Of a stretch of DNA of 64,000 nt, positions 1-64,000 are shown one piece after another. The DNA comes from Wenzhouxiangella sp. AB-CW3 (GTDB lineage Bacteria > Pseudomonadota > Gammaproteobacteria > Xanthomonadales > Wenzhouxiangellaceae). Within the stretch, counting starts at the first letter, position 1. The number at the start of each line of letters is the position of its first letter. A model generated the notes under the pieces. That model saw only the letters and a program-made list of their open reading frames with translations. It was not told the origin of the DNA and searched no databases. The stretch lies in contig NZ_CP061368.1 of assembly GCF_014725735.1 (NCBI RefSeq), positions 3,611,225-3,675,224 of the forward strand, written 5' to 3'. Made by a program: the position numbers and the translations under genes.

Positions 1-2
1 TG

Positions 3-1667
3 CTACTTGGCCTCGTCGCCTGCACCGAGCCACCGCAACCCGACGCCAACGATCGGGCCGACGAGGAGCCTCTGCCGTCAGAAAACGCCCGCCTGGCTGA
101 AGCCAACGGCAACGGCACCTGCACCGGAACCTACCCCAGTTACTGGCAGGATCCGGCATTTCCGGAGATGTACGCGGCACAGGAAGTCTCCAATCAGCCT
201 CCGGCCGGCTATGACGGTCCCGTCTTTCGCCTGAGTGATGCCTACCCCCCGCAGCCGGTGGACGAACAGGCCGACCAGCCCTGGCGGGATGAGCGCTTCG
301 ATGCCATGTTCGAAGTCGACACCGACCCCGACCTGCGGGCGGAACTGGCCGAGGAGTACAGCTGGCTGGTCATGGCCTACATCCAGGAAGGCAACATCGA
401 CAGTGGCAGCATCACTACCGACTGGGATGTCTGCAACAACGAGGTGCGGCCCTGGTTCCACATACCGTTCCAGACCTACGACGTCATGAGCGGGCGGGAA
501 TTTACCCATGGCCTGACGCGGGAAGCGCCGGTTGCCTACAGCATGAACACGGCAAGCGATTTGCTTGACGGCACGATGTGGGCGGTGGGCATCTTCAATC
601 CCACGGCAGCCTACACCCTGGGCACGATCTGGGGGCCGGAAGGGACACCCACCCTGCCCACTGACAATGTTTCCTTTGACGAAGGCGCGGTGATCGGCAA
701 GCCACTGTTCACTACCCTGTCTGCCGAGCATATGCCGATGCTAGAGAACATGCCGGCCTGGAATGCCAACATCTCCTCGCCGGATTTCTGCAGCTGCAAG
801 CCTCCGGATGGCGAGTCCCGTTGCACCATGGCCGAGCAGAGCCGGCAATGCCCACGCAGCCAGGAGCGATGGGGGCCAGTCACACTGCTGCAGTTCGACT
901 TCGCGATAAAGGACTCCCGCGCGCCGGATACGGCATGGGTGTTCGGCACCTTCGTGGCCGACGGCCAGCGCAAGGCCGACAAGGACAACCCGTGGAACCG
1001 AATCTCCCCGCTGGGCGTGATGTGGGGCAACTCCACGCCACCGGAGGGCCAGCTTGCTTCCGGCTACCCGGACGACCCGCGGAAAAACGGCTTTGAGGAC
1101 ATGGTGATCTTCTGGGATACCGTGGACATGCTCAATGCCGACGGCGGGCCCAACCAGTACGCACATCCCGGACACCTGGGCTGCAACTCCCGCCTCAACG
1201 GCCCGGCCGACAAGGCGTTCAGCTCATGCATGTCCTGCCACGGCACCGCCTCAGTGGCCGATGAAAACATCAACGTGCCCCCGATTGCCGCACAGTTCGG
1301 TGGCCTGACCTCCGAATGCGCGCTGCAAGACGACGACGGCAACTGGATCGACGCCAGCGGCGCGCAAGCCCATCAGCGCAAGGTCAGCGACGTCACCATC
1401 ACCTATCCGCAGATCGACGCCATCTACTTCGCCAACACGCCCGCGGCCGAACCCTTCAACACCACGGTACAAACCGACAGCGGATCGATCAACCTGCTGC
1501 CCGGTCAGCCGGACTATGGCGACAACAACCGATCCAGCTGGATTTCCCTGGACTACTCACTGCAGGCCTCGATCTCCATCGTGCAGTGGAAACAATGGCA
1601 GCAACACAAGGAGGATCCCCAACCGGCAAGGCTCAACATCCACCATGCCGAACCACCGCGCCGATAA
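3..1667 (+). CDS. Haem-binding lipoprotein, 5' end missing
   Basis: The frame is open from the window edge, so the gene starts upstream. Its first visible residues read LLGLVAC followed by an acidic, polar stretch, which looks like the end of a lipoprotein signal peptide with a lipobox cysteine. This predicts an outer- or inner-membrane-anchored periplasmic protein. Near the C-terminus a single CMSCH motif (CxxCH) indicates one covalently bound c-type haem, and several other cysteines, including CSCKP, lie in the middle. The remaining roughly 450 residues match no family I recognise. A role in electron transfer or peroxide chemistry is possible, but that is inference. A GC-rich hairpin overlaps the stop codon. 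An internal ATG at 168 would cut off the lipobox and is not the start. Confidence 0.72.
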   Translation, partial: LLGLVACTEPPQPDANDRADEEPLPSENARLAEANGNGTCTGTYPSYWQDPAFPEMYAAQEVSNQPPAGYDGPVFRLSDAYPPQPVDEQADQPWRDERFDAMFEVDTDPDLRAELAEEYSWLVMAYIQEGNIDSGSITTDWDVCNNEVRPWFHIPFQTYDVMSGREFTHGLTREAPVAYSMNTASDLLDGTMWAVGIFNPTAAYTLGTIWGPEGTPTLPTDNVSFDEGAVIGKPLFTTLSAEHMPMLENMPAWNANISSPDFCSCKPPDGESRCTMAEQSRQCPRSQERWGPVTLLQFDFAIKDSRAPDTAWVFGTFVADGQRKADKDNPWNRISPLGVMWGNSTPPEGQLASGYPDDPRKNGFEDMVIFWDTVDMLNADGGPNQYAHPGHLGCNSRLNGPADKAFSSCMSCHGTASVADENINVPPIAAQFGGLTSECALQDDDGNWIDASGAQAHQRKVSDVTITYPQIDAIYFANTPAAEPFNTTVQTDSGSINLLPGQPDYGDNNRSSWISLDYSLQASISIVQWKQWQQHKEDPQPARLNIHHAEPPRR

Positions 1668-1676
1668 ACGGCGCGG
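1656..1676 (+). terminator. Hairpin over the stop codon, possible terminator
   Basis: CCGCGCCG and CGGCGCGG form a perfect 8 bp stem around the loop ATAAA, which contains the stop codon of the haem lipoprotein. No clear T-tract follows, so intrinsic termination is uncertain. The next 280 bases, up to 1958, hold no gene that I can support. Confidence 0.4.
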
Positions 1677-1958
1677 GCAGTTCATCTACGCAAGCATTCA
1701 GCAAGAATTTTTGCCGCCCTTTCCTTCAGGGCTCGGTCTGGAAAATGCAGTGTCGCCAGTTTTCCTTGCCGGGTCCTGAAGCGGAGGACCGCCTTCCTCG
1801 TACCGGCATGAGAAAAGCGAATGATCACTGGCCATCGAGATCACCAAAGTCGGGACAACTTGCGGGTGGCCATCATATCCGCTTGTTCTGCCCCCTTTAG
1901 CCGCCTCTGTCAAGCTGTCCATTCTGCAGCATCGCAAGGCCCGCGATATACTCCACCC

Positions 1959-2357
1959 ATGAACGCTTCGAGCGACATTGACAAGATTCGCGATTGCCTC
2001 GCTGGGAAGCCCGGTCTCCGTTTGGCGATCGTTTTCGGGTCATTGGCGACCGGTCAGCCTCGTTTTGACAGCGACCTGGATATCGCGGTGGCCGGCGACA
2101 GCGTGATGACCGGCGAGCAGAAAATGGCACTGATTCGCGAACTGGCCGACCAGACCGGACGCAGCGTCGACCTGGTGGATATCAATGCGATTGGAGAACC
2201 CATGCTGGGGCAGATTCTTGCTTCAGGAAAGCGGGTTCTGGGTAGCGACCAGGTTCATGCCGAACTGCTTAGTCGGCACCTGTTCGACCAGGCGGACTTC
2301 ATGCCCTACCGAGACAGGCTACTGGCCGAAAGGCGAAAGGCATGGCTTCAGCAGTAA
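1959..2357 (+). CDS. mntA: MntA-type nucleotidyltransferase antitoxin
   Basis: This is a minimal nucleotidyltransferase of 132 residues. The signature GS-x10-D-x-D is exact: G27-S28, ten residues, then D39-L40-D41. In the MntA family this enzyme transfers AMP from ATP onto a tyrosine of its HEPN partner and so inactivates it. The ATG at 1959 was chosen because it places the signature where the family has it; the open frame extends further upstream, but without family-like sequence. The next gene overlaps its 3' end by 16 bp and encodes a HEPN protein, the standard arrangement of MntA-HepT type VII toxin-antitoxin loci. The function follows from the family and the pairing. Confidence 0.85.
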   Translation: MNASSDIDKIRDCLAGKPGLRLAIVFGSLATGQPRFDSDLDIAVAGDSVMTGEQKMALIRELADQTGRSVDLVDINAIGEPMLGQILASGKRVLGSDQVHAELLSRHLFDQADFMPYRDRLLAERRKAWLQQ

Positions 2358-2776
2358 TTCATGAAAAGCTGGAGTCGCTTCGCCGATGTCTGGGGCGGAT
2401 TCGGCAGCGACGCCCCGAGACCGTACAGGCCTTGAAGGAAGACGTCGATGTTCAGGACATCCTGAGCGTTAATCTGACGCGGGCCGTTCAGTTGTGTGTG
2501 GACATTGCCTCGCACCTACTGGTTACAACAGATGAAGCCCCACCCGAGACCATGGGCCAGAGTTTCGACCGCTTGGCCAACGCCGGGGTCATTTCCCGGC
2601 CAGTGGCCGACCGGATGAAAGCGGCGGTGGGATTTCGCAATATCGCCATCCACAGCTACCAGGAGATTGACTGGGAAATTGTCTTCGCAATCGTCACCCG
2701 GCACCTGGACGACTTCGAAGATTTTGCCCGGGCTGTTGTATATCGGGAAACAGGAAGGTCAAACCCTCTGACTTGA
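2342..2776 (+). CDS. hepT: HepT-type HEPN ribonuclease toxin
   Basis: A 144-residue, mostly helical HEPN protein (DUF86/HepT-like). It carries the catalytic and regulatory motif R-x4-H-x-Y as R99, H104 and Y106 near the C-terminal third. In characterised HepT toxins the Arg and His are required for RNA cleavage, and the Tyr is the residue AMPylated by MntA. All three are present, so the toxin looks intact. It starts inside the end of mntA (16 bp overlap), implying translational coupling with the antitoxin made first. The pair sits alone between unrelated genes, as is typical for horizontally spread toxin-antitoxin modules. Its target RNA cannot be read from sequence. Confidence 0.83.
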   Translation: MASAVIHEKLESLRRCLGRIRQRRPETVQALKEDVDVQDILSVNLTRAVQLCVDIASHLLVTTDEAPPETMGQSFDRLANAGVISRPVADRMKAAVGFRNIAIHSYQEIDWEIVFAIVTRHLDDFEDFARAVVYRETGRSNPLT

Positions 2777-2893
2777 GGGTAATACTGGACGTTGGCGGAT
2801 GCGCCTTGATCATTCCAGGCGAACCCTGCGGCCCGCGACCCTTGCATACCTCCTGATACTCTGTTCGAATCGCTGTCGAGGGAGCAACGCGTT

Positions 2894-3812
2894 TTGAAGG
2901 AATCCGGCAGATCTGTCTGTGCATGTTGCGGGGCCCGCCTGACAGGGCCCTGGTGTTCGGCTTGTGGCGAACGCGCTCGGAGGCCAGGGGGATGTTTCGC
3001 TACGCGAATACCTTGCCGAATTTGCCGAGGCGGCGGTCAATCTGGAAGGCCGTTTCTGGGGCAGCCTGCGAGCGCTGCTGTTCAGGCCGGGGTTGCTGAC
3101 CAGCGAGTACATGGCCGGCCGACGGGTTGGATGGATGCGCCCGCTGCATTTGTTTTTGCTGATCAACCTGCTGTTCTTCCTGCTCTCGGCCGGCTGGACC
3201 ACGTTTTCCACGCCGCTGCAGGTGCATATGACCTCGGGCACGTTTCCGCACCGTGCTGTGGCTTTGGACTGGGTCAATCGTGAACTCAATGACCCGCGCC
3301 TGGAAGCAGAAACCTGGTCAGAACTCGTAACGGCCGGTGGAGATGTCGAGCTCGATGAGACGACTGAAGCGGCGCTGGATCGGCTGGTCGACTATGCGCG
3401 CGAGTTCAACCGCCGTTCCGAAATCACGGCCCGCTCGCTCGTCATCGTGCTGGTGCCAATGGCCACCCTGTTTCCGCTGCTGGCTTTCTGCCGGCGCCGG
3501 GAGTCGGTGGTCAAACACCTGGTTTTTACCACCCACTGGACCGCAGTCATGGTGCTCTTCAGCCTGGTCGGCGGCTGGCTGACGATTGCGGCAATTTACG
3601 CGGGACTGATTGAGCCTGGCCGGGACGACTTGATGGCATCATCGATTAGCCTTTCGCTGATTCTGGCCTGGAGCACCATCAGCTTCTGTCGGGCATACGG
3701 ACTGGGCAGAGTTCGTGCCGTCCTGGCCGCCGTCGGAATGACCCTGTGGTTGACCGTCTTTCTGCAGATTTACCGTGCAATATTGTTTTTCGTGGTCTTC
3801 TGGACCTTGTGA
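2894..3812 (+). pseudogene. DUF3667 zinc-ribbon membrane protein, frameshifted
   Basis: The protein is split over two frames. The first part (TTG at 2894) encodes a zinc ribbon, CACC-x9-CSAC, followed by GERARRPG. The second part, open from about 2964 to the stop at 3812, encodes REYLAEFAEAAVNLEGRFW, LLFRPGLLTSEY and AGRRVGWMRPLHLF, followed by several membrane segments, as in DUF3667 proteins. The frames meet at a run of five G (2987-2991). Removing one G joins them as RARRPGDVSLREYLAEF, the expected family order. This is therefore a genuine frameshift, a sequencing error in a homopolymer, or a slippery site. The family has no known function; it is an inner-membrane protein with a cytoplasmic metal-binding N-terminus. 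Confidence 0.7.
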
Positions 3813-3870
3813 ATGCCCATTGCGCGGATGACGCTGCTGTCCGGGATTTCTCCGGGCCAGCCGACACGGC

Positions 3871-5031
3871 TCAATCGGCCAGCGCAGCGATCGCCGGAAG
3901 CTCCTTCCCTTCGACGTACTCCAGGAATGCGCCACCGGCCGTGGAGATGTAGTCGATGCGGTCGGCGACCTTGTACTTTTCGATCGCGGCAATGGTGTCG
4001 CCGCCGCCGGCCAGGGTGAAGCCATCGCAGGCGGCCACGGCGTGGGCGATGGCCTGGGTGCCGGAGTGGAAAGCCTCGAACTCGAACACACCCACGGGTC
4101 CGTTCCAGATCACGGTGCCGGCCTGACGGACGATGCTGGCGAGCTTGCCGGCGGACTCGGGACCGATATCGAGGATCATTTCGTCGGCATGGATGCGGCC
4201 AACATCGCGCAGGGATGCGTGGGCGTCCTGGTGAAAGCGCTCGGCGGTGAGCACATCGGTGGGCAACGGGATGGCGGCACCCTTCTGCTCGGCGCGCTTG
4301 ATGAGATCCGTCGCGGTGTCGACCAGGTCTTTCTCATACAGTGATGCGCCGACCTTGTAGCCGGCGGCGGCCAGGAAGGTATTGGCAATACCGCCGCCGA
4401 CAATGAGCTGGTCGACCTTGTCGATCAGGGCTTCCAGCACCTGCAGCTTGGTCGAGACCTTGGCGCCACCCACGATGGCCACCAGCGGGCGTTGCGGCTT
4501 GGCCAGTGCCTTGTCCAGCGCCTCGACTTCGCGCGCCAGAAGCGGCCCGGCACAGGCGATTTTTGCCTGGCGGATTACGCCGGCGGTGGAGGCCTGGGCC
4601 CGGTGGGCGGTGGCGAAGGCATCGAAAACCAGCACGTCACACAGCGCGGCCATCTTGTTTGCCAGCGACTCGTCGTTGGCCTTTTCGCCCTTGAGAAAAC
4701 GGACGTTCTCGAGCAGGACGACCTGACCCGGCTGCACGTCGACGCCGTCGATCCAGTCGCGCTTCAGTTCGACCGGCTGGCCCAGCAGCTCACCCAGAGT
4801 TTCAGCCACCGGGGCCAGGGTGAACTCCTCGTCGAACCCCCCTTCATCCGGTCGGCCCAGATGCGACATGACCATGACCGCGGCACCGGCATCGATGCAC
4901 TGGCGGATGGTGGGCAGGGCCGCCTTGATGCGCGCGGCCGAGGTGACCTGGCCGTCGCGAATGGGCACGTTGAGATCGGCGCGAACGAGAACGCGCTTGC
5001 CGTCAAGTTCAACCTGGTCGAGGGTTTTCAT
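3871..5031 (-). CDS. pgk: Phosphoglycerate kinase
   Basis: Converts 1,3-bisphosphoglycerate and ADP to 3-phosphoglycerate and ATP in glycolysis, and the reverse in gluconeogenesis or the Calvin cycle. At 386 residues it has the normal bacterial length. Family signatures are visible: [11 protein letters not shown] near the N-terminus, [18 protein letters not shown] in the nucleotide domain and [15 protein letters not shown] near the C-terminus. It is the last gene of a minus-strand tkt-gap-pgk set, but a 450 bp intergenic stretch with nested inverted repeats separates it from gap. That structure could attenuate or process the transcript. Confidence 0.96.
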
Positions 5032-5058
5032 GGTCGTTCCTGCAAATTCAAAGAATCA

Positions 5059-5474
5059 TTCACCACAGAGACACGGAGTTCACAGAGAAGATCACAAATG
5101 AACTCTAGTGGGCCATGCGGTTAATAAGGTAACACTCAGCCGTCGCACAAGCGTCGTGGGCAAGGCGCGCGAGCGCAGGACTGGCCGTACCAATTCAAGC
5201 GAGCGGAACACGTGCAGCGGCTCCACTCGCAAGGCTTCATTCGCTACGCGAAAGTCGCCATGCGGTTTCGCCTGCCCTGCCCACGGCGCTTGTGCGACGG
5301 CCCTTCGGGAGTCACTGTGCTGGCGCGACTCGGCGTTGCGTTTCTTGGCAAGGACGCTGCCATTCCCTGCGAAACGCGCCTTGATTCGCGCCAGCACAGT
5401 GGCTCTGAGCGTTACCTTATTAACCGCATGGCCCACTAGTGTCTTTTCTCTGTGTCCTCTGTGCCTCTGTGGTG
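5059..5474. repeat. Outer inverted repeat of CACAGAG words
   Basis: The left arm (5059-5090) begins TTCACCACAGAGACACGGAG. The right arm (5443-5474), read on the opposite strand, begins TTCACCACAGAGGCACAGAG. Each arm is made of imperfect tandem copies of a CACAGAG-like word. A second copy of this family, with a much shorter spacer, lies at 49861-49956. Between the arms here sits a separate MITE-like element (5106-5438), so the structure is nested. No protein gene is supported in the 5032-5483 interval. Confidence 0.85.
5106..5438. mobile_element. MITE-like element 1, TA-flanked
   Basis: A 333 bp non-coding palindromic element. The 35 bp arms at 5105-5139 and 5405-5439 match with a single mismatch and start CTAGTGGGCCATGCGG. 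TA dinucleotides sit at both ends, as expected of a TA target duplication. An inner imperfect inverted repeat (about 5140-5166 against 5272-5299) gives a multi-hairpin fold. Two internal blocks (5224-5280 and 5345-5371) are closely related to blocks in element 2 at 16333-16560. There is no transposase, so any movement would have to be in trans. It lies inside an older CACAGAG hairpin. Confidence 0.75.
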
Positions 5475-5483
5475 AACCGCTTT

Positions 5484-6491
5484 TCAGACGCGCGAGAGGG
5501 CCAGCGCGGTGTCGAGCATGCGGTTGGAGAAGCCCCACTCGTTGTCGTACCAGGCCAGCACTTTGACCAGGCGGCCACCGGAAACCTTGGTCAGCGTCGA
5601 ATCGAAAATCGACGAGCGCGGGTCGTGGTTGAAGTCGATGGAGACCAGCGGCTCGGTGTTGTAACCGAGAATGCCGGCCAGCTCGCCTTCGCTGGCTTCC
5701 TTGACCACGCTGTTGACCTCATCGACCGTGGTATCGCGACTGGCCACGAAGCTCAGGTCCACCACCGAGACATTGATGGTGGGCACGCGCATGGCGAAGC
5801 CGTCGAGCTTGCCGTCGAGGTCGGGCAGGACCAGGCCGACGGCAGCGGCCGCGCCGGTCTTGGTCGGGATCTGGCTCATGGTGGCCGAACGGGCGCGACG
5901 CAGATCCTTGTGATAGACGTCGGTGAGTACCTGGTCGTTGGTGTAGGCGTGGATGGTGGTCATCAGGCCCGATTCCAGACCGATCTTCTCGTGCAGTGGC
6001 TTGACCACCGGCGACAGACAGTTGGTGGTGCACGAGGCGTTCGAGATGATGTCGTCGCCTTCCTTGAGAATGCCGTGGTTGACGCCGTAGACGATGGTCG
6101 GCAGATCCTTGCCGGCCGGGGCGGAGATCAACACCTTGCGGGCACCGGCGCTCAGATGGGCCGAGGCCTTGTCCTTGCTGGCGAACAGCCCGGTGCATTC
6201 CATCACCACATCCACGCCCAGCTCGCTCCAGGGCAGCTTGGAGGGATCGCGTTCGGCCAGCACGCGGATCTTGTCGCCATTGACGATCATGTGGTCGCCC
6301 TCGACCTTGACCTCGGCATTGAACACGCCATGGGCGCTGTCTCTACGGGTTAGATGCGCATTGGTTTCGGCATCGCCCAGGTCGTTGATGGCGACGATCT
6401 GAACCTCGTCGTTGCGGTTGTACTCGTACAGGGCCCGCAGAACGTTACGGCCGATACGGCCATAGCCGTTGATGGCGACTTTGATGGACAT
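5484..6491 (-). CDS. gap: Glyceraldehyde-3-phosphate dehydrogenase
   Basis: Oxidises glyceraldehyde 3-phosphate with NAD(P)+ and phosphate to 1,3-bisphosphoglycerate. The protein starts at the ATG at 6491, giving [15 protein letters not shown], the canonical Rossmann N-terminus; the frame extends upstream but only with unrelated residues. The catalytic cysteine is C154 in SNASCTTNC, and the C-terminal [12 protein letters not shown] is present. At 335 residues it has the usual length. The segment [18 protein letters not shown] resembles the CbbG/GapB-like branch often found with tkt and pgk, so cofactor preference should not be assumed. It sits between tkt and pgk on the same strand. Confidence 0.96.
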
Positions 6492-6632
6492 GGATTCTCT
6501 CCGCAGTGATTGTTTTTGAGGGAATGCGTGAATTGTACTGTGGCGACGACCGAAGGACCAAGTGAAGTTGGGGACGGGTGACAGGCCATGACTTTCCGGC
6601 GCCATGACCCGCTCATCCCTGCGCGCTTTGTG

Positions 6633-8633
6633 TCAGTCCATTGCCTCGCGCACCGCCGAGACAACGGCCTCGGTAGTCAACCCGAACTCCTTGAAGAGTT
6701 CACCGGCCGGTGCCGATGCGCCGAAACTGTCCATGCCGATGACCTTGCCGCCGGGCCCGACAATGTGGCGCCAGTAAAGGCTCACACCCGCCTCGACGGC
6801 CACTCGCGTATCCAGCGCCGCGGGCAGGACCGATTCGCGATAATCGGCATCCTGGGCCATGAACAAGTCAGGATTGGGCATGGAGATCACACGCACGCCG
6901 ATCCCTTCAGCGGCCAGGGTTTCGGCAGCGGCAACGGCCAGCCCGACCTCGGAACCGCTGGCAATGATGGCGGCTTGCGGATCGCCAGCCTGCGGATCGC
7001 TGAGTACGTAGCCACCGCGGCCGATGGAGGCGACCTGCTCGGAATCACGCGGCAGGTGCGGCAGCCCCTGACGGGTCAACACCAGGGCGCTGGGACCGTT
7101 GCGACGAGCCAGCGCGGCGGCCCAGGCAGCAGCCGTCTCGACCTTGTCGGCCGGACGCCAGACATCGAGGTTGGGAATCAACCGCAAGCTGGAGACATGT
7201 TCGACCGGCTGATGAGTCGGCCCATCTTCACCCAGTCCGATGGAGTCATGGGTGTAGACATGAATCGCACCGGTCGGAATCAGGGCCGACATGCGCACCG
7301 CGTTGCGCGCATAGTCGGAGAACACCAGGAAGGTGCCGGTGTAGGGTATGAAACCGCCATGCAGGTGCAGCCCGTTGGCGATGGCGGTCATGCCAAACTC
7401 ACGCACGCCGTAGTAGATGTAGTTGCCGTTGGCGGCATCATCCATGATATCGACACTGCCCGACCAGTTGGTATTGTTCGAACCGGTCAGGTCGGCCGAA
7501 CCGCCCAGCAGTTCGGGCAGATGCGGGCCGAAGGCTTCCAGGCTCATGCCCGAGGCCTTGCGCGTGGCGACGGTGCCATTATCGGCCTGCATGCGACCGA
7601 GAATGTCGGCGACGATACGATCGAAATCCTCGGGCAGCGCACCCGACATGCGGCGCTCCAGCTCGGCGGCCAGCTTGGGATGGGCGTCGCGATAGGCACG
7701 CCACCTGGCCTGCCATTGCTTTTCTCGCTCGGCACCGGTCTCGCGTGCGTCCCAGCCGGCCCGGATCTCGTCGGGCACCTCGAAAGGGGCATGCGGCCAG
7801 TCCAGTTGCTTGCGGGTCGCCTGAACCTCATCATCGCCCAGCGGCGCACCGTGCACACCGGCCGTGCCCTTCTTGTTGGGCGAGCCATGGCCAATCTCGG
7901 TCTTGCAGCAGATCAGTGTGGGCTGATCGGTATTGGTTTGCGCCTGCTCGATGGCCCGGCCGATGGCCGCGGCATCATGGCCGTCGACATCATCGATGAC
8001 CTGCCAGCCATAGGCCCGGAAGCGTTCGGGCGTGTTGTCGGTGAACCAGCCGTCGACCTCGCCGTCGATGGAAATGTTGTTGTCGTCGTAAAACACCACC
8101 AGCTTGCCCAGGCCCCAGGTGCCGGCCAGCGAACAGGCTTCATGCGACACCCCTTCCATCAGGCAGCCATCGCCGGCAAACACCCAGGTGTGATGGTCGA
8201 CGATGGTGTGCTCGTGGGTGTTGAAGCGTTCGGCCAGCAGTCTTTCGGCCAGCGCCATGCCGACTGCATTGGCCAGGCCCTGCCCCAGCGGACCGGTCGT
8301 GGTCTCCACGCCCGGCGCCTCGCCGTATTCCGGGTGGCCTGGCGTCGGCGAGTGCAACTGGCGAAAGTTCTTCAGGTCGTCAATCGACAGGTCGTAGCCT
8401 GTCAGGTGCAGCACCGAGTAGAGCAACATGGAACCATGGCCGTTGGAAACCACGAAACGGTCGCGATCCCACCAGTCGGGGTTGGCGGGATTGTGCCTGT
8501 GGTAATCGTTGAACAGCACTTCAGCGATATCGGCCATGCCCATGGGCATGCCCGGGTGGCCGGAATTGGCACGCTGGACGGCATCCATGGACAGGGCGCG
8601 AATGGCGTTGGCTAGGTCTCGGCGGGTGGTCAT
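6633..8633 (-). CDS. tkt: Transketolase
   Basis: Thiamine-diphosphate enzyme moving two-carbon units between sugar phosphates in the pentose phosphate and Calvin pathways. The start at 8633 gives [20 protein letters not shown], the normal N-terminus; residues further upstream in the frame are not family-like. Visible motifs include [33 protein letters not shown] and the ThDP/Mg site GDGCLMEG, with [17 protein letters not shown] in the pyrimidine domain. At 666 residues it is full length. It is the first gene of tkt-gap-pgk and is divergent from the secreted-protein gene at 8921, with 287 bp between that probably holds both promoters. Confidence 0.96.
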
Positions 8634-8920
8634 GATGGCTGGGGCCTTGGTTGGGCAATGGCGGAGAAACCGGACATTGTGCCGCCGCCCGGCCGGCCAC
8701 ACAAGGCCCGCGGAAAGGCCGGACATGCAGCGTGCCCGAACCAGTTCGCCCCCGACCGTGACGAGGGACCCATTTCTGCCATGATTCCGGGCATTTGCGT
8801 GTGAAATCTGCAGGTGCATCTCGGGCCCGGCTCTGCTAGACTTGGTGATGAGGAAAACTTATTCCCGGTATTGCACTCTAAGGGGGCGGGAAGAAGACAG
8901 CTGGATTTCGGGACCAAGTA

Positions 8921-9943
8921 ATGACCGCTCTTAGGCACAGCCTGCTGATGACCACCCTGCTGATGGCCGGAACGGGCGCCATGGCGCACGATTCGACGCC
9001 GTGGTCGATTATCCCCGAGCGAGGCCCGGTTCCGAACGTGATCTCCGACCATGATGCTCTGGGTTTGCCGGGCATGCGGCCGCGCATGACGATGAACCTG
9101 CCTGACAGCCATTGGTCTCCCGAACCGGACGCCCGCAGTGAACAGGGCGCGTCGTTTTCCTGGTCGCTGGAGACCTGGCAGCTTAATACCGCCAGCCTGG
9201 CCCATATCCAGTGCAACAGCGCCACGCTGACCATTGACTCCTACCTGGCACAGGACTGTCGCTTTGTCGACCAGCCCCTACCCGCGGACTCCGTCAACCT
9301 GGTCCAGGTACGCGGCAACTGGACGGCCACCCCGGGGCTGCAGTTCGGCTTTGGAGCATTCCAGAGCCAGCCGGAACCGCCATCGCCCATTCTGGCAATG
9401 CAGCAGGGCGGACATGATTTTTCCAGCGAGCCGGCTGGCCATTACCCCAACCCGCGCTCGTCGGCCTCCGAGGGACTGGACTTCAATGTCAGCTTCGGCA
9501 TTCAGACCGAGCGCGTGGGCGATTTCCTGGTGGGCCTGCAACTGGCGCGTTATCGCCAGCGCATGAGCATGACCGACTTCGGCCTTCCCGTGGACGAATC
9601 GGCCCGGCTTGGCCCCAGAGCCGCCCAGTACGGCAACAGCGCACAATTGATGCTGGGCTGGCGCCGTGGGCGTTTCAGCGGTGAAATGCTGGGCAACCAC
9701 CTCGAAATGCCTTCGGGGCTTGGCCTGAGCAACGAAGCCAGCACGGCCCCCTCGGCCCTGCATACGTTCGACCTGGAACTTTCATGGCAGGCGCTGCGCA
9801 ACGCTTCGATCAGCGTCGGCGTCAGCAATGTTCTCGACACCATGCCGCGAGCCGATGAGCCTGGTGCCGAGAGCCGGCTTGATGAATCGAGCGATAACAT
9901 TTACGGTCGCATTCCGTACGTGCGCTACAAGCACGACCTCTGA
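8921..9943 (+). CDS. Small outer-membrane beta-barrel-like protein
   Basis: A 340-residue secreted protein with a clear signal peptide (MTALRHSLLMTTLLMAGTGAMAHD). The mature part alternates short hydrophobic and polar stretches typical of beta-strands. The C-terminus reads ISVGVSNVLDTMP, then NIYGRIPYVRYKHDL. This closely resembles the last strands of TonB-dependent receptors (GVNN-x-FD, then GR-x-x-Y-x-R-Y). No plug domain or TonB box was recognised and the protein is far shorter than a receptor. It may be a small barrel derived from, or convergent with, that fold. It is followed 45 bp downstream by a proline/glutamate-rich exported protein, suggesting a shared transcript. Substrate unknown. 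Confidence 0.6.
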   Translation: MTALRHSLLMTTLLMAGTGAMAHDSTPWSIIPERGPVPNVISDHDALGLPGMRPRMTMNLPDSHWSPEPDARSEQGASFSWSLETWQLNTASLAHIQCNSATLTIDSYLAQDCRFVDQPLPADSVNLVQVRGNWTATPGLQFGFGAFQSQPEPPSPILAMQQGGHDFSSEPAGHYPNPRSSASEGLDFNVSFGIQTERVGDFLVGLQLARYRQRMSMTDFGLPVDESARLGPRAAQYGNSAQLMLGWRRGRFSGEMLGNHLEMPSGLGLSNEASTAPSALHTFDLELSWQALRNASISVGVSNVLDTMPRADEPGAESRLDESSDNIYGRIPYVRYKHDL

Positions 9944-9988
9944 GCGAAGGGCGAGCGCACCCCAACTCCAGGACAAGGTTTGACCGTG

Positions 9989-10690
9989 ATGCCTGCATAT
10001 TCACGCACCGTAGCATTGATTCTGCTGACACTGGCCGTCGCTGTACCCCTGAAAGCATCGCAACAGCCTTTCAAGACCCTGGAAGAGCGGATGACCGGGC
10101 GGGAGTTTCGCGACACCGGCCTCTACAGGCTCAGCGAAGAAGAGCTTGAGACGCTGAACCAGTGGCTTCGCGAGCATTCGCTGATGCCGAAAGAGCATCA
10201 TGAAGATGCCAAGCCGTCGGCAGTACCGGACGATGCCGAACCGGCCGCAGAACAGGAGGAAGACCCTGCGCCGACGGAGCCGGTCGACCCCGAACCCACC
10301 GAGGAACTGGACGACGACACCGCGCCAACGGAACCGGTCGATGCCGAACCGCCCAGCGAACCGGCAGACGCGGATCCGCCCACGGAGCCGACCGATACCG
10401 CCCCCGCTGAGCAGGATGCCCCGGAGGAGCCGGGCGATCGCCGTGGCCTGCCTGAACAAGCCGACCGAGAGCCTATCAACAGCCGCATTGCCGGCACCTT
10501 CAATGGCTGGCACGGCAACACCGAGTTCGAGCTGAAAAACGGCATGGTCTGGCGCCAGGCCGAACGCGACACCTTCGCCGTACGGGAGATGGACAGCCCG
10601 GAGGTCACCATTCGCCCCGGCATGTTCGGGACCTGGCGGCTATCGGTGGAAGGCTACAGCAGCGCGGTGCGGGTCGAACGCATACGCTGA
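9989..10690 (+). CDS. Exported protein with Pro/Glu/Asp-rich repeats
   Basis: About 233 residues. An N-terminal signal peptide (AYSRTVALILLTLAVAVPLKAS) is followed by a short helical region (REFRDTGLYRLSEEELETLNQWL). A low-complexity linker follows, made of repeats such as PTEPVDPEPTEE and PTEPVDAEPPSEP. The C-terminal domain of about 75 residues reads FNGWHGNTEFELKNGMVWRQ and ends with TWRLSVEGYSSAVRVERIR. That last part resembles domains of unknown function seen in other exported proteobacterial proteins. The long acidic linker suggests it spans periplasm or cell wall. ATG at 9989 was preferred, with AGGACAAGG upstream as a possible ribosome site; GTG at 9986 or TTG at 9980 remain possible. 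Function unknown. Confidence 0.7.
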   Translation: MPAYSRTVALILLTLAVAVPLKASQQPFKTLEERMTGREFRDTGLYRLSEEELETLNQWLREHSLMPKEHHEDAKPSAVPDDAEPAAEQEEDPAPTEPVDPEPTEELDDDTAPTEPVDAEPPSEPADADPPTEPTDTAPAEQDAPEEPGDRRGLPEQADREPINSRIAGTFNGWHGNTEFELKNGMVWRQAERDTFAVREMDSPEVTIRPGMFGTWRLSVEGYSSAVRVERIR

Positions 10691-10741
10691 CCACGGCCAT
10701 CTACAGACGGGGCAGCACGATGGCCACCGGCGGACCAGCCT

Positions 10742-11083
10742 TCAGCCGGGCCGGTTGCGGCGCATGCGCAGCCAGAAAAGCCAGACACGCCCGCCCACAT
10801 AGCCCGCTCCGCCAAAGATCACCAGGATGATGGTCACCACCGGCGGCGGCAACTGCCAGGCCACCGGGGAGCTCATCCACCACCACAGGATGCCAATGAT
10901 GATGGCCGCCATGGCCATGTAGGTCAGGTTGCTGGCGCGGTGGACCCGCTTGCGCCAGCGTCGGAGTTCGAGCTTTCGGACATCCTCGTCGCTCATTTCG
11001 CCCAGGGGCAGATCGCAGTGCGGGCAGGCTTTGGCCACGCTGGAGATTCGCTGGTTGCAGCCGGGACAGTGAATGATAGCCAT
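10742..11083 (-). CDS. Zinc-ribbon membrane protein, unknown function
   Basis: A 113-residue protein. Its N-terminus carries a zinc ribbon made of two CxxC pairs (CPGC-x11-CPHC), followed by a charged linker with a basic helix (KLELRRWRKRVHR). Two predicted membrane segments follow, AAIIIGILWWW and ILVIFGGAGYVGG, and a basic tail. The topology would put the ribbon in the cytoplasm. It lies 48 bp downstream of the histidine kinase gene on the same strand, so it may be cotranscribed with the two-component system. No specific function is known for this kind of small protein. Confidence 0.75.
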   Translation of the reverse strand: MAIIHCPGCNQRISSVAKACPHCDLPLGEMSDEDVRKLELRRWRKRVHRASNLTYMAMAAIIIGILWWWMSSPVAWQLPPPVVTIILVIFGGAGYVGGRVWLFWLRMRRNRPG

Positions 11084-11131
11084 GCGACAGAGGGTAACCG
11101 AATCCAGTCAGCGGGTGATAGCCGGACGCAT

Positions 11132-12421
11132 TCAGTCGTCCTGCCGGTCGGGGAAGAAGTGCACACAGACCTCCAGCCCGCCGGACGGTCGGTTGCTGAA
11201 CTCCGTTTCCCAGCCGTAGAGGTCGCACAGGCGCTTGACGATGGAAAGCCCCAGGCCCGAGCCTTTGGTGCCATCAGCCTGGCGGCCGCGGAAATGGCGA
11301 TCGAAGACATGTGGCAACTCTTCTTCGGCAATGCCAGGCCCGGTATCGAGAATGCAGGCCTCGCCGCGCCTGATGACCACCCTCACCTCACCGGTGCTTG
11401 TGTAGCGCACGGCGTTACCGATCAGGTTGCCCAGGGTGACGGCAATGACGGCCTCCGGGGCAATGACATTGACGGCCTCCTGCTCGTCCACCTCCAGACT
11501 CAGGTCGCGTTCGCCGATCAGCGGCCGATAGTTGTCAATGACATGGCGGGCAATGCTGCCGACATCGTTGGCACGACGCTGGTTGTCGGATTCACGCTCG
11601 GAGCGCACCAGGTGCAGCAGCGCCGTGGTGATGTCAGTTGACTGCCGGGCCGCGCGGGCGATTCGTAGCAGGCGTTCGCGGTCGCGTTCGCTCATGTCGG
11701 GCTGCGACAGCAACAACTCGGTGGCCCCGGAAATCACCGCCAGTGGCGTGCGCAGTTCGTGCGAGACATCGGCATTGAACGCCTTGTCGCGTTCCACCAG
11801 CTCCTTGAGACGATGCGCATAATCATCCAGCGCCGCGGCCAGTTGACCGACCTCGTCATCGGGAAACTGCCGCGCCAGGCTGCCCGGCTCGGCATGTTCA
11901 TCCATGGTTTCCAGCCGCCGGGCCAGCTCGGTCACCGGCGCCATGATGCGGCGTGAAGACCAGACGCCCAGCGTCAGGGAAAGAATGGAAAAGAGCATCA
12001 CTGCCGCCACCAGGCCGTAAACCAGGCGCCGTGCCAGTTCGCGGTCTTCGGACACGTCATAGGTCAGAAACACCCAGAAATCGTCGTGCTTGCGCACCAC
12101 CGCCTTGAAGAAGGCGTCGTTGGACTGGACGTCGTGAACGCCGGTGGGCAGGTCTCGGAATGCCGTCGGCACGATATCAGCCTGCCCGGGGCGAGTGACA
12201 TACCCTTCGATACGGCTGTAGAACGGCTCGACCTGTGAGGGGTCCTGGCGCAGCTGTGTGATGTACTGGTCGATCTCCTGCTCCAGCGTATCGGAAATCA
12301 GTGCATCGACCAGCCAGCTCTGCAGGAACAGCACCGCACCTGCAAACAGCACGCTCAACAGCGTGCCGAACAACAGGAATGACAGTATGAGTCGGCTTCT
12401 AAGTCTCTGCCGGTACTTCAT
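11132..12421 (-). CDS. Sensor histidine kinase, OmpR-system partner
   Basis: A 429-residue inner-membrane kinase. Two membrane segments (about residues 11-38 and 134-156) flank a periplasmic sensor of about 95 residues. A HAMP-like linker follows, then the H-box FNADVSHELRTPLAVI with phospho-accepting H221. The ATP-binding domain shows the N box LGNLIGNAVRYT, the G1 box DTGPGIAEE and the G2 box GSGLGLSIVKR. The ATG at 12421 (MKYRQRLRSRLILSF) fits a basic N-terminus before the first membrane segment and overlaps the regulator stop by 23 bp. An upstream ATG at 12451 is possible. The signal sensed is unknown. Confidence 0.9.
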   Translation of the reverse strand: MKYRQRLRSRLILSFLLFGTLLSVLFAGAVLFLQSWLVDALISDTLEQEIDQYITQLRQDPSQVEPFYSRIEGYVTRPGQADIVPTAFRDLPTGVHDVQSNDAFFKAVVRKHDDFWVFLTYDVSEDRELARRLVYGLVAAVMLFSILSLTLGVWSSRRIMAPVTELARRLETMDEHAEPGSLARQFPDDEVGQLAAALDDYAHRLKELVERDKAFNADVSHELRTPLAVISGATELLLSQPDMSERDRERLLRIARAARQSTDITTALLHLVRSERESDNQRRANDVGSIARHVIDNYRPLIGERDLSLEVDEQEAVNVIAPEAVIAVTLGNLIGNAVRYTSTGEVRVVIRRGEACILDTGPGIAEEELPHVFDRHFRGRQADGTKGSGLGLSIVKRLCDLYGWETEFSNRPSGGLEVCVHFFPDRQDD

Positions 12422-13091
12422 CCGGGGCAACCAGGCAATAACCGATGCCATGGCGGGTATGAATCATGGGACTGCCGAAAGGCTTGTCGATGGCGGCACG
12501 CAGGCTGTGAATATGAACCCGCAGACTGTCGCTGTCGGGCAACTCCTCGCCCCAGACATGATGCTCCAGGTCGCGACGGGTGACGACGGCCGGCGAGGCC
12601 GACATCAGCTTTTCGAGCAACCGAAGACCGATCGGGTTGAGATCGATGGACTGATCGCCGCGCTTGACCGTCAGGGTCTCCAGGTTGTAGACCAGATCAC
12701 CAACCTGCAGCTCACGCGGCTTGATTCGCTGGCCGCGACGCGACAACACGGCCAGGCGGGCTTCCACCTCGCGCAACTCGAAGGGCTTGACGAGGTAGTC
12801 GTCGGCGCCGGACTCGAAACCGCTGAGCTTGTCGTCGAGCTGGTCGCGCGCGGTCAGCATCAGCACCGGGGTTTCCTTGCGCCCTTCTTCGCGCAGCTTG
12901 CGACAGACCTCCAGGCCATCCATACCCGGCAGCGCCAGGTCGAGCACGATGGCATCGAACTCGTTGACCACGGCCAGGTGCAGGCCGGTGATGCCATCGT
13001 AGGCAAAATCGACCTCGTGGCCGCGATCGGACAGGAAATCCCCCAGGTTGGCGGCGATATCCCGGTTGTCTTCGATGATCAGGATGCGCAT
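12399..13091 (-). CDS. OmpR/PhoB-family response regulator
   Basis: A 230-residue DNA-binding response regulator. The receiver domain has the acidic pocket (IIEDN), the phospho-acceptor D51 in VLDLALPGMDG, the conserved T in MLTARD and the lysine in YLVKPFELRE. A winged-helix domain follows from about residue 130, with typical ends (SDSLRVHIHSLRAAIDKP, IHTRHGIGYCL). It is the first gene of a pair with the overlapping histidine kinase downstream. The regulon is unknown. Adjacent pilT-pilU reads toward it but ends at a terminator at 13117-13152. Confidence 0.92.
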   Translation of the reverse strand: MRILIIEDNRDIAANLGDFLSDRGHEVDFAYDGITGLHLAVVNEFDAIVLDLALPGMDGLEVCRKLREEGRKETPVLMLTARDQLDDKLSGFESGADDYLVKPFELREVEARLAVLSRRGQRIKPRELQVGDLVYNLETLTVKRGDQSIDLNPIGLRLLEKLMSASPAVVTRRDLEHHVWGEELPDSDSLRVHIHSLRAAIDKPFGSPMIHTRHGIGYCLVAPDEVPAET

Positions 13092-13116
13092 GAGTCTTGT
13101 CGAACCACTGACGTGT

Positions 13117-13152
13117 AAAAAAATGCCCGGACAGAAACCAATCCGTCCGGGC
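13117..13152 (-). terminator. Rho-independent terminator after pilU
   Basis: On the minus strand GCCCGGAC and GTCCGGGC (13145-13152 pairing with 13125-13132) form an 8 bp GC-rich stem with a 12-base loop. A run of seven T (13117-13123 on the complement) follows. It lies between pilU and the response regulator, all on the minus strand, so it should separate the pilTU transcript from the two-component operon. Confidence 0.85.
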
Positions 13153-13278
13153 CCACATTGCCCCGTAACCGTCGGTGCAGAACCGGCTCTCGTCTTGACA
13201 CCAACAGCCTGAATGCTACGCCTGCAGCGGTTAATGCCATGTTAATCAGGATGCAAGTAATGGTTAGGGAATCAGGAA

Positions 13279-14406
13279 TTAGCGGGAATCGTCCACCAGA
13301 TCAAGATTCTGCAGATTGCCCGACAGCGACTCGGCATCTCCGCCCTCGCTGAGCTTGACCGCCAGACGGACCTCATTGGAAGAATCGGCATGGCGAAGGG
13401 CTTCTTCGTAGGAAATCAATCCTTCCTGGTAAAGCCTGAGCAGGCTCTGATCAAAGGTCACCATGCCGTGGTGGCCGGAGTCCTTCATGATCGACTTGAG
13501 CTCCTCAATCGCCCCCTTGCGGATCTTCTCCTGCACCAGCGGGGTATTGAGCAGGACTTCCAGCGCCACGTGACGGCGACTGCCGTCAATGGACGGCACC
13601 AACTGCTGGGCGACCACGCCACGCAGGTTGAACGACAGGTCCAGCAGCACCTGAGGGTGTCGTTCCTCGGGGAAGAAATGCAGGATACGGTCCATGGCCT
13701 GGTTGGCGTTGTTGGCGTGCAGCGTGGTCAGGCAGAGGTGACCGGTTTCGGCAAATGTGATGGCATGTTCCATGGCTTCCCGGGTCCGGATCTCGCCGAT
13801 GAGAATCACATCGGGCGCCTGCCGCAGCGTGTTTTTCAGCGCCACCTCGAAGGACTCGGTATCAATACCCACCTCACGCTGGGTCACGAGACTCTTGCGG
13901 TGCTTGTGCACGAACTCGATCGGGTCTTCAATGCTGATGATGTGACCCGAAGCGTTGACGTTGCGATGTCCGACCATGGCCGCCAGCGTGGTGGACTTGC
14001 CGGTGCCGGTGGCCCCGACCAGGATAACGATGCCGCGCTTGACCATGGCCAGCTCGGAGAGCGATTCCGGCAAATCGAGTTCATCGAAGGAGGGAATCTT
14101 GGTTTCGATGCGACGACAGACCATGCCGACGCTGTTGCGCTGGTAAAAGGCACTGACGCGAAAACGGGCCACGCCTTCCAGTGAAACCGCAAACTGGCAT
14201 TCGTGGGTCTCGTGAAACTCCTTTCGCTGATCGGCCGTCATCACGCTGTCGATGATGTCGGCCACGGCATCGTGCGTGAGCGCTTCACGGGTCAGCGGCT
14301 TGATCCTGCCGTGGACCTTGATGCAAGGGGGAGCACCGACGGTCACGAACAGGTCGGAACCCTTGGTTTCATGCAGTTTGTGCAGCCAGTCCTGAACGGT
14401 ATTCAT
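13279..14406 (-). CDS. pilU: Type IV pilus retraction ATPase PilU
   Basis: A PilT-like hexameric ATPase of 375 residues that assists PilT in type IV pilus retraction at the cytoplasmic face of the pilus base. Visible motifs are Walker A GATGTGKSTT, the Asp box IISIEDPIEF, Walker B DVILIGEIRTREAM and the His box HLCLTTLHANNA. It differs from the PilT gene upstream in the way PilU paralogues do: a longer C-terminus and HKHRKSLVTQREVG in place of HTPQRCLINQREVS. It lies 30 bp downstream of pilT on the same strand and is followed by a strong terminator. Confidence 0.93.
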   Translation of the reverse strand: MNTVQDWLHKLHETKGSDLFVTVGAPPCIKVHGRIKPLTREALTHDAVADIIDSVMTADQRKEFHETHECQFAVSLEGVARFRVSAFYQRNSVGMVCRRIETKIPSFDELDLPESLSELAMVKRGIVILVGATGTGKSTTLAAMVGHRNVNASGHIISIEDPIEFVHKHRKSLVTQREVGIDTESFEVALKNTLRQAPDVILIGEIRTREAMEHAITFAETGHLCLTTLHANNANQAMDRILHFFPEERHPQVLLDLSFNLRGVVAQQLVPSIDGSRRHVALEVLLNTPLVQEKIRKGAIEELKSIMKDSGHHGMVTFDQSLLRLYQEGLISYEEALRHADSSNEVRLAVKLSEGGDAESLSGNLQNLDLVDDSR

Positions 14407-14436
14407 ACTTCAATTCTCCTGAGCCGATGGCTTCGA

Positions 14437-15474
14437 TCAGGCCAGCGCCTGCTTGTTCTGGGCCTTGCGCTGGGCCTCATGCTTGGAAACCACGCCGCGA
14501 CGCACCAGCTCGATCAGGCATTGATCGAGCGTTGTCATACCCACATTGTGACCTGTCTGAATCGCCGAATACATCTGGGCAACCTTGTCCTCGCGAATCA
14601 GATTACGGATGGCAGAGGTGGCGATCATGATCTCGTGAGCGGCCACCCGGCCCCCGCTGATGCGCTTGAGCAGGGTCTGCGAAATCACGGCCCTCAGGGA
14701 TTCCGACAGCATCGATCGCACCACCGGCTTCTCGTCGCCGGGGAAGACGTCGATGATACGGTCGATGGTCTTGGGCGCCGACGATGTATGCAGGGTGCCG
14801 AAGACCACGTGACCGGTTTCGGCGGCAGTCAGGGCCAGGCGAACGGTTTCCATGTCGCGCAGCTCGCCGACCAGGATAATGTCGGGGTCTTCACGCAGGG
14901 CCGAACGCAGGGCCTGGTTGAAACCGTGGGTATCGCGACTGACCTCGCGCTGGTTGATCAGGCAGCGCTGGGGGGTGTGAATGAATTCGATCGGGTCTTC
15001 GATGGTCAGGATATGCCCCGGCACGGTCTTGTTGAGGTAATCCATCATCGCCGCCAGCGTGGTGGACTTGCCCGAGCCGGTCGGGCCGGTGACCAGGATC
15101 AGGCCACGCGGCACCTCGACGATGTCCTTGAAAACAGCCGGCGCGTCCAGATCCTCCAGCGAGAAGATGTCGTTGGGAATGACACGGAAAACCGCTCCCA
15201 GCCCGCGGTGATGATGAAAGGCATTGACACGGAAGCGGGCCAGGCCGGGCACGGCATAGGAAAAGTCCACTTCAAGGTTGGCCTCGTAGTCCCGGCGCTG
15301 GTGGTCATTCATGACCGAATAGATCAGCTCGGCCATGTCCTTGTTTTCGATCGCCGGCGTGTTGATCCGGTGAATGTCCCCGTCAACCCGAATCATCGGC
15401 GGCAGCCCGGCCGACACGTGCAAGTCGGATGCCTTGTTCTTGACGGTGAAAGCAAGCAGTTCGGTAATATCCAT
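14437..15474 (-). CDS. pilT: Type IV pilus retraction ATPase PilT
   Basis: Main motor of pilus retraction, driving twitching motility and DNA uptake. It is 345 residues, standard for PilT. It begins MDITELLAFTVKNKASDLHVSAG, as PilT proteins do. It has Walker A GPTGSGKSTT, the Asp box ILTIEDPIEF, Walker B DIILVGELRDMET and the His box HVVFGTLHTSSA, plus the C-terminal AIRNLIREDKVAQMYS segment needed for retraction in studied PilTs. It is divergent from yggS with 130 bp between. The pilT-pilU/yggS-proC-yggT order matches that of other gammaproteobacteria. Confidence 0.96.
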   Translation of the reverse strand: MDITELLAFTVKNKASDLHVSAGLPPMIRVDGDIHRINTPAIENKDMAELIYSVMNDHQRRDYEANLEVDFSYAVPGLARFRVNAFHHHRGLGAVFRVIPNDIFSLEDLDAPAVFKDIVEVPRGLILVTGPTGSGKSTTLAAMMDYLNKTVPGHILTIEDPIEFIHTPQRCLINQREVSRDTHGFNQALRSALREDPDIILVGELRDMETVRLALTAAETGHVVFGTLHTSSAPKTIDRIIDVFPGDEKPVVRSMLSESLRAVISQTLLKRISGGRVAAHEIMIATSAIRNLIREDKVAQMYSAIQTGHNVGMTTLDQCLIELVRRGVVSKHEAQRKAQNKQALA

Positions 15475-15604
15475 GTCGCGGTTTCCCTGAATCCAGCAGC
15501 AATGTCGACCGCCCCGGGCAGATCGGCACCCGGACAGACTGCCCGACCCTGAGCCAGCGTCGGCAGTAAAATCGACGTTTCCCCGATATTAGCCCAATGC
15601 GGAC

Positions 15605-16297
15605 ATGAACCCCAAACATCAGGAGAAATTCGACCAGGTCATCGAACGCATGACCGCCGCCTGCCGCGCCTGCGGGCGCAACCCGGGTGACGTGCGCCTG
15701 CTGGCGGTGAGCAAGACCCATCCGGCCGAAGCCGTCAGGACGCTGTACGCGCTGGGTCAGCGGGCCTTCGGCGAAAGCTACGTCGACGAGGCCGTGCAAA
15801 AGATCGATGCACTGGGCGATCTGGAACTGGAGTGGCACTACATCGGCCCCATCCAGTCGAACAAGACCCGCCAGATCAGCGCCCGGTTCGACTGGGTCCA
15901 GTCGGTCGACCGGCTCAAGATCGTGCGCCGACTGGCCGATCAGCGCCCCGCCGACCGACCACCGCTCAACGTGCTCATCCAGGTCAATATCGATGACGAA
16001 CCGCAGAAGGCCGGCTGTCGTTCCGACGAGGTCGACCCGCTGGCCGCCGAGATCGCCGCTCGCGACAATCTGCGGCTGCGCGGCCTCATGGCCATTCCCG
16101 CCCCGCGCGAGGGTGCATCGGCCCAGCAACAGGTGTTCGACCGTCTGTTCGCCCTGTATCGGCATCTCCAGTCGGGCCATACCGGCGTCGATACACTGTC
16201 GGCCGGCATGACCGCCGATCTGGAAGCCGCCATCGCCGCCGGCAGCACCATGGTGCGCGTCGGAACCGCATTATTCGGTGCGCGCACGACCGTCTGA
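15605..16297 (+). CDS. yggS: PLP-binding protein YggS/PLPHP
   Basis: A pyridoxal-5'-phosphate-binding alanine-racemase-fold protein of 230 residues that buffers PLP and influences amino- and keto-acid homeostasis. The PLP lysine lies in LLAVSKTHPAEAV. Other family signatures are FGESYVDEAVQKI, EWHYIGPIQSNK, LIQVNIDDEPQKAG and the C-terminal LSAGMTADLEAAIAAGSTMVRVGTALFG. An AGGAG sits just inside the start, so the ATG at 15605 is supported mainly by family alignment. The next gene, proC, is also linked to yggS in many genomes, but here a MITE-like element separates them. Confidence 0.94.
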   Translation: MNPKHQEKFDQVIERMTAACRACGRNPGDVRLLAVSKTHPAEAVRTLYALGQRAFGESYVDEAVQKIDALGDLELEWHYIGPIQSNKTRQISARFDWVQSVDRLKIVRRLADQRPADRPPLNVLIQVNIDDEPQKAGCRSDEVDPLAAEIAARDNLRLRGLMAIPAPREGASAQQQVFDRLFALYRHLQSGHTGVDTLSAGMTADLEAAIAAGSTMVRVGTALFGARTTV

Positions 16298-16332
16298 GCG
16301 CACACAACTGGCACCCGACACACCTCCCCGAC

Positions 16333-16560
16333 TAGTGTACCCCGTCACTCATTGTGTAACTTATGGAGCGCGCCTGAACCGACAGTGCAGGGCAGGCGAA
16401 GTCGCATGGCGTCTTTCGCGCACCGAATGAAGCCTTGCGAGCGTAGCCGTTGCCCGTGTTGCGCCCCTTGCAAAGGACGCTGCCATTCACTGCGGGTCGC
16501 GCCTTGCACTGTGGCTCAGGCGCGCTCTATAAGTTACACAATGAGTGACGGGGTACACTA
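16333..16560. mobile_element. MITE-like element 2, TA-flanked
   Basis: A 228 bp palindromic non-coding element. The 45 bp arms 16333-16377 and 16516-16560 differ at one base and start TAGTGTACCCCGTCACTC. TA sits at each outer end. The interior shares two blocks with element 1: 16387-16442 matches 5224-5280 in reverse orientation, and 16467-16494 matches 5345-5371 directly. The terminal repeats differ from element 1 beyond the first five bases (TAGTG). The right end stops two bases before the ATG of proC. There is no transposase. Confidence 0.75.
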
Positions 16561-16562
16561 AA

Positions 16563-17387
16563 ATGCATGCCATGGCACATTCCACCCCCATCATTACCTT
16601 CATTGGCGCCGGCAACATGGCCCAGGCACTGATTGGTGGCCTGATCAACGCGAACCACCCCACCGACTGTGTGCGCGTGGCCGACCCCAGTGCAGACCAG
16701 CGCCAGGCCGTATCAGGCCAGTTCGGCATCGAGGCACATGGAGAGAATGCCCGCGCCGCTGACGGCGCCGATGTCATCATGCTGGCGGTCAAGCCACAGG
16801 TTATGGACTCGGTGCTGGACTCGCTGAAGCACTCTGTGCGCCCGGAAACCCTCGTCATCAGCGTAGCGGCCGGCGTCACGCTGGCACAAATGGCGCGCGG
16901 CCTGGACGGTCACCGCCGTTCGGTGCGGGCCATGCCCAACACGCCCGCACTCTACGGCGCGGGTATCACCGGCATGGTGGCCGATGAGGGCGTGACGCGC
17001 GACGACCGGGAACGCACCACACAGATACTGGGCACCGCTGGCAAGACCGTCTGGGTGGCCGACGAGTCCCTGATGGATGTGGTAACCGCCATCTCGGGGT
17101 CCGGACCCGCCTACTTTTTCCGCTTTGTCGAACTGCTGACTCGCGCCGGCACACGAGCCGGACTGGATGAAGCCGATGCCGCCGCGCTGGCCCGGCAAAC
17201 CGCCTTCGGTGCCGGCACCATGCTGGCCGAATCGGACCTTGATGCCGCCGAACTGCGGCGTCGGGTGACCTCTCCGGGAGGCACCACGGCCGCGGCCCTG
17301 GAAGCACTGGACCAGGCCGGCCTCGACGAGATTGTCGATCAGGCCGTGCAGGCGGCCATTCAACGCGGAAAGGAACTGGGGCAATGA
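16563..17387 (+). CDS. proC: Pyrroline-5-carboxylate reductase
   Basis: Last step of proline synthesis: reduces 1-pyrroline-5-carboxylate with NAD(P)H. About 274 residues. It has the dinucleotide-binding start ITFIGAGNMAQALIGGL, then VMLAVKPQVM, VRAMPNTPALYGAGITGM and the family signature near AAELRRRVTSPGGTTAAALE. The start could be ATG 16563 or ATG 16572. A GTG at 16545 lies inside the terminal repeat of a MITE-like element and is less likely. The element therefore supplies the immediate untranslated leader and any Shine-Dalgarno sequence (ACGGGG is the best candidate). The stop overlaps the start of yggT. Confidence 0.95.
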   Translation: MHAMAHSTPIITFIGAGNMAQALIGGLINANHPTDCVRVADPSADQRQAVSGQFGIEAHGENARAADGADVIMLAVKPQVMDSVLDSLKHSVRPETLVISVAAGVTLAQMARGLDGHRRSVRAMPNTPALYGAGITGMVADEGVTRDDRERTTQILGTAGKTVWVADESLMDVVTAISGSGPAYFFRFVELLTRAGTRAGLDEADAAALARQTAFGAGTMLAESDLDAAELRRRVTSPGGTTAAALEALDQAGLDEIVDQAVQAAIQRGKELGQ

Positions 17388-17932
17388 TGGCGGGCGGATC
17401 GGCAACCAACGCTTTTTCCTTCCTGGTAGAAACGCTTTTCCACCTCTACCTGGTCGCCTTGATGCTGCGGGTACTGCTCGAAGGCATTGGTGCCGACTAC
17501 TACAATCCGATCTGCCAGGCCCTGGTCAAGGTGACCGATCCGGTGGTGCGCCCGCTCAGCAAGGTGCTGCCTCGTGTTGGCCCGATCAGCCTGGCAGGCC
17601 TGGCCGCCCTCTACATCGTGCAATTGCTGGCCCTGGTGGCGGTCGGCCTGATCGTGGGCTGGAAGCTGGACCCACTGGTCTTTGCCCTGCTGGCGCTCAT
17701 GCGGCTGATTCGGCTGTTACTGGTGCTTTACCTGATCCTGATCATCATCGGCGTGATTCTTTCCTGGGTTGGGCATGGGGTCCGGCACCCCATCGTGCCG
17801 CTGATCTTCCAGCTGACCCAGCCGGTACTGGCGCCGATTCGACGCGTGCTGCCCAGCCTGGGCGGCTTCGACCTGTCGCCGCTGGTGGCCATTATTCTTA
17901 TCCAGTTCCTGATCATTCTGCTGGCTGTCTGA
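17384..17932 (+). CDS. yggT: YggT-family membrane protein
   Basis: An inner-membrane protein of 182 residues with two repeats of the YggT domain. Each repeat has a hydrophobic helix pair around an amphipathic segment of the form NPICQALVKVTDPVVRPLSKVLP or QLTQPVLAPIRRVLPSLGGFDLSPLV. The family is linked to division-site or membrane organisation and osmotic tolerance, but its molecular function is not settled. Translation starts within the proC stop region (4 bp overlap), so it should be coupled to proC. This matches the conserved proC-yggT order. Confidence 0.92.
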   Translation: MMAGGSATNAFSFLVETLFHLYLVALMLRVLLEGIGADYYNPICQALVKVTDPVVRPLSKVLPRVGPISLAGLAALYIVQLLALVAVGLIVGWKLDPLVFALLALMRLIRLLLVLYLILIIIGVILSWVGHGVRHPIVPLIFQLTQPVLAPIRRVLPSLGGFDLSPLVAIILIQFLIILLAV

Positions 17933-18018
17933 GCGCGGGGGAGACCCGGATTGCCGTCAGTCTGAACGGCGAGTAGCATGACCAAGCAAACGCGGCCTGC
18001 TGGCCCGGGAGGACAACC

Positions 18019-18483
18019 ATGATGCCCAAGCGACTGACCCTGACCGGCGTAATCGCCGCGCTGACACTGCTTGTTCCGGGCACTCCGGCCCTGGCCGAGC
18101 AGTCGCAGAGCTTCGAGCGCCATGTCGTGCACTACAACACCCTGATCACCGCGCAACTGCCGGCCGAAGTGGCCCGTGCCCACGACATTCAGCGTTCGAG
18201 TTCGCGCGCCCTGCTCAATATCGCCGTACTGGAAAAACCGGAAGACGAGGCAGACATGCCCAGCGCGGTCACTGCCGAAGTGACCGCCAGCGCCGTCAAC
18301 CGGGCCGGTCAGCGACGCAACATCAGCATGCGCGAAGTCACCGAGCAGGATGCGATCTATTACATCGGCACGTTTCGGGTTCATGACGAAGAGAACCTGG
18401 ATTTCACCGTCCGAATCACGCCATCGCACAGCGAGGCGGCACCCTACGAGCTGCGCTTCGAGCAGGAGTTCTTTGTCGACTGA
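18019..18483 (+). CDS. DUF4426 exported protein
   Basis: A 154-residue protein with a signal peptide ending near TPALAEQ. The mature domain has the pattern of DUF4426: HVVHYNTLITAQLPAEVARAHDIQRSSSRALLNIAVLE, followed by a second strand-rich half ending YELRFEQEFFVD. It is predicted to be periplasmic. In pseudomonads and relatives a gene of this family lies just after metX-metW in the pilTU/yggS-proC-yggT neighbourhood. Here it follows yggT directly and metXW are absent. Function unknown. Confidence 0.8.
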   Translation: MMPKRLTLTGVIAALTLLVPGTPALAEQSQSFERHVVHYNTLITAQLPAEVARAHDIQRSSSRALLNIAVLEKPEDEADMPSAVTAEVTASAVNRAGQRRNISMREVTEQDAIYYIGTFRVHDEENLDFTVRITPSHSEAAPYELRFEQEFFVD

Positions 18484-18531
18484 CATCGGGTCGACTGACC
18501 TCGACAGCCCCGGCTGGGCTAAACTGGCGCG

Positions 18532-19143
18532 ATGACACCGGAACGCCAGCATCGCATCAGGGAAGTCGCTGCCCGCCGCCAGCCCGACCTGACGGTTTTT
18601 ATGGAGCGCGTGCACAAGCCACACAACGTGGCCGCCATCCTGCGCACCTGCGATGCCGTTGGCGTCATGCAGGCCCATGCCGTCCCGCCCACCGGCGGCA
18701 TCCCGCCGCTCAACCATACCGCCCAGGGCGCGCAACGCTGGGTCGAGCTGAAGCGCCATCGCGAGGCCGTATCCGGCCTGCGTGAACTCAGATCGGCCGG
18801 CATGGCGCTCTATGCCGCGCATTTCTCCGAGGGGGCCGTGGATTTTCGCCAGCCCGACTACACCCGGCCCACCGCGATTGTCGTGGGTACCGAACGCTTT
18901 GGTGTCAGCAGCGAGGCACTGGCCGAATGCGACGGCGAAATCGTCATTCCCATGCTCGGCATGACGCAGTCGCTGAACGTATCGGTGGCCACGGCCCTGA
19001 TCCTCTACGAGGCCCAGCGCCAGAGACAGGCTGCCGGGATGTATCATCCGCGAGGCACCGACAAGGAACCGTGCAGGGGGCTGATCGAGCGCTGGACGGC
19101 GCGCGAACTGGCACGACGGCGTCAACCGCCACCGGAGGACTGA
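18532..19143 (+). CDS. trmH: tRNA Gm18 2'-O-methyltransferase
   Basis: A SPOUT-fold methyltransferase of 203 residues that uses S-adenosylmethionine to methylate the ribose of guanosine 18 in tRNA. Three family motifs are visible: motif 1 KPHNVAAILRTCDAVGV, motif 2 AIVVGTERFGVS and motif 3 IPMLGMTQSLNVSVATALILYE, which form the knotted cofactor site. The N-terminal RQPDLTVFMERV and a basic C-terminal tail ending RELARRRQ match the tRNA-binding extensions of TrmH. It lies 48 bp after the DUF4426 gene on the same strand. Confidence 0.92.
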   Translation: MTPERQHRIREVAARRQPDLTVFMERVHKPHNVAAILRTCDAVGVMQAHAVPPTGGIPPLNHTAQGAQRWVELKRHREAVSGLRELRSAGMALYAAHFSEGAVDFRQPDYTRPTAIVVGTERFGVSSEALAECDGEIVIPMLGMTQSLNVSVATALILYEAQRQRQAAGMYHPRGTDKEPCRGLIERWTARELARRRQPPPED

Positions 19144-19188
19144 CAAGCATTCATCAGGGGGATGCAATCCAACGCACGAGGGAGATCC

Positions 19189-20487
19189 ATGAGTCAACTG
19201 TTCGAAGAATCATCCGAGATCGCGCCGGTATGGCAGGAATTACCGCGCTTTTTCCGCTATCCGTTCAAGTCCCGTATCCTGCCGGTCATTGCGGCAATCA
19301 GTGCCGCCATGGTGCTGACCGTCATTCCGATACTGGGCTTTTTCATCGGGCTGCTGCTCTGGGCCATGCTGTTCAAGCTCAGCTACGAGATCCTCAACAC
19401 CACGGCCAGTGGCATGATGGAGGGGCCGCCGTCGGTCACCCGGATCTCCGGCGGCATCATGTTCAAGCACATCGGTCTGCTGCTGGCGCTCGGATTGGGT
19501 TATGGGCTGATCGCGGGTGCGGTCGGGTCGATTTTCTTTGCCCTCCTGCTCGGGCTGTTCCTGATGCTGGCCATGCCGGCGTCGATCATGACCCTGGCCA
19601 TGACCCAGAGCCTGATCAAGGCGCTCAACCCGCTGATCTGGATTCAGTTGATGCAGACCACCGGCTGGGCCTACCTGCTGACCTCGGCATTTCTGCTATT
19701 GATGCTGTTGAGCCAGACACAGGCTGAAGCCTTGTTGCTGCCGCTGGTCGGGGGCTCGATGGTGCTGTTCACGGTCGTGTCGACATTCATCAGCGCCTAT
19801 TTCATGGCCGCCTCGTTCCACCTGATGGGCTACCTGCTCTACCAGTACCACGATGAACTGGGTATCGAGGTGTCGCTGGCAGCAAAGCGTGAGCGCGAAC
19901 AGCACGAGGACAAGGCGTCGCAACACCCCTTGATCGAAGAAGCCGCGGAGCGGGTTGCCCAGGGGCAGGCCGACGAAGCGGTTCAGGTACTGGGCGAACA
20001 AATCCGCCGCAGCGGTGCCGAGCCGGAAGTGCATGACTACTACCGCAAGCTGCTGCTCAGTCGCGACGACAAGCAGGCGCTGCTTGATCACGGACGTCAG
20101 TATGTCCCCGTGTTGCTGCATGCCTTCGAGTCCGAAAAGCGCGCCCTGGAAGTGGTGGCCGAGTGCCAGCAGATCGACCCGGCTTTTCGTCCCGAACGTC
20201 CGGGCGACATCCTGCCGCTAGCTCGCCTGGCCTTCAAGCAGGGGCGCGACGCGCTGGTCCTGCGCCTGACCAGCGGCTTCGGCAAGCGGCATCGCGATCA
20301 TCCCGACCTGGTCGAGAACTACTTTCTGGCCGCGCGAAGCATGATCAGGCAGGGAGAATCAATCGAGCGGCCACTGGGCATTGTGCGCAAGCTCAGAAAG
20401 CGTTTCCCCGACCATCCGCTGGTCGAGGAAATGGCCAGCTTCGAAGCCCGTATCGAGGCCCCGCCGGCCTTTCAGGCCGACCGCTGA
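19189..20487 (+). CDS. Multi-pass membrane protein with helical-repeat tail
   Basis: A 432-residue protein. The N-terminal half (about residues 25-215) has six or more membrane segments rich in Leu/Ile/Met and includes FKLSYEILNTTASGMMEGPPS, a pattern I associate with DUF4013-like proteins. The cytoplasmic C-terminal half is soluble and helical, with TPR-like pairs (EEAAERVAQGQADEAVQVLGEQIRR, LPLARLAFKQGRDALVLRL). The ATG at 19189 follows GAGGGAGAT at good spacing. The 3' end overlaps the convergent rhomboid gene by 16 bp. The rhomboid protein has a similar helical tail, so the two may be functionally related, but that is inference. Confidence 0.75.
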   Translation: MSQLFEESSEIAPVWQELPRFFRYPFKSRILPVIAAISAAMVLTVIPILGFFIGLLLWAMLFKLSYEILNTTASGMMEGPPSVTRISGGIMFKHIGLLLALGLGYGLIAGAVGSIFFALLLGLFLMLAMPASIMTLAMTQSLIKALNPLIWIQLMQTTGWAYLLTSAFLLLMLLSQTQAEALLLPLVGGSMVLFTVVSTFISAYFMAASFHLMGYLLYQYHDELGIEVSLAAKREREQHEDKASQHPLIEEAAERVAQGQADEAVQVLGEQIRRSGAEPEVHDYYRKLLLSRDDKQALLDHGRQYVPVLLHAFESEKRALEVVAECQQIDPAFRPERPGDILPLARLAFKQGRDALVLRLTSGFGKRHRDHPDLVENYFLAARSMIRQGESIERPLGIVRKLRKRFPDHPLVEEMASFEARIEAPPAFQADR

Positions 20488-21917
20488 TGCAACTGCCGGT
20501 ATCGACGGGCGCGTGAGTCGCCATCGCACTCCAGGCGGTCGGCCAGCAGGCCGGCCGCCTCGTCCAGCCCGGCGATGGGCCGCGTACTGCGCGCCATGAC
20601 ATCAACCAGGAAACAGGCCTGATCCACCGCGCCCCAGCGCGCCAGCCGGCCGGCCAGGCTGACCGCCAGCGGCGCCGACATTTTCAGGTGTTTTCCGCGC
20701 AGGCGCCGGTATTCGGCAAAAGCGTCCACGACCAGTTCGCGCTGCTCGGGCGTATCGCCGGGCAGACGCAGAATGCGCTTCATCGCAATATCCAGGTCAG
20801 GATCTTCGCTTCTCAAACGACAGGCCGCCAGGTAGAGCGACCACAACCTGGCCTCGTCACCATGGCGCTTGAGAAGCGGCTTCAGCAAACGCTTGGCGCG
20901 GACCGGATCCAGCGCCTCCAGCGCCTTGCGCGCTTCGGCCACGGTCTTGCGGTCGCTGTGAACATCAGGCCCGCTGTCCTGGTCGAGCGTCTCGTGGTTG
21001 ACCTGCCCGGCACGCACCAGCAACCAACCCACCAGCGCCCCGGTGACGATGCCGCCGGCATGCGCCTCATAGGCGATGTTGCTGCCCTCGAAAAGCATCC
21101 ATTGCAGCATCTCCCAGCCCAGCCAGAGCGGCAGCAGGACCAGCGCCGGCGCACGCACGTAGTCGAAGTAGACGAAAGCCCAGTAAAAAAAGCGCACCTT
21201 GCGCAGCCCATAGACCACGGCCAGACCACCCATCAGACCGGCAATCGCGCCGGAAGCACCCAGTGAACCCGTGGCCGCACCCCAATTGACGGTCAGCGAC
21301 ACAGCTGCCGACCCCAGCCCGCTGATCAGGTACAGGCCCAGGTAGCGCAGGCCACCCAGCGCCGGTTCCAACAGGATGCCCAGCAGCACCAGGAACAGCA
21401 TGTTGCCCACCAGGTGCCCGACACCACCATGCATGAACATGTGCATGATCAGGCTGCCGGCCTCGACCTCGTCGTAGTAGAGCAGGTAGCGGCGAGTAAA
21501 GCTGGCCTCGCGGTCGGCTTCCAGCCTCTCGCGGGCTTCGCGCCATCGGGCGATCTCCTCGCTGTCGGGGTCGATGACCAAGCCGGCTTCCAGGTCACGG
21601 TGAAAGTCGGGTTCGCTGTCGATCACGGCCAGGCGCAGGCGGTCGCTCCAGGACCACTCGCCGGGCTCGGGCAACCACTCATCCATTTCCTCGGGGTCGG
21701 CCTCCAGCCCGTGAGCCCGCTCGGCCCAGTCCGTGAACCACTGCCATTCTTCGGCCAGCACCCCGGATTCAACGTAGCGATCGACGGCCTGTTCTTCGAT
21801 CTGCCTGTCGCCGCCTTGCAGCAACAGGAAAACCAGCAGGTTGACCAGCACTATGGCGGCAGTTACATAAGGAAAGTTCTCGCGGGTCGGCTTGCGGTCC
21901 AGCGGCAATATAAGCAC
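20472..21917 (-). CDS. Rhomboid-family intramembrane serine protease
   Basis: A 481-residue protein. The rhomboid core is recognisable from HMFMHGGVGHLVGNMLFLVLLG, through the catalytic serine in GASGAIAGLMGG, to the catalytic histidine in YEAHAGGIVTGALVG. Compared with minimal rhomboids it has a long soluble insertion (about residues 40-150) after the first membrane segment. It also has a cytoplasmic helical tail of about 160 residues with alpha-solenoid character (RKALEALDPVRAKRLLKPLLKR). The GTG at 21917 is preferred because AGGAGGGA lies seven bases upstream on the minus strand; an ATG at 21977 is possible. Substrates are unknown. Confidence 0.88.
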   Translation of the reverse strand: MLILPLDRKPTRENFPYVTAAIVLVNLLVFLLLQGGDRQIEEQAVDRYVESGVLAEEWQWFTDWAERAHGLEADPEEMDEWLPEPGEWSWSDRLRLAVIDSEPDFHRDLEAGLVIDPDSEEIARWREARERLEADREASFTRRYLLYYDEVEAGSLIMHMFMHGGVGHLVGNMLFLVLLGILLEPALGGLRYLGLYLISGLGSAAVSLTVNWGAATGSLGASGAIAGLMGGLAVVYGLRKVRFFYWAFVYFDYVRAPALVLLPLWLGWEMLQWMLFEGSNIAYEAHAGGIVTGALVGWLLVRAGQVNHETLDQDSGPDVHSDRKTVAEARKALEALDPVRAKRLLKPLLKRHGDEARLWSLYLAACRLRSEDPDLDIAMKRILRLPGDTPEQRELVVDAFAEYRRLRGKHLKMSAPLAVSLAGRLARWGAVDQACFLVDVMARSTRPIAGLDEAAGLLADRLECDGDSRARRYRQLHQRSA

Positions 21918-21989
21918 GGTGCGTCCCTCCTGCTCAAGGCGGTGCGATCGAGCCCCTCCCGACCGCAGCCAATCCACCTTGTTCTCTAT

Positions 21990-22586
21990 CTAAGGATACA
22001 ACAGCGTCTCCTGCCAATCACCCGCGACGTGGCGATAGCACACGCGCTCATGCAACCTCGACTCACGGCCGTACCAGAACTCGACCTGGCGGGGTTTGAC
22101 CCGATAGCCCGACCAGTGCGGGGGGCGCGGCACATCCTGGCCGGCATAGCGCTGCTCGTACTCGCGCACGCGATCGAGCAGATCCTGGCGCGACGGCAAC
22201 TCGCTCGACTGCAGGGACGCCCAGGCCCCGATCTGGCTGCCGCGCGGCCGACTGGCAAAGTAGGCGTCGGCTTCCTCGTTGCTGACGGCCTCGACCCGGC
22301 CCTCGACCAGCACCTGCTCGGCCAATTCCCGCCACCAGAACACCAGCGCGACATCCGGGCAGGCATTCAGGTGCCGACCCTTGCGAGATTCCAGGTTGGT
22401 GTAGAACACGAAACCCTGCTCGTCCATGTCCTTGAGCAGGACGGTGCGCGCCGTCGGTCGGCCGGAGGCATCGACCGTGGCCAGGGTCATGGCGGTGGGC
22501 TCGGGCACCCCGGCGGCCACCGCGCGATCGAAGCCATCGCGGAAGCGCTCGACCATGCCGGCGGTCAAGTCAGTTGTTGTCGTCAT
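21990..22586 (-). CDS. pdxH: Pyridoxamine 5'-phosphate oxidase
   Basis: An FMN enzyme that oxidises pyridoxine or pyridoxamine 5'-phosphate to PLP. Length 198 residues. Motifs are AMTLATVDASGRPTARTVLLK, FVFYTNLESRKGRHL, the FMN/substrate region RGSQIGAWAS with its conserved QSS, and the C-terminal signature VEFWYGRESRLHERVCYRH. It overlaps the upstream epimerase gene by four bases, so the two are probably cotranscribed. The PLP-binding proteins YggS and the PLP enzyme at 47122-48078 depend on the same cofactor. Confidence 0.95.
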   Translation of the reverse strand: MTTTTDLTAGMVERFRDGFDRAVAAGVPEPTAMTLATVDASGRPTARTVLLKDMDEQGFVFYTNLESRKGRHLNACPDVALVFWWRELAEQVLVEGRVEAVSNEEADAYFASRPRGSQIGAWASLQSSELPSRQDLLDRVREYEQRYAGQDVPRPPHWSGYRVKPRQVEFWYGRESRLHERVCYRHVAGDWQETLLYP

Positions 22587-23401
22587 GGCAGCATTGCTCC
22601 ATATCCATGCCTGTAATCGGGAAACTCGAAGCGGAATCCGGTCGCCAGCAGGCGGTTGTTGGCCACGCGCTTGCCCTGTGCGCCCGATGCCTGCGACGCC
22701 AGGCGCTCTGGTGCCGGCAGATCCAGTCGATGCGACAGCCAGTCGAGCACTTGGCAGCGCGGTGTCGGAGCACCATCGCTGGCACAGTACACCGGTTCGG
22801 GGGCATCCAGTTCAAGCAGGTGTGCAAGAACGGCCGCGCAGTCTTCGACGTGAACGCGGTTGGTCCACTGGGGCGGGTCTTCACGGCACGTGGCCCGGCC
22901 ATCGCGCAGCGACCTGAGCAGCGCATCGCGCCCGGGACCATAAATGCCGGCGAAGCGAACGGCAACGGCATCGGCCACCGCCTCCCGAGCGATACGCTCG
23001 CCTTCCAGCACCAGCCGGCCATTGAAGCGGGCCGGCTGGGTCAGCGAACGTTCATCGACCCACTCACCGTCATCCTGGCCATACACCGAGGTGCTGGAGA
23101 CATACAGCAGCCGATCGGTGCGCACGTGTTCGAGCAGATTGGACAGCCCTTCGACATAAGCCTGTCGGTAACCGGTCTCGTCGCGTAGCGAGGGCGTGGC
23201 CTGGTAGACGACGGCATCCCAGTCGGTCTCGAGTGTCTTGAGAGTATCGGGCCGAAACAGGTCAGCGCCGACAGCGATGAGGTCGTCCGACAAGCGGTCC
23301 GGGCGACGTCGCAGGCCGGTCACTGTCCAGTCAGTGTTCCGTAGCCGCCGGGCCAGACGCAGCCCCAGGTCTCCACAACCGGCAATCAGCAACCTCGGCA
23401 T
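22583..23401 (-). CDS. NAD(P)-dependent epimerase/reductase-like protein
   Basis: An atypical short-chain dehydrogenase of 272 residues related to YeeZ-like proteins. A glycine-rich nucleotide site is at the start (LLIAGCGDLGLRLARRL). The segment LLYVSSTSVYGQDDGEWVDE contains the Ser and Tyr of the extended-SDR active site, but the usual YxxxK lysine is not obvious. The downstream RFAGIYGPGRDALL is typical of the family. The substrate is unknown. It overlaps pdxH by four bases and lies seven bases after the exosortase gene, suggesting one operon xrtH-epimerase-pdxH. Confidence 0.85.
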   Translation of the reverse strand: MPRLLIAGCGDLGLRLARRLRNTDWTVTGLRRRPDRLSDDLIAVGADLFRPDTLKTLETDWDAVVYQATPSLRDETGYRQAYVEGLSNLLEHVRTDRLLYVSSTSVYGQDDGEWVDERSLTQPARFNGRLVLEGERIAREAVADAVAVRFAGIYGPGRDALLRSLRDGRATCREDPPQWTNRVHVEDCAAVLAHLLELDAPEPVYCASDGAPTPRCQVLDWLSHRLDLPAPERLASQASGAQGKRVANNRLLATGFRFEFPDYRHGYGAMLP

Positions 23402-23408
23402 GGCGGGC

Positions 23409-23939
23409 TCAACCCGTGCCGACCGGCGCCTCGACGGCGTCTTTTCCGGAGCCGCCGCCTTCGCGCGGCGGCAGCATGCGCAGCCAGATCAGCCACACCA
23501 CCAGCGCATCCAGAATGATCAGGGCCTGCCAGAGATAGAGGTGAAACCAGTTGAACCAGGTCATGTTCCACTGCCCCAGGTAGAACAGGCTGATGATGCG
23601 CACCAGGTTCAGACCCTGAATGGCACAGAAGCCAATCGCGAAACCGATCAGCTTGTGCTTGAGGGGGGCGGGAAAGGCAAATATGGCCGCAAACAGGATG
23701 ATCAGCGCCTCAACGCCGTTGCAGCCCGGTTCGATGCTGACGGCAAAACCGCTCTCCAGGTCGCGGATGACCTTGCCGGCCGATTCCACCCCGCTGTCGA
23801 ACAACTCGATGATGAACACGCTGACACTGGCAATGACGCTGGTAAACGGCAGAATCACGGCCTCCTGCACCGGCTGCAGCACCTCGAGGGTGAACAGCAC
23901 CAGGATCAGAACCACGAACAGTATGGAAAAACGCAGCAT
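23409..23939 (-). CDS. xrtH: Exosortase H-type transpeptidase
   Basis: A polytopic membrane protein of 176 residues with the exosortase/archaeosortase catalytic triad in the expected order: C73 in IEPGCNGVEALIILFAAI, R114 in LNLVRIISLFYLG and H133 in WFHLYLWQALI. These enzymes cut C-terminal sorting signals of exported proteins. The short form with EPGCNGVEA matches exosortase H, which works on IPTLxxWG-CTERM proteins. The start at 23939 places the first membrane helix at the N-terminus; 39 residues further upstream in the frame are not family-like. No protein with a CTERM signal is encoded in this window, so targets lie elsewhere. Confidence 0.85.
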   Translation of the reverse strand: MLRFSILFVVLILVLFTLEVLQPVQEAVILPFTSVIASVSVFIIELFDSGVESAGKVIRDLESGFAVSIEPGCNGVEALIILFAAIFAFPAPLKHKLIGFAIGFCAIQGLNLVRIISLFYLGQWNMTWFNWFHLYLWQALIILDALVVWLIWLRMLPPREGGGSGKDAVEAPVGTG

Positions 23940-24099
23940 GACAGGGTCTGGACTTCGCTTGGGCCGGAGCGCGGTTGGATCGCAAAGTGTACCGAAAGTG
24001 CCGCCAGAGCGCAGGACCAATTGCTGCGGCCTGCGCCTTGACGGCAGATCGGACATTGCGCAGACTCTGATGCTCTCAAGTCACAGGAGGTACTCGCAC

Positions 24100-24573
24100 A
24101 TGAGACAGTTGATTGGCCTGACGGCCCTGGCGGTCGTGGTCGCCCTGGCATCCGCTACCGCCATGGCGCAGCTTTCGGTGGACGACCAGATCAAGTTTCG
24201 CCAGTCCGGTTACACCTTCATGTCCTGGAACATGGGACGCATCAAGGCCCAGGTGGTCGATGGCGACGTACCCTACGACCCGGCCCAGGTACAGCGCGCC
24301 GCCGACGTCATCGCGGCCATTGCCAACTCCGGCATGAGCGCCCTGTATGGCCCCGGAAGCGACGAGGGCACGGGCTGGAAACCGACCCGGCTGAAGTCGG
24401 AGTTTTTCGAGGATCTCGACAAGGTGGGCGAAATTGCCGGCCGCTTTATCGAGGAGGCCAACAGCCTGCAGGAAGTGGCGGCCAGCGAAGACCCCGACGC
24501 GATTGCCAGTCAGTTCAACAACCTCGCACGTGCCTGCGGCACCTGCCACGACAACTTCCGCGCTTCGGAATAG
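24100..24573 (+). CDS. Cytochrome c' (class II c-type cytochrome)
   Basis: A 157-residue periplasmic haem protein. The signal peptide MRQLIGLTALAVVVALASATAMA is followed by the four-helix-bundle pattern of cytochrome c': IKFRQSGYTFMSWNMGRIKA near the N-terminus and the haem site CGTCH (146-150) near the C-terminus. Family members bind nitric oxide and give protection against it. The start at 24100 has an excellent AGGAGG ten bases upstream. It is divergent from xrtH and convergent with a cytochrome b561 gene. That pairing suggests electron exchange with the quinone pool, which is inference. Confidence 0.92.
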   Translation: MRQLIGLTALAVVVALASATAMAQLSVDDQIKFRQSGYTFMSWNMGRIKAQVVDGDVPYDPAQVQRAADVIAAIANSGMSALYGPGSDEGTGWKPTRLKSEFFEDLDKVGEIAGRFIEEANSLQEVAASEDPDAIASQFNNLARACGTCHDNFRASE

Positions 24574-24574
24574 G

Positions 24575-24602
24575 GTTTAGGTTTCAGGTTTCAGGGTTCA
24601 GG
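24575..24602. repeat. GGTTTCAGG repeat arm
   Basis: Imperfect tandem copies of GGTTTCAGG / GGTTCAGG lie just after the cytochrome c' stop. The same words form a full inverted repeat at 61534-61611. Here only one arm is visible, so this looks like a half copy or remnant. Confidence 0.7.
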
Positions 24603-24629
24603 TCGGGAAGGACCCTGCCAGAGGCCGTT

Positions 24630-25322
24630 TTACCAGCCCAGGTCGGGCGATGCTTCCGGTGGTGGCGGCAGCAGGCCGCCGTTGGCCACCCAGAGTGCGC
24701 CGGCGGTGATGGCCAGGGCGATCAGCAGGGCCACCCAGCCGCCGCCGCGCGCCGATTCGGCGTCGGTGCCGTCGGCTGCCCGGCCCGTGATCATGGGGCG
24801 GATCAGGGGTTTTTTCAGCACCAGGCTGTAGAAGGCGACTGCCGCCAGGTGCAGCGCCACCAGGCCGTAGATCACCCATTCCATCTGCATGTGCAGTCCG
24901 GTCAGTCGGCTGCTGGTCGCGCTGTCGACCAGTGATCTGAGCGGGCCGGTATAGGCGATGTCGTCGTCGGCGAACAGCCCGGTGGTGGCCTGGAAGGCAA
25001 GCACCCCCAGCATGGCCAGGACCGACAACGCGGCCAGCGGGGTATGCCCCGGGCGATGCCATTGACTCCGCCACCAGGCCAGCAGCCGGCCCGGCGTGGG
25101 GAAAAACCGGCTGAAGCGCGCATGCGTCGAGCCGATCACGCCCCACACCAGCCGAAATACCAGCAGCCCGAAGATGGCCAGGCCGAATCGCTCGTGCCAG
25201 GCCATCCAGCTCCCGCCGAGCTGCACCGTCACGACGGCGCCCACCAGGCAGATGACCAGCAGCCAGTGGAACAGGCGCAGCGGCAGGTCCCAGACCAGGG
25301 GTGGACGATGGTCGACTGACAT
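24630..25322 (-). CDS. Cytochrome b561-type membrane cytochrome
   Basis: An integral membrane di-haem cytochrome b of 230 residues from the b561/Ni-Fe hydrogenase b-subunit group. It has the N-terminal WDLPLRLFHWLLV with a haem-ligand His, WHERFGLAIFGLLVFRLVWGVIGS with a second, and later histidines in GLHMQMEWVIYGLVALHLAAV. The ATG at 25322 was chosen because it begins directly before the conserved VWDLPLRLFHW. Such proteins pass electrons between quinol and periplasmic c-type cytochromes and often sit beside cytochrome c' genes, as here. It is 19 bp downstream of putP, but functional linkage to putP is not implied. Confidence 0.88.
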   Translation of the reverse strand: MSVDHRPPLVWDLPLRLFHWLLVICLVGAVVTVQLGGSWMAWHERFGLAIFGLLVFRLVWGVIGSTHARFSRFFPTPGRLLAWWRSQWHRPGHTPLAALSVLAMLGVLAFQATTGLFADDDIAYTGPLRSLVDSATSSRLTGLHMQMEWVIYGLVALHLAAVAFYSLVLKKPLIRPMITGRAADGTDAESARGGGWVALLIALAITAGALWVANGGLLPPPPEASPDLGW

Positions 25323-25341
25323 GGTGCGAGCCCCCGAAGCC

Positions 25342-26796
25342 TTACTGCAGCATCCTGGCAAAGCGTTGCTCGGCGCGCTCGTCGGGCATCAATCGGCTGA
25401 ACACGGCCGCGGCCAGGGCGGCGAAGATGGCGCCGGGAAGAATCTCGTAGACATCGAACAGTCCGCCCTCCAGCGGCTGCCAGACGAGCACGGTCAGCCC
25501 GCCGGCCAGCATGCCCGCCGCGGCGCCGGTGCGGCTCATGGCCTTCCAGTACAGCGACATGACGATGACCGGGCCGAAGGCCGCACCCAGGCCGGCCCAG
25601 GCGTGGGCGACCAGGTCGAGCACCATGCGGTCGGGGTCGGCGGCCAGCCACAGCGCGATCAGCGCGATGACGATCACCGAGCCGCGACCGATCCAGACCA
25701 GTTCGGTCTGGGTGGCATCGGGGCGCAGCAGGCCCTTGTAGAAATCTTCGGCGACCACCGAAGAGGCCACCAGCAGTTGCGAGTCGGCCGTGGACATGAC
25801 CGCGGCCAGGATGGCGGCCAGGCAGAAGCCGGCCACCAGCGGGTGGAACAGCACTTCGACTAAGCGTATGAACACGGTTTCTGCGTCGGCGCCTTCCAGC
25901 GGCTCGGCCAGGCCGCCGATGCCGGCCATGCCGACGAGGATGGCGGCGACCAGGCAGATCGCGGCCCAGCTGACCGCGATGCGGCGCGCGCGGGTGAGCT
26001 GGCCGGCGGAGCGAATGCCCATGAAGCGGGCCAGAATGTGGGGCTGGCCGAAGTAACCCAGCCCCCAGGCCAGCAGTGAAATGATCGCCAGCAGGCCCAG
26101 TGCCTGGCCGTCGGTGTCGGTGAAGGGATTGAGCATTTCCGGGTTGGCCGCACGTACCGACTCGACCAGTCCGATATCGCCGAAACCCATCACCATGATG
26201 GGCACGGCCACCAGTGCCAGCAGCATCAACAGCGCTTGCAATGCGTCGGTCCAGCTCACCGCCAGGTAACCACCCAGGAAGGTGTAGACGATGATCGCCG
26301 CCGCACCGGCGCCGACCGCCCACATGTAGGACATCTCGAACACGGTCTCGAACAGGCGCCCGCCGGCGACCAGGCCGGCACTGACATACAGGGCGAAGAA
26401 CACGAAGATGAACACGCCGGGAATCACCCGCAGCAGTCCGGAGGTGTCGGCGAAGCGTCGCTCGAAGTAGTCCGGCAGGGTCAGGGAGTCATCGAGGGAT
26501 TCGGTGGCCACGCGCAGTCGTTGCGAGACCAGCAGCCAGTTCAGCCAGGTGCCGATCAACAGCCCGACGGCAATCCAGCCGGCCTCCAGGCCGCCGAGGT
26601 AGGCGGCCCCGGGCAGGCCCAGCAACAGCCAGCCGCTCATGTCCGAGGCGCCGGCGGACAGGGCGGTGACCCCGCTTCCCAGACGGCGCCCGCCCAGAAT
26701 GTAGTCGGAGAGATCCTGTGTCCGCTGCCAGGCAACAATGCCCAGCCCGAGCAGAATCACGAAATACAGGCCAAAAGTGGAATAGGTCGCGATCAT
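25342..26796 (-). CDS. putP: Sodium/proline symporter
   Basis: A sodium:solute symporter of 484 residues with about 13 membrane segments. The N-terminus (FGLYFVILLGLGIVAW, LSDYILGGRRLGSGVTALSAGASDMSGWLLLGLPGAAY) and later GYFGQPHILARFM and AAVMSTADSQLLVASS are characteristic of PutP. The SADMSGW-type segment and the conserved Ser in the STADSQLL region form the sodium and proline sites in characterised transporters. Start ATG 26796 has AGGGAGAAA upstream. It is divergent from the tricorn-like protease with 180 bp between, so released peptides and proline uptake could be linked, but this is only context. Confidence 0.93.
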   Translation of the reverse strand: MIATYSTFGLYFVILLGLGIVAWQRTQDLSDYILGGRRLGSGVTALSAGASDMSGWLLLGLPGAAYLGGLEAGWIAVGLLIGTWLNWLLVSQRLRVATESLDDSLTLPDYFERRFADTSGLLRVIPGVFIFVFFALYVSAGLVAGGRLFETVFEMSYMWAVGAGAAAIIVYTFLGGYLAVSWTDALQALLMLLALVAVPIMVMGFGDIGLVESVRAANPEMLNPFTDTDGQALGLLAIISLLAWGLGYFGQPHILARFMGIRSAGQLTRARRIAVSWAAICLVAAILVGMAGIGGLAEPLEGADAETVFIRLVEVLFHPLVAGFCLAAILAAVMSTADSQLLVASSVVAEDFYKGLLRPDATQTELVWIGRGSVIVIALIALWLAADPDRMVLDLVAHAWAGLGAAFGPVIVMSLYWKAMSRTGAAAGMLAGGLTVLVWQPLEGGLFDVYEILPGAIFAALAAAVFSRLMPDERAEQRFARMLQ

Positions 26797-26976
26797 GGCT
26801 GTTTCTCCCTGGTGATCTCTTGCATCGCAAACAGCACGCCGGCAGGCTGCCCAGACCCCGCCGCAGTCTATCACGGCATCGCCATTGGACACCCCCGCCG
26901 TGCCGCCCGTGCGCCTGGATGGCGAATCGGTTACCTTTAGCGTCCACTTTATCGGACCGCAAGATACCTGACTGCC

Positions 26977-29900
26977 ATGACCCGCAAAACATCCATTACC
27001 CTGTGTGCCCTGTTGCTGGCCGGCTTGATTGTCATATCGTCGGTTCAAGCCGACGACACCCGGCTGCTACGCCAGCCGGCCATTTCGGCCGACCACATTG
27101 CTTTCGTCTACGCCGGCGACCTCTGGCTTGCCGAGCGCGACGGCAGCAACCCCCGTCGCCTGACCTCCAGCGAGGCCGAAGAAAACAACCCCCATTTTTC
27201 GCCCGACGGCCGCTACATCGCTTTTGCCGGCCACTACGAAGGCAACGCCGACGTGCATGTCATTTCGGTCGATGGGGGGCAGCCGCAACGCCTGACCTGG
27301 CACCCGGGCGACGACATCCCGGTCGGCTGGAGCGCCGACGGCAGCGCCGTGGCGTTCGCTTCGCGCCGGGAAACCGACCACGGCCGGTCGGCCCAGCTGT
27401 TCCATGTGCCCGTCGACGGTGGCGCACCGGTCCGGCAGATGGAAGCGCGCTTTTTCCGCGGCCGCTGGGACGCGTCGGGCGACCGACTGGCCTACATCGA
27501 TTTCGGTCCGGCCTACAACGGGCTGTATGGCGGCAATGCCGGCTGGCGGGGATACCGCGGCGGCACAACACCATCGATCAGGATTCTCGAGCCCGAAAGC
27601 GGGGAGGTCAGCGCCATCCCCGGGGAACGGGTCAACGACATTCTCCCCTTCTGGCTCGACGACCAGGTCGTCTTCGTGTCCGACCGTGAAGACCAGCGCT
27701 TCAACCTGTTCCGCTTCGACCCGGCCGGCAATGATCTCGAGCAGCTGACCGAGCAGGAGGACTGGGACATCCGCTGGGCCGCGGGCCATACTCAGAGCGT
27801 GATCTTCGAGGCCGGAGGGCGCCTGCACAAACTCGACCTGGCCAATGGCGAACAACAGACCCTGACCATCCACATTCAGCCTGACCTGCCGCAGACCCGG
27901 CCGGGCTGGAAGAACGTGCGCGGCAACATCGAGCAGGCCGGGCTGTCGCCCAACGGCAAGCGTGCCCTGATCACGGCCCGCGGCGAGGTCTTTACCGTAC
28001 CGGTGGAAGACGGCTCGACGCGCAACCTCACCCGCACCGACGGGGTGCGGGAATACACTGCGCTGTGGTCGCCTGATGGCGAAGAGATTGCCTGGGTTGT
28101 CGAGTCCCGGGAGGGCCAGACCCTTGTCGTGACCGACCAGCGCGGCATGGGTGATGCTCGCGAATACGAACTGGGGCCGGACTTCTATCGACTGCAGGCC
28201 TGGGATGCCGACAATGGCCGCATCGTGTTCACCGACAATCTTCTCGGCCTGCACGCAATCAGCCTGGATGACGGCCAGGTCACCGAGATCGACCGCCAGT
28301 CGCGTCAGGGGGGTTACGATGTCGCGCTGTCGCCAGACGGCCAGTGGCTGGCCTATACCCGCCGCGCCAGCAACTATTTCAGAGACCTGGTGCTCTATCA
28401 CTTCGATGACGAGCGCTCGGTCACCGTGACCGATGGCATGGCCGACGTGGCCTCGCCGGCATTCAGTCGCGACGGCAAATTTCTCTATCTGGCCGCATCG
28501 ACCAACAGCGGTCCGCGCCAGTTTTCGCTGGACATGTCCAGCCAGGAGCGACCGTACCGCGCCGGGCTGTATGCCCTGGTGCTCGAGGCCGACGGCGAGT
28601 CGCCACTGGCCCCGCGCACCGGCGACGAGGAAGCCGGGAGCGACACCAACAAGGACAATGACGACGCTGACGAAGCACGCGGCGTCAACATCGACCTGGA
28701 CGGACTGTTTTCCCGCAAGGTCGCCCTGCCGGTCGAGAAGGGCAACCATGGCAACCTGACTGTGGCCGCCGATGGCAGCCTGTACTGGATGCAGCGTGCC
28801 CAGCCAGGGGCGACGGTGGAGCCGCCGGGAGAGTCGGTGGTGCGTTATCACCGCCTCAGGCGCTTCGACTTCGACGAACGCAGCGCCAGCCGGGTCTACT
28901 CCGGCCTGCAGAGCTATAACATGAGCGCGGGCGGGGAACATGTCCTGGTTCGCCGCGACAACGGCCAGCTGGCCGTGGGCCGCACCGGCGACCGCCTCAG
29001 TCCGGATAATCTCGATCTGTCGGGCCTGCGCATGCACGTCGATCCGCGCGCCGAATGGGCACAGATCTTCGACGAGGGCTGGCGCTTCCAGCGCGACTAT
29101 TTCTACGCGGAAAACCTGCATGGACTGGACTGGGACGCTGTCTATGAACAGTATCGTCCCCTGCTCGACCATGTCGGGCGACGCGAGGACCTCAACGACC
29201 TGATGGTCGAGATGATTGCCGAACTCATGGCCGGCCACAACCGGGTCAGTGGCGGCGATGTTCATCGGCCCAACGGACCCAGCGGCGGCCTGCTCGGCGC
29301 CAACTTCAGCGTCGCCAACAACCGCTGGCGCATCGATCGCATCTACACCGGCGAAGCCTGGAACCCCTTTGTCGACAGCCCGCTGGCCAAGCCCGGTCAG
29401 AGCGCCCGGGAAGGCGAGTACATCCTGGCCATCGATGGTCGCGACCTGAGTGCATCGGACAACCTGTTTGCCCGCCTGCAGGACACCGCCGGCAAGCAGA
29501 TCGTGCTGACCGTCGGGCCCGACGCCGGGGGCGATGATGCCCGCGAAATCGTGGTCGAGCCGGTGTCCTCGGAAAACGGCATGCGTCTGTGGCACTGGGT
29601 CGAGAAGAATCGCCGCCTGGTCGACGAAGCCACCGATGGACGGGTCGGTTACATCTACCTGCCCAACACCGCCGGCCCGGGCTACACCTTCTTCAACCGC
29701 ATGTTCCATGCCCAGCTTGACCGCGAAGCCCTGATCATCGACGAACGCGCCAACGGGGGCGGCCAGGCGGCCAACTACATCGTCGAGGTTCTCAGCCGCC
29801 GTCATCTGTCGAACTGGGTCTATCGCCAGGGTGAAATGTCCACCACGCCCATGGGCGCGCTGCACGGACCAAAGCTGATGATGATCGACCAGGATGCCGG

Positions 29901-30249
29901 CTCGGGCGGCGACTTCCTGCCCTACGCCTTCCGCGAACTCGAGATCGGCCCGCTGCTGGGCACCCGCACCTGGGGCGGCCTGATCGGCATCTTTTCCAAT
30001 CCCCCGTTTGTCGATGGCGGCGTGATGACCGTGCCGCACTTCCGTTTTGTCGATGTCGACAACAACTGGTCGGTCGAGAACGAGGGCGTGGCCCCCGACA
30101 TTCATGTCGAGCTCGACCCGGCCGCGACCAACGCCGGGCGCGACAGCCAGCTCGAACGTGCCATCGAGGAAATCCTGGACATGCTCGAGGACTACCGGGA
30201 CGATATTCCGCGCGAAGCCCCGCCCCTGCCGACCCGGCCGGGGCACTGA
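26977..30249 (+). CDS. Tricorn-like S41 protease with signal peptide
   Basis: A 1090-residue exported protease. After a signal peptide (ALLLAGLIVISSVQA) come two beta-propeller regions of WD40-like repeats (to about residue 690; for example HFSPDGRYIAFAG, WSPDGEEIAW). Next are a C1-type helical domain with MIAELMAGHNRV carrying the conserved His, a PDZ domain (about 760-860) and a C-terminal S41 core with the nucleophile S976 in AGSGGDFLPYAFRE. NEGVAPDIHVELDP supplies the conserved acidic residue. Tricorn enzymes degrade oligopeptides processively. Here the signal peptide suggests periplasmic action. A strong hairpin follows the stop. Confidence 0.93.
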   Translation: MTRKTSITLCALLLAGLIVISSVQADDTRLLRQPAISADHIAFVYAGDLWLAERDGSNPRRLTSSEAEENNPHFSPDGRYIAFAGHYEGNADVHVISVDGGQPQRLTWHPGDDIPVGWSADGSAVAFASRRETDHGRSAQLFHVPVDGGAPVRQMEARFFRGRWDASGDRLAYIDFGPAYNGLYGGNAGWRGYRGGTTPSIRILEPESGEVSAIPGERVNDILPFWLDDQVVFVSDREDQRFNLFRFDPAGNDLEQLTEQEDWDIRWAAGHTQSVIFEAGGRLHKLDLANGEQQTLTIHIQPDLPQTRPGWKNVRGNIEQAGLSPNGKRALITARGEVFTVPVEDGSTRNLTRTDGVREYTALWSPDGEEIAWVVESREGQTLVVTDQRGMGDAREYELGPDFYRLQAWDADNGRIVFTDNLLGLHAISLDDGQVTEIDRQSRQGGYDVALSPDGQWLAYTRRASNYFRDLVLYHFDDERSVTVTDGMADVASPAFSRDGKFLYLAASTNSGPRQFSLDMSSQERPYRAGLYALVLEADGESPLAPRTGDEEAGSDTNKDNDDADEARGVNIDLDGLFSRKVALPVEKGNHGNLTVAADGSLYWMQRAQPGATVEPPGESVVRYHRLRRFDFDERSASRVYSGLQSYNMSAGGEHVLVRRDNGQLAVGRTGDRLSPDNLDLSGLRMHVDPRAEWAQIFDEGWRFQRDYFYAENLHGLDWDAVYEQYRPLLDHVGRREDLNDLMVEMIAELMAGHNRVSGGDVHRPNGPSGGLLGANFSVANNRWRIDRIYTGEAWNPFVDSPLAKPGQSAREGEYILAIDGRDLSASDNLFARLQDTAGKQIVLTVGPDAGGDDAREIVVEPVSSENGMRLWHWVEKNRRLVDEATDGRVGYIYLPNTAGPGYTFFNRMFHAQLDREALIIDERANGGGQAANYIVEVLSRRHLSNWVYRQGEMSTTPMGALHGPKLMMIDQDAGSGGDFLPYAFRELEIGPLLGTRTWGGLIGIFSNPPFVDGGVMTVPHFRFVDVDNNWSVENEGVAPDIHVELDPAATNAGRDSQLERAIEEILDMLEDYRDDIPREAPPLPTRPGH

Positions 30250-30257
30250 GCCCGATA

Positions 30258-30296
30258 CCGGAGCGAACGGCCGCCCTCCCTGGCCGTTCGCTCCGG
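30258..30296 (+). terminator. Hairpin terminator after tricorn-like gene
   Basis: CCGGAGCGAACGGCC and its exact complement form a 15 bp perfect stem with a nine-base loop, followed by GTCCTTT. The T-tract is short but the stem is very stable. It separates the protease gene from the nrdAB leader. Confidence 0.75.
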
Positions 30297-30328
30297 GTCC
30301 TTTGCCTGCCCCGGGCAATTCAGAGGAC

Positions 30329-30395
30329 TTGACCGAATCCCGCCCCTGGCCCAATATATGGGCACCACGGTGCCCCAGAACACAAGATATGGGGC
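30329..30395 (+). promoter_or_regulatory. nrdAB promoter with two NrdR-like boxes
   Basis: TTGACC (30329-30334) is a plausible -35, with an AT-rich AATATAT about 18 bases downstream as -10. Two 16-base sites resembling the NrdR consensus ACACwATATATwGTGT are seen: GCCCAATATATGGGCA (30349-30364) over the -10, and ACACAAGATATGGGGC (30380-30395, about 12 of 16 matches). Their starts are 31 bp apart, three helical turns, which is the known spacing of NrdR box pairs. The second box overlaps the first hairpin of the cobalamin riboswitch. Repression by NrdR is inferred. Confidence 0.55.
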
Positions 30396-30552
30396 TAAGA
30401 GGGAATTCGGTGCCGATGGCCAGCCCATCCATTCCGAAGCTGTCCCCGCAACTGTAGGCGGCGAGCCCGCCGGACCCACACGCCACTGGTGGTCGCACCG
30501 GGAAGGCGGTCCGGACCCGGGCCATGACCCGCAAGCCAGGAAACCTGCCGTG
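30366..30552 (+). ncRNA. Cobalamin (B12) riboswitch upstream of nrdA
   Basis: Conserved blocks of the cobalamin aptamer occur in order: GGTGCCCC; AAGAGGGAATTCGGTG; GCTGTCCCCGCAACTGTA; and GCAAGCCAGGAAACCTGCC. The outer stem P1 pairs CACGG (30366-30370) with CCGTG (30548-30552), and P2 pairs GCCCC with GGGGC. Downstream, 30569-30586 and 30585-30617 contain GC-rich hairpins that may act as the expression platform; no T-tract is present. Controlling a B12-independent class Ia reductase with B12 makes sense where a B12-dependent class II enzyme (NrdJ) exists elsewhere in the genome. That is known from other bacteria. Confidence 0.88.
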
Positions 30553-30674
30553 GCGCATGCAACAGCAACCGGGCGGGGCCTCCCGGCGGCGGTGGATTGC
30601 GGCTCGTCAATGCCGCCAGTCCTTCCGACCCCATGAGCCAACCCCGCCTCCGAAAGACTGCAACGGAGGATTGT

Positions 30675-32543
30675 ATGAACCAGTTGGCTTCCGCGCTGAC
30701 CCCGCCGAGCACCGAACGTGCCCGTCGTGCCCCTGTTCCCGCTCCGCTGGGACCCCGCCCCGCACCCGAATCACTGCGCCTCGATCCCCGCGGCGACGAG
30801 CGCCTGACCGCCTTCGGACTGCAGACGCTCAAGGACCGCTACCTGCTGCCCGGCGAAACGCCGCAGGACATGTTCGCCCGGGTCGCCTGCGCCTATGCCG
30901 ACGACGCCGAACACGCCCAGCGCCTGTACGATTACATGTCGCGCCTGTGGTTCATGCCGGCCACGCCCATCCTGTCCAATGGCGGGACCCGGCGTGGCCT
31001 GCCGATCTCCTGTTTCCTCAACTCGGTGTCGGATTCGCTCGAAGGCATTGTCGGCACCTGGAACGAAAACGTCTGGCTGGCCGCCAACGGGGGTGGCATC
31101 GGCACCTACTGGGGCCAGGTCCGTTCGATTGGTGAGCAGGTCAAAGGCAGCGGCCAGACATCGGGCATCATGCCCTTCGTGCACGTCATGGACGGACTGA
31201 CACTGGCCATCTCCCAGGGCTCGCTCAGGCGCGGGTCGGCCGCCGTGTATCTCGACATTCACCATCCCGAGATCGAGGAGTTCCTGGAAATTCGCAAGCC
31301 CTCGGGCGACTTCAACCGCAAGGCGCTGAACCTGCACCACGGCATCAATGTCACCGACGAGTTCATGCAGGCGGTCACCGATGGCCGGGAATTCGGCCTC
31401 AGGAGCCCGAAAACCGGCGAGGTGCTGCGCCATGTCGATGCCCGCAGCCTGTGGCAACGCATCCTGGAGACCCGCCTGCAGACCGGCGAGCCCTACCTGC
31501 TGTTCATCGACACGGTCAACCGCGACATGGCCGCGCACCAGAAGTCGCTGGGCCTGAAGGTCTCGACCTCCAACCTGTGCTCGGAGATCACCCTGCCCAC
31601 CGGAACCGATACCGATGGCCAGGAGCGAACCGCCGTATGCTGCCTGTCATCACTCAACATCGAGACCTGGGATCAGTGGCATGGCGACGATGACTTCATC
31701 GAGGATGTCGCCCGCTTTCTCGACAACGTGCTCACGCATTTCATCGAGTCGGCGCCCGAGCAGATGGCGCGTGCCCACTACTCTGCACTTCGGGAGCGCT
31801 CGATCGGACTGGGCGTCATGGGCTTCCATTCCTTTCTTCAGGCGCGCGGCATTCCCCTGGAATCGGCACCGGCCAAGTCCTGGAACCTGAAGATCTTCCG
31901 TCATATCCGCTCGGCCATGGATGCCGCATCGACTGCCCTGGCCGAGGAACGTGGCCCGTGCCCGGATGCGCTGGCCGCCGGCGCCCGTGAACGCTTCAGT
32001 CACAAGCTCGCCATCGCGCCGACGGCCTCGATATCCATCATCTGCGGCGGCGTCAGCGCCTGCATCGAGCCGGCACCGGCCAACATCTACACGCACAAGA
32101 CCCTGTCGGGATCATTCACCGTGCGCAACCGCCACCTGCAGACGCTGCTGGCCGAGCGCGGGCAGGACACACCGGACACCTGGGCATCGATTCTCGAGCA
32201 CGAGGGTTCGGTGCAACACCTGGACTGCCTGGACGAAGACGAGAAGCTGGTGTTTCGCACCGCCTTCGAGATCGATCAGCGCTGGATCATCGAACTGGCC
32301 GCCGATCGCGCACCGCTGATCTGCCAGAGCCAGTCGCTGAACCTGTTCCTGCCGGGCAACATCGACAAATGGGACCTGCACATGCTGCACTGGTCGGCCT
32401 GGAAGCGCGGCATAAAGAGCCTGTACTACTGCCGCTCAAAGGCCATTCAGCGCGCCGGCTTTGCCGGCCAGCTCGGTGCCGCCGAACACACCGGTGGCCA
32501 GCAGCCGGCCACCGACTACGAGGAGTGCCTGGCATGTCAGTGA
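30675..32543 (+). CDS. nrdA: Ribonucleotide reductase class Ia alpha subunit
   Basis: Large subunit of aerobic ribonucleotide reductase, 622 residues. Active-site residues are in place: C113 in PISCFLNSV, N300-C302-E304 in STSNLCSEI (thiyl radical cysteine), C323 in VCCLSSLN, the radical-transfer pair YY in IKSLYYCRSKA and the redox-active C-terminal CLAC. It is shorter than the E. coli enzyme and begins with a proline-rich stretch, with no N-terminal ATP-cone, so dATP activity control at this site seems absent. Start ATG 30675 has GGAGGA upstream. It overlaps nrdB by 10 bp and lies behind the B12 riboswitch. Confidence 0.94.
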   Translation: MNQLASALTPPSTERARRAPVPAPLGPRPAPESLRLDPRGDERLTAFGLQTLKDRYLLPGETPQDMFARVACAYADDAEHAQRLYDYMSRLWFMPATPILSNGGTRRGLPISCFLNSVSDSLEGIVGTWNENVWLAANGGGIGTYWGQVRSIGEQVKGSGQTSGIMPFVHVMDGLTLAISQGSLRRGSAAVYLDIHHPEIEEFLEIRKPSGDFNRKALNLHHGINVTDEFMQAVTDGREFGLRSPKTGEVLRHVDARSLWQRILETRLQTGEPYLLFIDTVNRDMAAHQKSLGLKVSTSNLCSEITLPTGTDTDGQERTAVCCLSSLNIETWDQWHGDDDFIEDVARFLDNVLTHFIESAPEQMARAHYSALRERSIGLGVMGFHSFLQARGIPLESAPAKSWNLKIFRHIRSAMDAASTALAEERGPCPDALAAGARERFSHKLAIAPTASISIICGGVSACIEPAPANIYTHKTLSGSFTVRNRHLQTLLAERGQDTPDTWASILEHEGSVQHLDCLDEDEKLVFRTAFEIDQRWIIELAADRAPLICQSQSLNLFLPGNIDKWDLHMLHWSAWKRGIKSLYYCRSKAIQRAGFAGQLGAAEHTGGQQPATDYEECLACQ

Positions 32544-33631
32544 TCGACCCCAACACCAATCCACGCAAGCTGCTCGGTACCGGCCGGGTCGGCCTGCTCG
32601 AGTCGACCGGCACCTACGATGTCGAACGCTACGGCTGGGCCTACGAATTCTGGAAACGCCAGCAGCAGACCCACTGGATGGGCGAGGAAGTACCGCTGGG
32701 CGATGACATCAAGGACTGGACCGGCGATCGCCTGAGCGAGGCAGAACGCTCGCTGCTCACACAGGTGTTCCGTTTCTTCACTCAGTCCGATGTGGAAGTT
32801 TCGGACAACTACATGAAGCGCTACATCCCGATCTTCCAGCCACTGGAAATCCAGATGATGATGGCCGCGTTCACCAACATGGAAACCGTGCACATCGACG
32901 CCTACGCCCTGCTGCTCAAGACCCTGGGCATGCCGCAGACCGAGTTCGAGGCGTTTCGCGATTACCGGCAGATGAAGGCCAAGGCCGACTACATGCAGAC
33001 CTTCGGCGTCGACACGGTTGCCGACGTCTCGCGCACGCTGGCCATGTTCGGTGCATTTACCGAGGGCATGAGCCTGTTTGCCAGCTTCGCCATGCTGCTC
33101 AATTTCCCGCGCTTCAACAAGATGAAGGGCATGGGCCAGATCGTGAGCTGGTCGGTACGCGACGAGTCGCTGCACTGCGAGGGCGTGATCCGGCTGTTTC
33201 ATGAATGGAACCGTGAAACCGGCGCCCTGACCGCGGCAGTGCGCGATGACATCATTGACGTCGCCCGAACCATGGTATGCCTGGAAGAAAACTTTGTCGA
33301 TCTCGCTTTCGAACTGGGCGATATCGAAGGCATGAGCGCCTATGACATCAAGCGCTACGTGCGCTATATCGCCGACTGGCGACTGGCCCAGCTCAAACTG
33401 CCCACCGTGTTCGGCTGTTTTGCGCAGGAAGAGGGCAGCTACCGCGCGCTGACGGCCCACCCCCTGCCCTGGCTGGTCGAGATTCTCAACGGCGTGGAGT
33501 TTGCCAACTTCTTCGAGCAGCGAGCCACCGAGTACGCCAAGGCAGCAACCCGCGGGCACTGGGACGGTGAACAGGGGGTCTGGTCGATGTTCGATCAGAT
33601 GCACCGGCGCGCCCCGCACTCCACGACCTAA
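32534..33631 (+). CDS. nrdB: Ribonucleotide reductase class Ia beta subunit
   Basis: Radical-generating small subunit, 365 residues. The diiron/tyrosyl-radical motif is seen as E117, H120 and Y124 in NMETVHIDAYALLL, matching the E-x2-H-x3-Y of E. coli NrdB. A second ligand set lies in SWSVRDESLHCEGVIRLF. The presence of Y124 supports a classic tyrosyl-radical class Ia enzyme rather than a radical-free or Mn/Fe type. No ATP-cone is fused at the N-terminus either. The start overlaps the end of nrdA by 10 bp, so the two are coupled. The stop codon TAA is directly abutted by a MITE-like element. Confidence 0.95.
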   Translation: MSVIDPNTNPRKLLGTGRVGLLESTGTYDVERYGWAYEFWKRQQQTHWMGEEVPLGDDIKDWTGDRLSEAERSLLTQVFRFFTQSDVEVSDNYMKRYIPIFQPLEIQMMMAAFTNMETVHIDAYALLLKTLGMPQTEFEAFRDYRQMKAKADYMQTFGVDTVADVSRTLAMFGAFTEGMSLFASFAMLLNFPRFNKMKGMGQIVSWSVRDESLHCEGVIRLFHEWNRETGALTAAVRDDIIDVARTMVCLEENFVDLAFELGDIEGMSAYDIKRYVRYIADWRLAQLKLPTVFGCFAQEEGSYRALTAHPLPWLVEILNGVEFANFFEQRATEYAKAATRGHWDGEQGVWSMFDQMHRRAPHSTT

Positions 33632-33973
33632 GGGAGCCTCTGAATAACTCTGCGCGGGCGCGACGGGCCTTTGCGGGATGACCCGGTGTGGCTTCGGCGA
33701 GCGCCGTTTCGTGCCAGGTGCGATTTGCCGAAGGCAAGAAGCGCCTGCGTAAGAAACGATTAGCGCGTGTGGTTTGGTCATTCCAAATGAGCGAGTCCAA
33801 ACGCAGCGGGTCGCCCGCAAAGGCCCGTCCCATTCGGGTTTCGCCTCAAAAGCCGCATCTCGCGCGCTGCGCCCCTCGGCCGTAGCTACGGCTACTGTCA
33901 CTCGGGTCGCACCACACGATCTACGGCTTTTGAGACAGAAACGCGCTCCGCGCAGAGTTATTCAGAGGCTCCC
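33632..33973. mobile_element. MITE-like element 3 at nrdB stop
   Basis: A 342 bp non-coding element with terminal inverted repeats. Both ends read inward as GGGAGCCTCTGAATAACTCT and match for about 26 bases. TAA occurs immediately outside both ends (33629-33631 and 33974-33976), as expected of a 3 bp target duplication. The left TAA is the stop codon of nrdB. The interior contains a strong hairpin around CGGCCGTAGCTACGGC-like sequence but no protein gene. The end sequence and short TA-rich duplication recall IS5-superfamily ends, which is inference. It may act as a transcript end for nrdAB. Confidence 0.75.
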
Positions 33974-34126
33974 TAAGTTGAATCGCAGCGGTTTTCATGG
34001 TCTATTGCGATAAGCGTGTCTGAACAGTCGCATGCCTGCCCGGTCAAAAGAATGAGCCGGGGCCTGCAGGCAATCCGTCTGCACTCAGGCACGGCACAAT
34101 GCCCAAACCCCAAGGAGGCACTTGTC

Positions 34127-34633
34127 ATGCTGATTCGAAATCTGACCCTGTTGTCCCTGTTGCTCCCATGTCTGCTACTGGCCACAAGCGTGGCGGCCGA
34201 AAGCGATGAACGGGTCGAGGTGGCGTTTGCCGAAACGGATCGCTATACCGATGCCGGCAATCGTCCACGCGATCACGAGCGCAACCTCGATCGGCTCGAG
34301 TCCTTTCTGGTCGAGGCCGTAGAAAGCTGCCTGCCCGAAGGAGAACGTGTGGCCATTCAGGTGCTGGATGTCGACCTGGCCGGCCGCTACGAGTGGTGGC
34401 ACCACCCGGATGGTGTGCGGGTCATGCGCGATGTCGACTTCCCGCGACTCAAGATCGAGTACACCCACTACGGCAGCGACGGCGACATGATTGACGAGCA
34501 GCAGCACTGGATTCGCGACATGAACTACCTCAGGCAGGGTGCCCGCCGCTCCGACTGGGATGCCCTGAGCCATGAACGACGCATGATCCGCCGTTGGGCC
34601 GACGAGCAGTTCTGTCGCCGGACGGATCGCTGA
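34127..34633 (+). CDS. DUF3016 exported protein
   Basis: A 168-residue protein with a signal peptide (LLSLLLPCLLLATSVAA). The mature part fits DUF3016: VEVAFAETDRYTDAGNRPRDHERNLDRLESFLVEAV, then RVAIQVLDVDLAGRYEWW, then DVDFPRLKIEYTHYGSDGDMI. It is predicted periplasmic; no function has been assigned to this family. ATG 34127 follows CAAGGAGG at good spacing. The stop overlaps the start of the next exported protein (TGATG), so the two are translationally coupled. The stretch 33977-34126 before it holds no other feature that I can support. Confidence 0.85.
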   Translation: MLIRNLTLLSLLLPCLLLATSVAAESDERVEVAFAETDRYTDAGNRPRDHERNLDRLESFLVEAVESCLPEGERVAIQVLDVDLAGRYEWWHHPDGVRVMRDVDFPRLKIEYTHYGSDGDMIDEQQHWIRDMNYLRQGARRSDWDALSHERRMIRRWADEQFCRRTDR

Positions 34634-35058
34634 TGCGATACGTCATCTTCTGTCTGATGCTGCTGGCATCGGCCGCCACGGCGGCCGATGCCGACACTCG
34701 ATCGCAACTCGGCAGTTTGCTCGACACTTTCCTGGCAGGCGCCGGCAGCGACCCCGCGGTGCATGAGCGGTTCTGGGCCGAGGATCTGGTCTACACCAGT
34801 TCCGACGGCACACGTTTCGGCAAGTCGGACATTCTCGGCAGCCTGTCGGAAAACGAGCCCGACGCCGATGACGCGCCCCGATACTCGGCACGCGATGTGG
34901 ACATCCGGGTATTCGACGAAGTGGCCACCCTGACCTTCACCCTCGTGGCCGATATGGGCAACGGCGAAGAGACCCGGTTTTACAACTCCGGGGTCTTCAG
35001 AAAGCATGAAGGCCAGTGGCGGGCTTTTCTCTGGCAGGCCACACGCGCCGCCGACTGA
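34633..35058 (+). CDS. Exported SnoaL/DUF4440-like protein
   Basis: A 141-residue exported protein with a signal peptide (MRYVIFCLMLLASAATAADA). The mature region looks like the cone-shaped NTF2/SnoaL fold used by DUF4440 proteins: LLDTFLAGAGSDPAVHERFWAEDLVYTSSDGTRFGKSDIL at the start and TRFYNSGVFRKHEGQWRAFLWQATR at the end. Such proteins may bind small ligands or catalyse steroid-isomerase-like steps; no active-site assignment is possible here. It is coupled to the DUF3016 gene through a one-base stop/start overlap. Confidence 0.75.
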   Translation: MRYVIFCLMLLASAATAADADTRSQLGSLLDTFLAGAGSDPAVHERFWAEDLVYTSSDGTRFGKSDILGSLSENEPDADDAPRYSARDVDIRVFDEVATLTFTLVADMGNGEETRFYNSGVFRKHEGQWRAFLWQATRAAD

Positions 35059-35137
35059 GCGCCATTTCACAGGCGGTTGCTGACTTGCTCACCCCGATCA
35101 TGCGATCATTCCGGGATCAGGATCAAAGGGGTGACCA

Positions 35138-38100
35138 TTGCCGGAGCAAGTCGAGCACCATGAGGGAATGGCCCGGAGCGGGCGCCGGCCTGCAGTGCCA
35201 GTCCGCGCCAGACTGCGGCAAATCACCGCCAGCCTGGCTGTTCTGCTGTGCGCGGCACTGACATGCCCCGTACAGGCCCTGCCCGATCCGGACCGGGCGT
35301 TCCGTGATTTCGTCCGCGACACCTGGTCTCTGGCCGAGGGCTTGCCGCAACGGTCGGTCACGGCCATTGCGCAAGGGCCCGACAACTACCTGTGGGTGGG
35401 CACGCAGCACGCGCTGGCGCGCTTTGACGGCGTCCAGTTCGAAACCTACACCACCCGCAACCAGCCGGCCCTGCCCGGCAACGAGATCTCGACCCTGTTT
35501 CGCTGCTCCAGTGGCATGCTCTGGATCGGCAGCAACCGGGGCCTGACGAGCTACGATGGCGATGCGTTTCAACGCGTGCACATCGGCGAAAACGAGGGGT
35601 CCGACGAACTGGCGGTGCTGGCCCTGGCCGAAGATGGGTTCGGACGCGTTCATGTCGGCAGCAGTGACGGACTTTTTATCGTCGACAATGGCCGTCTGGT
35701 GCGCTCTGCATTGAAGGTTCGCGAGCGTATCGGAGCGTTGCACTCGACACCCGAGGGCTTGTGGGCCGGGGGTATTGGACGCTACTGGCGTCTTGACGAG
35801 GGCGTTGCCGATTCGGAACAGTCACTGCCTGAAGACTTCGGAAACGCGCTTGTCACCGCTTTCGTCCAGGACGGCGACGCTTTGTGGGTGGGCACCAGCG
35901 CCGGACTGGTCGGCACCGATGAACTGGCCGGTGTGGCGACCCGGGAGCCCGTCAACGCCATGCTTCGCGACTCGGTGGGCAGCGTGTGGGTGGCCGCCGA
36001 TCAGTCGCTGTTACGCATCCGGGACGGTTATCCGCCGGAGCGCATCGACAACGATCACCCTGCTGCTCATCCACAGGCGCGCAGCCTGTATGAAGACCAC
36101 GAACAGAACCTCTGGATCGGCAGCAGCATCGATGGCCTTGCCCGCTACTGGAGCGGCTGGGCCGATCGCTACTCCACCGAGCAGGGGCTGACCACGCCGT
36201 TGGTATGGAGTGTGGCCGTGGCCGGCGATGGTGGCATCTGGACCGGCACCAACGACGGACTGGCGCATCTGCACGATGGACAGTTCGACCGTGTGCTTCG
36301 CGGCAGCGAGCTGCCACATCCCCATGCCTACACCCTGCTCGAAGACGACGACGGTTTGTGGATCGGAACCCGCAGCGGCCTGACCGTTCTGAACCCGGAC
36401 AGCGGAGAGCAGTGGCGACCGGAGGCCCTGGCGCCGCTGGATGCCGTGCAGATCAACGGCATCGTACCGGCCGGGCACCACGGGCGATACTTTCTAGCCA
36501 CACTTGAGGGCCTTTATCTCTGGGACGGGGAGGAGCGCCTGGAACAGGTCGAAGGGGCCGGCAACGGCAGCATACGGCAGGTCCACCGCCTCAATGAGTC
36601 CGACATTCTGGTGGTCACCGACAACGGCGTGCTCAGAGGCGCGCCCCCGGAGTTGGAACCGTTCGAAAGCGGCCCGGAGCTGCTCAGAAGTGGCAACTTC
36701 GTGGCCGCCCATATTCTCGATGGGGATCGCCTTGCGCTTTCTACCCTGGAACGTGGGATGGTTTATGGCCATGACGACCGGCTGGTGCAGCTCACCATGG
36801 AGCAGGGCCTGCCCAGCGATTCCAGCTACTTCCTGACCCACGATGATCAGGATTACTTGTGGGTCAGCAGCTACGAAGGACTGTTCCGTGTGCCGCTGGC
36901 CCAGCTGGATGAGCTGGCCGCTGGCGAACGCACCCGGGTCGACGCCGAGATGCTGCTCAGCGAGAGTGGCCGGCATGCGGGCAGTCAGCAGGGATACTGC
37001 TGCAATGGTGCCGGCCATGCCAAGGGCTTGATACGCCCGGATGGGCTGTGGCTACCGAGTCGCGACGGCGTCGTCCGTGTCCGCCCGGATCGTATCCGGC
37101 GCAATCCCGTGCCGCCGGTCGTGCGCATCGAACGACTGCAAGCCGGCGGTGAATGGCACTCCCTGGATGACGACCAGGCAAATCTGCTGCGACCAGGTCA
37201 GCGCGACCTATCCCTGGCCTTCACGGCATTGAGCTTCCGCGACCCCGGCAGCGTACGTTTCCGCTTTCGACTGGTCGGCTACGACACCCAGTGGCAGAAC
37301 CCCGGCCGGGACGTGCCGCGCATGGCCAGCTATACCAACCTGCCGCCGGGCCACTATCGGTTCGAGGTACTGGCCGCCAACAACGTCGGGCGCTGGAGCC
37401 AGCAGCCGGCCACCGCCGATATCCACATCCCGGCCCACTTTCATGAAACCGCATGGTTCTGGCTGCTGCTCGTTGCCAGTACGCTGCTGCTGCTTTTGGC
37501 CGGCTACCGCTGGCGCAAGCATCAATGGGTTCGGCAGCAGTCGCTGCTGCGCGAAGAAGTCCAGTCCCGAACCGCTGAACTCCACCAGGCCAATCGCCGT
37601 CTGGTGGAGGTCAACCGCAAGCTGAAAGACCTCAGCACCATCGACACCCTGACCGGGCTGCGCAACCGCCGGCACCTGTACGAACGCATGCGCGAGGAGC
37701 CCCGTCAGCTGGCCACGCTGCGCCAGCAGGACCCGGAGGCCGATCTTGTGCTCGGTTTTGCGCTGATCGATGTGGATCATTTCAAGCGCGTCAATGACGA
37801 GCACGGGCATCACGCCGGTGATCGAGCGCTCGAACAGGTGGGCGATCGCCTGCAGACATTCGTGCGCAAGGGCGATCAAGTCGTGCGCTGGGGCGGCGAG
37901 GAGTTCCTGGTGGTGTTTCGCGCACTGCCCAGGGCCGAGGCACCGGCCATGCTCGACCGCCTGAGCCGCATGCTCGGCGAGCGCCCCTACCAGCTCGGTG
38001 CCGAACGGGCCCTCGCAGTCACCTGCTCGATCGGCTTTGCCGAACTGCCCCCACGCGACCGCGATCCGGCTCGCGGCAGTCAATGGCAAGCCAGTGTCGA

Positions 38101-38281
38101 CCTGGCCGATCAGGCGCTCTACCAGGTCAAGAAAACCGGCCGCAACGGATGGGCCATACTCCGATACGATGCGGAGACCGATCCGGGTTCGATTCGACAC
38201 TCGGAACGCAACGCCGTTGAAGCGGCCATTGCACAGGGGCGCATGCAGCTGATCAGCAACCGGAGTGCAGCGGGTGAATGA
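35138..38281 (+). CDS. Beta-propeller sensor diguanylate cyclase
   Basis: A 1047-residue membrane protein. After a signal peptide come two seven-bladed-type propellers of two-component-regulator repeats (many LWVGT/LWIGS blades, about residues 50-680). A Y_Y_Y domain (FRFRLVGYDTQWQNPG, about 690-770), one membrane helix (about 772-792), a coiled coil and a GGDEF domain follow. The GGDEF active site WGGEEF (about residue 918) is intact and the segment DVDHFKRVNDEHGHHAGD is canonical, so cyclic-di-GMP synthesis is expected. TTG at 35138 is preferred because AAAGGGG lies six bases upstream; ATG 35168 lacks a site. It overlaps selO. The ligand is unknown, possibly a sugar or peptide. Confidence 0.9.
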   Translation: MPEQVEHHEGMARSGRRPAVPVRARLRQITASLAVLLCAALTCPVQALPDPDRAFRDFVRDTWSLAEGLPQRSVTAIAQGPDNYLWVGTQHALARFDGVQFETYTTRNQPALPGNEISTLFRCSSGMLWIGSNRGLTSYDGDAFQRVHIGENEGSDELAVLALAEDGFGRVHVGSSDGLFIVDNGRLVRSALKVRERIGALHSTPEGLWAGGIGRYWRLDEGVADSEQSLPEDFGNALVTAFVQDGDALWVGTSAGLVGTDELAGVATREPVNAMLRDSVGSVWVAADQSLLRIRDGYPPERIDNDHPAAHPQARSLYEDHEQNLWIGSSIDGLARYWSGWADRYSTEQGLTTPLVWSVAVAGDGGIWTGTNDGLAHLHDGQFDRVLRGSELPHPHAYTLLEDDDGLWIGTRSGLTVLNPDSGEQWRPEALAPLDAVQINGIVPAGHHGRYFLATLEGLYLWDGEERLEQVEGAGNGSIRQVHRLNESDILVVTDNGVLRGAPPELEPFESGPELLRSGNFVAAHILDGDRLALSTLERGMVYGHDDRLVQLTMEQGLPSDSSYFLTHDDQDYLWVSSYEGLFRVPLAQLDELAAGERTRVDAEMLLSESGRHAGSQQGYCCNGAGHAKGLIRPDGLWLPSRDGVVRVRPDRIRRNPVPPVVRIERLQAGGEWHSLDDDQANLLRPGQRDLSLAFTALSFRDPGSVRFRFRLVGYDTQWQNPGRDVPRMASYTNLPPGHYRFEVLAANNVGRWSQQPATADIHIPAHFHETAWFWLLLVASTLLLLLAGYRWRKHQWVRQQSLLREEVQSRTAELHQANRRLVEVNRKLKDLSTIDTLTGLRNRRHLYERMREEPRQLATLRQQDPEADLVLGFALIDVDHFKRVNDEHGHHAGDRALEQVGDRLQTFVRKGDQVVRWGGEEFLVVFRALPRAEAPAMLDRLSRMLGERPYQLGAERALAVTCSIGFAELPPRDRDPARGSQWQASVDLADQALYQVKKTGRNGWAILRYDAETDPGSIRHSERNAVEAAIAQGRMQLISNRSAAGE

Positions 38282-39776
38282 ACAATCCGGAGCAATTCCC
38301 GGCGAAGCACGATTCGACAATCGTTATGCTCGATTGCCGCCACCATTCCACAGCCCGGCACAACCCACACCGGTGGCACAGCCAGCGCTGATCGCACTCA
38401 ACCGCCCCCTGGCATACCGACTGGGTCTGGATCCGGATGCGCTGGCCACGCCAGAAGGCACGGACATGCTGGCCGGCAACCGGCCCATGCCCGGAACCGA
38501 GCCGGTGGCCATGGCCTATGCCGGCCACCAGTTCGGGCACTGGGTGCCGCGACTGGGCGATGGTCGGGCGCTGCTGCTGGGTGAAATCATCGACAGTACC
38601 GGCAGACGCCGCGACCTGCACCTGAAAGGCTCGGGCCCGACGCCTTATTCCCGCGGCGGTGACGGCCGCTCGTCGATTGGGCCCGTGATCCGCGAATACC
38701 TGGCCAGCGAAGCCATGCATGCACTCGGCGTACCCACGACGCGGGCGCTGGCGGCGATCAGCAGCGGCGAGTCTGTCATCAGACAGTCACCGGAACCCGG
38801 CGGTCTGCTGCTGCGCGTGGCCGGCAGCCATGTCCGTATCGGCAGCTTCGAGTACATTGCCAGTCACGATAATCCAGAGCTGGTTCGCCGCCTGGCCGAC
38901 CATGTCATCAGTGTCTGTGACGCGGACCTTGCCGGTCAGCCGGACCGCTACCTGCATTGGCTGAGTCGTGTCATCGATCGAACGGCCCGGATGGTGGCGC
39001 AATGGATGCACCTCGGGTTCATTCACGGGGTGATGAACACCGACAACATGTCGATATTGGGAGAAACCATCGACTATGGTCCGTTCGGGTGGATGGATCA
39101 CTATGATCCCAACACGGTCTACAGCTCGATCGACCGCCGCGGCCGATATGCCTACCGCAACCAGCCAACCATCGCGCAATGGAACCTGGCTCGCCTGGCC
39201 GAATGCCTGCTGCCGCTGATCGACCCCGACACCACTAAAGCGGTCGAGCTGGCGAGCGAACAACTGGAGCAGTTCACCGCCTGCTTCGAGTCCCGCTACC
39301 ACACCGGCTTGTGCAAAAAGATCGGATTGGACAGCCAGCACGAAGGCAATCTGGAACTGGCCTTCGACCTGCTGACCCGAATGAGCGAACAGCGCGCCGA
39401 CATGACGCTGACGTTTCGTAGACTGGCAGATCTCGGCAGCCGGGATGCCAGTTCTGACGGGCCGGTCAGATCGCTATTCGACGATCCGGCAAGTTTCGAT
39501 GCCTGGGTCGGGGACTGGCGGCAGCGGCTGCGAGGCGAGGGTCGCGACGAGGCAACGCGCCAGGCCGACATGCACCGGGTCAACCCAGCCATCGTCCTGC
39601 GCAACCACCTGGCCCAGGAGGCGGTCGATGCCGCCGTCGATCATCTGGACTTCAAGCCCATGCAGCAACTGATGGACGCCCTGAGCAGACCCCATGATCC
39701 CCGCCCGGAAGACCAGCGCTACATGCAGCCACCGCAGCCACACGAACGCGTGCTCGATACATTCTGTGGCACCTGA
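38274..39776 (+). CDS. selO: Protein adenylyltransferase SelO (YdiU)
   Basis: A pseudokinase-fold enzyme that transfers AMP to Ser, Thr or Tyr of target proteins and is linked to redox stress. About 500 residues. Signatures are MAYAGHQFGHWVPRLGDGRA, LHLKGSGPTPYSRGGDGRSS, REYLASEAMHALGVPTTRAL, HGVMNTDNMSILGETIDYGPFGWMD and a single cysteine near the C-terminus in TFCGT, in the position of the Sec or Cys of the family. The GTG at 38274 has GGAG eight bases upstream and overlaps the diguanylate cyclase end by eight bases, implying coupling; GTG 38265 is an alternative. Confidence 0.93.
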   Translation: MNEQSGAIPGEARFDNRYARLPPPFHSPAQPTPVAQPALIALNRPLAYRLGLDPDALATPEGTDMLAGNRPMPGTEPVAMAYAGHQFGHWVPRLGDGRALLLGEIIDSTGRRRDLHLKGSGPTPYSRGGDGRSSIGPVIREYLASEAMHALGVPTTRALAAISSGESVIRQSPEPGGLLLRVAGSHVRIGSFEYIASHDNPELVRRLADHVISVCDADLAGQPDRYLHWLSRVIDRTARMVAQWMHLGFIHGVMNTDNMSILGETIDYGPFGWMDHYDPNTVYSSIDRRGRYAYRNQPTIAQWNLARLAECLLPLIDPDTTKAVELASEQLEQFTACFESRYHTGLCKKIGLDSQHEGNLELAFDLLTRMSEQRADMTLTFRRLADLGSRDASSDGPVRSLFDDPASFDAWVGDWRQRLRGEGRDEATRQADMHRVNPAIVLRNHLAQEAVDAAVDHLDFKPMQQLMDALSRPHDPRPEDQRYMQPPQPHERVLDTFCGT

Positions 39777-39860
39777 GTACCCTCCGGTTTCTTGCGTGAA
39801 TGAGCGGCAGGCTACAATCAGGGCCCGAGAGTCGCGCACACAGCAAGGGTTCGGCAGCGC

Positions 39861-41552
39861 ATGAACGACAAGACCAATCCGTCACCGCAGACCCAGACAC
39901 AGACCCGCATTGAGGCCACGACCGCGAACCGGCACAGCGGGCTGGCGCGGCTGGTCGTGATTCAGGGACCGGAGCTGGGCCGGCAGTACAACCTTGCCAA
40001 CCAGGCCATGGTGCTCGGTCGTTCCAGCGAATGCGACCTGAAACTGGCTTCGGCCGGGGTATCGCGTCGTCACTGCCGAATCGAATGGCGCGACGGCAGA
40101 TACTGGATCGAGGACCTCGGATCGACCAACCATACCCGCATCAACGAATCGGTGGTTGACAGTCAGGCATTGAGAGACGGCGACCGGATTCGGCTTGGCC
40201 AGACGGCACTGAAGTTCATCGCCGCCGACAATCCGGAAGCGGCCTGGCTGGACCGGGTGGCCGAGGTCGACACGCAGCAGCATCACGGCCGCCTGTTCGA
40301 TCGGCACCAATTCCACGCCCGGCTGGAAGCCGAGCTGAACGCGGCCAGCGCCAACCCCGACCGCAGTGCCGGCGGCGTGCTGTACCTGCTGATCGACGCC
40401 GCATCAACCATTCGCGACCATGTCGGAATGAAGGGTGTCGATCAGTTGATCAACCGGATTGGCCAGCGACTCAGCGATGCACTGACCGGCACTCACCTGC
40501 TGGCCCGGCACGGCGAATACAGCCTGGCGGTACTGGCAGCCGATGCCGATCAGCATGCCCTGGAACGACTGACCGAAACCCTGCGCAACCAGGTCACGGC
40601 CGGCGTCTTCGCAGTGGGCGATCAGGAAGTGGCTGCCTCGGTCAGCATCGGGGTCTGCCCGTTCAGCCTGCGAATCAGCGATGCCGACACCATGCTGGTC
40701 TGTGCCGCCCGTGCCGCCGAGCAGGCGCAGGCCGATGGCGGCAATCGCAGTCGCACCTACACGCCCGAAGTCTCGGCGGCCAGCGCCAGCGATAACGAAC
40801 AGCACCTGCTCGGACTGCTACGCGAGGCCCTGCAGCGAAACAGCCTGCAGACGCTCTACCAGCCGGCGGTCAGCACCCGCAACGACGACCTGCTGCACTA
40901 CCAGTTGCTGCCGCGACTGCTCACCGACGACGATCAACTGATCCCGGCAGCCCGCTTTGTTCCGGTGGCCGCCCGGCACGGTGCGGTGCAGGCACTGGAC
41001 CGCTGGATGAGCGTGCGGGCCCTGGCCGTCATTCGCGAACGCGTCACCCGGAGCAGGCCACTGCGCCTGCTGGTCAGCCAGTCCGGCAAATCCCTTGATG
41101 ACCTTCGCCGTTTCGAAGTACTGGGCAAGGACCTGGAAAGCGAGATTGCCCGGCAACGCCTGCTGGTGTTCGAGTTTGCCCTGGCCGACCTGGAGCGCGA
41201 ACTCAAGGCGGCTCGCCAGCTACTGCCGAAGATTCGCACGCTGGGCTTTGGCGTCAGCGTCTCCGGCGTCGGCGATGACTCCCAGCCGGAGCGACTCCTC
41301 AACCACTTCCAGATCGACTATGTCAAGCTCACCCGGCGCTTCGCCGAGGGCGCCGGCAGCGATCCGGTCGTCAGCCAGCAGTTCGAACATCTGGCCAAGG
41401 CGTTCCATGCCGCCGGCACCCGAATCATCGTCGGCCAGGTGGAAGATGCCGAAACCATGGGTCGGATGTGGAATTCCGGCGCCGACCTGCTACAGGGAAA
41501 CTTCATCCAGAAACCGACACAAACGCCCGACTTCAAGCTCGAGGACGACTGA
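39861..41552 (+). CDS. FHA protein with degenerate GGDEF and EAL domains
   Basis: A 563-residue cytoplasmic protein. The N-terminal FHA domain (about 28-118) is intact, with GR (53-54), SRRH (68-71) and GSTN (87-90), so it should bind phospho-threonine. A GGDEF-like domain (about 140-300) keeps the fold, but its active site reads LARHGEYS instead of GGDEF. An EAL-like domain (about 310-550) keeps LYQPAVS and RLGF-like parts, but EAL is replaced by YQL, the DDFGTG loop by SGVGDD, and the catalytic Glu region by VFEFALAD. Catalysis is therefore unlikely; it may be a cyclic-di-GMP receptor or scaffold, comparable in concept to FimX. Confidence 0.85.
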   Translation: MNDKTNPSPQTQTQTRIEATTANRHSGLARLVVIQGPELGRQYNLANQAMVLGRSSECDLKLASAGVSRRHCRIEWRDGRYWIEDLGSTNHTRINESVVDSQALRDGDRIRLGQTALKFIAADNPEAAWLDRVAEVDTQQHHGRLFDRHQFHARLEAELNAASANPDRSAGGVLYLLIDAASTIRDHVGMKGVDQLINRIGQRLSDALTGTHLLARHGEYSLAVLAADADQHALERLTETLRNQVTAGVFAVGDQEVAASVSIGVCPFSLRISDADTMLVCAARAAEQAQADGGNRSRTYTPEVSAASASDNEQHLLGLLREALQRNSLQTLYQPAVSTRNDDLLHYQLLPRLLTDDDQLIPAARFVPVAARHGAVQALDRWMSVRALAVIRERVTRSRPLRLLVSQSGKSLDDLRRFEVLGKDLESEIARQRLLVFEFALADLERELKAARQLLPKIRTLGFGVSVSGVGDDSQPERLLNHFQIDYVKLTRRFAEGAGSDPVVSQQFEHLAKAFHAAGTRIIVGQVEDAETMGRMWNSGADLLQGNFIQKPTQTPDFKLEDD

Positions 41553-41588
41553 TCGGACACACGGCCACAGGCCGGAGAAAACAGACAC

Positions 41589-41617
41589 TTGACGCGGAAA
41601 CAGCAAGCGGAGACAAT
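41589..41617 (+). promoter_or_regulatory. Promoter of tRNA-Met
   Basis: TTGACG (41589-41594) and GACAAT (41612-41617) are spaced by 17 bases. They stand about 15 bases before the tRNA 5' end, the geometry of a sigma-70 tRNA promoter. Confidence 0.7.
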
Positions 41618-41632
41618 ATGCGGCTTCCCCGT

Positions 41633-41709
41633 GGCTACGTAGCTCAGCCGGTTAGAGCACAGCACTCATAATGCTGGGGTCGGTGGTTCGAGTCCACCCG
41701 TAGCCACCA
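41633..41709 (+). tRNA. tRNA-Met (CAT anticodon, elongator)
   Basis: A 77-base gene including the encoded CCA. The acceptor arm GGCTACG pairs with CGTAGCC. The D-arm AGCTCAGCCGGTTAGAGC, the anticodon loop CTCATAA with CAT, and the T-arm GGTTCGAGTCC are all standard. The 5' end GGCTACGTAGCTCAG is that of elongator methionine tRNA rather than the C1-mismatched initiator or the isoleucine CAT tRNA. Confidence 0.95.
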
Positions 41710-41763
41710 CATCATCCGCATCACCAGTTCCCTGGCTGGACCGCCCTGAAAACTGGGGGGCCC

Positions 41764-44469
41764 TTGATTCATCCCAACCATGAAAAAAGACAGTTTGGTC
41801 GTGGCATCGGCTCGGGTGCAGCCTGGTGGGTTTTTGTCGGGGTGCTGGTTGCCGGCTTTCTGGTTACCGCCTGGGCTTACCAACTTCTGGCCGACGCGGA
41901 ACGGCAGCGGCAGGAAGCCACCCTGGCCAGCACTGCCGAACAGACCGCGGGATCCATTCTCGGGCAGTTTGCGCGCTACGAAACTCAGCTGGCCGCCGCT
42001 CGTGCCCTGTTTGCCGGATCCGACTTCGTATCAAGGTCGGACTGGCGGGCTTTTGCCCAGGCATTCCAGCAGGATGAGCGCCAGAGGGGCTTTTTTGAAC
42101 TGGCCTGGCTTCCGGAGGTCGACGGCGAACAGCTGGCCCGGCTAAAGCTGCGGGTTATCGAGGAAGGTCTTGGGGAAATGACCCTCGATCCGCCCGGGCT
42201 GCGCGAGATTTACTGCCCGATCTTCTATGTCGAGCCCTGGGAAATCCATGCCGACCATCTGGGTCTGGACGCCTGCGCCCGGGAAAACACCCTGCCGGCA
42301 ATGATCCAGGCCCGGGCCACCGGAAGCGCCCGACTGTCGAACCCCGTGAGCCTGGTGAGTGAGGAAACGGACCCGGTTCGCGGCTACGTGCTGTTCGTCT
42401 GGGTCGAAGATGCCGGGGGCAACCTCCCCGGCTGGGTTCTGGGAACCATTCCATTCGACTTTGTTTTTCAGGTGCTCCCCGACTATCGAACCGATCTGCA
42501 CATGATCGTGACCGATCATACCGACCCCGATGCACCCGAGCATATTCATGACGGAAACGAGCATGTCGCCAAAGCCGCTGACAGCATGGTGGTTGAACGC
42601 CAACTGAAACTCGGAGGCCGGGAGCTGACCCTCCAGTTTCACCAGAAACCGGTGCTGGGACCGGGGCCCTGGCTGCTGCTGGCCGCAGGATTCGTGATCA
42701 CGCTCCTGGTCGCCGGATTTGTTCATGTGCTCATCCGGAATCGTGCCCGGGCACTTGCTCTGGCCGACCGCATGAGCCGGGCCTACCGTGAAAGCGAGCA
42801 GATGCTCAGCTCGATCACCAACAACATACTCGAAGGCATTTATCGTGGCGTGCCCGGAGAGAACCTGGTGTACGTCAACCAGGCACTGGTGCAGATGTTC
42901 CGCTTCGATAGTGCGGAGGAAATGATTGACCATACCGGCCCCATCCTCTATGCGCACCCCGAACAGCGTGAAGAGCTGCATCGCCAGCTCATCGAGCACG
43001 GCCAGTACAGCAACCAGGAAGTCGAGTTCATCCGCCAGGACGGCACCCGCTTTACCGCCATCAACAACTGTGTGGCCGTGCGCGATGACCAGGGCCGTCT
43101 GCTGCATTTCGACGGGGTAATCTCGGACATTACCGAACGCAAGCGTGCCGAGGAGGAAGTGCACCGGCTGGCCCACTACGATCCGCTAACCGGCTTGCCC
43201 AACCGGACCCTGCTCAATGATCGCATCCGGCAGGCCGTTCGTCAGGCTGGTCGCATGCAGCGGTCGCTGACGCTGATGTTCATGGATCTCGATCGCTTCA
43301 AGATGATCAACGACTCGCTGGGTCATGGTGCCGGCGATCTGCTGCTGGGTGCCGTGGCGAGACGACTTGAGCAAGGGGTCCGAAGTTACGACACCATAAG
43401 CCGGCTGGGCGGCGACGAGTTCGTACTCGTACTGCCTGATACCGATGCCAATGTGGCGGCCGCCAAGGCCAGCGCGATACTGGAGTCTTTTCGCAAACCC
43501 TTCGAGATCGAGGGCCAGGAGTTGACCGTCACGCCGTCGATCGGGATTGCCATGTATCCGAATGATGCCGTGGACGCCGAAAGTCTGATTCGCAATGCCG
43601 ACGCCGCCATGTATCACGCCAAGGAACGCGGCCGGTCCACCTTCCAGTTTTTCACCGCCGAGCTCAACGAGCGCGCCTACGAGCGACTGACCATCGAGAA
43701 TCACTTGCGCAACGCGCTCGATCACGACGAGCTGTCGCTGGTGTACCAGCCCCAGATCCGGCTCAGCGACAACCAGATGATCGGTGCCGAAGCCCTGCTG
43801 CGCTGGACCAACCCGACCCTGGGGCCGGTTACACCGGATCGCTTCATCCCGGTGGCGGAACAAAGTGGGCTGATCGTGGAAATCGGTGACTGGGTGATCG
43901 ATGCCGTGTGCAAGCAACTGGCGGAATGGCGCAAGGCAGGAATCGGAGCGATGTCCATTGCCGTCAATGTCTCGGCCGTTCAGTTCTGGCGCGGCAACCT
44001 GGTCGAAGTGGTGCGCGATGCGCTGGGCCGATGGGAGATCAGCCCCGGAGATCTGGATATCGAGCTGACCGAAAGCGTGATCATGCAGGATGCCGAGGCC
44101 GCGCGCGAAGTACTGTCCGAACTCAAGACGCTTGGCATCGGCCTGGTCATCGATGATTTCGGCACCGGTTATTCCAGCCTCAGCTATCTCAAGCAGTTTC
44201 AGATCGACTTGATCAAGATCGACCGCTCTTTTGTCAACGACGTGGCGGTAGATGCCGACGATGCGGCCATCGTCTCGGCCATCTTGAGCATGGCACGCGA
44301 CCTGCGTATTCGAGTAGTAGCCGAGGGTGTGGAGAACCAGCAGCAGCTTGAGTTCATGCATTCCAAGGGCTGCCAGTTTGCACAGGGTTTTCTGTTTGAT
44401 CGCCCCCTTGAGCCCGAACAGTTTCTGGCCCGGGCAAAGGGTTCCCTCAAGCGGCAAGAACAGTCATGA
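41764..44469 (+). CDS. CHASE-PAS-GGDEF-EAL cyclic-di-GMP protein
   Basis: A 901-residue inner-membrane protein. Two membrane segments (about 20-42 and 300-322) enclose a periplasmic CHASE sensor (typical RGFFELAWLPEVDG and PIFYVEPW). A PAS domain (about 345-460), GGDEF and EAL follow. GGDEF is intact (RLGGDEFVLVLP, about residue 547). EAL is also intact: GAEALLRW (about 674), NVSAVQFWR, DIELTESVIM, IDDFGTGYSSLSYLK and AEGVENQQQ. It could make or degrade cyclic-di-GMP; which dominates cannot be told. The TTG start at 41764 follows GGGGGG; no good in-frame ATG lies near. Its end overlaps the convergent exonuclease gene by six bases. Confidence 0.93.
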   Translation: MIHPNHEKRQFGRGIGSGAAWWVFVGVLVAGFLVTAWAYQLLADAERQRQEATLASTAEQTAGSILGQFARYETQLAAARALFAGSDFVSRSDWRAFAQAFQQDERQRGFFELAWLPEVDGEQLARLKLRVIEEGLGEMTLDPPGLREIYCPIFYVEPWEIHADHLGLDACARENTLPAMIQARATGSARLSNPVSLVSEETDPVRGYVLFVWVEDAGGNLPGWVLGTIPFDFVFQVLPDYRTDLHMIVTDHTDPDAPEHIHDGNEHVAKAADSMVVERQLKLGGRELTLQFHQKPVLGPGPWLLLAAGFVITLLVAGFVHVLIRNRARALALADRMSRAYRESEQMLSSITNNILEGIYRGVPGENLVYVNQALVQMFRFDSAEEMIDHTGPILYAHPEQREELHRQLIEHGQYSNQEVEFIRQDGTRFTAINNCVAVRDDQGRLLHFDGVISDITERKRAEEEVHRLAHYDPLTGLPNRTLLNDRIRQAVRQAGRMQRSLTLMFMDLDRFKMINDSLGHGAGDLLLGAVARRLEQGVRSYDTISRLGGDEFVLVLPDTDANVAAAKASAILESFRKPFEIEGQELTVTPSIGIAMYPNDAVDAESLIRNADAAMYHAKERGRSTFQFFTAELNERAYERLTIENHLRNALDHDELSLVYQPQIRLSDNQMIGAEALLRWTNPTLGPVTPDRFIPVAEQSGLIVEIGDWVIDAVCKQLAEWRKAGIGAMSIAVNVSAVQFWRGNLVEVVRDALGRWEISPGDLDIELTESVIMQDAEAAREVLSELKTLGIGLVIDDFGTGYSSLSYLKQFQIDLIKIDRSFVNDVAVDADDAAIVSAILSMARDLRIRVVAEGVENQQQLEFMHSKGCQFAQGFLFDRPLEPEQFLARAKGSLKRQEQS

Positions 44470-45192
44470 CCACAATGCCCCGACCGGGGTGTCGGGGGTG
44501 TAGGCATGTGCCACCTGTGCCTGAAACAGTTCGGCAGTCGCCAGTGCATCGGTGAGTGCGTGGTGCGGGGCGTAGTGCGGCAGGTTGTAGCGTTGACGGC
44601 AGGCCGCCAGCCGCAGCGACACCGGCTTGCGCCCCAGCCAGCGACCGATCACTCCGGGTTTGCGCCGTGGATGCCGGCGGGCTTCCAGGGCCATGGTATC
44701 GAGGACCGGGAAGACCAGCCCTTCTCCCAGCCGGCTGCGCGCCGCGGCATCCAGAAACCGTCGCTCGATCGGGCGATAGTGGACCACGACAATGCGTCCG
44801 GCCAGCATGTCCAGCAGTGACTCCAGCAACTCGGCAATATCCGGCGCGCGGGCCATTTCCGAATGCGTGATGTGGTGAATGGTCACCGATTCAGGCGCCG
44901 GGTCGCGACGTGGCTGAACCACCCGGTAGTGAGATTCGCGACAACGGATTCGAGTCAGTGAGAAGGGGACCAGCCCGAAGCTGACAATGCTGTGGCTTTC
45001 CGGATTCAGTCCCGTGGTTTCAAGGTCCAGCGCCACCAGGGGAGTATCGGCCAGCGGCCGGTCCGGCTCCACGCACCCTGCCGAGTAAAACCGCCCAAGC
45101 ACCTCCGAGCTCGCCGATTCGGCCCTGCCTGCCAGAATCGTTGGCCAGTCGGGGGCGGCATTCGGGCGCTTGCGTGCTCGGCCTGTCGACAT
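44464..45192 (-). CDS. DnaQ-like 3'-5' exonuclease
   Basis: A DEDD-superfamily exonuclease of 242 residues. Catalytic motifs are ExoI VALDLETTGLNPE (two acidic residues), ExoII with VVVHYRPIERRFLD and ExoIII HHALTDALATAELF with the conserved His and Asp (DEDDh type). The first 45 residues are an extension. It follows directly (11 bp) on the cNMP/CBS/DUF294 gene. In many proteobacteria a DnaQ-like exonuclease and a DUF294 protein form a conserved pair, so a shared signalling or nucleotide-processing task is likely, though not defined. Confidence 0.88.
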   Translation of the reverse strand: MSTGRARKRPNAAPDWPTILAGRAESASSEVLGRFYSAGCVEPDRPLADTPLVALDLETTGLNPESHSIVSFGLVPFSLTRIRCRESHYRVVQPRRDPAPESVTIHHITHSEMARAPDIAELLESLLDMLAGRIVVVHYRPIERRFLDAAARSRLGEGLVFPVLDTMALEARRHPRRKPGVIGRWLGRKPVSLRLAACRQRYNLPHYAPHHALTDALATAELFQAQVAHAYTPDTPVGALWS

Positions 45193-45203
45193 CTTGCCTG
45201 TCC

Positions 45204-47081
45204 TCAGCGCGCACCCGGGCGGTAGCGAAACTTGAGAAACTTCTGTGCGTTGGCCAGCACCTTGAAGGCATCCTTGAGGCTGCGTCGCTCCAGGTTCGAG
45301 AGGGTTTCGGGGTCGATGTTGTTGTTGGGCGACCCGCCGACTTCGATGGCTGCGGCCTGGTGTCGCGCTCGCACGACCGAGATGAACTCCAGCGCATCGC
45401 GCAGGTCGTCGGCCATGCTGGCGGTCAGAAAGCCGGCAGCGCGGATATCGTCTAGCCGCCGAAAGGAGTTCTGGGCGGTCGAGCCGGCAGCCAGGGCATG
45501 CACGCGAATGACATCGACCATGGGCCCGGAACCGCGGCGCTTGAGGTTAATGGAGTTTTCGTGCCGGCCGCCCTTCTCGAGCACGAAATCACGGAAGAAC
45601 CCGAGTGGCGGCGTGCGGTTCTGGGCATTACGTGCCAGACAGCCGAGAAAGTGCGGCGACTGGCTGGCCTTGCCGGCGATGAAGGACTGGAGCGTGCTGG
45701 CGAGCGCCGTGTTCCCATGCACGCCGTCAAGATCGAAAAAGATCGAACTGTGCAGCAGGGTTTCGGGTTTGGGGTTTTCGATCCAGTCGGTAAACATCTG
45801 CTTCCACACCGCCAGCGGCTGGCGCCACTTGCGATTGGTCGCCATGACATCGCCCTTGCAGTAGGTGTAGCCCAGCCGGGCCAGGCCATCGGACACGAAT
45901 CGGGCCAGCTCCAGGAAATAGGCGTCGTGCTGTTGCGGGTCAAACGCATCGTCCAGCACCATGGCATTGTCCTGATCGGTGACGATGTACTGCTCATCGC
46001 GCGCCATTGAACCCAGTGCCAGGTAGCAGTACGGGACAGGCGGCGGGCCAAGCGCTTCTTCGCCAAGCTGGAGCAGGCGCTGCTTGAAGGCGCGACCAAT
46101 GCCGGCCATGGCACTGCCGATCATGTGCGAGTTGGCGTCCTCTTTCACCAGCCGCACAAAACAGTCCCGCACATCGCCGACCAGCGACTCCAGTCCCTCA
46201 ATACTGTTGCGATAGAGGATGTTGCGAACCACGAAAAGGCTGGATTGGGACTCATGCCCGGCAATGTCGGACAGATCCACCAGACCAATGAGGCGACCGC
46301 GATCGAGCACGGGTAGATGATGCACCTTGTCCCTGAGCATCACCATCAGCGCCTCGAACAGGAACTGGTCGCGCTCGATGGTGATCACCCCGGAGGACAT
46401 GACCTCGCTGACCGGCGTTTCGAACGACATTGCCTCGGCCACCACGCGACGTCTGAGATCACTGTCGGTGAGTACGCCGACCATGTCGCCGGCCATGACG
46501 CTTTCGCCGGGTTCACCGGCAACCACGATCACCGAGGAAATGTTTTCGCGTGTCATCAGCTCGGCAGCCTGCTGAACCCGGGCACTATCGGATATGACAA
46601 CCGGATGAAGGCTGACCAAGTGGTCGACGCGCGTTGTCAGCAGCGGATTGTCGCCAACCGATGCGGCCGCGGCCTGGCGCAGCCGGGTACGGTCCTCGAC
46701 CTCCACGAAGTCGGCAAACGACTCGAACTGTTCGAACAACTCATGGAACAGCGAGGCGGGAATGAAATAGACCAGCGTGTCTTCCTTCGCCCTGACCGGA
46801 AAACGCGCACGCCCGGTGGTCATCAGTGCCAGCTGGCCAAACAGCTCACCCTCACCCAGCCGATTGTAGAGCTCGCCATCGCGCCGGAACATTTCGACTG
46901 CGCCAGAGCGGATGTAGCCAAGATCGCTGACCTTGTTTCCGAAGGCCAACAGGGTGTCGCCGGCCTTGAAATAGCCGACCTCAACCTCACCGGCAACCCG
47001 ATCCAGCCATTCCCCGGGCAATTGATCAAACGGCGGGTGCCGTTTCAGGTGATCGCGGACCTCGAGTTGCTCGACTTCCAT
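45204..47081 (-). CDS. cNMP-binding/CBS/DUF294 nucleotidyltransferase
   Basis: A 625-residue cytoplasmic protein. Order: a cyclic-nucleotide-binding domain (about 10-125, with LGEGELFGQLALMTTGRARF), two CBS domains (about 150-290, LHPVVISDSARVQQAAELM and TIERDQFLFEALMVM), then a DUF294 nucleotidyltransferase-like domain (about 330-480) with GSMARDEQYIVTDQDNAMV and a C-terminal DUF294 domain (KRRGSGPMVDVIRVHALAAG). The GS and D-x-D-type residues suggest the nucleotidyltransferase site could be active, similar in concept to GlnD or MntA sites. ATG 47081 gives the natural N-terminus. Partner: the downstream exonuclease. Confidence 0.9.
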   Translation of the reverse strand: MEVEQLEVRDHLKRHPPFDQLPGEWLDRVAGEVEVGYFKAGDTLLAFGNKVSDLGYIRSGAVEMFRRDGELYNRLGEGELFGQLALMTTGRARFPVRAKEDTLVYFIPASLFHELFEQFESFADFVEVEDRTRLRQAAAASVGDNPLLTTRVDHLVSLHPVVISDSARVQQAAELMTRENISSVIVVAGEPGESVMAGDMVGVLTDSDLRRRVVAEAMSFETPVSEVMSSGVITIERDQFLFEALMVMLRDKVHHLPVLDRGRLIGLVDLSDIAGHESQSSLFVVRNILYRNSIEGLESLVGDVRDCFVRLVKEDANSHMIGSAMAGIGRAFKQRLLQLGEEALGPPPVPYCYLALGSMARDEQYIVTDQDNAMVLDDAFDPQQHDAYFLELARFVSDGLARLGYTYCKGDVMATNRKWRQPLAVWKQMFTDWIENPKPETLLHSSIFFDLDGVHGNTALASTLQSFIAGKASQSPHFLGCLARNAQNRTPPLGFFRDFVLEKGGRHENSINLKRRGSGPMVDVIRVHALAAGSTAQNSFRRLDDIRAAGFLTASMADDLRDALEFISVVRARHQAAAIEVGGSPNNNIDPETLSNLERRSLKDAFKVLANAQKFLKFRYRPGAR

Positions 47082-47121
47082 GCGCCTGCTCCCTGCACGA
47101 CCGGCATCAATGCGGCTCAAA

Positions 47122-48078
47122 CTACCACGGCAGCGCGTCGAGATCGACGTTTCCGCCGGTGAGTATGATCCCAACGCGCAGCCCGTTGATGCCCATGTCA
47201 TGTTCGCTCAGTGCGGCCAGCGGGACCGCGCACGAGGGTTCGATGATGATTTTCATCCGCTCCCAAACCGTGCGCATCTCGCGGATGATGGCCTCTTCCG
47301 ACACGGTCAGAATGTCGTCGACATGATCACGGATCACGGCCAGATTGAGCGGACCCAGTGTGGTTCTCAATCCATCGGCCACCGTCTGCTCGGGCGATGC
47401 GGGTTCGAGTTTTCCGGAATGAAACGACCGCGCAGCGTCATCGGCATTTCGGGGCTCGGCACCGATCACACGAATGTCGGGGGCCAGGTGGCGTGCAGCG
47501 ATGGCCGTGCCGCTGATCAGTCCGCCACCACCGACCGGCGCCAAGATGACGTCGAGGTCCGGAATCTCGCCTAGCAACTCACTGGCGGCCGTTCCCTGAC
47601 CGGCAATGATGTCGGGGTGATTGTAGGGCGGCACGAAGACATGATCATGCCGGTCAATCAATTCCTGAACGGCGTCATCGCGGCTTTTCGTTCCCGGCGC
47701 GCAGAACACGACCTCGGCGCCGTATTCGCGCACGGCTTCGACTTTGACCCGGGCGGAATCGTCCGGCATCACCACCACGGCCTGATAGCCGTGAAGCCTT
47801 GACGCCAGTGCAACGGCCTGACCATGATTGCCGGAGGAGTGCGTGATGACGCCACGGCGGGCCGTTTCGGCTGGCAGGGCGGCAATCGCATTGCATGCAC
47901 CGCGGAACTTGAATGCACCAACTCTCTGAAAATTCTCGCACTTGAAGAACAGGTTGGCACCTGTTCGACGATTGAAGTAGCGACTGCTCAGCACGGGAGT
48001 GCGATGGACGTAGCCATCAATGCGTCGGACAGCCTGCTCGATATCCGTCCAGGATGGCAGGCGCAAGGTCTCGGACAT
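47122..48078 (-). CDS. Threonine dehydratase/serine racemase-like PLP enzyme
   Basis: A fold-type II PLP enzyme of 318 residues. The Schiff-base lysine lies in VGAFKFRGACNAI. The phosphate-binding glycine loop is in LAPVGGGGLISG, and the asparagine contact is SSGNHGQAVALAS. It lacks the C-terminal regulatory ACT domain of biosynthetic IlvA, so it resembles catabolic threonine/serine dehydratases, serine racemase or 3-hydroxyaspartate dehydratase. It is the last gene of a minus-strand group with a ThDP enzyme 43 bp upstream. Whether it shares a pathway with them is not known. Confidence 0.9.
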   Translation of the reverse strand: MSETLRLPSWTDIEQAVRRIDGYVHRTPVLSSRYFNRRTGANLFFKCENFQRVGAFKFRGACNAIAALPAETARRGVITHSSGNHGQAVALASRLHGYQAVVVMPDDSARVKVEAVREYGAEVVFCAPGTKSRDDAVQELIDRHDHVFVPPYNHPDIIAGQGTAASELLGEIPDLDVILAPVGGGGLISGTAIAARHLAPDIRVIGAEPRNADDAARSFHSGKLEPASPEQTVADGLRTTLGPLNLAVIRDHVDDILTVSEEAIIREMRTVWERMKIIIEPSCAVPLAALSEHDMGINGLRVGIILTGGNVDLDALPW

Positions 48079-48121
48079 ATCAGCTCCAACCTTCTTTTAG
48101 TTGTGTCATGGCGCAGTCGAG

Positions 48122-49783
48122 TCAGGGCGCCAGCTTTTTCTTCAATGCCTTGGCCATCGGTCTTGGCATGGCCGGCAAGGATCGCAGCAGCCACGGCAGG
48201 ATACGGCGTTTGGTGCGGTTGAGGGATTCGGGAATGACCGCCTCGATCAGGTGCGGGCCGGGTTGCTCGAAGGCATATTCCATGGCCCGGCAGAAGTCTT
48301 CCGCGGTATCCGTGCGAACGGCGTGCACGCCCATGCCCTGGGCCAATCGGGCAAAGTTGAGGTTCGGTTCGGTGAGGTCAAGCTGCGACCGGGCCTTGGG
48401 TCCGCCGCTGTCGCGGGCTCCTACCCGCTCCAACTCGACGTTGAGAATCGAATAGGCGGCATTGGCGAACACCACCACGGTCACATCGAGGTTTTCGCGT
48501 GCCATGGTCCACAGCGCCTGGTTGGTGTACATGGCCGACCCGTCCCCCACCAGCGCCAGAACCGGCCGGCCTGGGCAGGCGATGGCGGCGCCGACCGCAT
48601 TGGGCAGGCTCTGACCGATGGCACCGCCGGTGAGTGTGATCAGGTCATGCTTCGGAGCCCCGGCCGTCATCACAGGCAGCATCAGGCCCGATGTATTGGC
48701 CTCGTCCACCATGATGGCATTGTCGGGCAGCAGGTGACCGATGGCCTTGCAGACCTTCTCGGCGCTCAGCCGGCCGCGGGGGCGACCGGGGCGGGCGGAC
48801 TTCTGCAGATCAGGTTCAGTGCCCTCGGCTCCAACCGCCGCGGCCAGCTTCGCCAGACTTGCTGCTGCATCCTGATCCGCCGCAGCCAGCGTATGCACCT
48901 GGCAATGGTCCGGAACCAGCTCACTGGGCTTTCCAGGATAGGCAAAGAAAGAGACCGGCGGCCGGGTATCGACCAGCACTAGGTGGTCGAACTCCGCCAG
49001 TTGCAAAATGGCCAGTTCGGCCAGGTAGGCAATACGCTCGACCATGGGTCGGCCCGCACCACGCTCCAGGCGCGTCGGAAACACCTCGGAAAAGACCTTG
49101 ACGCCGGCATGCGCGGCGATGCGCCCGGCCTCAACCAGGGCCGGCTCGCGCAGGGCTTGCCCGCCGAGAAGCATGGCTACTCGGCCGCCCGAACAGATGG
49201 CCTCTGCTATGGACTGGACGGTCTGATCATCAGCCGGCTCGGGTGCCGGCATGACGGGCAGCGTTGCCGGCTGTCCACCTTCGCCCCAGGAAATATCGGC
49301 CGGCAGGATCAGCGTAGCAACCCGACCCGGTGGACCGATTGCCGCAGCGATTGCTGCCGCGGCATCTCGACAGAGGTCTTGAGTGGATTGCGAGGAGTGC
49401 ACGAATTCCGGCGAGACATTGCGTGCCACGGTCTCGATGTCGGACTGCAACTGCGCATCGAGCGGCTGGTGATAGGTGGCATGATCACCCACGATATTGA
49501 CCACGGGCACCTTGCCCTTGCGTGCGTTGTGCAGATTGGCCAGTCCATTGCCCAAGCCACAACCCAGATGCAACAACACGGCAGCCGGCTTGTCGGCCAT
49601 GCGGGCATAGCCGTCTGCGGCCCCCGTGGCCACGCCCTCGAACAGCCCCAGCACCGCGCGCATGCGAGGTTCATCGTCAAGGGCGGCGACAAAATGCATC
49701 TCGCTGGTGCCAGGGTTGGTGAAACAGACCTCGATACCAGCATCAGCCAGCGTCTTCATAAGAGCTTGAGCGCCATTGGGCAT
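48122..49783 (-). CDS. ThDP-dependent acetolactate synthase-like enzyme
   Basis: A 553-residue thiamine-diphosphate enzyme. The N-terminal domain has FTNPGTSEMHFVAAL and the activating glutamate in GLFEGVATGAADGYAR. The C-terminal domain has the ThDP/Mg motif GDGSAMYTNQALWTMA ending with NAAYSI. It lacks features of true acetolactate synthase partners: no regulatory subunit is near. It is more likely a 2-oxo-acid decarboxylase or related ligase, as in benzoylformate decarboxylase, but the substrate is unknown. ATG 49783 follows AGGAG. A 2-hydroxy-acid dehydrogenase gene lies upstream across a repeat element; product 2-oxo acids from that enzyme could feed this one. Confidence 0.85.
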   Translation of the reverse strand: MPNGAQALMKTLADAGIEVCFTNPGTSEMHFVAALDDEPRMRAVLGLFEGVATGAADGYARMADKPAAVLLHLGCGLGNGLANLHNARKGKVPVVNIVGDHATYHQPLDAQLQSDIETVARNVSPEFVHSSQSTQDLCRDAAAAIAAAIGPPGRVATLILPADISWGEGGQPATLPVMPAPEPADDQTVQSIAEAICSGGRVAMLLGGQALREPALVEAGRIAAHAGVKVFSEVFPTRLERGAGRPMVERIAYLAELAILQLAEFDHLVLVDTRPPVSFFAYPGKPSELVPDHCQVHTLAAADQDAAASLAKLAAAVGAEGTEPDLQKSARPGRPRGRLSAEKVCKAIGHLLPDNAIMVDEANTSGLMLPVMTAGAPKHDLITLTGGAIGQSLPNAVGAAIACPGRPVLALVGDGSAMYTNQALWTMARENLDVTVVVFANAAYSILNVELERVGARDSGGPKARSQLDLTEPNLNFARLAQGMGVHAVRTDTAEDFCRAMEYAFEQPGPHLIEAVIPESLNRTKRRILPWLLRSLPAMPRPMAKALKKKLAP

Positions 49784-49860
49784 AGCTGGTCTCCTGTCAT
49801 TTCGGATTACTTCCAACCGCGAATCAACGCGGGTTCTCGTGGGTGGGTTTCAAAAAAGGA

Positions 49861-49956
49861 TCACACCACAGAGGTACAGAGTGCACAGAGGAAAGAATTA
49901 AAAACAGTTCTTTCAAATCATCTCAACCTCTGTGTTCTCTGTGACTCTGTGGTGAA
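49861..49956. repeat. CACAGAG-type inverted repeat
   Basis: The left arm (49861-49893, TCACACCACAGAGGTACAGA and on) and the right arm (49927-49956, complement of TTCACCACAGAGTCACAGAG) pair to a long imperfect hairpin with a spacer of about 33 bases. It belongs to the same family as 5059-5474. The right arm is translated as the last residues (DSPQSHREHRG) of the upstream 2-hydroxy-acid dehydrogenase gene. Confidence 0.85.
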
Positions 49957-51131
49957 TCCTGCAATTCGCTGGATTCCCGCTGACCGGTATCAAGACAATG
50001 GGGGCCGATATCGGCGATGCGGGTCACACCGGTCAGGGCCATGGCCAGGCGCAGTTCCTCGCGGTAGCCGGCCAGAAGTCGTTCGAGGCCCGGCCGGCCG
50101 CCGCCGGCCAGCGCCCAGATCCACGCGCGCCCGATCAGCACCCCACTGGCACCCAAGGCCAGTGCACGGTAGATGTCAATACCGCCGCGAATGCCGCCGT
50201 CTACAAGGATTTCGCAGCGCCCGCCCACCGCGCTGACAATCTCCGGCAGTTTCATGGCCGTCGAGGACACGCCATCGAGCTGGCGACCACCGTGGTTCGA
50301 CACCACGATGCCGTCCACGCCCATCGCCGCCGCACGCTCGGCATCGTCGCCATCAAGCACTCCCTTCAACAAGAGCTTGCCCTTCCAGTAGTCGCGCAGC
50401 CATTCGACATCGGCCCAGGTGACGGTCGGATCAAACTGGGTATCGATCCACTTGCGAAACGAATCGGGGTCGCTGGCCGCAGGCACGTGCGGGTTCATCG
50501 TCCCCAGGCACATCGGACCCCCGCGCAACGGCACATCCCACAGCCAGCCGGGCCTGGAGAGCACCTGGGCAATCTTCAGCAGTTTCGCTCGCGTACCCGG
50601 CACCGCCATGCCGTTTCGGGTATCGCGATGACGTGGGCCCGGCATGGGCAAATCCACGGTAAAGACCAGGGTTCGACAACCGACCGACCAGGCCCGATCC
50701 ACGACCGCCTTGACGATGTCGCGGTCTCGAATCATGTAGAGCTGAAACCAGAAGGGCCGGCTGGCGGCCCCGGCCAGCTCTTCAAGCCCGCAGATTCCCA
50801 CCGTCGACAGGGTGAACGGCACACCGGCCGCTTCGGACTCGGCCAAGGCCTGGAGCTCGCCGCGGCGCGCACTCATACCGCCAAGACCGATCGGCGCCAG
50901 CGCCAGCGGCATCTGCAGGTCCTCGCCGGCGACCGTGGTTGCCGTGTCAATCGAATCGACATCGACCAACACGCTTTGCCTGAGCTTCACGTGATCCCAG
51001 TCGGCTGCATTGGCTGTCAGAGTCCACTCGCGACCGGAGCCGCCGGCATAGTAGTCATAAAGAAATCGCGGCAGGCGCTTTCGTGCCCGGGAACGAAAGT
51101 CTTCGAAGGTTGCGGGTATCTGTCGAATCAT
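49923..51131 (-). CDS. FMN-dependent alpha-hydroxy-acid dehydrogenase
   Basis: A TIM-barrel flavoenzyme of 402 residues from the lactate/glycolate/mandelate oxidase family (LldD-like). It oxidises (S)-2-hydroxy acids to 2-oxo acids. Signatures are FLYDYYAGGSGREWTL, ALAPIGLGGMSARRGE, FQLYMIRDRDI and the catalytic His with FMN contacts in VVSNHGGRQLDGVSST, followed by LVDGGIRGGIDIYRALALGA. The start ATG at 51131 overlaps the stop of the upstream FAD dehydrogenase by four bases (ATGA). The last 11 residues come from an inverted-repeat element, so the natural C-terminus has probably been replaced or extended. Substrate unknown. Confidence 0.9.
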   Translation of the reverse strand: MIRQIPATFEDFRSRARKRLPRFLYDYYAGGSGREWTLTANAADWDHVKLRQSVLVDVDSIDTATTVAGEDLQMPLALAPIGLGGMSARRGELQALAESEAAGVPFTLSTVGICGLEELAGAASRPFWFQLYMIRDRDIVKAVVDRAWSVGCRTLVFTVDLPMPGPRHRDTRNGMAVPGTRAKLLKIAQVLSRPGWLWDVPLRGGPMCLGTMNPHVPAASDPDSFRKWIDTQFDPTVTWADVEWLRDYWKGKLLLKGVLDGDDAERAAAMGVDGIVVSNHGGRQLDGVSSTAMKLPEIVSAVGGRCEILVDGGIRGGIDIYRALALGASGVLIGRAWIWALAGGGRPGLERLLAGYREELRLAMALTGVTRIADIGPHCLDTGQRESSELQDSPQSHREHRG

Positions 51132-52756
51132 GAGAACTCTCGCGAATCGCCGGAGAGGATCGAACGGGCAGCAGCCCGCGCCGTGAGAATACAGCCAGGC
51201 AGGAAAGTGCCTTCCAGCGATCGTTTGCCATTGCAATTGCCTCCCCCGAAACCCGCCGCCTCGCCGACGCAGTACAGTCCATCAATGGGCTGACCGGCGC
51301 CATCGAGCACCCGGCTTTGCAGATCGGTACGCAGCCCGCCGAGGCTCTTGCGGGTAATCAGCTGCATGCGGATGGCGATGAACGGCCCGGCGCCTTTCTT
51401 TCTCAGCGGAGCCGGCGTGCAGGTGCGCAGCCTGTCCGGGCCCCACTGCCGCGCATGCCGGATCATGCGAATCTGGGCATCGTTGTTGAGCGCATCGCGT
51501 TTGTCGAAATTGGCATCGAAGGCGTTCACCGTGGCTTCAAGAACGGCGGCATCCATATCATGCGTGCAGGTCAGCTGGTTCATTTTGCCTGCCAGCCCGT
51601 CCAGCGTGTCGTCGACCAGGAAGTCATCACTCTCGTGCAGTATTTGCTCATACAGGCGCTTGTTGCCCAACAACAGTTCCTTCAGAAACACGGGGAACCG
51701 CTTTTCGCGAATGGCGTGGTTGTGCTCGGCGCCGGAGATGGCGAACTCCTTGAGCGCGATGCGGCGGTTGAGCAAATGCCAGGTCCAGGGCTTTTCCTGC
51801 TCGGCCACGCGTTGGCACAGCCAGTGGGTGTCGAAACCGGTGACCAGGGGTTCCGGGCCGATACGACGACCACTGTGATCCAGCCAAAGTGCCGACTTGC
51901 ACGGGATGCTTGACAGCCCATGGCCTGAGAAATGCGGATAGGGGTGAGAGAATCCCGCGGCGTAGTTCCACATCTCCCCGGGGTTGACGATCTGACCGCC
52001 CAGGTGTCGCTCGGTGAAATGGTGAAGTTGCCCATCGGCAAACGGATGGGCGCCATTGAGCATGGCTTCCGGCTGGGGCCTGCTTTTCGGCCAGTGGGCC
52101 CGGCACTGTTCATGGCTGCCATTGATGCCACCCGTGGCGAGCACCACGACCGGCGCCTGCAGGCGCACTTCCCGGCCGCTGGATTCATCCATGGCCAGCG
52201 CACCACAGACCCGCCCGCCGGCCTGCTCGATGCGGTCGACCCGGTGACCATGCAGCAGGGTCAGCCGGCCGCCTTCGCCGGCCCGGCCCAGGTGATCGAT
52301 CATGCACCGCGTCAGCTCGCGTGCCGTTCCCCAGACAATGTGGTAGCGCGGTACCGAATTGCCTTCGCCAAAGCGGCCGCGCTCGACCCAGTTGACCGCC
52401 GGCATGAACTTAAGCCCGTGTTCGACCAGCCAGTCATAGACCTCGGGCCGCGAACGCTCGACATAATGCTCGGCCCAGGCGACCGAACGCCGGTCGCTGC
52501 GATCAAGCTCACCAAAGCGCAGCCAGTCGGCGAGAGCCCGCTCCGGTGTATCAGTGATCTTCGCACGCGCCTGCAACGGTGTGCCAATCAGCGCCATGCC
52601 ACCAAACGCCCACAACGCCAGGCCACCAAAGCGATCCGGCGTGTCGCGCTCAACCAGTGTCACCGAACGCCCGCCACGCAGGACCTCCAGCGCGGTGACG
52701 ATACCGGCGAGGCCGCCTCCAATCACCACCACATCGGAAGACAGGTTGCGCCTCAC
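51128..52756 (-). CDS. FAD-binding dehydrogenase, KstD/fumarate reductase type
   Basis: A flavoprotein of about 542 residues. The N-terminal dinucleotide motif is VVVIGGGLAGIVTALEVL, and the C-terminal FAD contact is DGLYCVGEAAGFGGGNCNGKRSLEGTFLPGCILTARAA. Between them lies the large insert typical of the FAD_binding_2 superfamily (fumarate reductase, 3-ketosteroid-delta-1-dehydrogenase). It has no signal peptide, so it is cytoplasmic. The start is uncertain: GTG 52756 follows a GGGG, TTG 52762 is close, and an ATG at 52810 would add 18 residues. It is coupled to the hydroxy-acid dehydrogenase gene by a four-base overlap. Confidence 0.85.
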   Translation of the reverse strand: MRRNLSSDVVVIGGGLAGIVTALEVLRGGRSVTLVERDTPDRFGGLALWAFGGMALIGTPLQARAKITDTPERALADWLRFGELDRSDRRSVAWAEHYVERSRPEVYDWLVEHGLKFMPAVNWVERGRFGEGNSVPRYHIVWGTARELTRCMIDHLGRAGEGGRLTLLHGHRVDRIEQAGGRVCGALAMDESSGREVRLQAPVVVLATGGINGSHEQCRAHWPKSRPQPEAMLNGAHPFADGQLHHFTERHLGGQIVNPGEMWNYAAGFSHPYPHFSGHGLSSIPCKSALWLDHSGRRIGPEPLVTGFDTHWLCQRVAEQEKPWTWHLLNRRIALKEFAISGAEHNHAIREKRFPVFLKELLLGNKRLYEQILHESDDFLVDDTLDGLAGKMNQLTCTHDMDAAVLEATVNAFDANFDKRDALNNDAQIRMIRHARQWGPDRLRTCTPAPLRKKGAGPFIAIRMQLITRKSLGGLRTDLQSRVLDGAGQPIDGLYCVGEAAGFGGGNCNGKRSLEGTFLPGCILTARAAARSILSGDSREFS

Positions 52757-52975
52757 GACCAAAACCCCGATCTGGAGGCCCCAGCAACGTGTAGCTGTAC
52801 GGTCATGCAACCAATCATAATCTGCAAGACTACATCAATCAGACCACTTTGCCTGCATTTGCAGGAATGTGATCACGCATGCTTTTCAGCCATGGCCCTG
52901 ACCCAGTTCATGAAACCGCGGATGAACGCAGATTCATGGACTTGCCAATGAGGCCGGCATCATGACCAACATCAT

Positions 52976-53650
52976 TCATTGCCGCCAGCCTGCTTGCGAC
53001 TCCGTGGCTGTCACCTTGCGCATGACAGCAAGCGCCGACCGGTCGACCACCCGCATCACGCCGGGCCGAATTTGATCGAGCAGGTGACTGAAGCCCAGGC
53101 TGGCCGAACTGACACCCCACGCCAGCAGGGGGAACACAATGAACATGACGATCCAGCCCGCAGCCGGACCGGCATAGGCCTCGCTGCCGAACAGCCAGGC
53201 AAAGAACAGCAGCGCCGAGCAGGCGGCAGCGGCCAGGCCCGCGCGCAGGATCTTGCGTTTGATGGTTGCCGGCCGCCAGGGCCCGAACAAGCAGCTGCGC
53301 AACAAGCCGAGGAGGAAACCGGCCAGTGCCGCAAACAGCCAGATACGGTAGACCCAGGGCTTGAAGTCCTGCTCGGTGAGAACAATGGTTTCAGCCTCGC
53401 CCCCGTTTTCCTCGCCCTGCTCGACCGGGCCCAGCCAGCGCTCCACCCAGGGCTCTGCCCGCTCAAGCATGCTGTCGATATCGCCCTGAAAATTGATCGC
53501 CAGCATCAAGACAACAACCAGCAGCAGCAAGGCCCAGGAAAACACCATGGGAACCAGCGCCAGCCAGCGAAGGTAATCGACGGCGAAGGCGGCCAGCAGG
53601 CCGGGCAGGCCGGCACGTTCCTCGGGTGTGGTTCGACTCTCGGAACTCAC
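52976..53650 (-). CDS. Four-helix membrane protein, unknown function
   Basis: A 224-residue inner-membrane protein with about four hydrophobic segments (LRWLALVPMVFSWALLLLVVVLMLAI; IWLFAALAGFLLGLLRS; GLAAAACSALLFFAWLF; GWIVMFIVFPLLAWG). A loop of acidic residues (GEENGGEAETIVLTEQD) lies between the first two. I do not recognise the family. The GTG at 53650 overlaps the moaB stop as GTGA, a coupling signature, so this start is preferred over the ATG at 53686. The position suggests expression with the molybdenum cofactor genes, but no function can be inferred. Confidence 0.7.
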   Translation of the reverse strand: MSSESRTTPEERAGLPGLLAAFAVDYLRWLALVPMVFSWALLLLVVVLMLAINFQGDIDSMLERAEPWVERWLGPVEQGEENGGEAETIVLTEQDFKPWVYRIWLFAALAGFLLGLLRSCLFGPWRPATIKRKILRAGLAAAACSALLFFAWLFGSEAYAGPAAGWIVMFIVFPLLAWGVSSASLGFSHLLDQIRPGVMRVVDRSALAVMRKVTATESQAGWRQ

Positions 53651-54180
53651 TCGTTCAACCGTGGAATCAGCGACACGAAATTGCATGGGCCGGTGCGCGA
53701 GTCAAGCTGGGCTTCAAGAATGCGATCCCAGGCGGTCCTGCAGGCACCGGTCGAGCCCGGCAAACCGAAGATCAGCGTGGCATTGGCGGTGCCGGCAAAT
53801 GCGCGCGACTGGATGGTGGAAGTGCCAATTTCTTCCAGCGAATAGTAGCGGAACAATTCCCCGAAACCCGGAATCTCGCGCACCAGCAAGGGCCCGATGG
53901 CCTCGGGCGTGGAATCGCGCCCGGTAATGCCGGTGCCGCCGGTGATCAGCACGCAGTCGACATCGTCCGCCGCAATCCAGGCCGACACCGCCGCGCGCAA
54001 CTGAAAGATGTCGTCAGGCAACAACTTGCGATCGGCCAGCACATGACCGGCCGACACGATGCGCTCGGAAAGCGTGTCACCGGAGGTGTCGTTGTCACGC
54101 GTTCGCGAATCGGAAACGGTGAGGACGGCGATGCTCAGGGGCTTGAGAGGGGTGTGGGATTGGCAGCGGGTTTTGGACAT
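53647..54180 (-). CDS. moaB: Molybdenum cofactor biosynthesis protein MoaB
   Basis: A 177-residue MogA/MoaB-type protein that adenylates molybdopterin before molybdate insertion by MoeA. Signatures are [43 protein letters not shown] and the C-terminal [23 protein letters not shown]. It lies downstream of moeA, separated by 178 bases that contain a TTAAGTG inverted repeat, and upstream-coupled to a membrane protein gene. Confidence 0.93.
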
Positions 54181-54189
54181 GGATTGGGA

Positions 54190-54344
54190 GTGTTAAGTGT
54201 TAGGTGTTAAGTGTGAAGTGTGAAGACGGTCAGGGTCCGGTCCGCCCGCGTTGCTTCCCGGCTACAGTCCAAACCGAAGCCAAGAACATCGGACAACCAC
54301 CATACCAGCCTAATACCCACCACTTAACACCTAACACTTAACAC
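54190..54344. repeat. GTTAAGT-type inverted repeat
   Basis: The 24-base arms 54190-54213 and 54321-54344 are perfect inverted copies, starting GTGTTAAGTGTTAGGTG. They are built from imperfect tandem GTTAAGT-like words, with additional GTGTGAAG words beyond the left arm. The element fills the gap between moeA and moaB. No protein or RNA gene was recognised in the loop. Confidence 0.85.
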
Positions 54345-54358
54345 TTCACACTATCCCC

Positions 54359-55597
54359 TCATCCAACCAAGGCCCCAAACCCAAAATACTCGATCCGATC
54401 GCCCGAAGCCACCACGCTGTCGGCCGGGATCCGCGCCAGTCCGTCGGCCCAGGCGACCGAGCTCATCACGCCCGAGCCCTGGTGGGGGTAACCGTGGAGT
54501 TGGCCGTCTTTGATGCGAACGCGCAGGTATTCCTCACGTTTGGCGGCCGGACGATCGAAGGCGGCGGGAATCTGGATCGGGTCGGGGAAGGGTTCGCTTC
54601 GACCTTGAAGATATCGGATCACGGGGGCGGCGAACAGGCAGAAGGTAACGAATACCGACACCGGATTGCCGGGCAGGCCGAGAAACGGTACACCGCCGAG
54701 GTCGCCGAAAGCGACCGGCTTGCCGGGCTTGATGTTGATCTTCCACAGATCGAGCCGACCCATGGCCTCGACGGCAGGCTTGACGTGGTCGGCCTCGCCC
54801 ACGCTCACGCCCCCGGAGGTCAGTACCAAATCGGCCTGTCCGCGCGCCTGTTCAAGGGCTTCGCGGGTCGCCTCGGCGGCATCGGGCACCTGCTGGGTCG
54901 GGAGCAGTTCGCAACCCAGACGCTCAAGCAGTCCGGTCAGCACCGTGTCGTTGCTGTTGTAGATCTGGCCCGGCGCCAGCGGCCGGCCCGGTTCGACCAG
55001 TTCATCGCCGGTCGAGAGCACCTGTACGCGCAGTCGCGGGCGGACCGGGACTTCTGCCAGGCCCACCGATGCGAGCAGGCCCAGGTGCTGGGGCTGCAGG
55101 CAAGTCCCGGCACAAACCACCGTGCTGCCGCTGCCGATATCCTCACCCGAGCGGCGGATGTTGGCACCAGTTTTCGGCAATTTCTCCACGCTGACCAGGC
55201 CGTTGTCTTCCTGGCAGTGCTCCTGGATCACAACCGTGTCGGCGTCTTCCGGCACTACCGCGCCGGTAAAGATGCGTGCGGCCGTACCCGGCTCCAGCGG
55301 CGCCGGAAAAACGCCGGCCTGTATACGGGCCGACACGGGCAAACGACTGCCCTCACCAGTCAGATCGTCAACCCGCACGGCATAGCCGTCCATGGCGCTG
55401 TTGTCGGCCGGGGGCACATCGATCGGGGACTGAAGATCCTCGGCAACAACCCGGCCGAGTGCCTGGCCCAGGGCAACGAGCCCGGAGCCGTTCAGCGGCG
55501 CCAGTGTCGACAAAATGCGCTCACGCGCATCCTTTGCCGACATCGTGACCGGTGCGGATCGGTCAGTCATGGTGACAACGGGATGCGTCATCAGCAT
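54359..55597 (-). CDS. moeA: Molybdopterin molybdotransferase MoeA
   Basis: Inserts molybdate into adenylated molybdopterin. 412 residues, normal length. Signatures are VPPADNSAMDGYAVR, RIFTGAVVPEDADTVVIQE, LSTGDELVEPG and the MoCF-binding LVLTSGGVSVGEADHV, then KPGKPVAFGDLGGVPFLGLPGNPVSVFVTF. Several in-frame start codons (55597, 55591, 55570) are possible and none has a strong ribosome site. It begins 30 bp after napC on the same strand, so it is likely transcribed with the nitrate reductase operon. Confidence 0.94.
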   Translation of the reverse strand: MLMTHPVVTMTDRSAPVTMSAKDARERILSTLAPLNGSGLVALGQALGRVVAEDLQSPIDVPPADNSAMDGYAVRVDDLTGEGSRLPVSARIQAGVFPAPLEPGTAARIFTGAVVPEDADTVVIQEHCQEDNGLVSVEKLPKTGANIRRSGEDIGSGSTVVCAGTCLQPQHLGLLASVGLAEVPVRPRLRVQVLSTGDELVEPGRPLAPGQIYNSNDTVLTGLLERLGCELLPTQQVPDAAEATREALEQARGQADLVLTSGGVSVGEADHVKPAVEAMGRLDLWKINIKPGKPVAFGDLGGVPFLGLPGNPVSVFVTFCLFAAPVIRYLQGRSEPFPDPIQIPAAFDRPAAKREEYLRVRIKDGQLHGYPHQGSGVMSSVAWADGLARIPADSVVASGDRIEYFGFGALVG

Positions 55598-55626
55598 CCA
55601 TCCGGGCCCGCTTCAACATGTACCGC

Positions 55627-56256
55627 TCAGTTGTCTTCGTTCTCGAAGTGCCGTGCCGCCTGCTGCCAGGCCGATACACCGGTCATGTCGGGCAGGCGAT
55701 GGGCGATGCCCTTGTGGCAGTCGATGCAGGTGGCCTCGCCGGTGGCCAGGGAGCTGGCATGCATCATGCGCGCCCTGGGCGCCTGTTCGGTGAAGTCCAT
55801 GTATTCGAAGTTGTGGCAATTGCGGCACTCCAGCGAGTCGTTGGCCTTGAGCCGCGCCCACTCGCGCTCGGCCAGCTCGCGCCGCCTGGCCTCGTATTTC
55901 TCGTGGGTGTTGATGGTGCCGAAGATCCAGCCCCAGACCTCCTTTGAGGCCTCCATCTTGCGCGCCACCTTGAATGTCCAGTCGTGCGGCACATGGCAGT
56001 CGGCACACTCGGCACGGACCCCGGAGCGGTTGGTGTAGTGGATGGTGGGCTTGAGTTCCTGGTAGGGCTTCATTTCCATCTCGTGGCAGGAGATGCAGAA
56101 CTGCTCGGTATTGGTGAACTCCATGGCGGTATTGAACCCGCCCCAGAAGAGGATGCCGGCAACAAAGCCGCCAAGCGTCAGCACACCCAGGCTGAGGTAT
56201 TTTGCCGGCTGGTTGAGCAGCCGCCAGTAGTCACGCACCGTGTTTCGGATACCCAT
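55627..56256 (-). CDS. napC: Tetrahaem cytochrome c NapC
   Basis: A membrane-anchored quinol dehydrogenase that delivers electrons to the NapAB nitrate reductase. 209 residues, one N-terminal membrane helix (about 20-41). Four haem sites are visible: CISCH (54-58), CADCH (84-88), CRNCH (144-148) and CIDCH (177-181), which is the NapC/NirT pattern. It lies four bases after the napB stop. Confidence 0.95.
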
Positions 56257-56259
56257 GGC

Positions 56260-56781
56260 TCAGTCCCTTCCCCGGCGCTCCCGGGCCTCCTCCGCGATCA
56301 GTTGCTCCATATCGCGGAAGGTGTTTTCCACGGCCGGGTCAATATCCTTCTGGGGGACATGACATTGCAGACAGAAGTAGCGTCGCGGGGATACCGCCCC
56401 CAGCGGTTGTCCATCGCGGTCGTAGTAATGGGTGACACTGACGGCAATGGCGCCGGTTTCCGGGCTCTGCGTGCGGCTGTGACAGCCCATGCAGGTATTG
56501 AAGTTCTGATCGATCTGGTAATCGCGGATGGAGTGCGGAACCACCGGCGGCTGTTCGGGAAAGTTGCGCTTGGGCCGAGGCATCTCGCGCACTTCGCGCG
56601 GAATGGGCGGTGCGGCGAAGTCCTCGAACAGCGTACCCCCGGCGCGCAGGCCGTCAGGCGCCGAGGGACCCCGGTCGTCGTTGTAACCGTCTTCCGGATC
56701 TCCGGCCAGCACCAGCAGCGCGGTACCGGAGGTGAACAGCAGGATGATCGCGATCGACAGTAGTACTTGCAGCTTGCTCAT
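56260..56781 (-). CDS. napB: Dihaem cytochrome c subunit NapB
   Basis: Electron-transfer subunit of periplasmic nitrate reductase. 173 residues with an N-terminal signal peptide or anchor (LSIAIILLFTSGTALLVLA). The two haem sites are CMGCH (97-101) and CLQCH (137-141). The sequence YFCLQCHVPQKDIDPAVENTF and YQIDQNFNTCMGCHSRTQSPETGAIAVSVTHY match NapB. The start at 56781 lies 11 bases after the napA stop. Confidence 0.94.
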   Translation of the reverse strand: MSKLQVLLSIAIILLFTSGTALLVLAGDPEDGYNDDRGPSAPDGLRAGGTLFEDFAAPPIPREVREMPRPKRNFPEQPPVVPHSIRDYQIDQNFNTCMGCHSRTQSPETGAIAVSVTHYYDRDGQPLGAVSPRRYFCLQCHVPQKDIDPAVENTFRDMEQLIAEEARERRGRD

Positions 56782-56792
56782 TGTCACGCTCC

Positions 56793-59300
56793 TCAGGCCA
56801 GGCTGACCAGTTCCAGCCGCACCGCGCATTTCTTGTAGTCGGTCTGCAGCGAAATCGGGTCGGTCGCGTCCAGGGTGAGCTTGTTGACCAGCCGGTTGGC
56901 ATCGAAAAACGGCACGTAGACCAGCCCCTTGGGCGGCCGCACCCGGCCGCGCGTTTCGACCCGGGCACGCATTTCACCGCGGCGGGTGATCAGGCGGACC
57001 TCACTGCCCCGGCGAAAACCCTGGTCGCTGGCATCATCCATGTTCATGTACACCATGGCATACGGCACGGCCCGGTGCAGCTCGGCCACGCGCTGGGTCA
57101 TGGTGCCGGTGTGCCAGTGCTCCAGCACCCGCCCGGTGCTGAGCCAGAACGGGTATTCCTCGTCCGGCGCTTCGGCGGGCGGCTCGTAGGGCAAGGCATA
57201 CATTACCGCCTTGTTGTCATCGTGCCCGTAGAACTGGTAGCCGGTGCCTTCCTCGACGTAGGGGTCCAGTCCCTCGCGATAGCGCCAGCGGGTCTCCTCG
57301 CCGTTGACCACCGGCCAGCGCAGTCCGCCGCGGGTTTCATGCAGCAGGTCGAAGTCGGCCAGGTCGTGACCCTTGCCGCGGCCAAAGCGGGCATACTCCT
57401 CGAACAGGCCCTTCTGGACATAAAAGCCGAAGTCCTTCGATTCCTGGTTGGGGAAGTCCGGATTCATGTCGTCTAGCGGGTACTGATCGGCCTGACCATT
57501 GGCATAGAGAATGTCGAACAGGGTCTTGTCGCGGAACTCCGGCACCTTGTCGAGCAGTTCATCCGGCCAGACCTCGTCAACCCGGATGCGCCTGGCCAGC
57601 TGCATGGTCTGCCACAGGTCCGAGCGCGCCTCGCCGGGGGCGTCGACCATCTGGTACCAGGTCTGGGTGCGGCGCTCGGCATTGCCGTAGGCACCCTCTT
57701 TCTCCACCCAGGACGCCGCGGGCAGGATCAGGTCGGCGGCCTGGGCCGACACCGTCGGGTAGATATCGGAGACGATGACGAAGGCTTCCGGATTGCGCCA
57801 GCCCGGCAGGATCTCGTCATTGACGTTGGGCCCGGCCTGCACGTTGTTGTTGACCTGGGTCCAGTAGACCTTGATCACGCCGTCCTTGAGCTTGCGGCTT
57901 TGCTGCACGGCATCGAATCCGACCTGGTCGGGAATGGTGCCGTCGGGCATCTTCCAGATCTCCTCGGCGTATCGGCGATGCTCAGGATTGGTCACCACCA
58001 TGTCGGCCGGCAGGCGATGAGCGAAGGTGCCGACCTCGCGGGTGGAGCCCCCGGCTGAAGGCTGGCCGGTCAGCGAGAACGGGCTGTTGCCCGGTTCGGA
58101 AATCTTGCCGGTGAGCAGGTGCAGGTTGTAGACCATGTGGTTGGCCCACACGCCGCGGGTGTGCTGGTTGAAGCCCATGGTCCACAGCGACATCACCTTG
58201 GTGTCGGGGTCGGCATAGAGCTCGGCCATGGCCTTGAGTCGACTGGCCGGGACACCGGTTTCACGCTCGGTTCGCTCCAACGTGTACTCGCTGACGAAAT
58301 CGGCGAACTCATCGAGGTCCATGGGCTCTCCCGCACCGGGATTGCCGGCACCGGTGGCTGCCTGCTGACGCGGATCTTCGGCCCGCAGGCCATAGCCGAT
58401 GTCCTGCTGACCCTTGAGGATGCGGACGTGTCTGTTGACGAAATCCTCGTTGACCTTGCCCGACTGGATGATGTGGTTGGCGATGTAGTTGAGGATATAG
58501 AGATCGGTATGCGGCTTGAACACTGCCGGGATATCGGCCAGTTCGAAGCTGCGTGTCTCGTAGGGAGAGAGCACGGCCACGCGCACGTGGTCGTGTGACA
58601 GACGACGATCTGCGACCCGGCTCCACAGCACCGGGTGCATCTCGGCCATGTTCGCTCCCCACAGCACGAAGGCATCGGCATGTTCGATGTCGTCGTAGCA
58701 GCCCATGGGCTCGTCGTAGCCGAATGAGCGCATGAAGGCGGCCACGGCCGAGGCCATGCAATGGCGCGCGTTGGGATCGATGTTGTTGGAACGGAATCCG
58801 GCCTTGAACAGCTTGGAGGCGGCGTAGGCCTCCCATATGGTCCACTGCCCCGAGCCGAACATGGCAATGCTTTCCGGGCCGTGTTCCTGAAGCGCGGTCT
58901 TGAACTTCTCGGCCATCAGTTCCAGCGCCTCGTCCCAGGAGACCGGCTCGAACTCACCGTTCTTGTCATATTGACCGTTCTTCTTTCGAAGCAGCGGCCG
59001 GGTCAGGCGATCCTTGCCATAGAGAATCTTGGACAGGAAATAACCCTTGACGCAATTGAGTCCCCGATTGACGTCGGCCTTGACATCGCCGTGAGTGGCG
59101 ACGATCCGGTTGTTGCGCGTGGCCACCATGACACCACAGCCGGTGCCGCAGAAGCGACACGGCGCCTTGCTCCAGGTCAGCTCGGTCAATTCGCGCTGGG
59201 TGACGAACTGCATGGCACTGGCCGGAGCTGACAGTCCCAGTGCGGCCGCGGCCGTGGCAACAGCCTGTGCCTTGGCGAACTCGCGTCGGGTTATCTTCAT
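56793..59300 (-). CDS. napA: Periplasmic nitrate reductase catalytic subunit NapA
   Basis: Reduces nitrate to nitrite in the periplasm with a bis-MGD molybdenum cofactor. 835 residues. A twin-arginine signal ([20 protein letters not shown]) shows Tat export. The 4Fe-4S cluster is bound by C48, C51, C55 and C83 ([10 protein letters not shown] and GLNCVKGYF). The molybdenum ligand is C181 in ARHCMASAV, as expected for NapA. C-terminal MoCo-dinucleotide binding ([18 protein letters not shown]) is intact. It overlaps napD by four bases. Both the Tat system and the Moco genes nearby are needed for its maturation. Confidence 0.97.
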
Positions 59301-59608
59301 GGCGAATCGTCCTCGTTATCAATGATTTCGTGGTAGACCATGGCGGTGTTGAGCACCCCGGGGCGATCGCCGATCATCTGCATCAGGTCGGCGATGGCGC
59401 GCTCGGAGTCGCTTTCACTGACCACCACCAGCTTGCCCTCCGGGCTGGAAACGGGGATCTCGACGCCCTCCTGCTCGATCAGCCAGGCCTTGAGCGACTG
59501 CAGCTTCTCGGGTCGGCAGTGCACGATCACGCTGGCCACGTGAAGCTGGCCGGCACCCGGGCCTTTGAGTACAGCAGCGCGGGTGCTGGCGTCCATGACG
59601 GGGCTCAT
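59297..59608 (-). CDS. napD: NapA chaperone NapD
   Basis: A 103-residue ferredoxin-fold chaperone that binds the Tat signal of NapA and controls export until cofactor insertion. The family pattern is clear: [22 protein letters not shown], then [23 protein letters not shown] and [12 protein letters not shown]. The N-terminal 20 residues are an extension relative to E. coli NapD. It overlaps napF by four bases and napA by four bases, which fits tight translational coupling. Confidence 0.93.
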
Positions 59609-60084
59609 GCCCTCTTTCTCCCTGCTTCATGCAACTCGATGGCCTGTTGCGGACACACGGGCAGGCAGGCGCTGCAACCGGTGCAGGCGTCCTGATCAAT
59701 GAATGGCCTGGAAACGCCTCCCGGCGCCAGCCGGAAGCCGATGGCCATTTCCGGGCAGGCTTCCTCGCAACTGCGACAGCTCACACCGATATGGGTCAGG
59801 CAGCGTTCTGAAATGGCCACTTGCCAGGGGAATGCGGGTCGGTCGACTTCAAACACGCCTTCCTCGCAGGCCTCGACGCAGGCACCGCACTGAATGCATC
59901 CATCGCCACGTGGCGCCATTTGCGGAATACCAGCCCGACCGGCAACCAGCACACCCTCCGGACAGACCGGGATGCAGTCACCACAACCGGTGCAGCGATC
60001 CGCGAAATCGGCCGCCGTCCACGGCGGTCGCAATGCCGGCTTGCGGCCTACCAGCCTGAGAAAGAATTCGCGGCGAGCATTCAT
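59605..60084 (-). CDS. napF: Ferredoxin-type protein NapF
   Basis: A cytoplasmic iron-sulphur protein of 159 residues that helps assemble the 4Fe-4S cluster of NapA. Four cysteine clusters are visible at 31-41 (CTGCGDCIPVC), 63-73 (CIQCGACVEAC), 103-110 and 134-144 (CTGCSACLPVC). The ATG at 60084 begins MNARREFFLRLVG, a normal NapF N-terminus; the frame runs on upstream without family-like residues. Confidence 0.93.
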   Translation of the reverse strand: MNARREFFLRLVGRKPALRPPWTAADFADRCTGCGDCIPVCPEGVLVAGRAGIPQMAPRGDGCIQCGACVEACEEGVFEVDRPAFPWQVAISERCLTHIGVSCRSCEEACPEMAIGFRLAPGGVSRPFIDQDACTGCSACLPVCPQQAIELHEAGRKRA

Positions 60085-60098
60085 CTGAAAGTCACGCC

Positions 60099-60266
60099 TC
60101 AGGCCGGTGGCCCGGGCGGGCCCATGATCAACTGATACATCCAGATCGAGAAGCCGTAGGTGCCCACCACGGCCACCGAAAGCAGTGGAAAGAGCAGGAG
60201 GATGATAAACAGGAACAACCGCCACTCCTTGCGCTTGCGATCCCTCTCGGCTTTCCTGTCGTCCAT
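60099..60266 (-). CDS. napE: NapE small membrane protein
   Basis: About 55 residues with a basic N-terminus (DDRKAERDRKRKEW) and a single membrane helix (RLFLFIILLLFPLLSVAVVGTYGF), as in NapE. It is the first gene of the napEFDABC operon, and its role is not well defined. ATG 60266 gives the typical length; an upstream ATG at 60317 would add 17 residues. The 150 bases upstream hold the operon promoter, but no reliable FNR or NarP site could be read. Confidence 0.85.
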   Translation of the reverse strand: MDDRKAERDRKRKEWRLFLFIILLLFPLLSVAVVGTYGFSIWMYQLIMGPPGPPA

Positions 60267-60420
60267 GCGCGTGCACTCCCTGATCTGGTCCGGCGCCATC
60301 GGAACTTGGCGTGACATTGCCTGATAGTCATACTAGATAAACCATAGGGGCATTTCAAATCAGGCTTTCCGGACTTGACCTGACTCGACCACTTGCGGTC
60401 TCATGGTTGTTCAATAACCG

Positions 60421-60547
60421 ACTCCGAGCACATCTGCCTAAAGCCGCAACCGGCCAGGGTGGCTGTGCCGCTGCAGGCGGGACTTTCCGTCCGGGCAGCC
60501 AGGGTGGTCGCCGGAAACGGCACCGCCTTCCGGCCTTGAAAAGGAGT
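60421..60547 (+). ncRNA. Molybdenum cofactor riboswitch before moaA
   Basis: The leader matches the Moco RNA architecture. An outer stem pairs ACTCC (60421-60425) with GGAGT (60543-60547), so the Shine-Dalgarno sequence of moaA lies in the stem. Near the 3' side CAGGGTGG, a GGAAAC-loop hairpin and CCGCCTTCCGG occur in the same order as CAGGG, hairpin and GCCUCCCG in the E. coli moaA leader, followed by TTGAAAAGG. Moco binding is expected to block moaA translation. A covariance-model search would decide this. Confidence 0.68.
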
Positions 60548-60551
60548 GGCA

Positions 60552-61529
60552 ATGACACAGCTCAAAGACGGCTTCGGCCGCCGCTTTTCCTACTTGCGGC
60601 TGTCGGTGACCGACGTTTGCAACTTTCGTTGCGAGTACTGCCTGCCCAATGGCTACCAGGGCAAGCCCACGGGCTTTCTCGACCACGACGAGATCCGCCG
60701 GCTGGTCACCGCCTTCGCCGAACTTGGCACCTGGAAGATCCGCCTGACCGGCGGCGAGCCCACCGTGCGCAAGGACTTCCTCGACATCGTGCGCACCGTG
60801 CGCGCGGCACCGGGCGTGCAGCGCATCGCCATGACCACCAATGCCTTCCGCCTGGCACAGGATGCAGCGAAACTCAAGGACGCCGGCATGGATGCGGTCA
60901 ACATCAGCCTGGATGGACTGGATGCCGAGCATTTCAAGCGCATTACCGGTGACAAGCGCTTCGACAAGGTCATGGCCGGCATCGACGCGGCCCTGGCGCA
61001 CGGTTTCGATGCGGTCAAGATCAACACGGTACTGCTGAAGGGCCTCAACGACGAGCAGTTACCGGCGTTTTTCGAGTTCGTGCGCAAGCGCCCGGTCAGC
61101 GTGCGCTTTATCGAACTGATGCGCACCGGCGACAACGGCGAGTATTTCGAAAAGCGCCATGTCGGCGGGCAACTGGTGCGTGACCAGCTCGACGCCGCCG
61201 GCTGGACGCCGATGGAACGCGGCGAGGCCGACGGCCCGGCCATCGAGTACCGGCATCCCGAGCACGCCGGACGCATCGGCATCATCGCCCCTTACGCGCC
61301 GGGCTTCTGCGACACCTGCAACCGCCTGCGCGTGACCGCGCGCGGCGGGCTGCGACTGTGCCTGTTCGGCAACGGCACCGGCAACCTCAGGCCACTACTG
61401 CAAAGCGACGAGCAGAAGGAAGAACTGAAAGCCACCGTACTGACCGCCCTGTTCGGCAAGCGCGTCTCGCACTTCCTGCACGACGGCGACTACGGCGACA
61501 CCCCCCACTTGGCGATGACGGGAGGGTAG
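60552..61529 (+). CDS. moaA: GTP 3',8-cyclase MoaA
   Basis: A radical-SAM enzyme for the first step of molybdopterin synthesis. About 325 residues. The N-terminal 4Fe-4S site CNFRCEYC (C-x3-C-x2-C) binds SAM, and the C-terminal 4Fe-4S site is in GFCDTCNRLRVTARGGLRLCLFG. LRLTGGEPT-like RLTGGEPTVRKDF and the final GG, needed for activity in studied MoaA proteins, are present (AMTGG). ATG 60552 is preferred over GTG 60546, because AAGGAG lies directly upstream. Confidence 0.95.
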   Translation: MTQLKDGFGRRFSYLRLSVTDVCNFRCEYCLPNGYQGKPTGFLDHDEIRRLVTAFAELGTWKIRLTGGEPTVRKDFLDIVRTVRAAPGVQRIAMTTNAFRLAQDAAKLKDAGMDAVNISLDGLDAEHFKRITGDKRFDKVMAGIDAALAHGFDAVKINTVLLKGLNDEQLPAFFEFVRKRPVSVRFIELMRTGDNGEYFEKRHVGGQLVRDQLDAAGWTPMERGEADGPAIEYRHPEHAGRIGIIAPYAPGFCDTCNRLRVTARGGLRLCLFGNGTGNLRPLLQSDEQKEELKATVLTALFGKRVSHFLHDGDYGDTPHLAMTGG

Positions 61530-61533
61530 AAGA

Positions 61534-61611
61534 AAGGTTTCAGGGTTCAGGGTTCAGGAAAAGCCCGACCAAAGCCCGCCCTGAATCCTGAAACCTGAAC
61601 CCTGAAACCTT
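61534..61611. repeat. GGTTTCAGG-type inverted repeat
   Basis: The left arm AAGGTTTCAGGGTTCAGGG (61534 on) is matched by an inverted arm ending CCCTGAAACCTT (to 61611). Both are tandem variants of a GGTTCAGG word, with a spacer of about 20 bases. It lies between moaA and moaC and may form a hairpin in their transcript. A single related arm is found at 24575-24602. Confidence 0.85.
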
Positions 61612-61622
61612 CGAGTGCAGCG

Positions 61623-62120
61623 ATGAACGACAACCGACAGCACTACAAAATGATCGACGTTGGCGATAAAGCCATCACCCGCCGTGTCGCCGTGGCCTCG
61701 GGGCGGATTGTGATGAACGCCGAGACCTTTGCCATGGTGCGCGATGGCACGCTGCCCAAGGGTGACCCGCTCAGGCTGGCCGAGGTGGCCGGGGTGCTGG
61801 CGGCGAAGAAGACGCCGGAGATCATTCCACTCTGTCACCCGCTGGGGCTGGACCAGGTGCGCGTGGCATTCCGGCTCGATGCAGCCGACTCGGCAGTCAC
61901 GGCCTTCTGCCAGGCCTCGTCCTCGGCGCGCACCGGGGTGGAGATGGAGGCACTGGCCGGAGTCAACGGGGCACTGCTGACCATCTGGGACCTGGCCAAG
62001 CAGGTCCAGCCCGACCTGGCCATCGAGGGAATTCGGCTGCTGCTCAAGACCGGGGGCAAGTCCGGCCGCTACGAGCATCCCGACGGCATCGGCGAGCTGC
62101 CCGAAGGCTTCGGTTCGTGA
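61623..62120 (+). CDS. moaC: Cyclic pyranopterin monophosphate synthase MoaC
   Basis: Completes cyclic pyranopterin monophosphate formation after MoaA. 165 residues, with the family signatures MIDVGDKAITRRVAVASG, IPLCHPLGLDQVRV, SSARTGVEMEALAGV and LLLKTGGKSGRY. It stands 94 bases after moaA, with an inverted-repeat element between. The stop overlaps the start of the molybdate transporter by four bases. Confidence 0.95.
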   Translation: MNDNRQHYKMIDVGDKAITRRVAVASGRIVMNAETFAMVRDGTLPKGDPLRLAEVAGVLAAKKTPEIIPLCHPLGLDQVRVAFRLDAADSAVTAFCQASSSARTGVEMEALAGVNGALLTIWDLAKQVQPDLAIEGIRLLLKTGGKSGRYEHPDGIGELPEGFGS

Positions 62121-63277
62121 ACCGCTCTACGACCAGGAGCTCACCGTGGCACGGTGACCTGACCGGCGCCTTTGCCGATGGTGCGGTACTTTTCCCATTG
62201 CTGCTGGCGCTGGCCTGGCAAACCGGGGCTTCGGCCGCAATCATGCTGGCGACCACCGGGGCAGCCTACCTGGTGACCGGCTGGCTGTTTCGCCTGCCCA
62301 TTCCCGTTCAGCCACTGAAATCCCTGTCGGTCATGGCCATCGCCGCCGGCGCCAGCGCCCAGGAACTGCAGCTGGCCGGTCTGGCGCTGGGGCTGATCTA
62401 TTTTTCCATTGCCTGGCTGCCGGTCAATCGTTTCTCCAATCGGATCCCGCTGGTGCTGGTTCATGGCTTCCAGCTCGGTCTGGGCATCATGCTGATGCTG
62501 GCGGCATTGCGCATGCTGGGGGCTTCACCCGCCGAACTGGCCGTGGTCGTGGCGGCCGCCATCACGCTGGTACTGATCACCCAGCTGACACGCTGGCCCC
62601 TGCTCGGTCTGGTGGCAGCCGGGGGACTGGTCTGGGGTCTGTTTCACGCCGTACCGGTCAGCGGTGATGTGGCCGACTCCGGCATCCGGGCCAGCATCAT
62701 CGCCCTGATGGTCCTGCCGCAGATTGCCCTGACACTGACCAATTCGGTGCTGGGCACGGAACGGGCGGCTCGGGATTACTATGGCGAGCGCGCCGAACGC
62801 GTCACTCCGCGCCGATTGTTGCAGTCTCTGGGCATCGGCAACCTGGTAGTCGGCACCTTCGGGGGCATGCCCTACTGCCACGGCTCCGGCGGCGTGACCG
62901 CCCACTATCGCGGTGGCAGCCGTACCTGGCGCTCCAACGCCATCATCGGAATCACGTTGCTGGCCATGAGCGCCATCCTGGTCGCTGGCGGCGGTGGACT
63001 ACCGGAGTATCCGGCCATCCTGCAGGCCCTGCTGATCGGCGTGATCGGCTGGTTTCATTTTCAACTCGCCCGGCCGAGCTGGCAGCTCATGCACAGCCGC
63101 GCCGTGCTGTTGCTGATGGGTGGCGCCGCGCTGGTGTTTGCCAACATGCTGGCGGTGCTGGTTGTCGGCACCGCCGCGCTGCTGATCGCGTACCAGCTCG
63201 GCTACCGCTTTCCCGTACCCCGGGCCATCGGCGGCGATGGCTCCACTCCCTCCAGTCCGCAACAGGCAGGTCCCTGA
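62117..63277 (+). CDS. MOT1-type molybdate transporter
   Basis: A 386-residue inner-membrane protein with about ten hydrophobic segments. The N-terminal GDLTGAFADGAVLFPLLLAL, the conserved LPIPVQPLKSLSVMAIAAG and the later GGMPYCHGSGGVTAHYRGGSRT match the two MOT1 signature motifs. MOT1 proteins are high-affinity molybdate transporters, originally distinguished from sulphate permeases of the SLC26 family. Its place inside the moa operon, between moaC and moaD with four-base and one-base overlaps, fits molybdate uptake for Moco synthesis. Confidence 0.88.
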   Translation: MNRSTTRSSPWHGDLTGAFADGAVLFPLLLALAWQTGASAAIMLATTGAAYLVTGWLFRLPIPVQPLKSLSVMAIAAGASAQELQLAGLALGLIYFSIAWLPVNRFSNRIPLVLVHGFQLGLGIMLMLAALRMLGASPAELAVVVAAAITLVLITQLTRWPLLGLVAAGGLVWGLFHAVPVSGDVADSGIRASIIALMVLPQIALTLTNSVLGTERAARDYYGERAERVTPRRLLQSLGIGNLVVGTFGGMPYCHGSGGVTAHYRGGSRTWRSNAIIGITLLAMSAILVAGGGGLPEYPAILQALLIGVIGWFHFQLARPSWQLMHSRAVLLLMGGAALVFANMLAVLVVGTAALLIAYQLGYRFPVPRAIGGDGSTPSSPQQAGP

Positions 63278-63561
63278 TGAACGACGCAACCGCCACTGAC
63301 AACAATGTGACGATATCCATCCGGCTGTTTGGTGCCTTTCGCCAGTTCGGTGACGACAGCACGGTTACCGTGACCCTCCCCGGCAATGCCCAAGTTCGTG
63401 ATGTGCGCGAGGCGCTGAAAGCGCACTATGCCGGCGACGACAATGCCCTGGCCCTGCTCAAGGCCTCGGCGTTTGCCACCGACCAGGCCGTGCTGGACGA
63501 TGACGACAGCCTGCCGGAGGGCGAACCGCTTTCGATTCTGCCACCGGTGTGTGGAGGGTGA
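63277..63561 (+). CDS. moaD: Molybdopterin synthase small subunit MoaD
   Basis: A ubiquitin-like sulphur carrier of 94 residues. It ends PPVCGG; the terminal Gly-Gly is adenylated and converted to thiocarboxylate for molybdopterin synthesis. Typical VSIRLFGAFRQFG-like start (ISIRLFGAFRQFGDD) and LPEGEPLSILPPV end are visible. The start ATG shares a base with the transporter stop. Confidence 0.93.
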   Translation: MNDATATDNNVTISIRLFGAFRQFGDDSTVTVTLPGNAQVRDVREALKAHYAGDDNALALLKASAFATDQAVLDDDDSLPEGEPLSILPPVCGG

Positions 63562-63562
63562 G

Positions 63563-64000
63563 ATGAGCATCCATGTCGATGTCACCGATGCCGTGCTCGA
63601 CCCGGTAACCGCACTCGATCACTGCTCGGCGCCCGGTCATGGCGCGGCCGATCTGTTTATCGGACGGGTGCGCGATATCAACCTGGGCCGGCAGGTGCTG
63701 GCAGTGAGCTACGACCTGCATGCCGTACTGTGCCGCAACGTGTTCAGCGAAATCTGTGCCGAAGCCAGACAGCAGTGGGGCGAAGGCATTCACCTGTGGC
63801 TGGCCCATCGTCACGGGCGTCTGGAAGTCGGCGAGGCCAGCGTGATTGCCGCGGCCAGTTCACGCCACCGCGACGAGTCCTTCAAGGCCTGCCGTTACCT
63901 GGTCGAACAGATGAAGCACCGCGCCCCGATCTGGAAGCAGGAACATTACTTTGACGGCGACAGTGAGTGGGTTAAGGGACATGCTTTGTGTGGGGGTTCG
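63563..64000 (+). CDS. moaE: Molybdopterin synthase large subunit MoaE, partial
   Basis: The frame is open to the window end; 146 codons are visible of about 150. Motifs are FIGRVRDINLG, VLAVSYDLHAVLCRNVFSEI, LWLAHRHGRLEVGEASVIAAASSRHR and PIWKQEHYFDGDSEWV, with the catalytic lysine segment (MKHRAPIWKQE). It combines with MoaD to transfer sulphur to cyclic pyranopterin. It starts two bases after the moaD stop. Confidence 0.93.
   Translation, partial: MSIHVDVTDAVLDPVTALDHCSAPGHGAADLFIGRVRDINLGRQVLAVSYDLHAVLCRNVFSEICAEARQQWGEGIHLWLAHRHGRLEVGEASVIAAASSRHRDESFKACRYLVEQMKHRAPIWKQEHYFDGDSEWVKGHALCGGS

Follow-up and report, generated by a model that had tools for sequence, protein, structure and literature searches.

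The nrdAB leader of Wenzhouxiangella sp. AB-CW3 carries a full-length cobalamin riboswitch on which an NrdR-type operator pair appears to be superimposed, with one predicted box over the promoter −10 element and one in the DNA that encodes the P2 stem-loop of the aptamer. The operon encodes a B12-free ribonucleotide reductase (RNR), and the same genome encodes the B12-dependent enzyme NrdJ. Judged from sequence comparisons, nrdAB is probably a backup RNR under dual-input control, in which repression by B12 would be joined by an input from NrdR. Coordinates without a contig or locus label refer to the window, the whole 64,000-nt stretch of DNA that was analysed.

A cobalamin riboswitch precedes a class I nrdAB operon

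A cmscan search of the 64-kb window against Rfam returned three matches over the gathering score, the best-scoring of which is the cobalamin riboswitch RF00174 in the nrdAB leader, aligned over its full length (model positions 1-189; gathering cut-off 31.5 bits). The initial annotation had placed such a riboswitch at 30366-30552, a segment that lies inside the Rfam match, and its proposal is borne out. The nrdA start codon is 109 nt past the final base of the match, and nrdA and nrdB are the next genes on the strand.

30351..30566, + strand: cobalamin riboswitch aptamer (RF00174), 118.3 bits, E 4.8e-29
30373..30394, + strand: aptamer P2 stem-loop, from the Rfam alignment
30675..32543, + strand: nrdA, class I RNR alpha subunit, 622 aa (NF006577, 997 bits; Pfam PF02867 and PF00317)
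32534..33631, + strand: nrdB, class I RNR beta subunit, 365 aa (NF007186, 511 bits; PF00268)

The nrdA and nrdB families both score over their cut-offs, which defines the enzyme as class I. In NrdA, Pfam (E up to 0.001) matched the barrel and all-alpha domains only, PF02867 and PF00317, and no ATP-cone. The enzyme had been labelled class Ia; class I holds, and the Ia label is not supported, as NrdA lacks an ATP-cone match.

Elsewhere in the window, a Moco (molybdenum/tungsten) riboswitch (60410-60560, 78.4 bits) lies directly 5' of a MoaA-like gene with radical SAM and Mob_synth_C domains; open reading frames near it span 60546-61529 and 62117-63277, a MOT1-type molybdate transporter gene follows downstream, and a molybdopterin oxidoreductase is encoded close by. 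Exosortase H is encoded on the − strand at 23409-24056 (TIGR04177, 200 bits), and a short tandem repeat array of 27/54 bp occupies 10205-10390.

NrdR-like boxes lie over the −10 element and the P2-encoding DNA

A sigma-70-like promoter lies at the 5' end of the aptamer, and two NrdR-like boxes follow from its −10 element onward.

30329..30357, + strand: sigma-70-like promoter, −35 TTGACC, 17-nt spacer, −10 CAATAT, kept in 13 of 13 family nrdAB leaders
30349..30364, unstranded: weak NrdR-like box 1, covering the −10 element; 0.6 bits by the matrix from nrdJ leaders; box 2 follows at a distance of 31 bp
30380..30395, unstranded: strong NrdR-like box 2, within the part that encodes loop L2 and the 3' strand of P2; 15.8 bits

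All 13 family leaders share the promoter pattern TTGAC-N, 17 nt (18 in one) and CAnnAT, with an identity to the window of 0.99 in the −35 element, 0.92 in the −10 element and 0.44 in the spacer. A generic scan that required 9 of 12 consensus matches listed no promoter at 30329-30357.

The boxes were scored with a palindromic matrix built from the 21 first boxes of nrdJ leaders. The sites for this matrix were chosen with an NrdR-box consensus, which makes the two interdependent, and second boxes as well as box 1 score low by construction because the matrix derives from strong first boxes. The nrdJ leader of the genome contains two NrdR-like boxes 32 bp apart. By the consensus criterion a pair is present in 15 of 20 further family nrdJ leaders versus 0 of 195 window pieces, and of the four spacings tried (30-33), 32 is the best in 21 of 21 nrdJ leaders.

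Box 2 is the top 16-mer of the whole window, with the runner-up at 9.3 bits. The pair 30349/30380 sums to 16.3 and is the window's best; the next independent pair, at −7.9, is 24 bits lower. C4 and G13 of the 16-mer, which we equate with the conserved G-C pairs by our own mapping of positions in the part of PMC9110341 consulted, are found in box 2 of 13 of 13 family members and in box 1 of nine, the window included. Across the 13 leaders the aptamer match begins 2-5 nt after the start of box 1, the spacing is 31-32 bp, and pair scores range from 9.2 to 29.9. Every member has a predicted P2 hairpin that overlaps box 2; the score of box 1 is negative in five. The account given in the initial annotation omitted this NrdR-type operator overlapping the switch.

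A cobalamin riboswitch of the usual kind, without any input from NrdR and with the P2 match as a relic or a product of chance, would explain the gene linkage through riboswitch control alone, and the weakness of box 1 fits such a reading. We consider it unlikely, given that the 30380 site ranks first in the window, that the pair leads by 24 bits, and that L2, at an identity to the window of 0.82, surpasses the 5' strand of P2 itself (0.64) in conservation; other variable parts of the leader range from 0.34 to 0.50.

Shuffled sequences and other cobalamin switches as controls

RF00174 lies upstream of nrdA, on the same strand, in 43 of the 80 loci of NrdA relatives that were kept; ten of these are Wenzhouxiangella-type and the 33 others are nearly all labelled as alphaproteobacterial taxa. 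Because an absolute score threshold depends on base composition, the in-register pair was compared with 400 dinucleotide shuffles of each region. In the family nrdAB switches it was beaten by none of the 400 shuffles in 13 of 13 cases. The alphaproteobacterial nrdAB switches gave p up to 0.01 in 18 of 33 and up to 0.05 in 29 of 33, and the btuB and metE control switches gave p up to 0.05 in 0 of 37. The P2 boxes of the family exceed every background position and all 300 region shuffles in 11 of 13 members, with p 0.010 in the other two. Shuffles and control switches alike speak against a chance match in P2.

By absolute score, an in-register pair above −7.9 is present in 12 of the 33 alphaproteobacterial switches (above 0 in eight of these) and in 0 of 37 controls (best −8.4). 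Five more have a pair in another register and 16 have none, which leaves 21 of 33 without an in-register pair above −7.9, and scores near this value are weak evidence, as a switchless Asticcacaulis leader reaches −5.1 within 1.1 kb. The many relatives that lack a pair by this measure favour the reading without NrdR; the shuffle comparison did not lower the odds of an NrdR input. Four of the five with another register (L060, L066, L047 and L024) have box 1 of their best pair at −33 or −34, 31-32 bp further upstream, and in these the −10 box is partnered upstream rather than in P2.

An either-or relation of riboswitch and NrdR pair was considered and rejected: with the consensus, pairs were found in 2 of 43 switch-bearing versus 4 of 33 switchless leaders (Fisher p 0.39) among the 76 nrdA leaders whose upstream sequence reaches 500 nt or more, the 4 of 80 loci with <500 nt having been skipped. 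The consensus alone thus gave no association of switch and pair, which counts for the reading without NrdR. Nor did it give a pair at any of the 13 family promoters, where the scan stopped ~20 nt into the aptamer, short of box 2.

B12-dependent counterparts and distribution over the family

The source genome is a single contig of 3,844,697 bases and 99.99% complete. Class II NrdJ, whose gene had been predicted to lie elsewhere in the genome, is encoded at C1:1834370-1837402 (TIGR02504, 561.4 bits, with an adjoining match in frame). NrdR is also encoded (TIGR00244, 191.9 bits), and no NrdD was found in this genome. RF00174 has three matches in the genome, ahead of nrdAB, metE and a BtuB-like receptor gene, the receptor itself matching at 392 bits, under the equivalog cut-off of 599.7. 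The metE gene with its own cobalamin riboswitch (L009:5821-8181) lies ~47 kb from nrdAB, and MetH is encoded as two adjacent frames of 362 + 929 aa (C1:2557424-2560968). With metH for metE and nrdJ for nrdAB, both switch-controlled B12-free enzymes have a B12-dependent counterpart.

The nrdJ frame (L008:5305-8574, equal to C1:1834304-1837573) contains an intein with a LAGLIDADG domain at residues ~322-696, which starts with Cys and ends with His-Asn before Cys. A separate open reading frame 3' of nrdJ (L008:8590-9348) matches the C-terminal part of the B12-dependent RNR model plus a TSCPD domain, and the enzyme seems to be split over two frames. As judged by break-up of the nrdJ match, NrdJ inteins occur in 6 of 13 nrdAB genomes versus 3 of the 30 without nrdAB (Fisher p 0.014, kinship ignored); two of these 30 had no nrdJ match. 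In one genome (G085:C283) the nrdJ frame has 1574 aa and the match breaks at model positions ~109 and ~282, perhaps owing to two inteins.

Over the 43 genomes of the family, nrdB is present in 13 (7 of the 25 near-complete ones), nrdA in the same 13, and RF00174 lies upstream of nrdA on the same strand in all 13, so that the linkage of operon and switch is fixed. nrdJ scores over the cut-off in 37 of 43 genomes, including all 13 with nrdAB; of the remaining six, two have no match and four have sub-cut-off matches. The earlier interpretation, a B12 switch acting on a B12-independent RNR, is supported by this combination of switch, nrdAB and nrdJ in 13 of 13 nrdAB genomes. MetE is found in one of the 43 genomes, that of the window. 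No cobI/cbiL match exceeds the cut-off in any of the 43; weak matches in 16 genomes fall in frames of 286-534 aa, which are presumably siroheme-type methyltransferases. The 40 stretches around switches in relatives comprise 35 with a BtuB match, two with nrdA and three too short to judge. By its gene content the family looks like a B12 scavenger in which NrdJ is the core enzyme and nrdAB an accessory, B12-repressed backup; most members appear to lack the class I enzyme and to depend on NrdJ. The family offers a clean natural experiment, in which the optional nrdAB arrived with its switch in each of 13 of 43 genomes.

Possible translational control by the expression platform

Four elements of the leader may link the aptamer to the nrdA ribosome-binding site.

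30443..30449, + strand: loop L5, UCCCCGC, kissing-loop partner, complementary to L13
30569..30586, + strand: P13-L13 hairpin CCGGGCGGGGCCUCCCGG, a motif in 13 of 13 family leaders
30642..30652, + strand: linker CCCCGCCUCCG, by folding a possible alternative L13 partner (30642-30648) that overlaps the anti-Shine-Dalgarno (30647-30652)
30664..30669, + strand: Shine-Dalgarno CGGAGG, pairs with 30647-30652 (sequence and local fold)

The complementarity of L13 (GCGGGG) to L5 (UCCCCGC) is kept in 13 of 13 family leaders, with a duplex energy of −12.1 kcal/mol in the window and −9.4 to −12.3 over the 13; GGGCGGGG is present in 12 of 12 alphaproteobacterial leaders inspected by eye, of 33. Pairing of the Shine-Dalgarno with the anti-Shine-Dalgarno has a mean z of −0.97 over the 13 leaders. 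The candidate antisequestor pairing of L13 with the linker did no better than shuffles (mean z −0.27). The modelled fraction of unpaired Shine-Dalgarno changes in the expected direction, averaging 0.33 in the free state, 0.14 with L13 held and 0.46 with L13 paired to the linker. The window itself hardly follows this trend, its Shine-Dalgarno staying hidden in each modelled state (0.01, 0.00 and 0.15), and two of the 13 leaders run against it, with greater access when L13 is held. Unconstrained folding was uninformative, at z ~ −1 for both the 350-nt leader and the 135-nt platform, and the leader so folded does not adopt the aptamer structure.

No intrinsic-terminator-like site was found in 30200-30720 and the Shine-Dalgarno is paired upstream; translational control is therefore favoured, and we hold translational repression by the riboswitch to be somewhat more likely than not, with weak support from folding. 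Control of transcription instead, by Rho-dependent or intrinsic termination, is conceivable: the in-silico support for sequestration of the ribosome site is modest, and coenzyme B12 is reported to control transcription of Streptomyces nrdABS in the part of PMC4991794 consulted. The empty terminator scan and the upstream partner of the Shine-Dalgarno in the local fold make this mode doubtful here.

Relatives of nrdAB and likely lateral transfer

The nearest relatives by NrdA are Wenzhouxiangella-type metagenome genomes (85-86%), and outside the family the window NrdA is closest to alphaproteobacterial proteins. An NrdA tree of 72 rows, rooted at the midpoint only, was built from 69 of the 80 loci plus the window and two family members, with the other 11 loci omitted. 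In it the 13 family members form a single clade (100/100) flanked by two alphaproteobacterial groups. This position makes lateral transfer likely, in one direction or the other.

In 13 of 13 family nrdA switches the profile of alphaproteobacterial nrdA switches scores above that of family btuB switches. Held-out controls were positive in 30 of 30 alphaproteobacterial switches (30 of the 33 were used, three weak ones being omitted) and in 0 of 36 btuB switches; the genome's own metE switch was also positive (+41 bits), so the comparison separates btuB from the rest and is no proof of nrdA ancestry. It replaced a regex-based P13 comparison with btuB switches, which was dropped as its anchor was found in only 13 of 35, none with an nrdA-type P13.

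Both the kinship of NrdA and the profile result would fit a degenerate switch that came along with a laterally acquired operon and has lost its regulatory role. This is very improbable in view of the 118-bit full-length match and of the pattern of conservation, with an identity to the window of 0.96 in the B12 core and an intact L13:L5 complementarity while the linker has diverged to 0.40.

Over the 80 loci, nrdJ accompanies 41 of 43 switch-bearing and 29 of 37 switchless nrdA genes (p 0.038, kinship ignored). The two switch-bearing genomes without a full nrdJ match contain sub-cut-off pieces that look like nrdJ cut at contig ends, and one switchless locus without nrdJ has a leader of only 78 nt. 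Seven plasmid-borne nrdA leaders were taken among the matches listed (40 of 1539 records with a match), and five have the switch: three from Azospirillum, one from Bradyrhizobium and one from Georgenia; no RF00174 match was found in the Asticcacaulis and Acidiphilium leaders. In-register pair scores are 13.3, 7.9 and 7.1 for Azospirillum and −5.0 (p 0.0075) for Bradyrhizobium. In the actinobacterium Georgenia (L160) the boxes lie at −38 and −7, where they reach no further than the 5' edge of the aptamer, and the register of P2 holds no pair (p 0.077). Near one alphaproteobacterial nrdA leader whose own switch match is weak (34.4 bits), a second, strong cobalamin riboswitch was found on the opposite strand (L055:1292-1487, − strand, 129.2 bits).

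A proposed model for dual-input control of nrdAB

We propose that transcription starts near 30364, a position suggested by the promoter. When dATP is plentiful, NrdR would occupy the two boxes, 31-32 bp apart over the −10 element and the first transcribed bases, and block initiation. Once transcription passes NrdR, the same first bases would fold as aptamer P1-P2. With the B12 coenzyme bound, L5 would capture L13 and the linker would hide the nrdA ribosome site; no NrdAB would be made and NrdJ would take over. When B12 is absent, L13 may instead pair with the linker, which would make the ribosome site accessible.

Taken together, the P2-encoding DNA would serve as the downstream NrdR half-operator, aptamer and operator would have co-evolved, and an AND logic would allow NrdAB only when dNTPs and B12 are both low, the block of promoter, operator, switch and operon having passed between Alphaproteobacteria and a B12-scavenging gammaproteobacterial family. 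We hold this combined reading to be somewhat better than an even bet. One short stretch may thus read two signals, B12 and DNA building blocks. If the overlap is real, a riboswitch hairpin would be constrained by a DNA-binding repressor, and some variation in P2 arms would be due to operators and not to RNA function. NrdR could also take over the dATP feedback that is presumably missing from an NrdA with no ATP-cone.

Comparison with known systems

Control of B12-free reductases by B12 switches where NrdJ exists is a published principle, as the consulted portions of PMC545781 and PMC4991794 state. According to the text used from PMC9110341, NrdR tetramers with dATP and ATP bind two boxes about three helical turns apart, often over the polymerase site; the layout in the window resembles that arrangement and would fit repression of initiation. 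In the openly licensed literature on NrdR, nrdAB riboswitches and aptamer-embedded operators, as far as its accessible text goes, we found no report of an NrdR operator box inside a riboswitch aptamer.

Streptomyces coelicolor nrdABS (Borovok 2006, as cited in PMC4991794) resembles the window in that a B12 riboswitch precedes class I nrdAB, nrdJ provides the B12-dependent enzyme (PMC4991794) and NrdR boxes are reported at the nrdAB promoter (PMC9110341), to go by the sections consulted, which do not say whether these boxes reach into the aptamer; it differs in being an actinobacterium and in that control is reported on transcription (PMC4991794). Propionibacterium acnes likewise combines a cobalamin riboswitch with an NrdR box on nrdAB, and its nrdRJ, like nrdJ of the window's genome, has a pair of boxes and no annotated switch; unlike the window, it has a single box over the nrdAB promoter, and the part of PMC3848588 consulted mentions none in the aptamer. 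Delta-proteobacteria with NrdJ likewise have B12 elements before a B12-independent isozyme, for which repression is predicted while B12 is available to NrdJ, but the genes are nrdDG instead of nrdAB, and no NrdR overlap is described in the section of PMC545781 used. Bacillus methanolicus has a comparable three-part regulon, with switches before cobalamin genes, metE and nrdAB; it is a Bacillus, cobalamin biosynthesis and transport genes stand in place of btuB, and the consulted text of PMC4342826 describes no NrdR overlap. Mycobacterium tuberculosis nrdF2 has a pair of NrdR sites in the transcribed leader, at +15.5/+47.5 and 32 bp apart, resembling the present layout, but the genes are class Ib and the passages drawn on from PMC4428469 mention no riboswitch. 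A B12 switch on a B12-free RNR is thus already known, and the NrdR-type operator that appears to be superimposed on it would be the new element.
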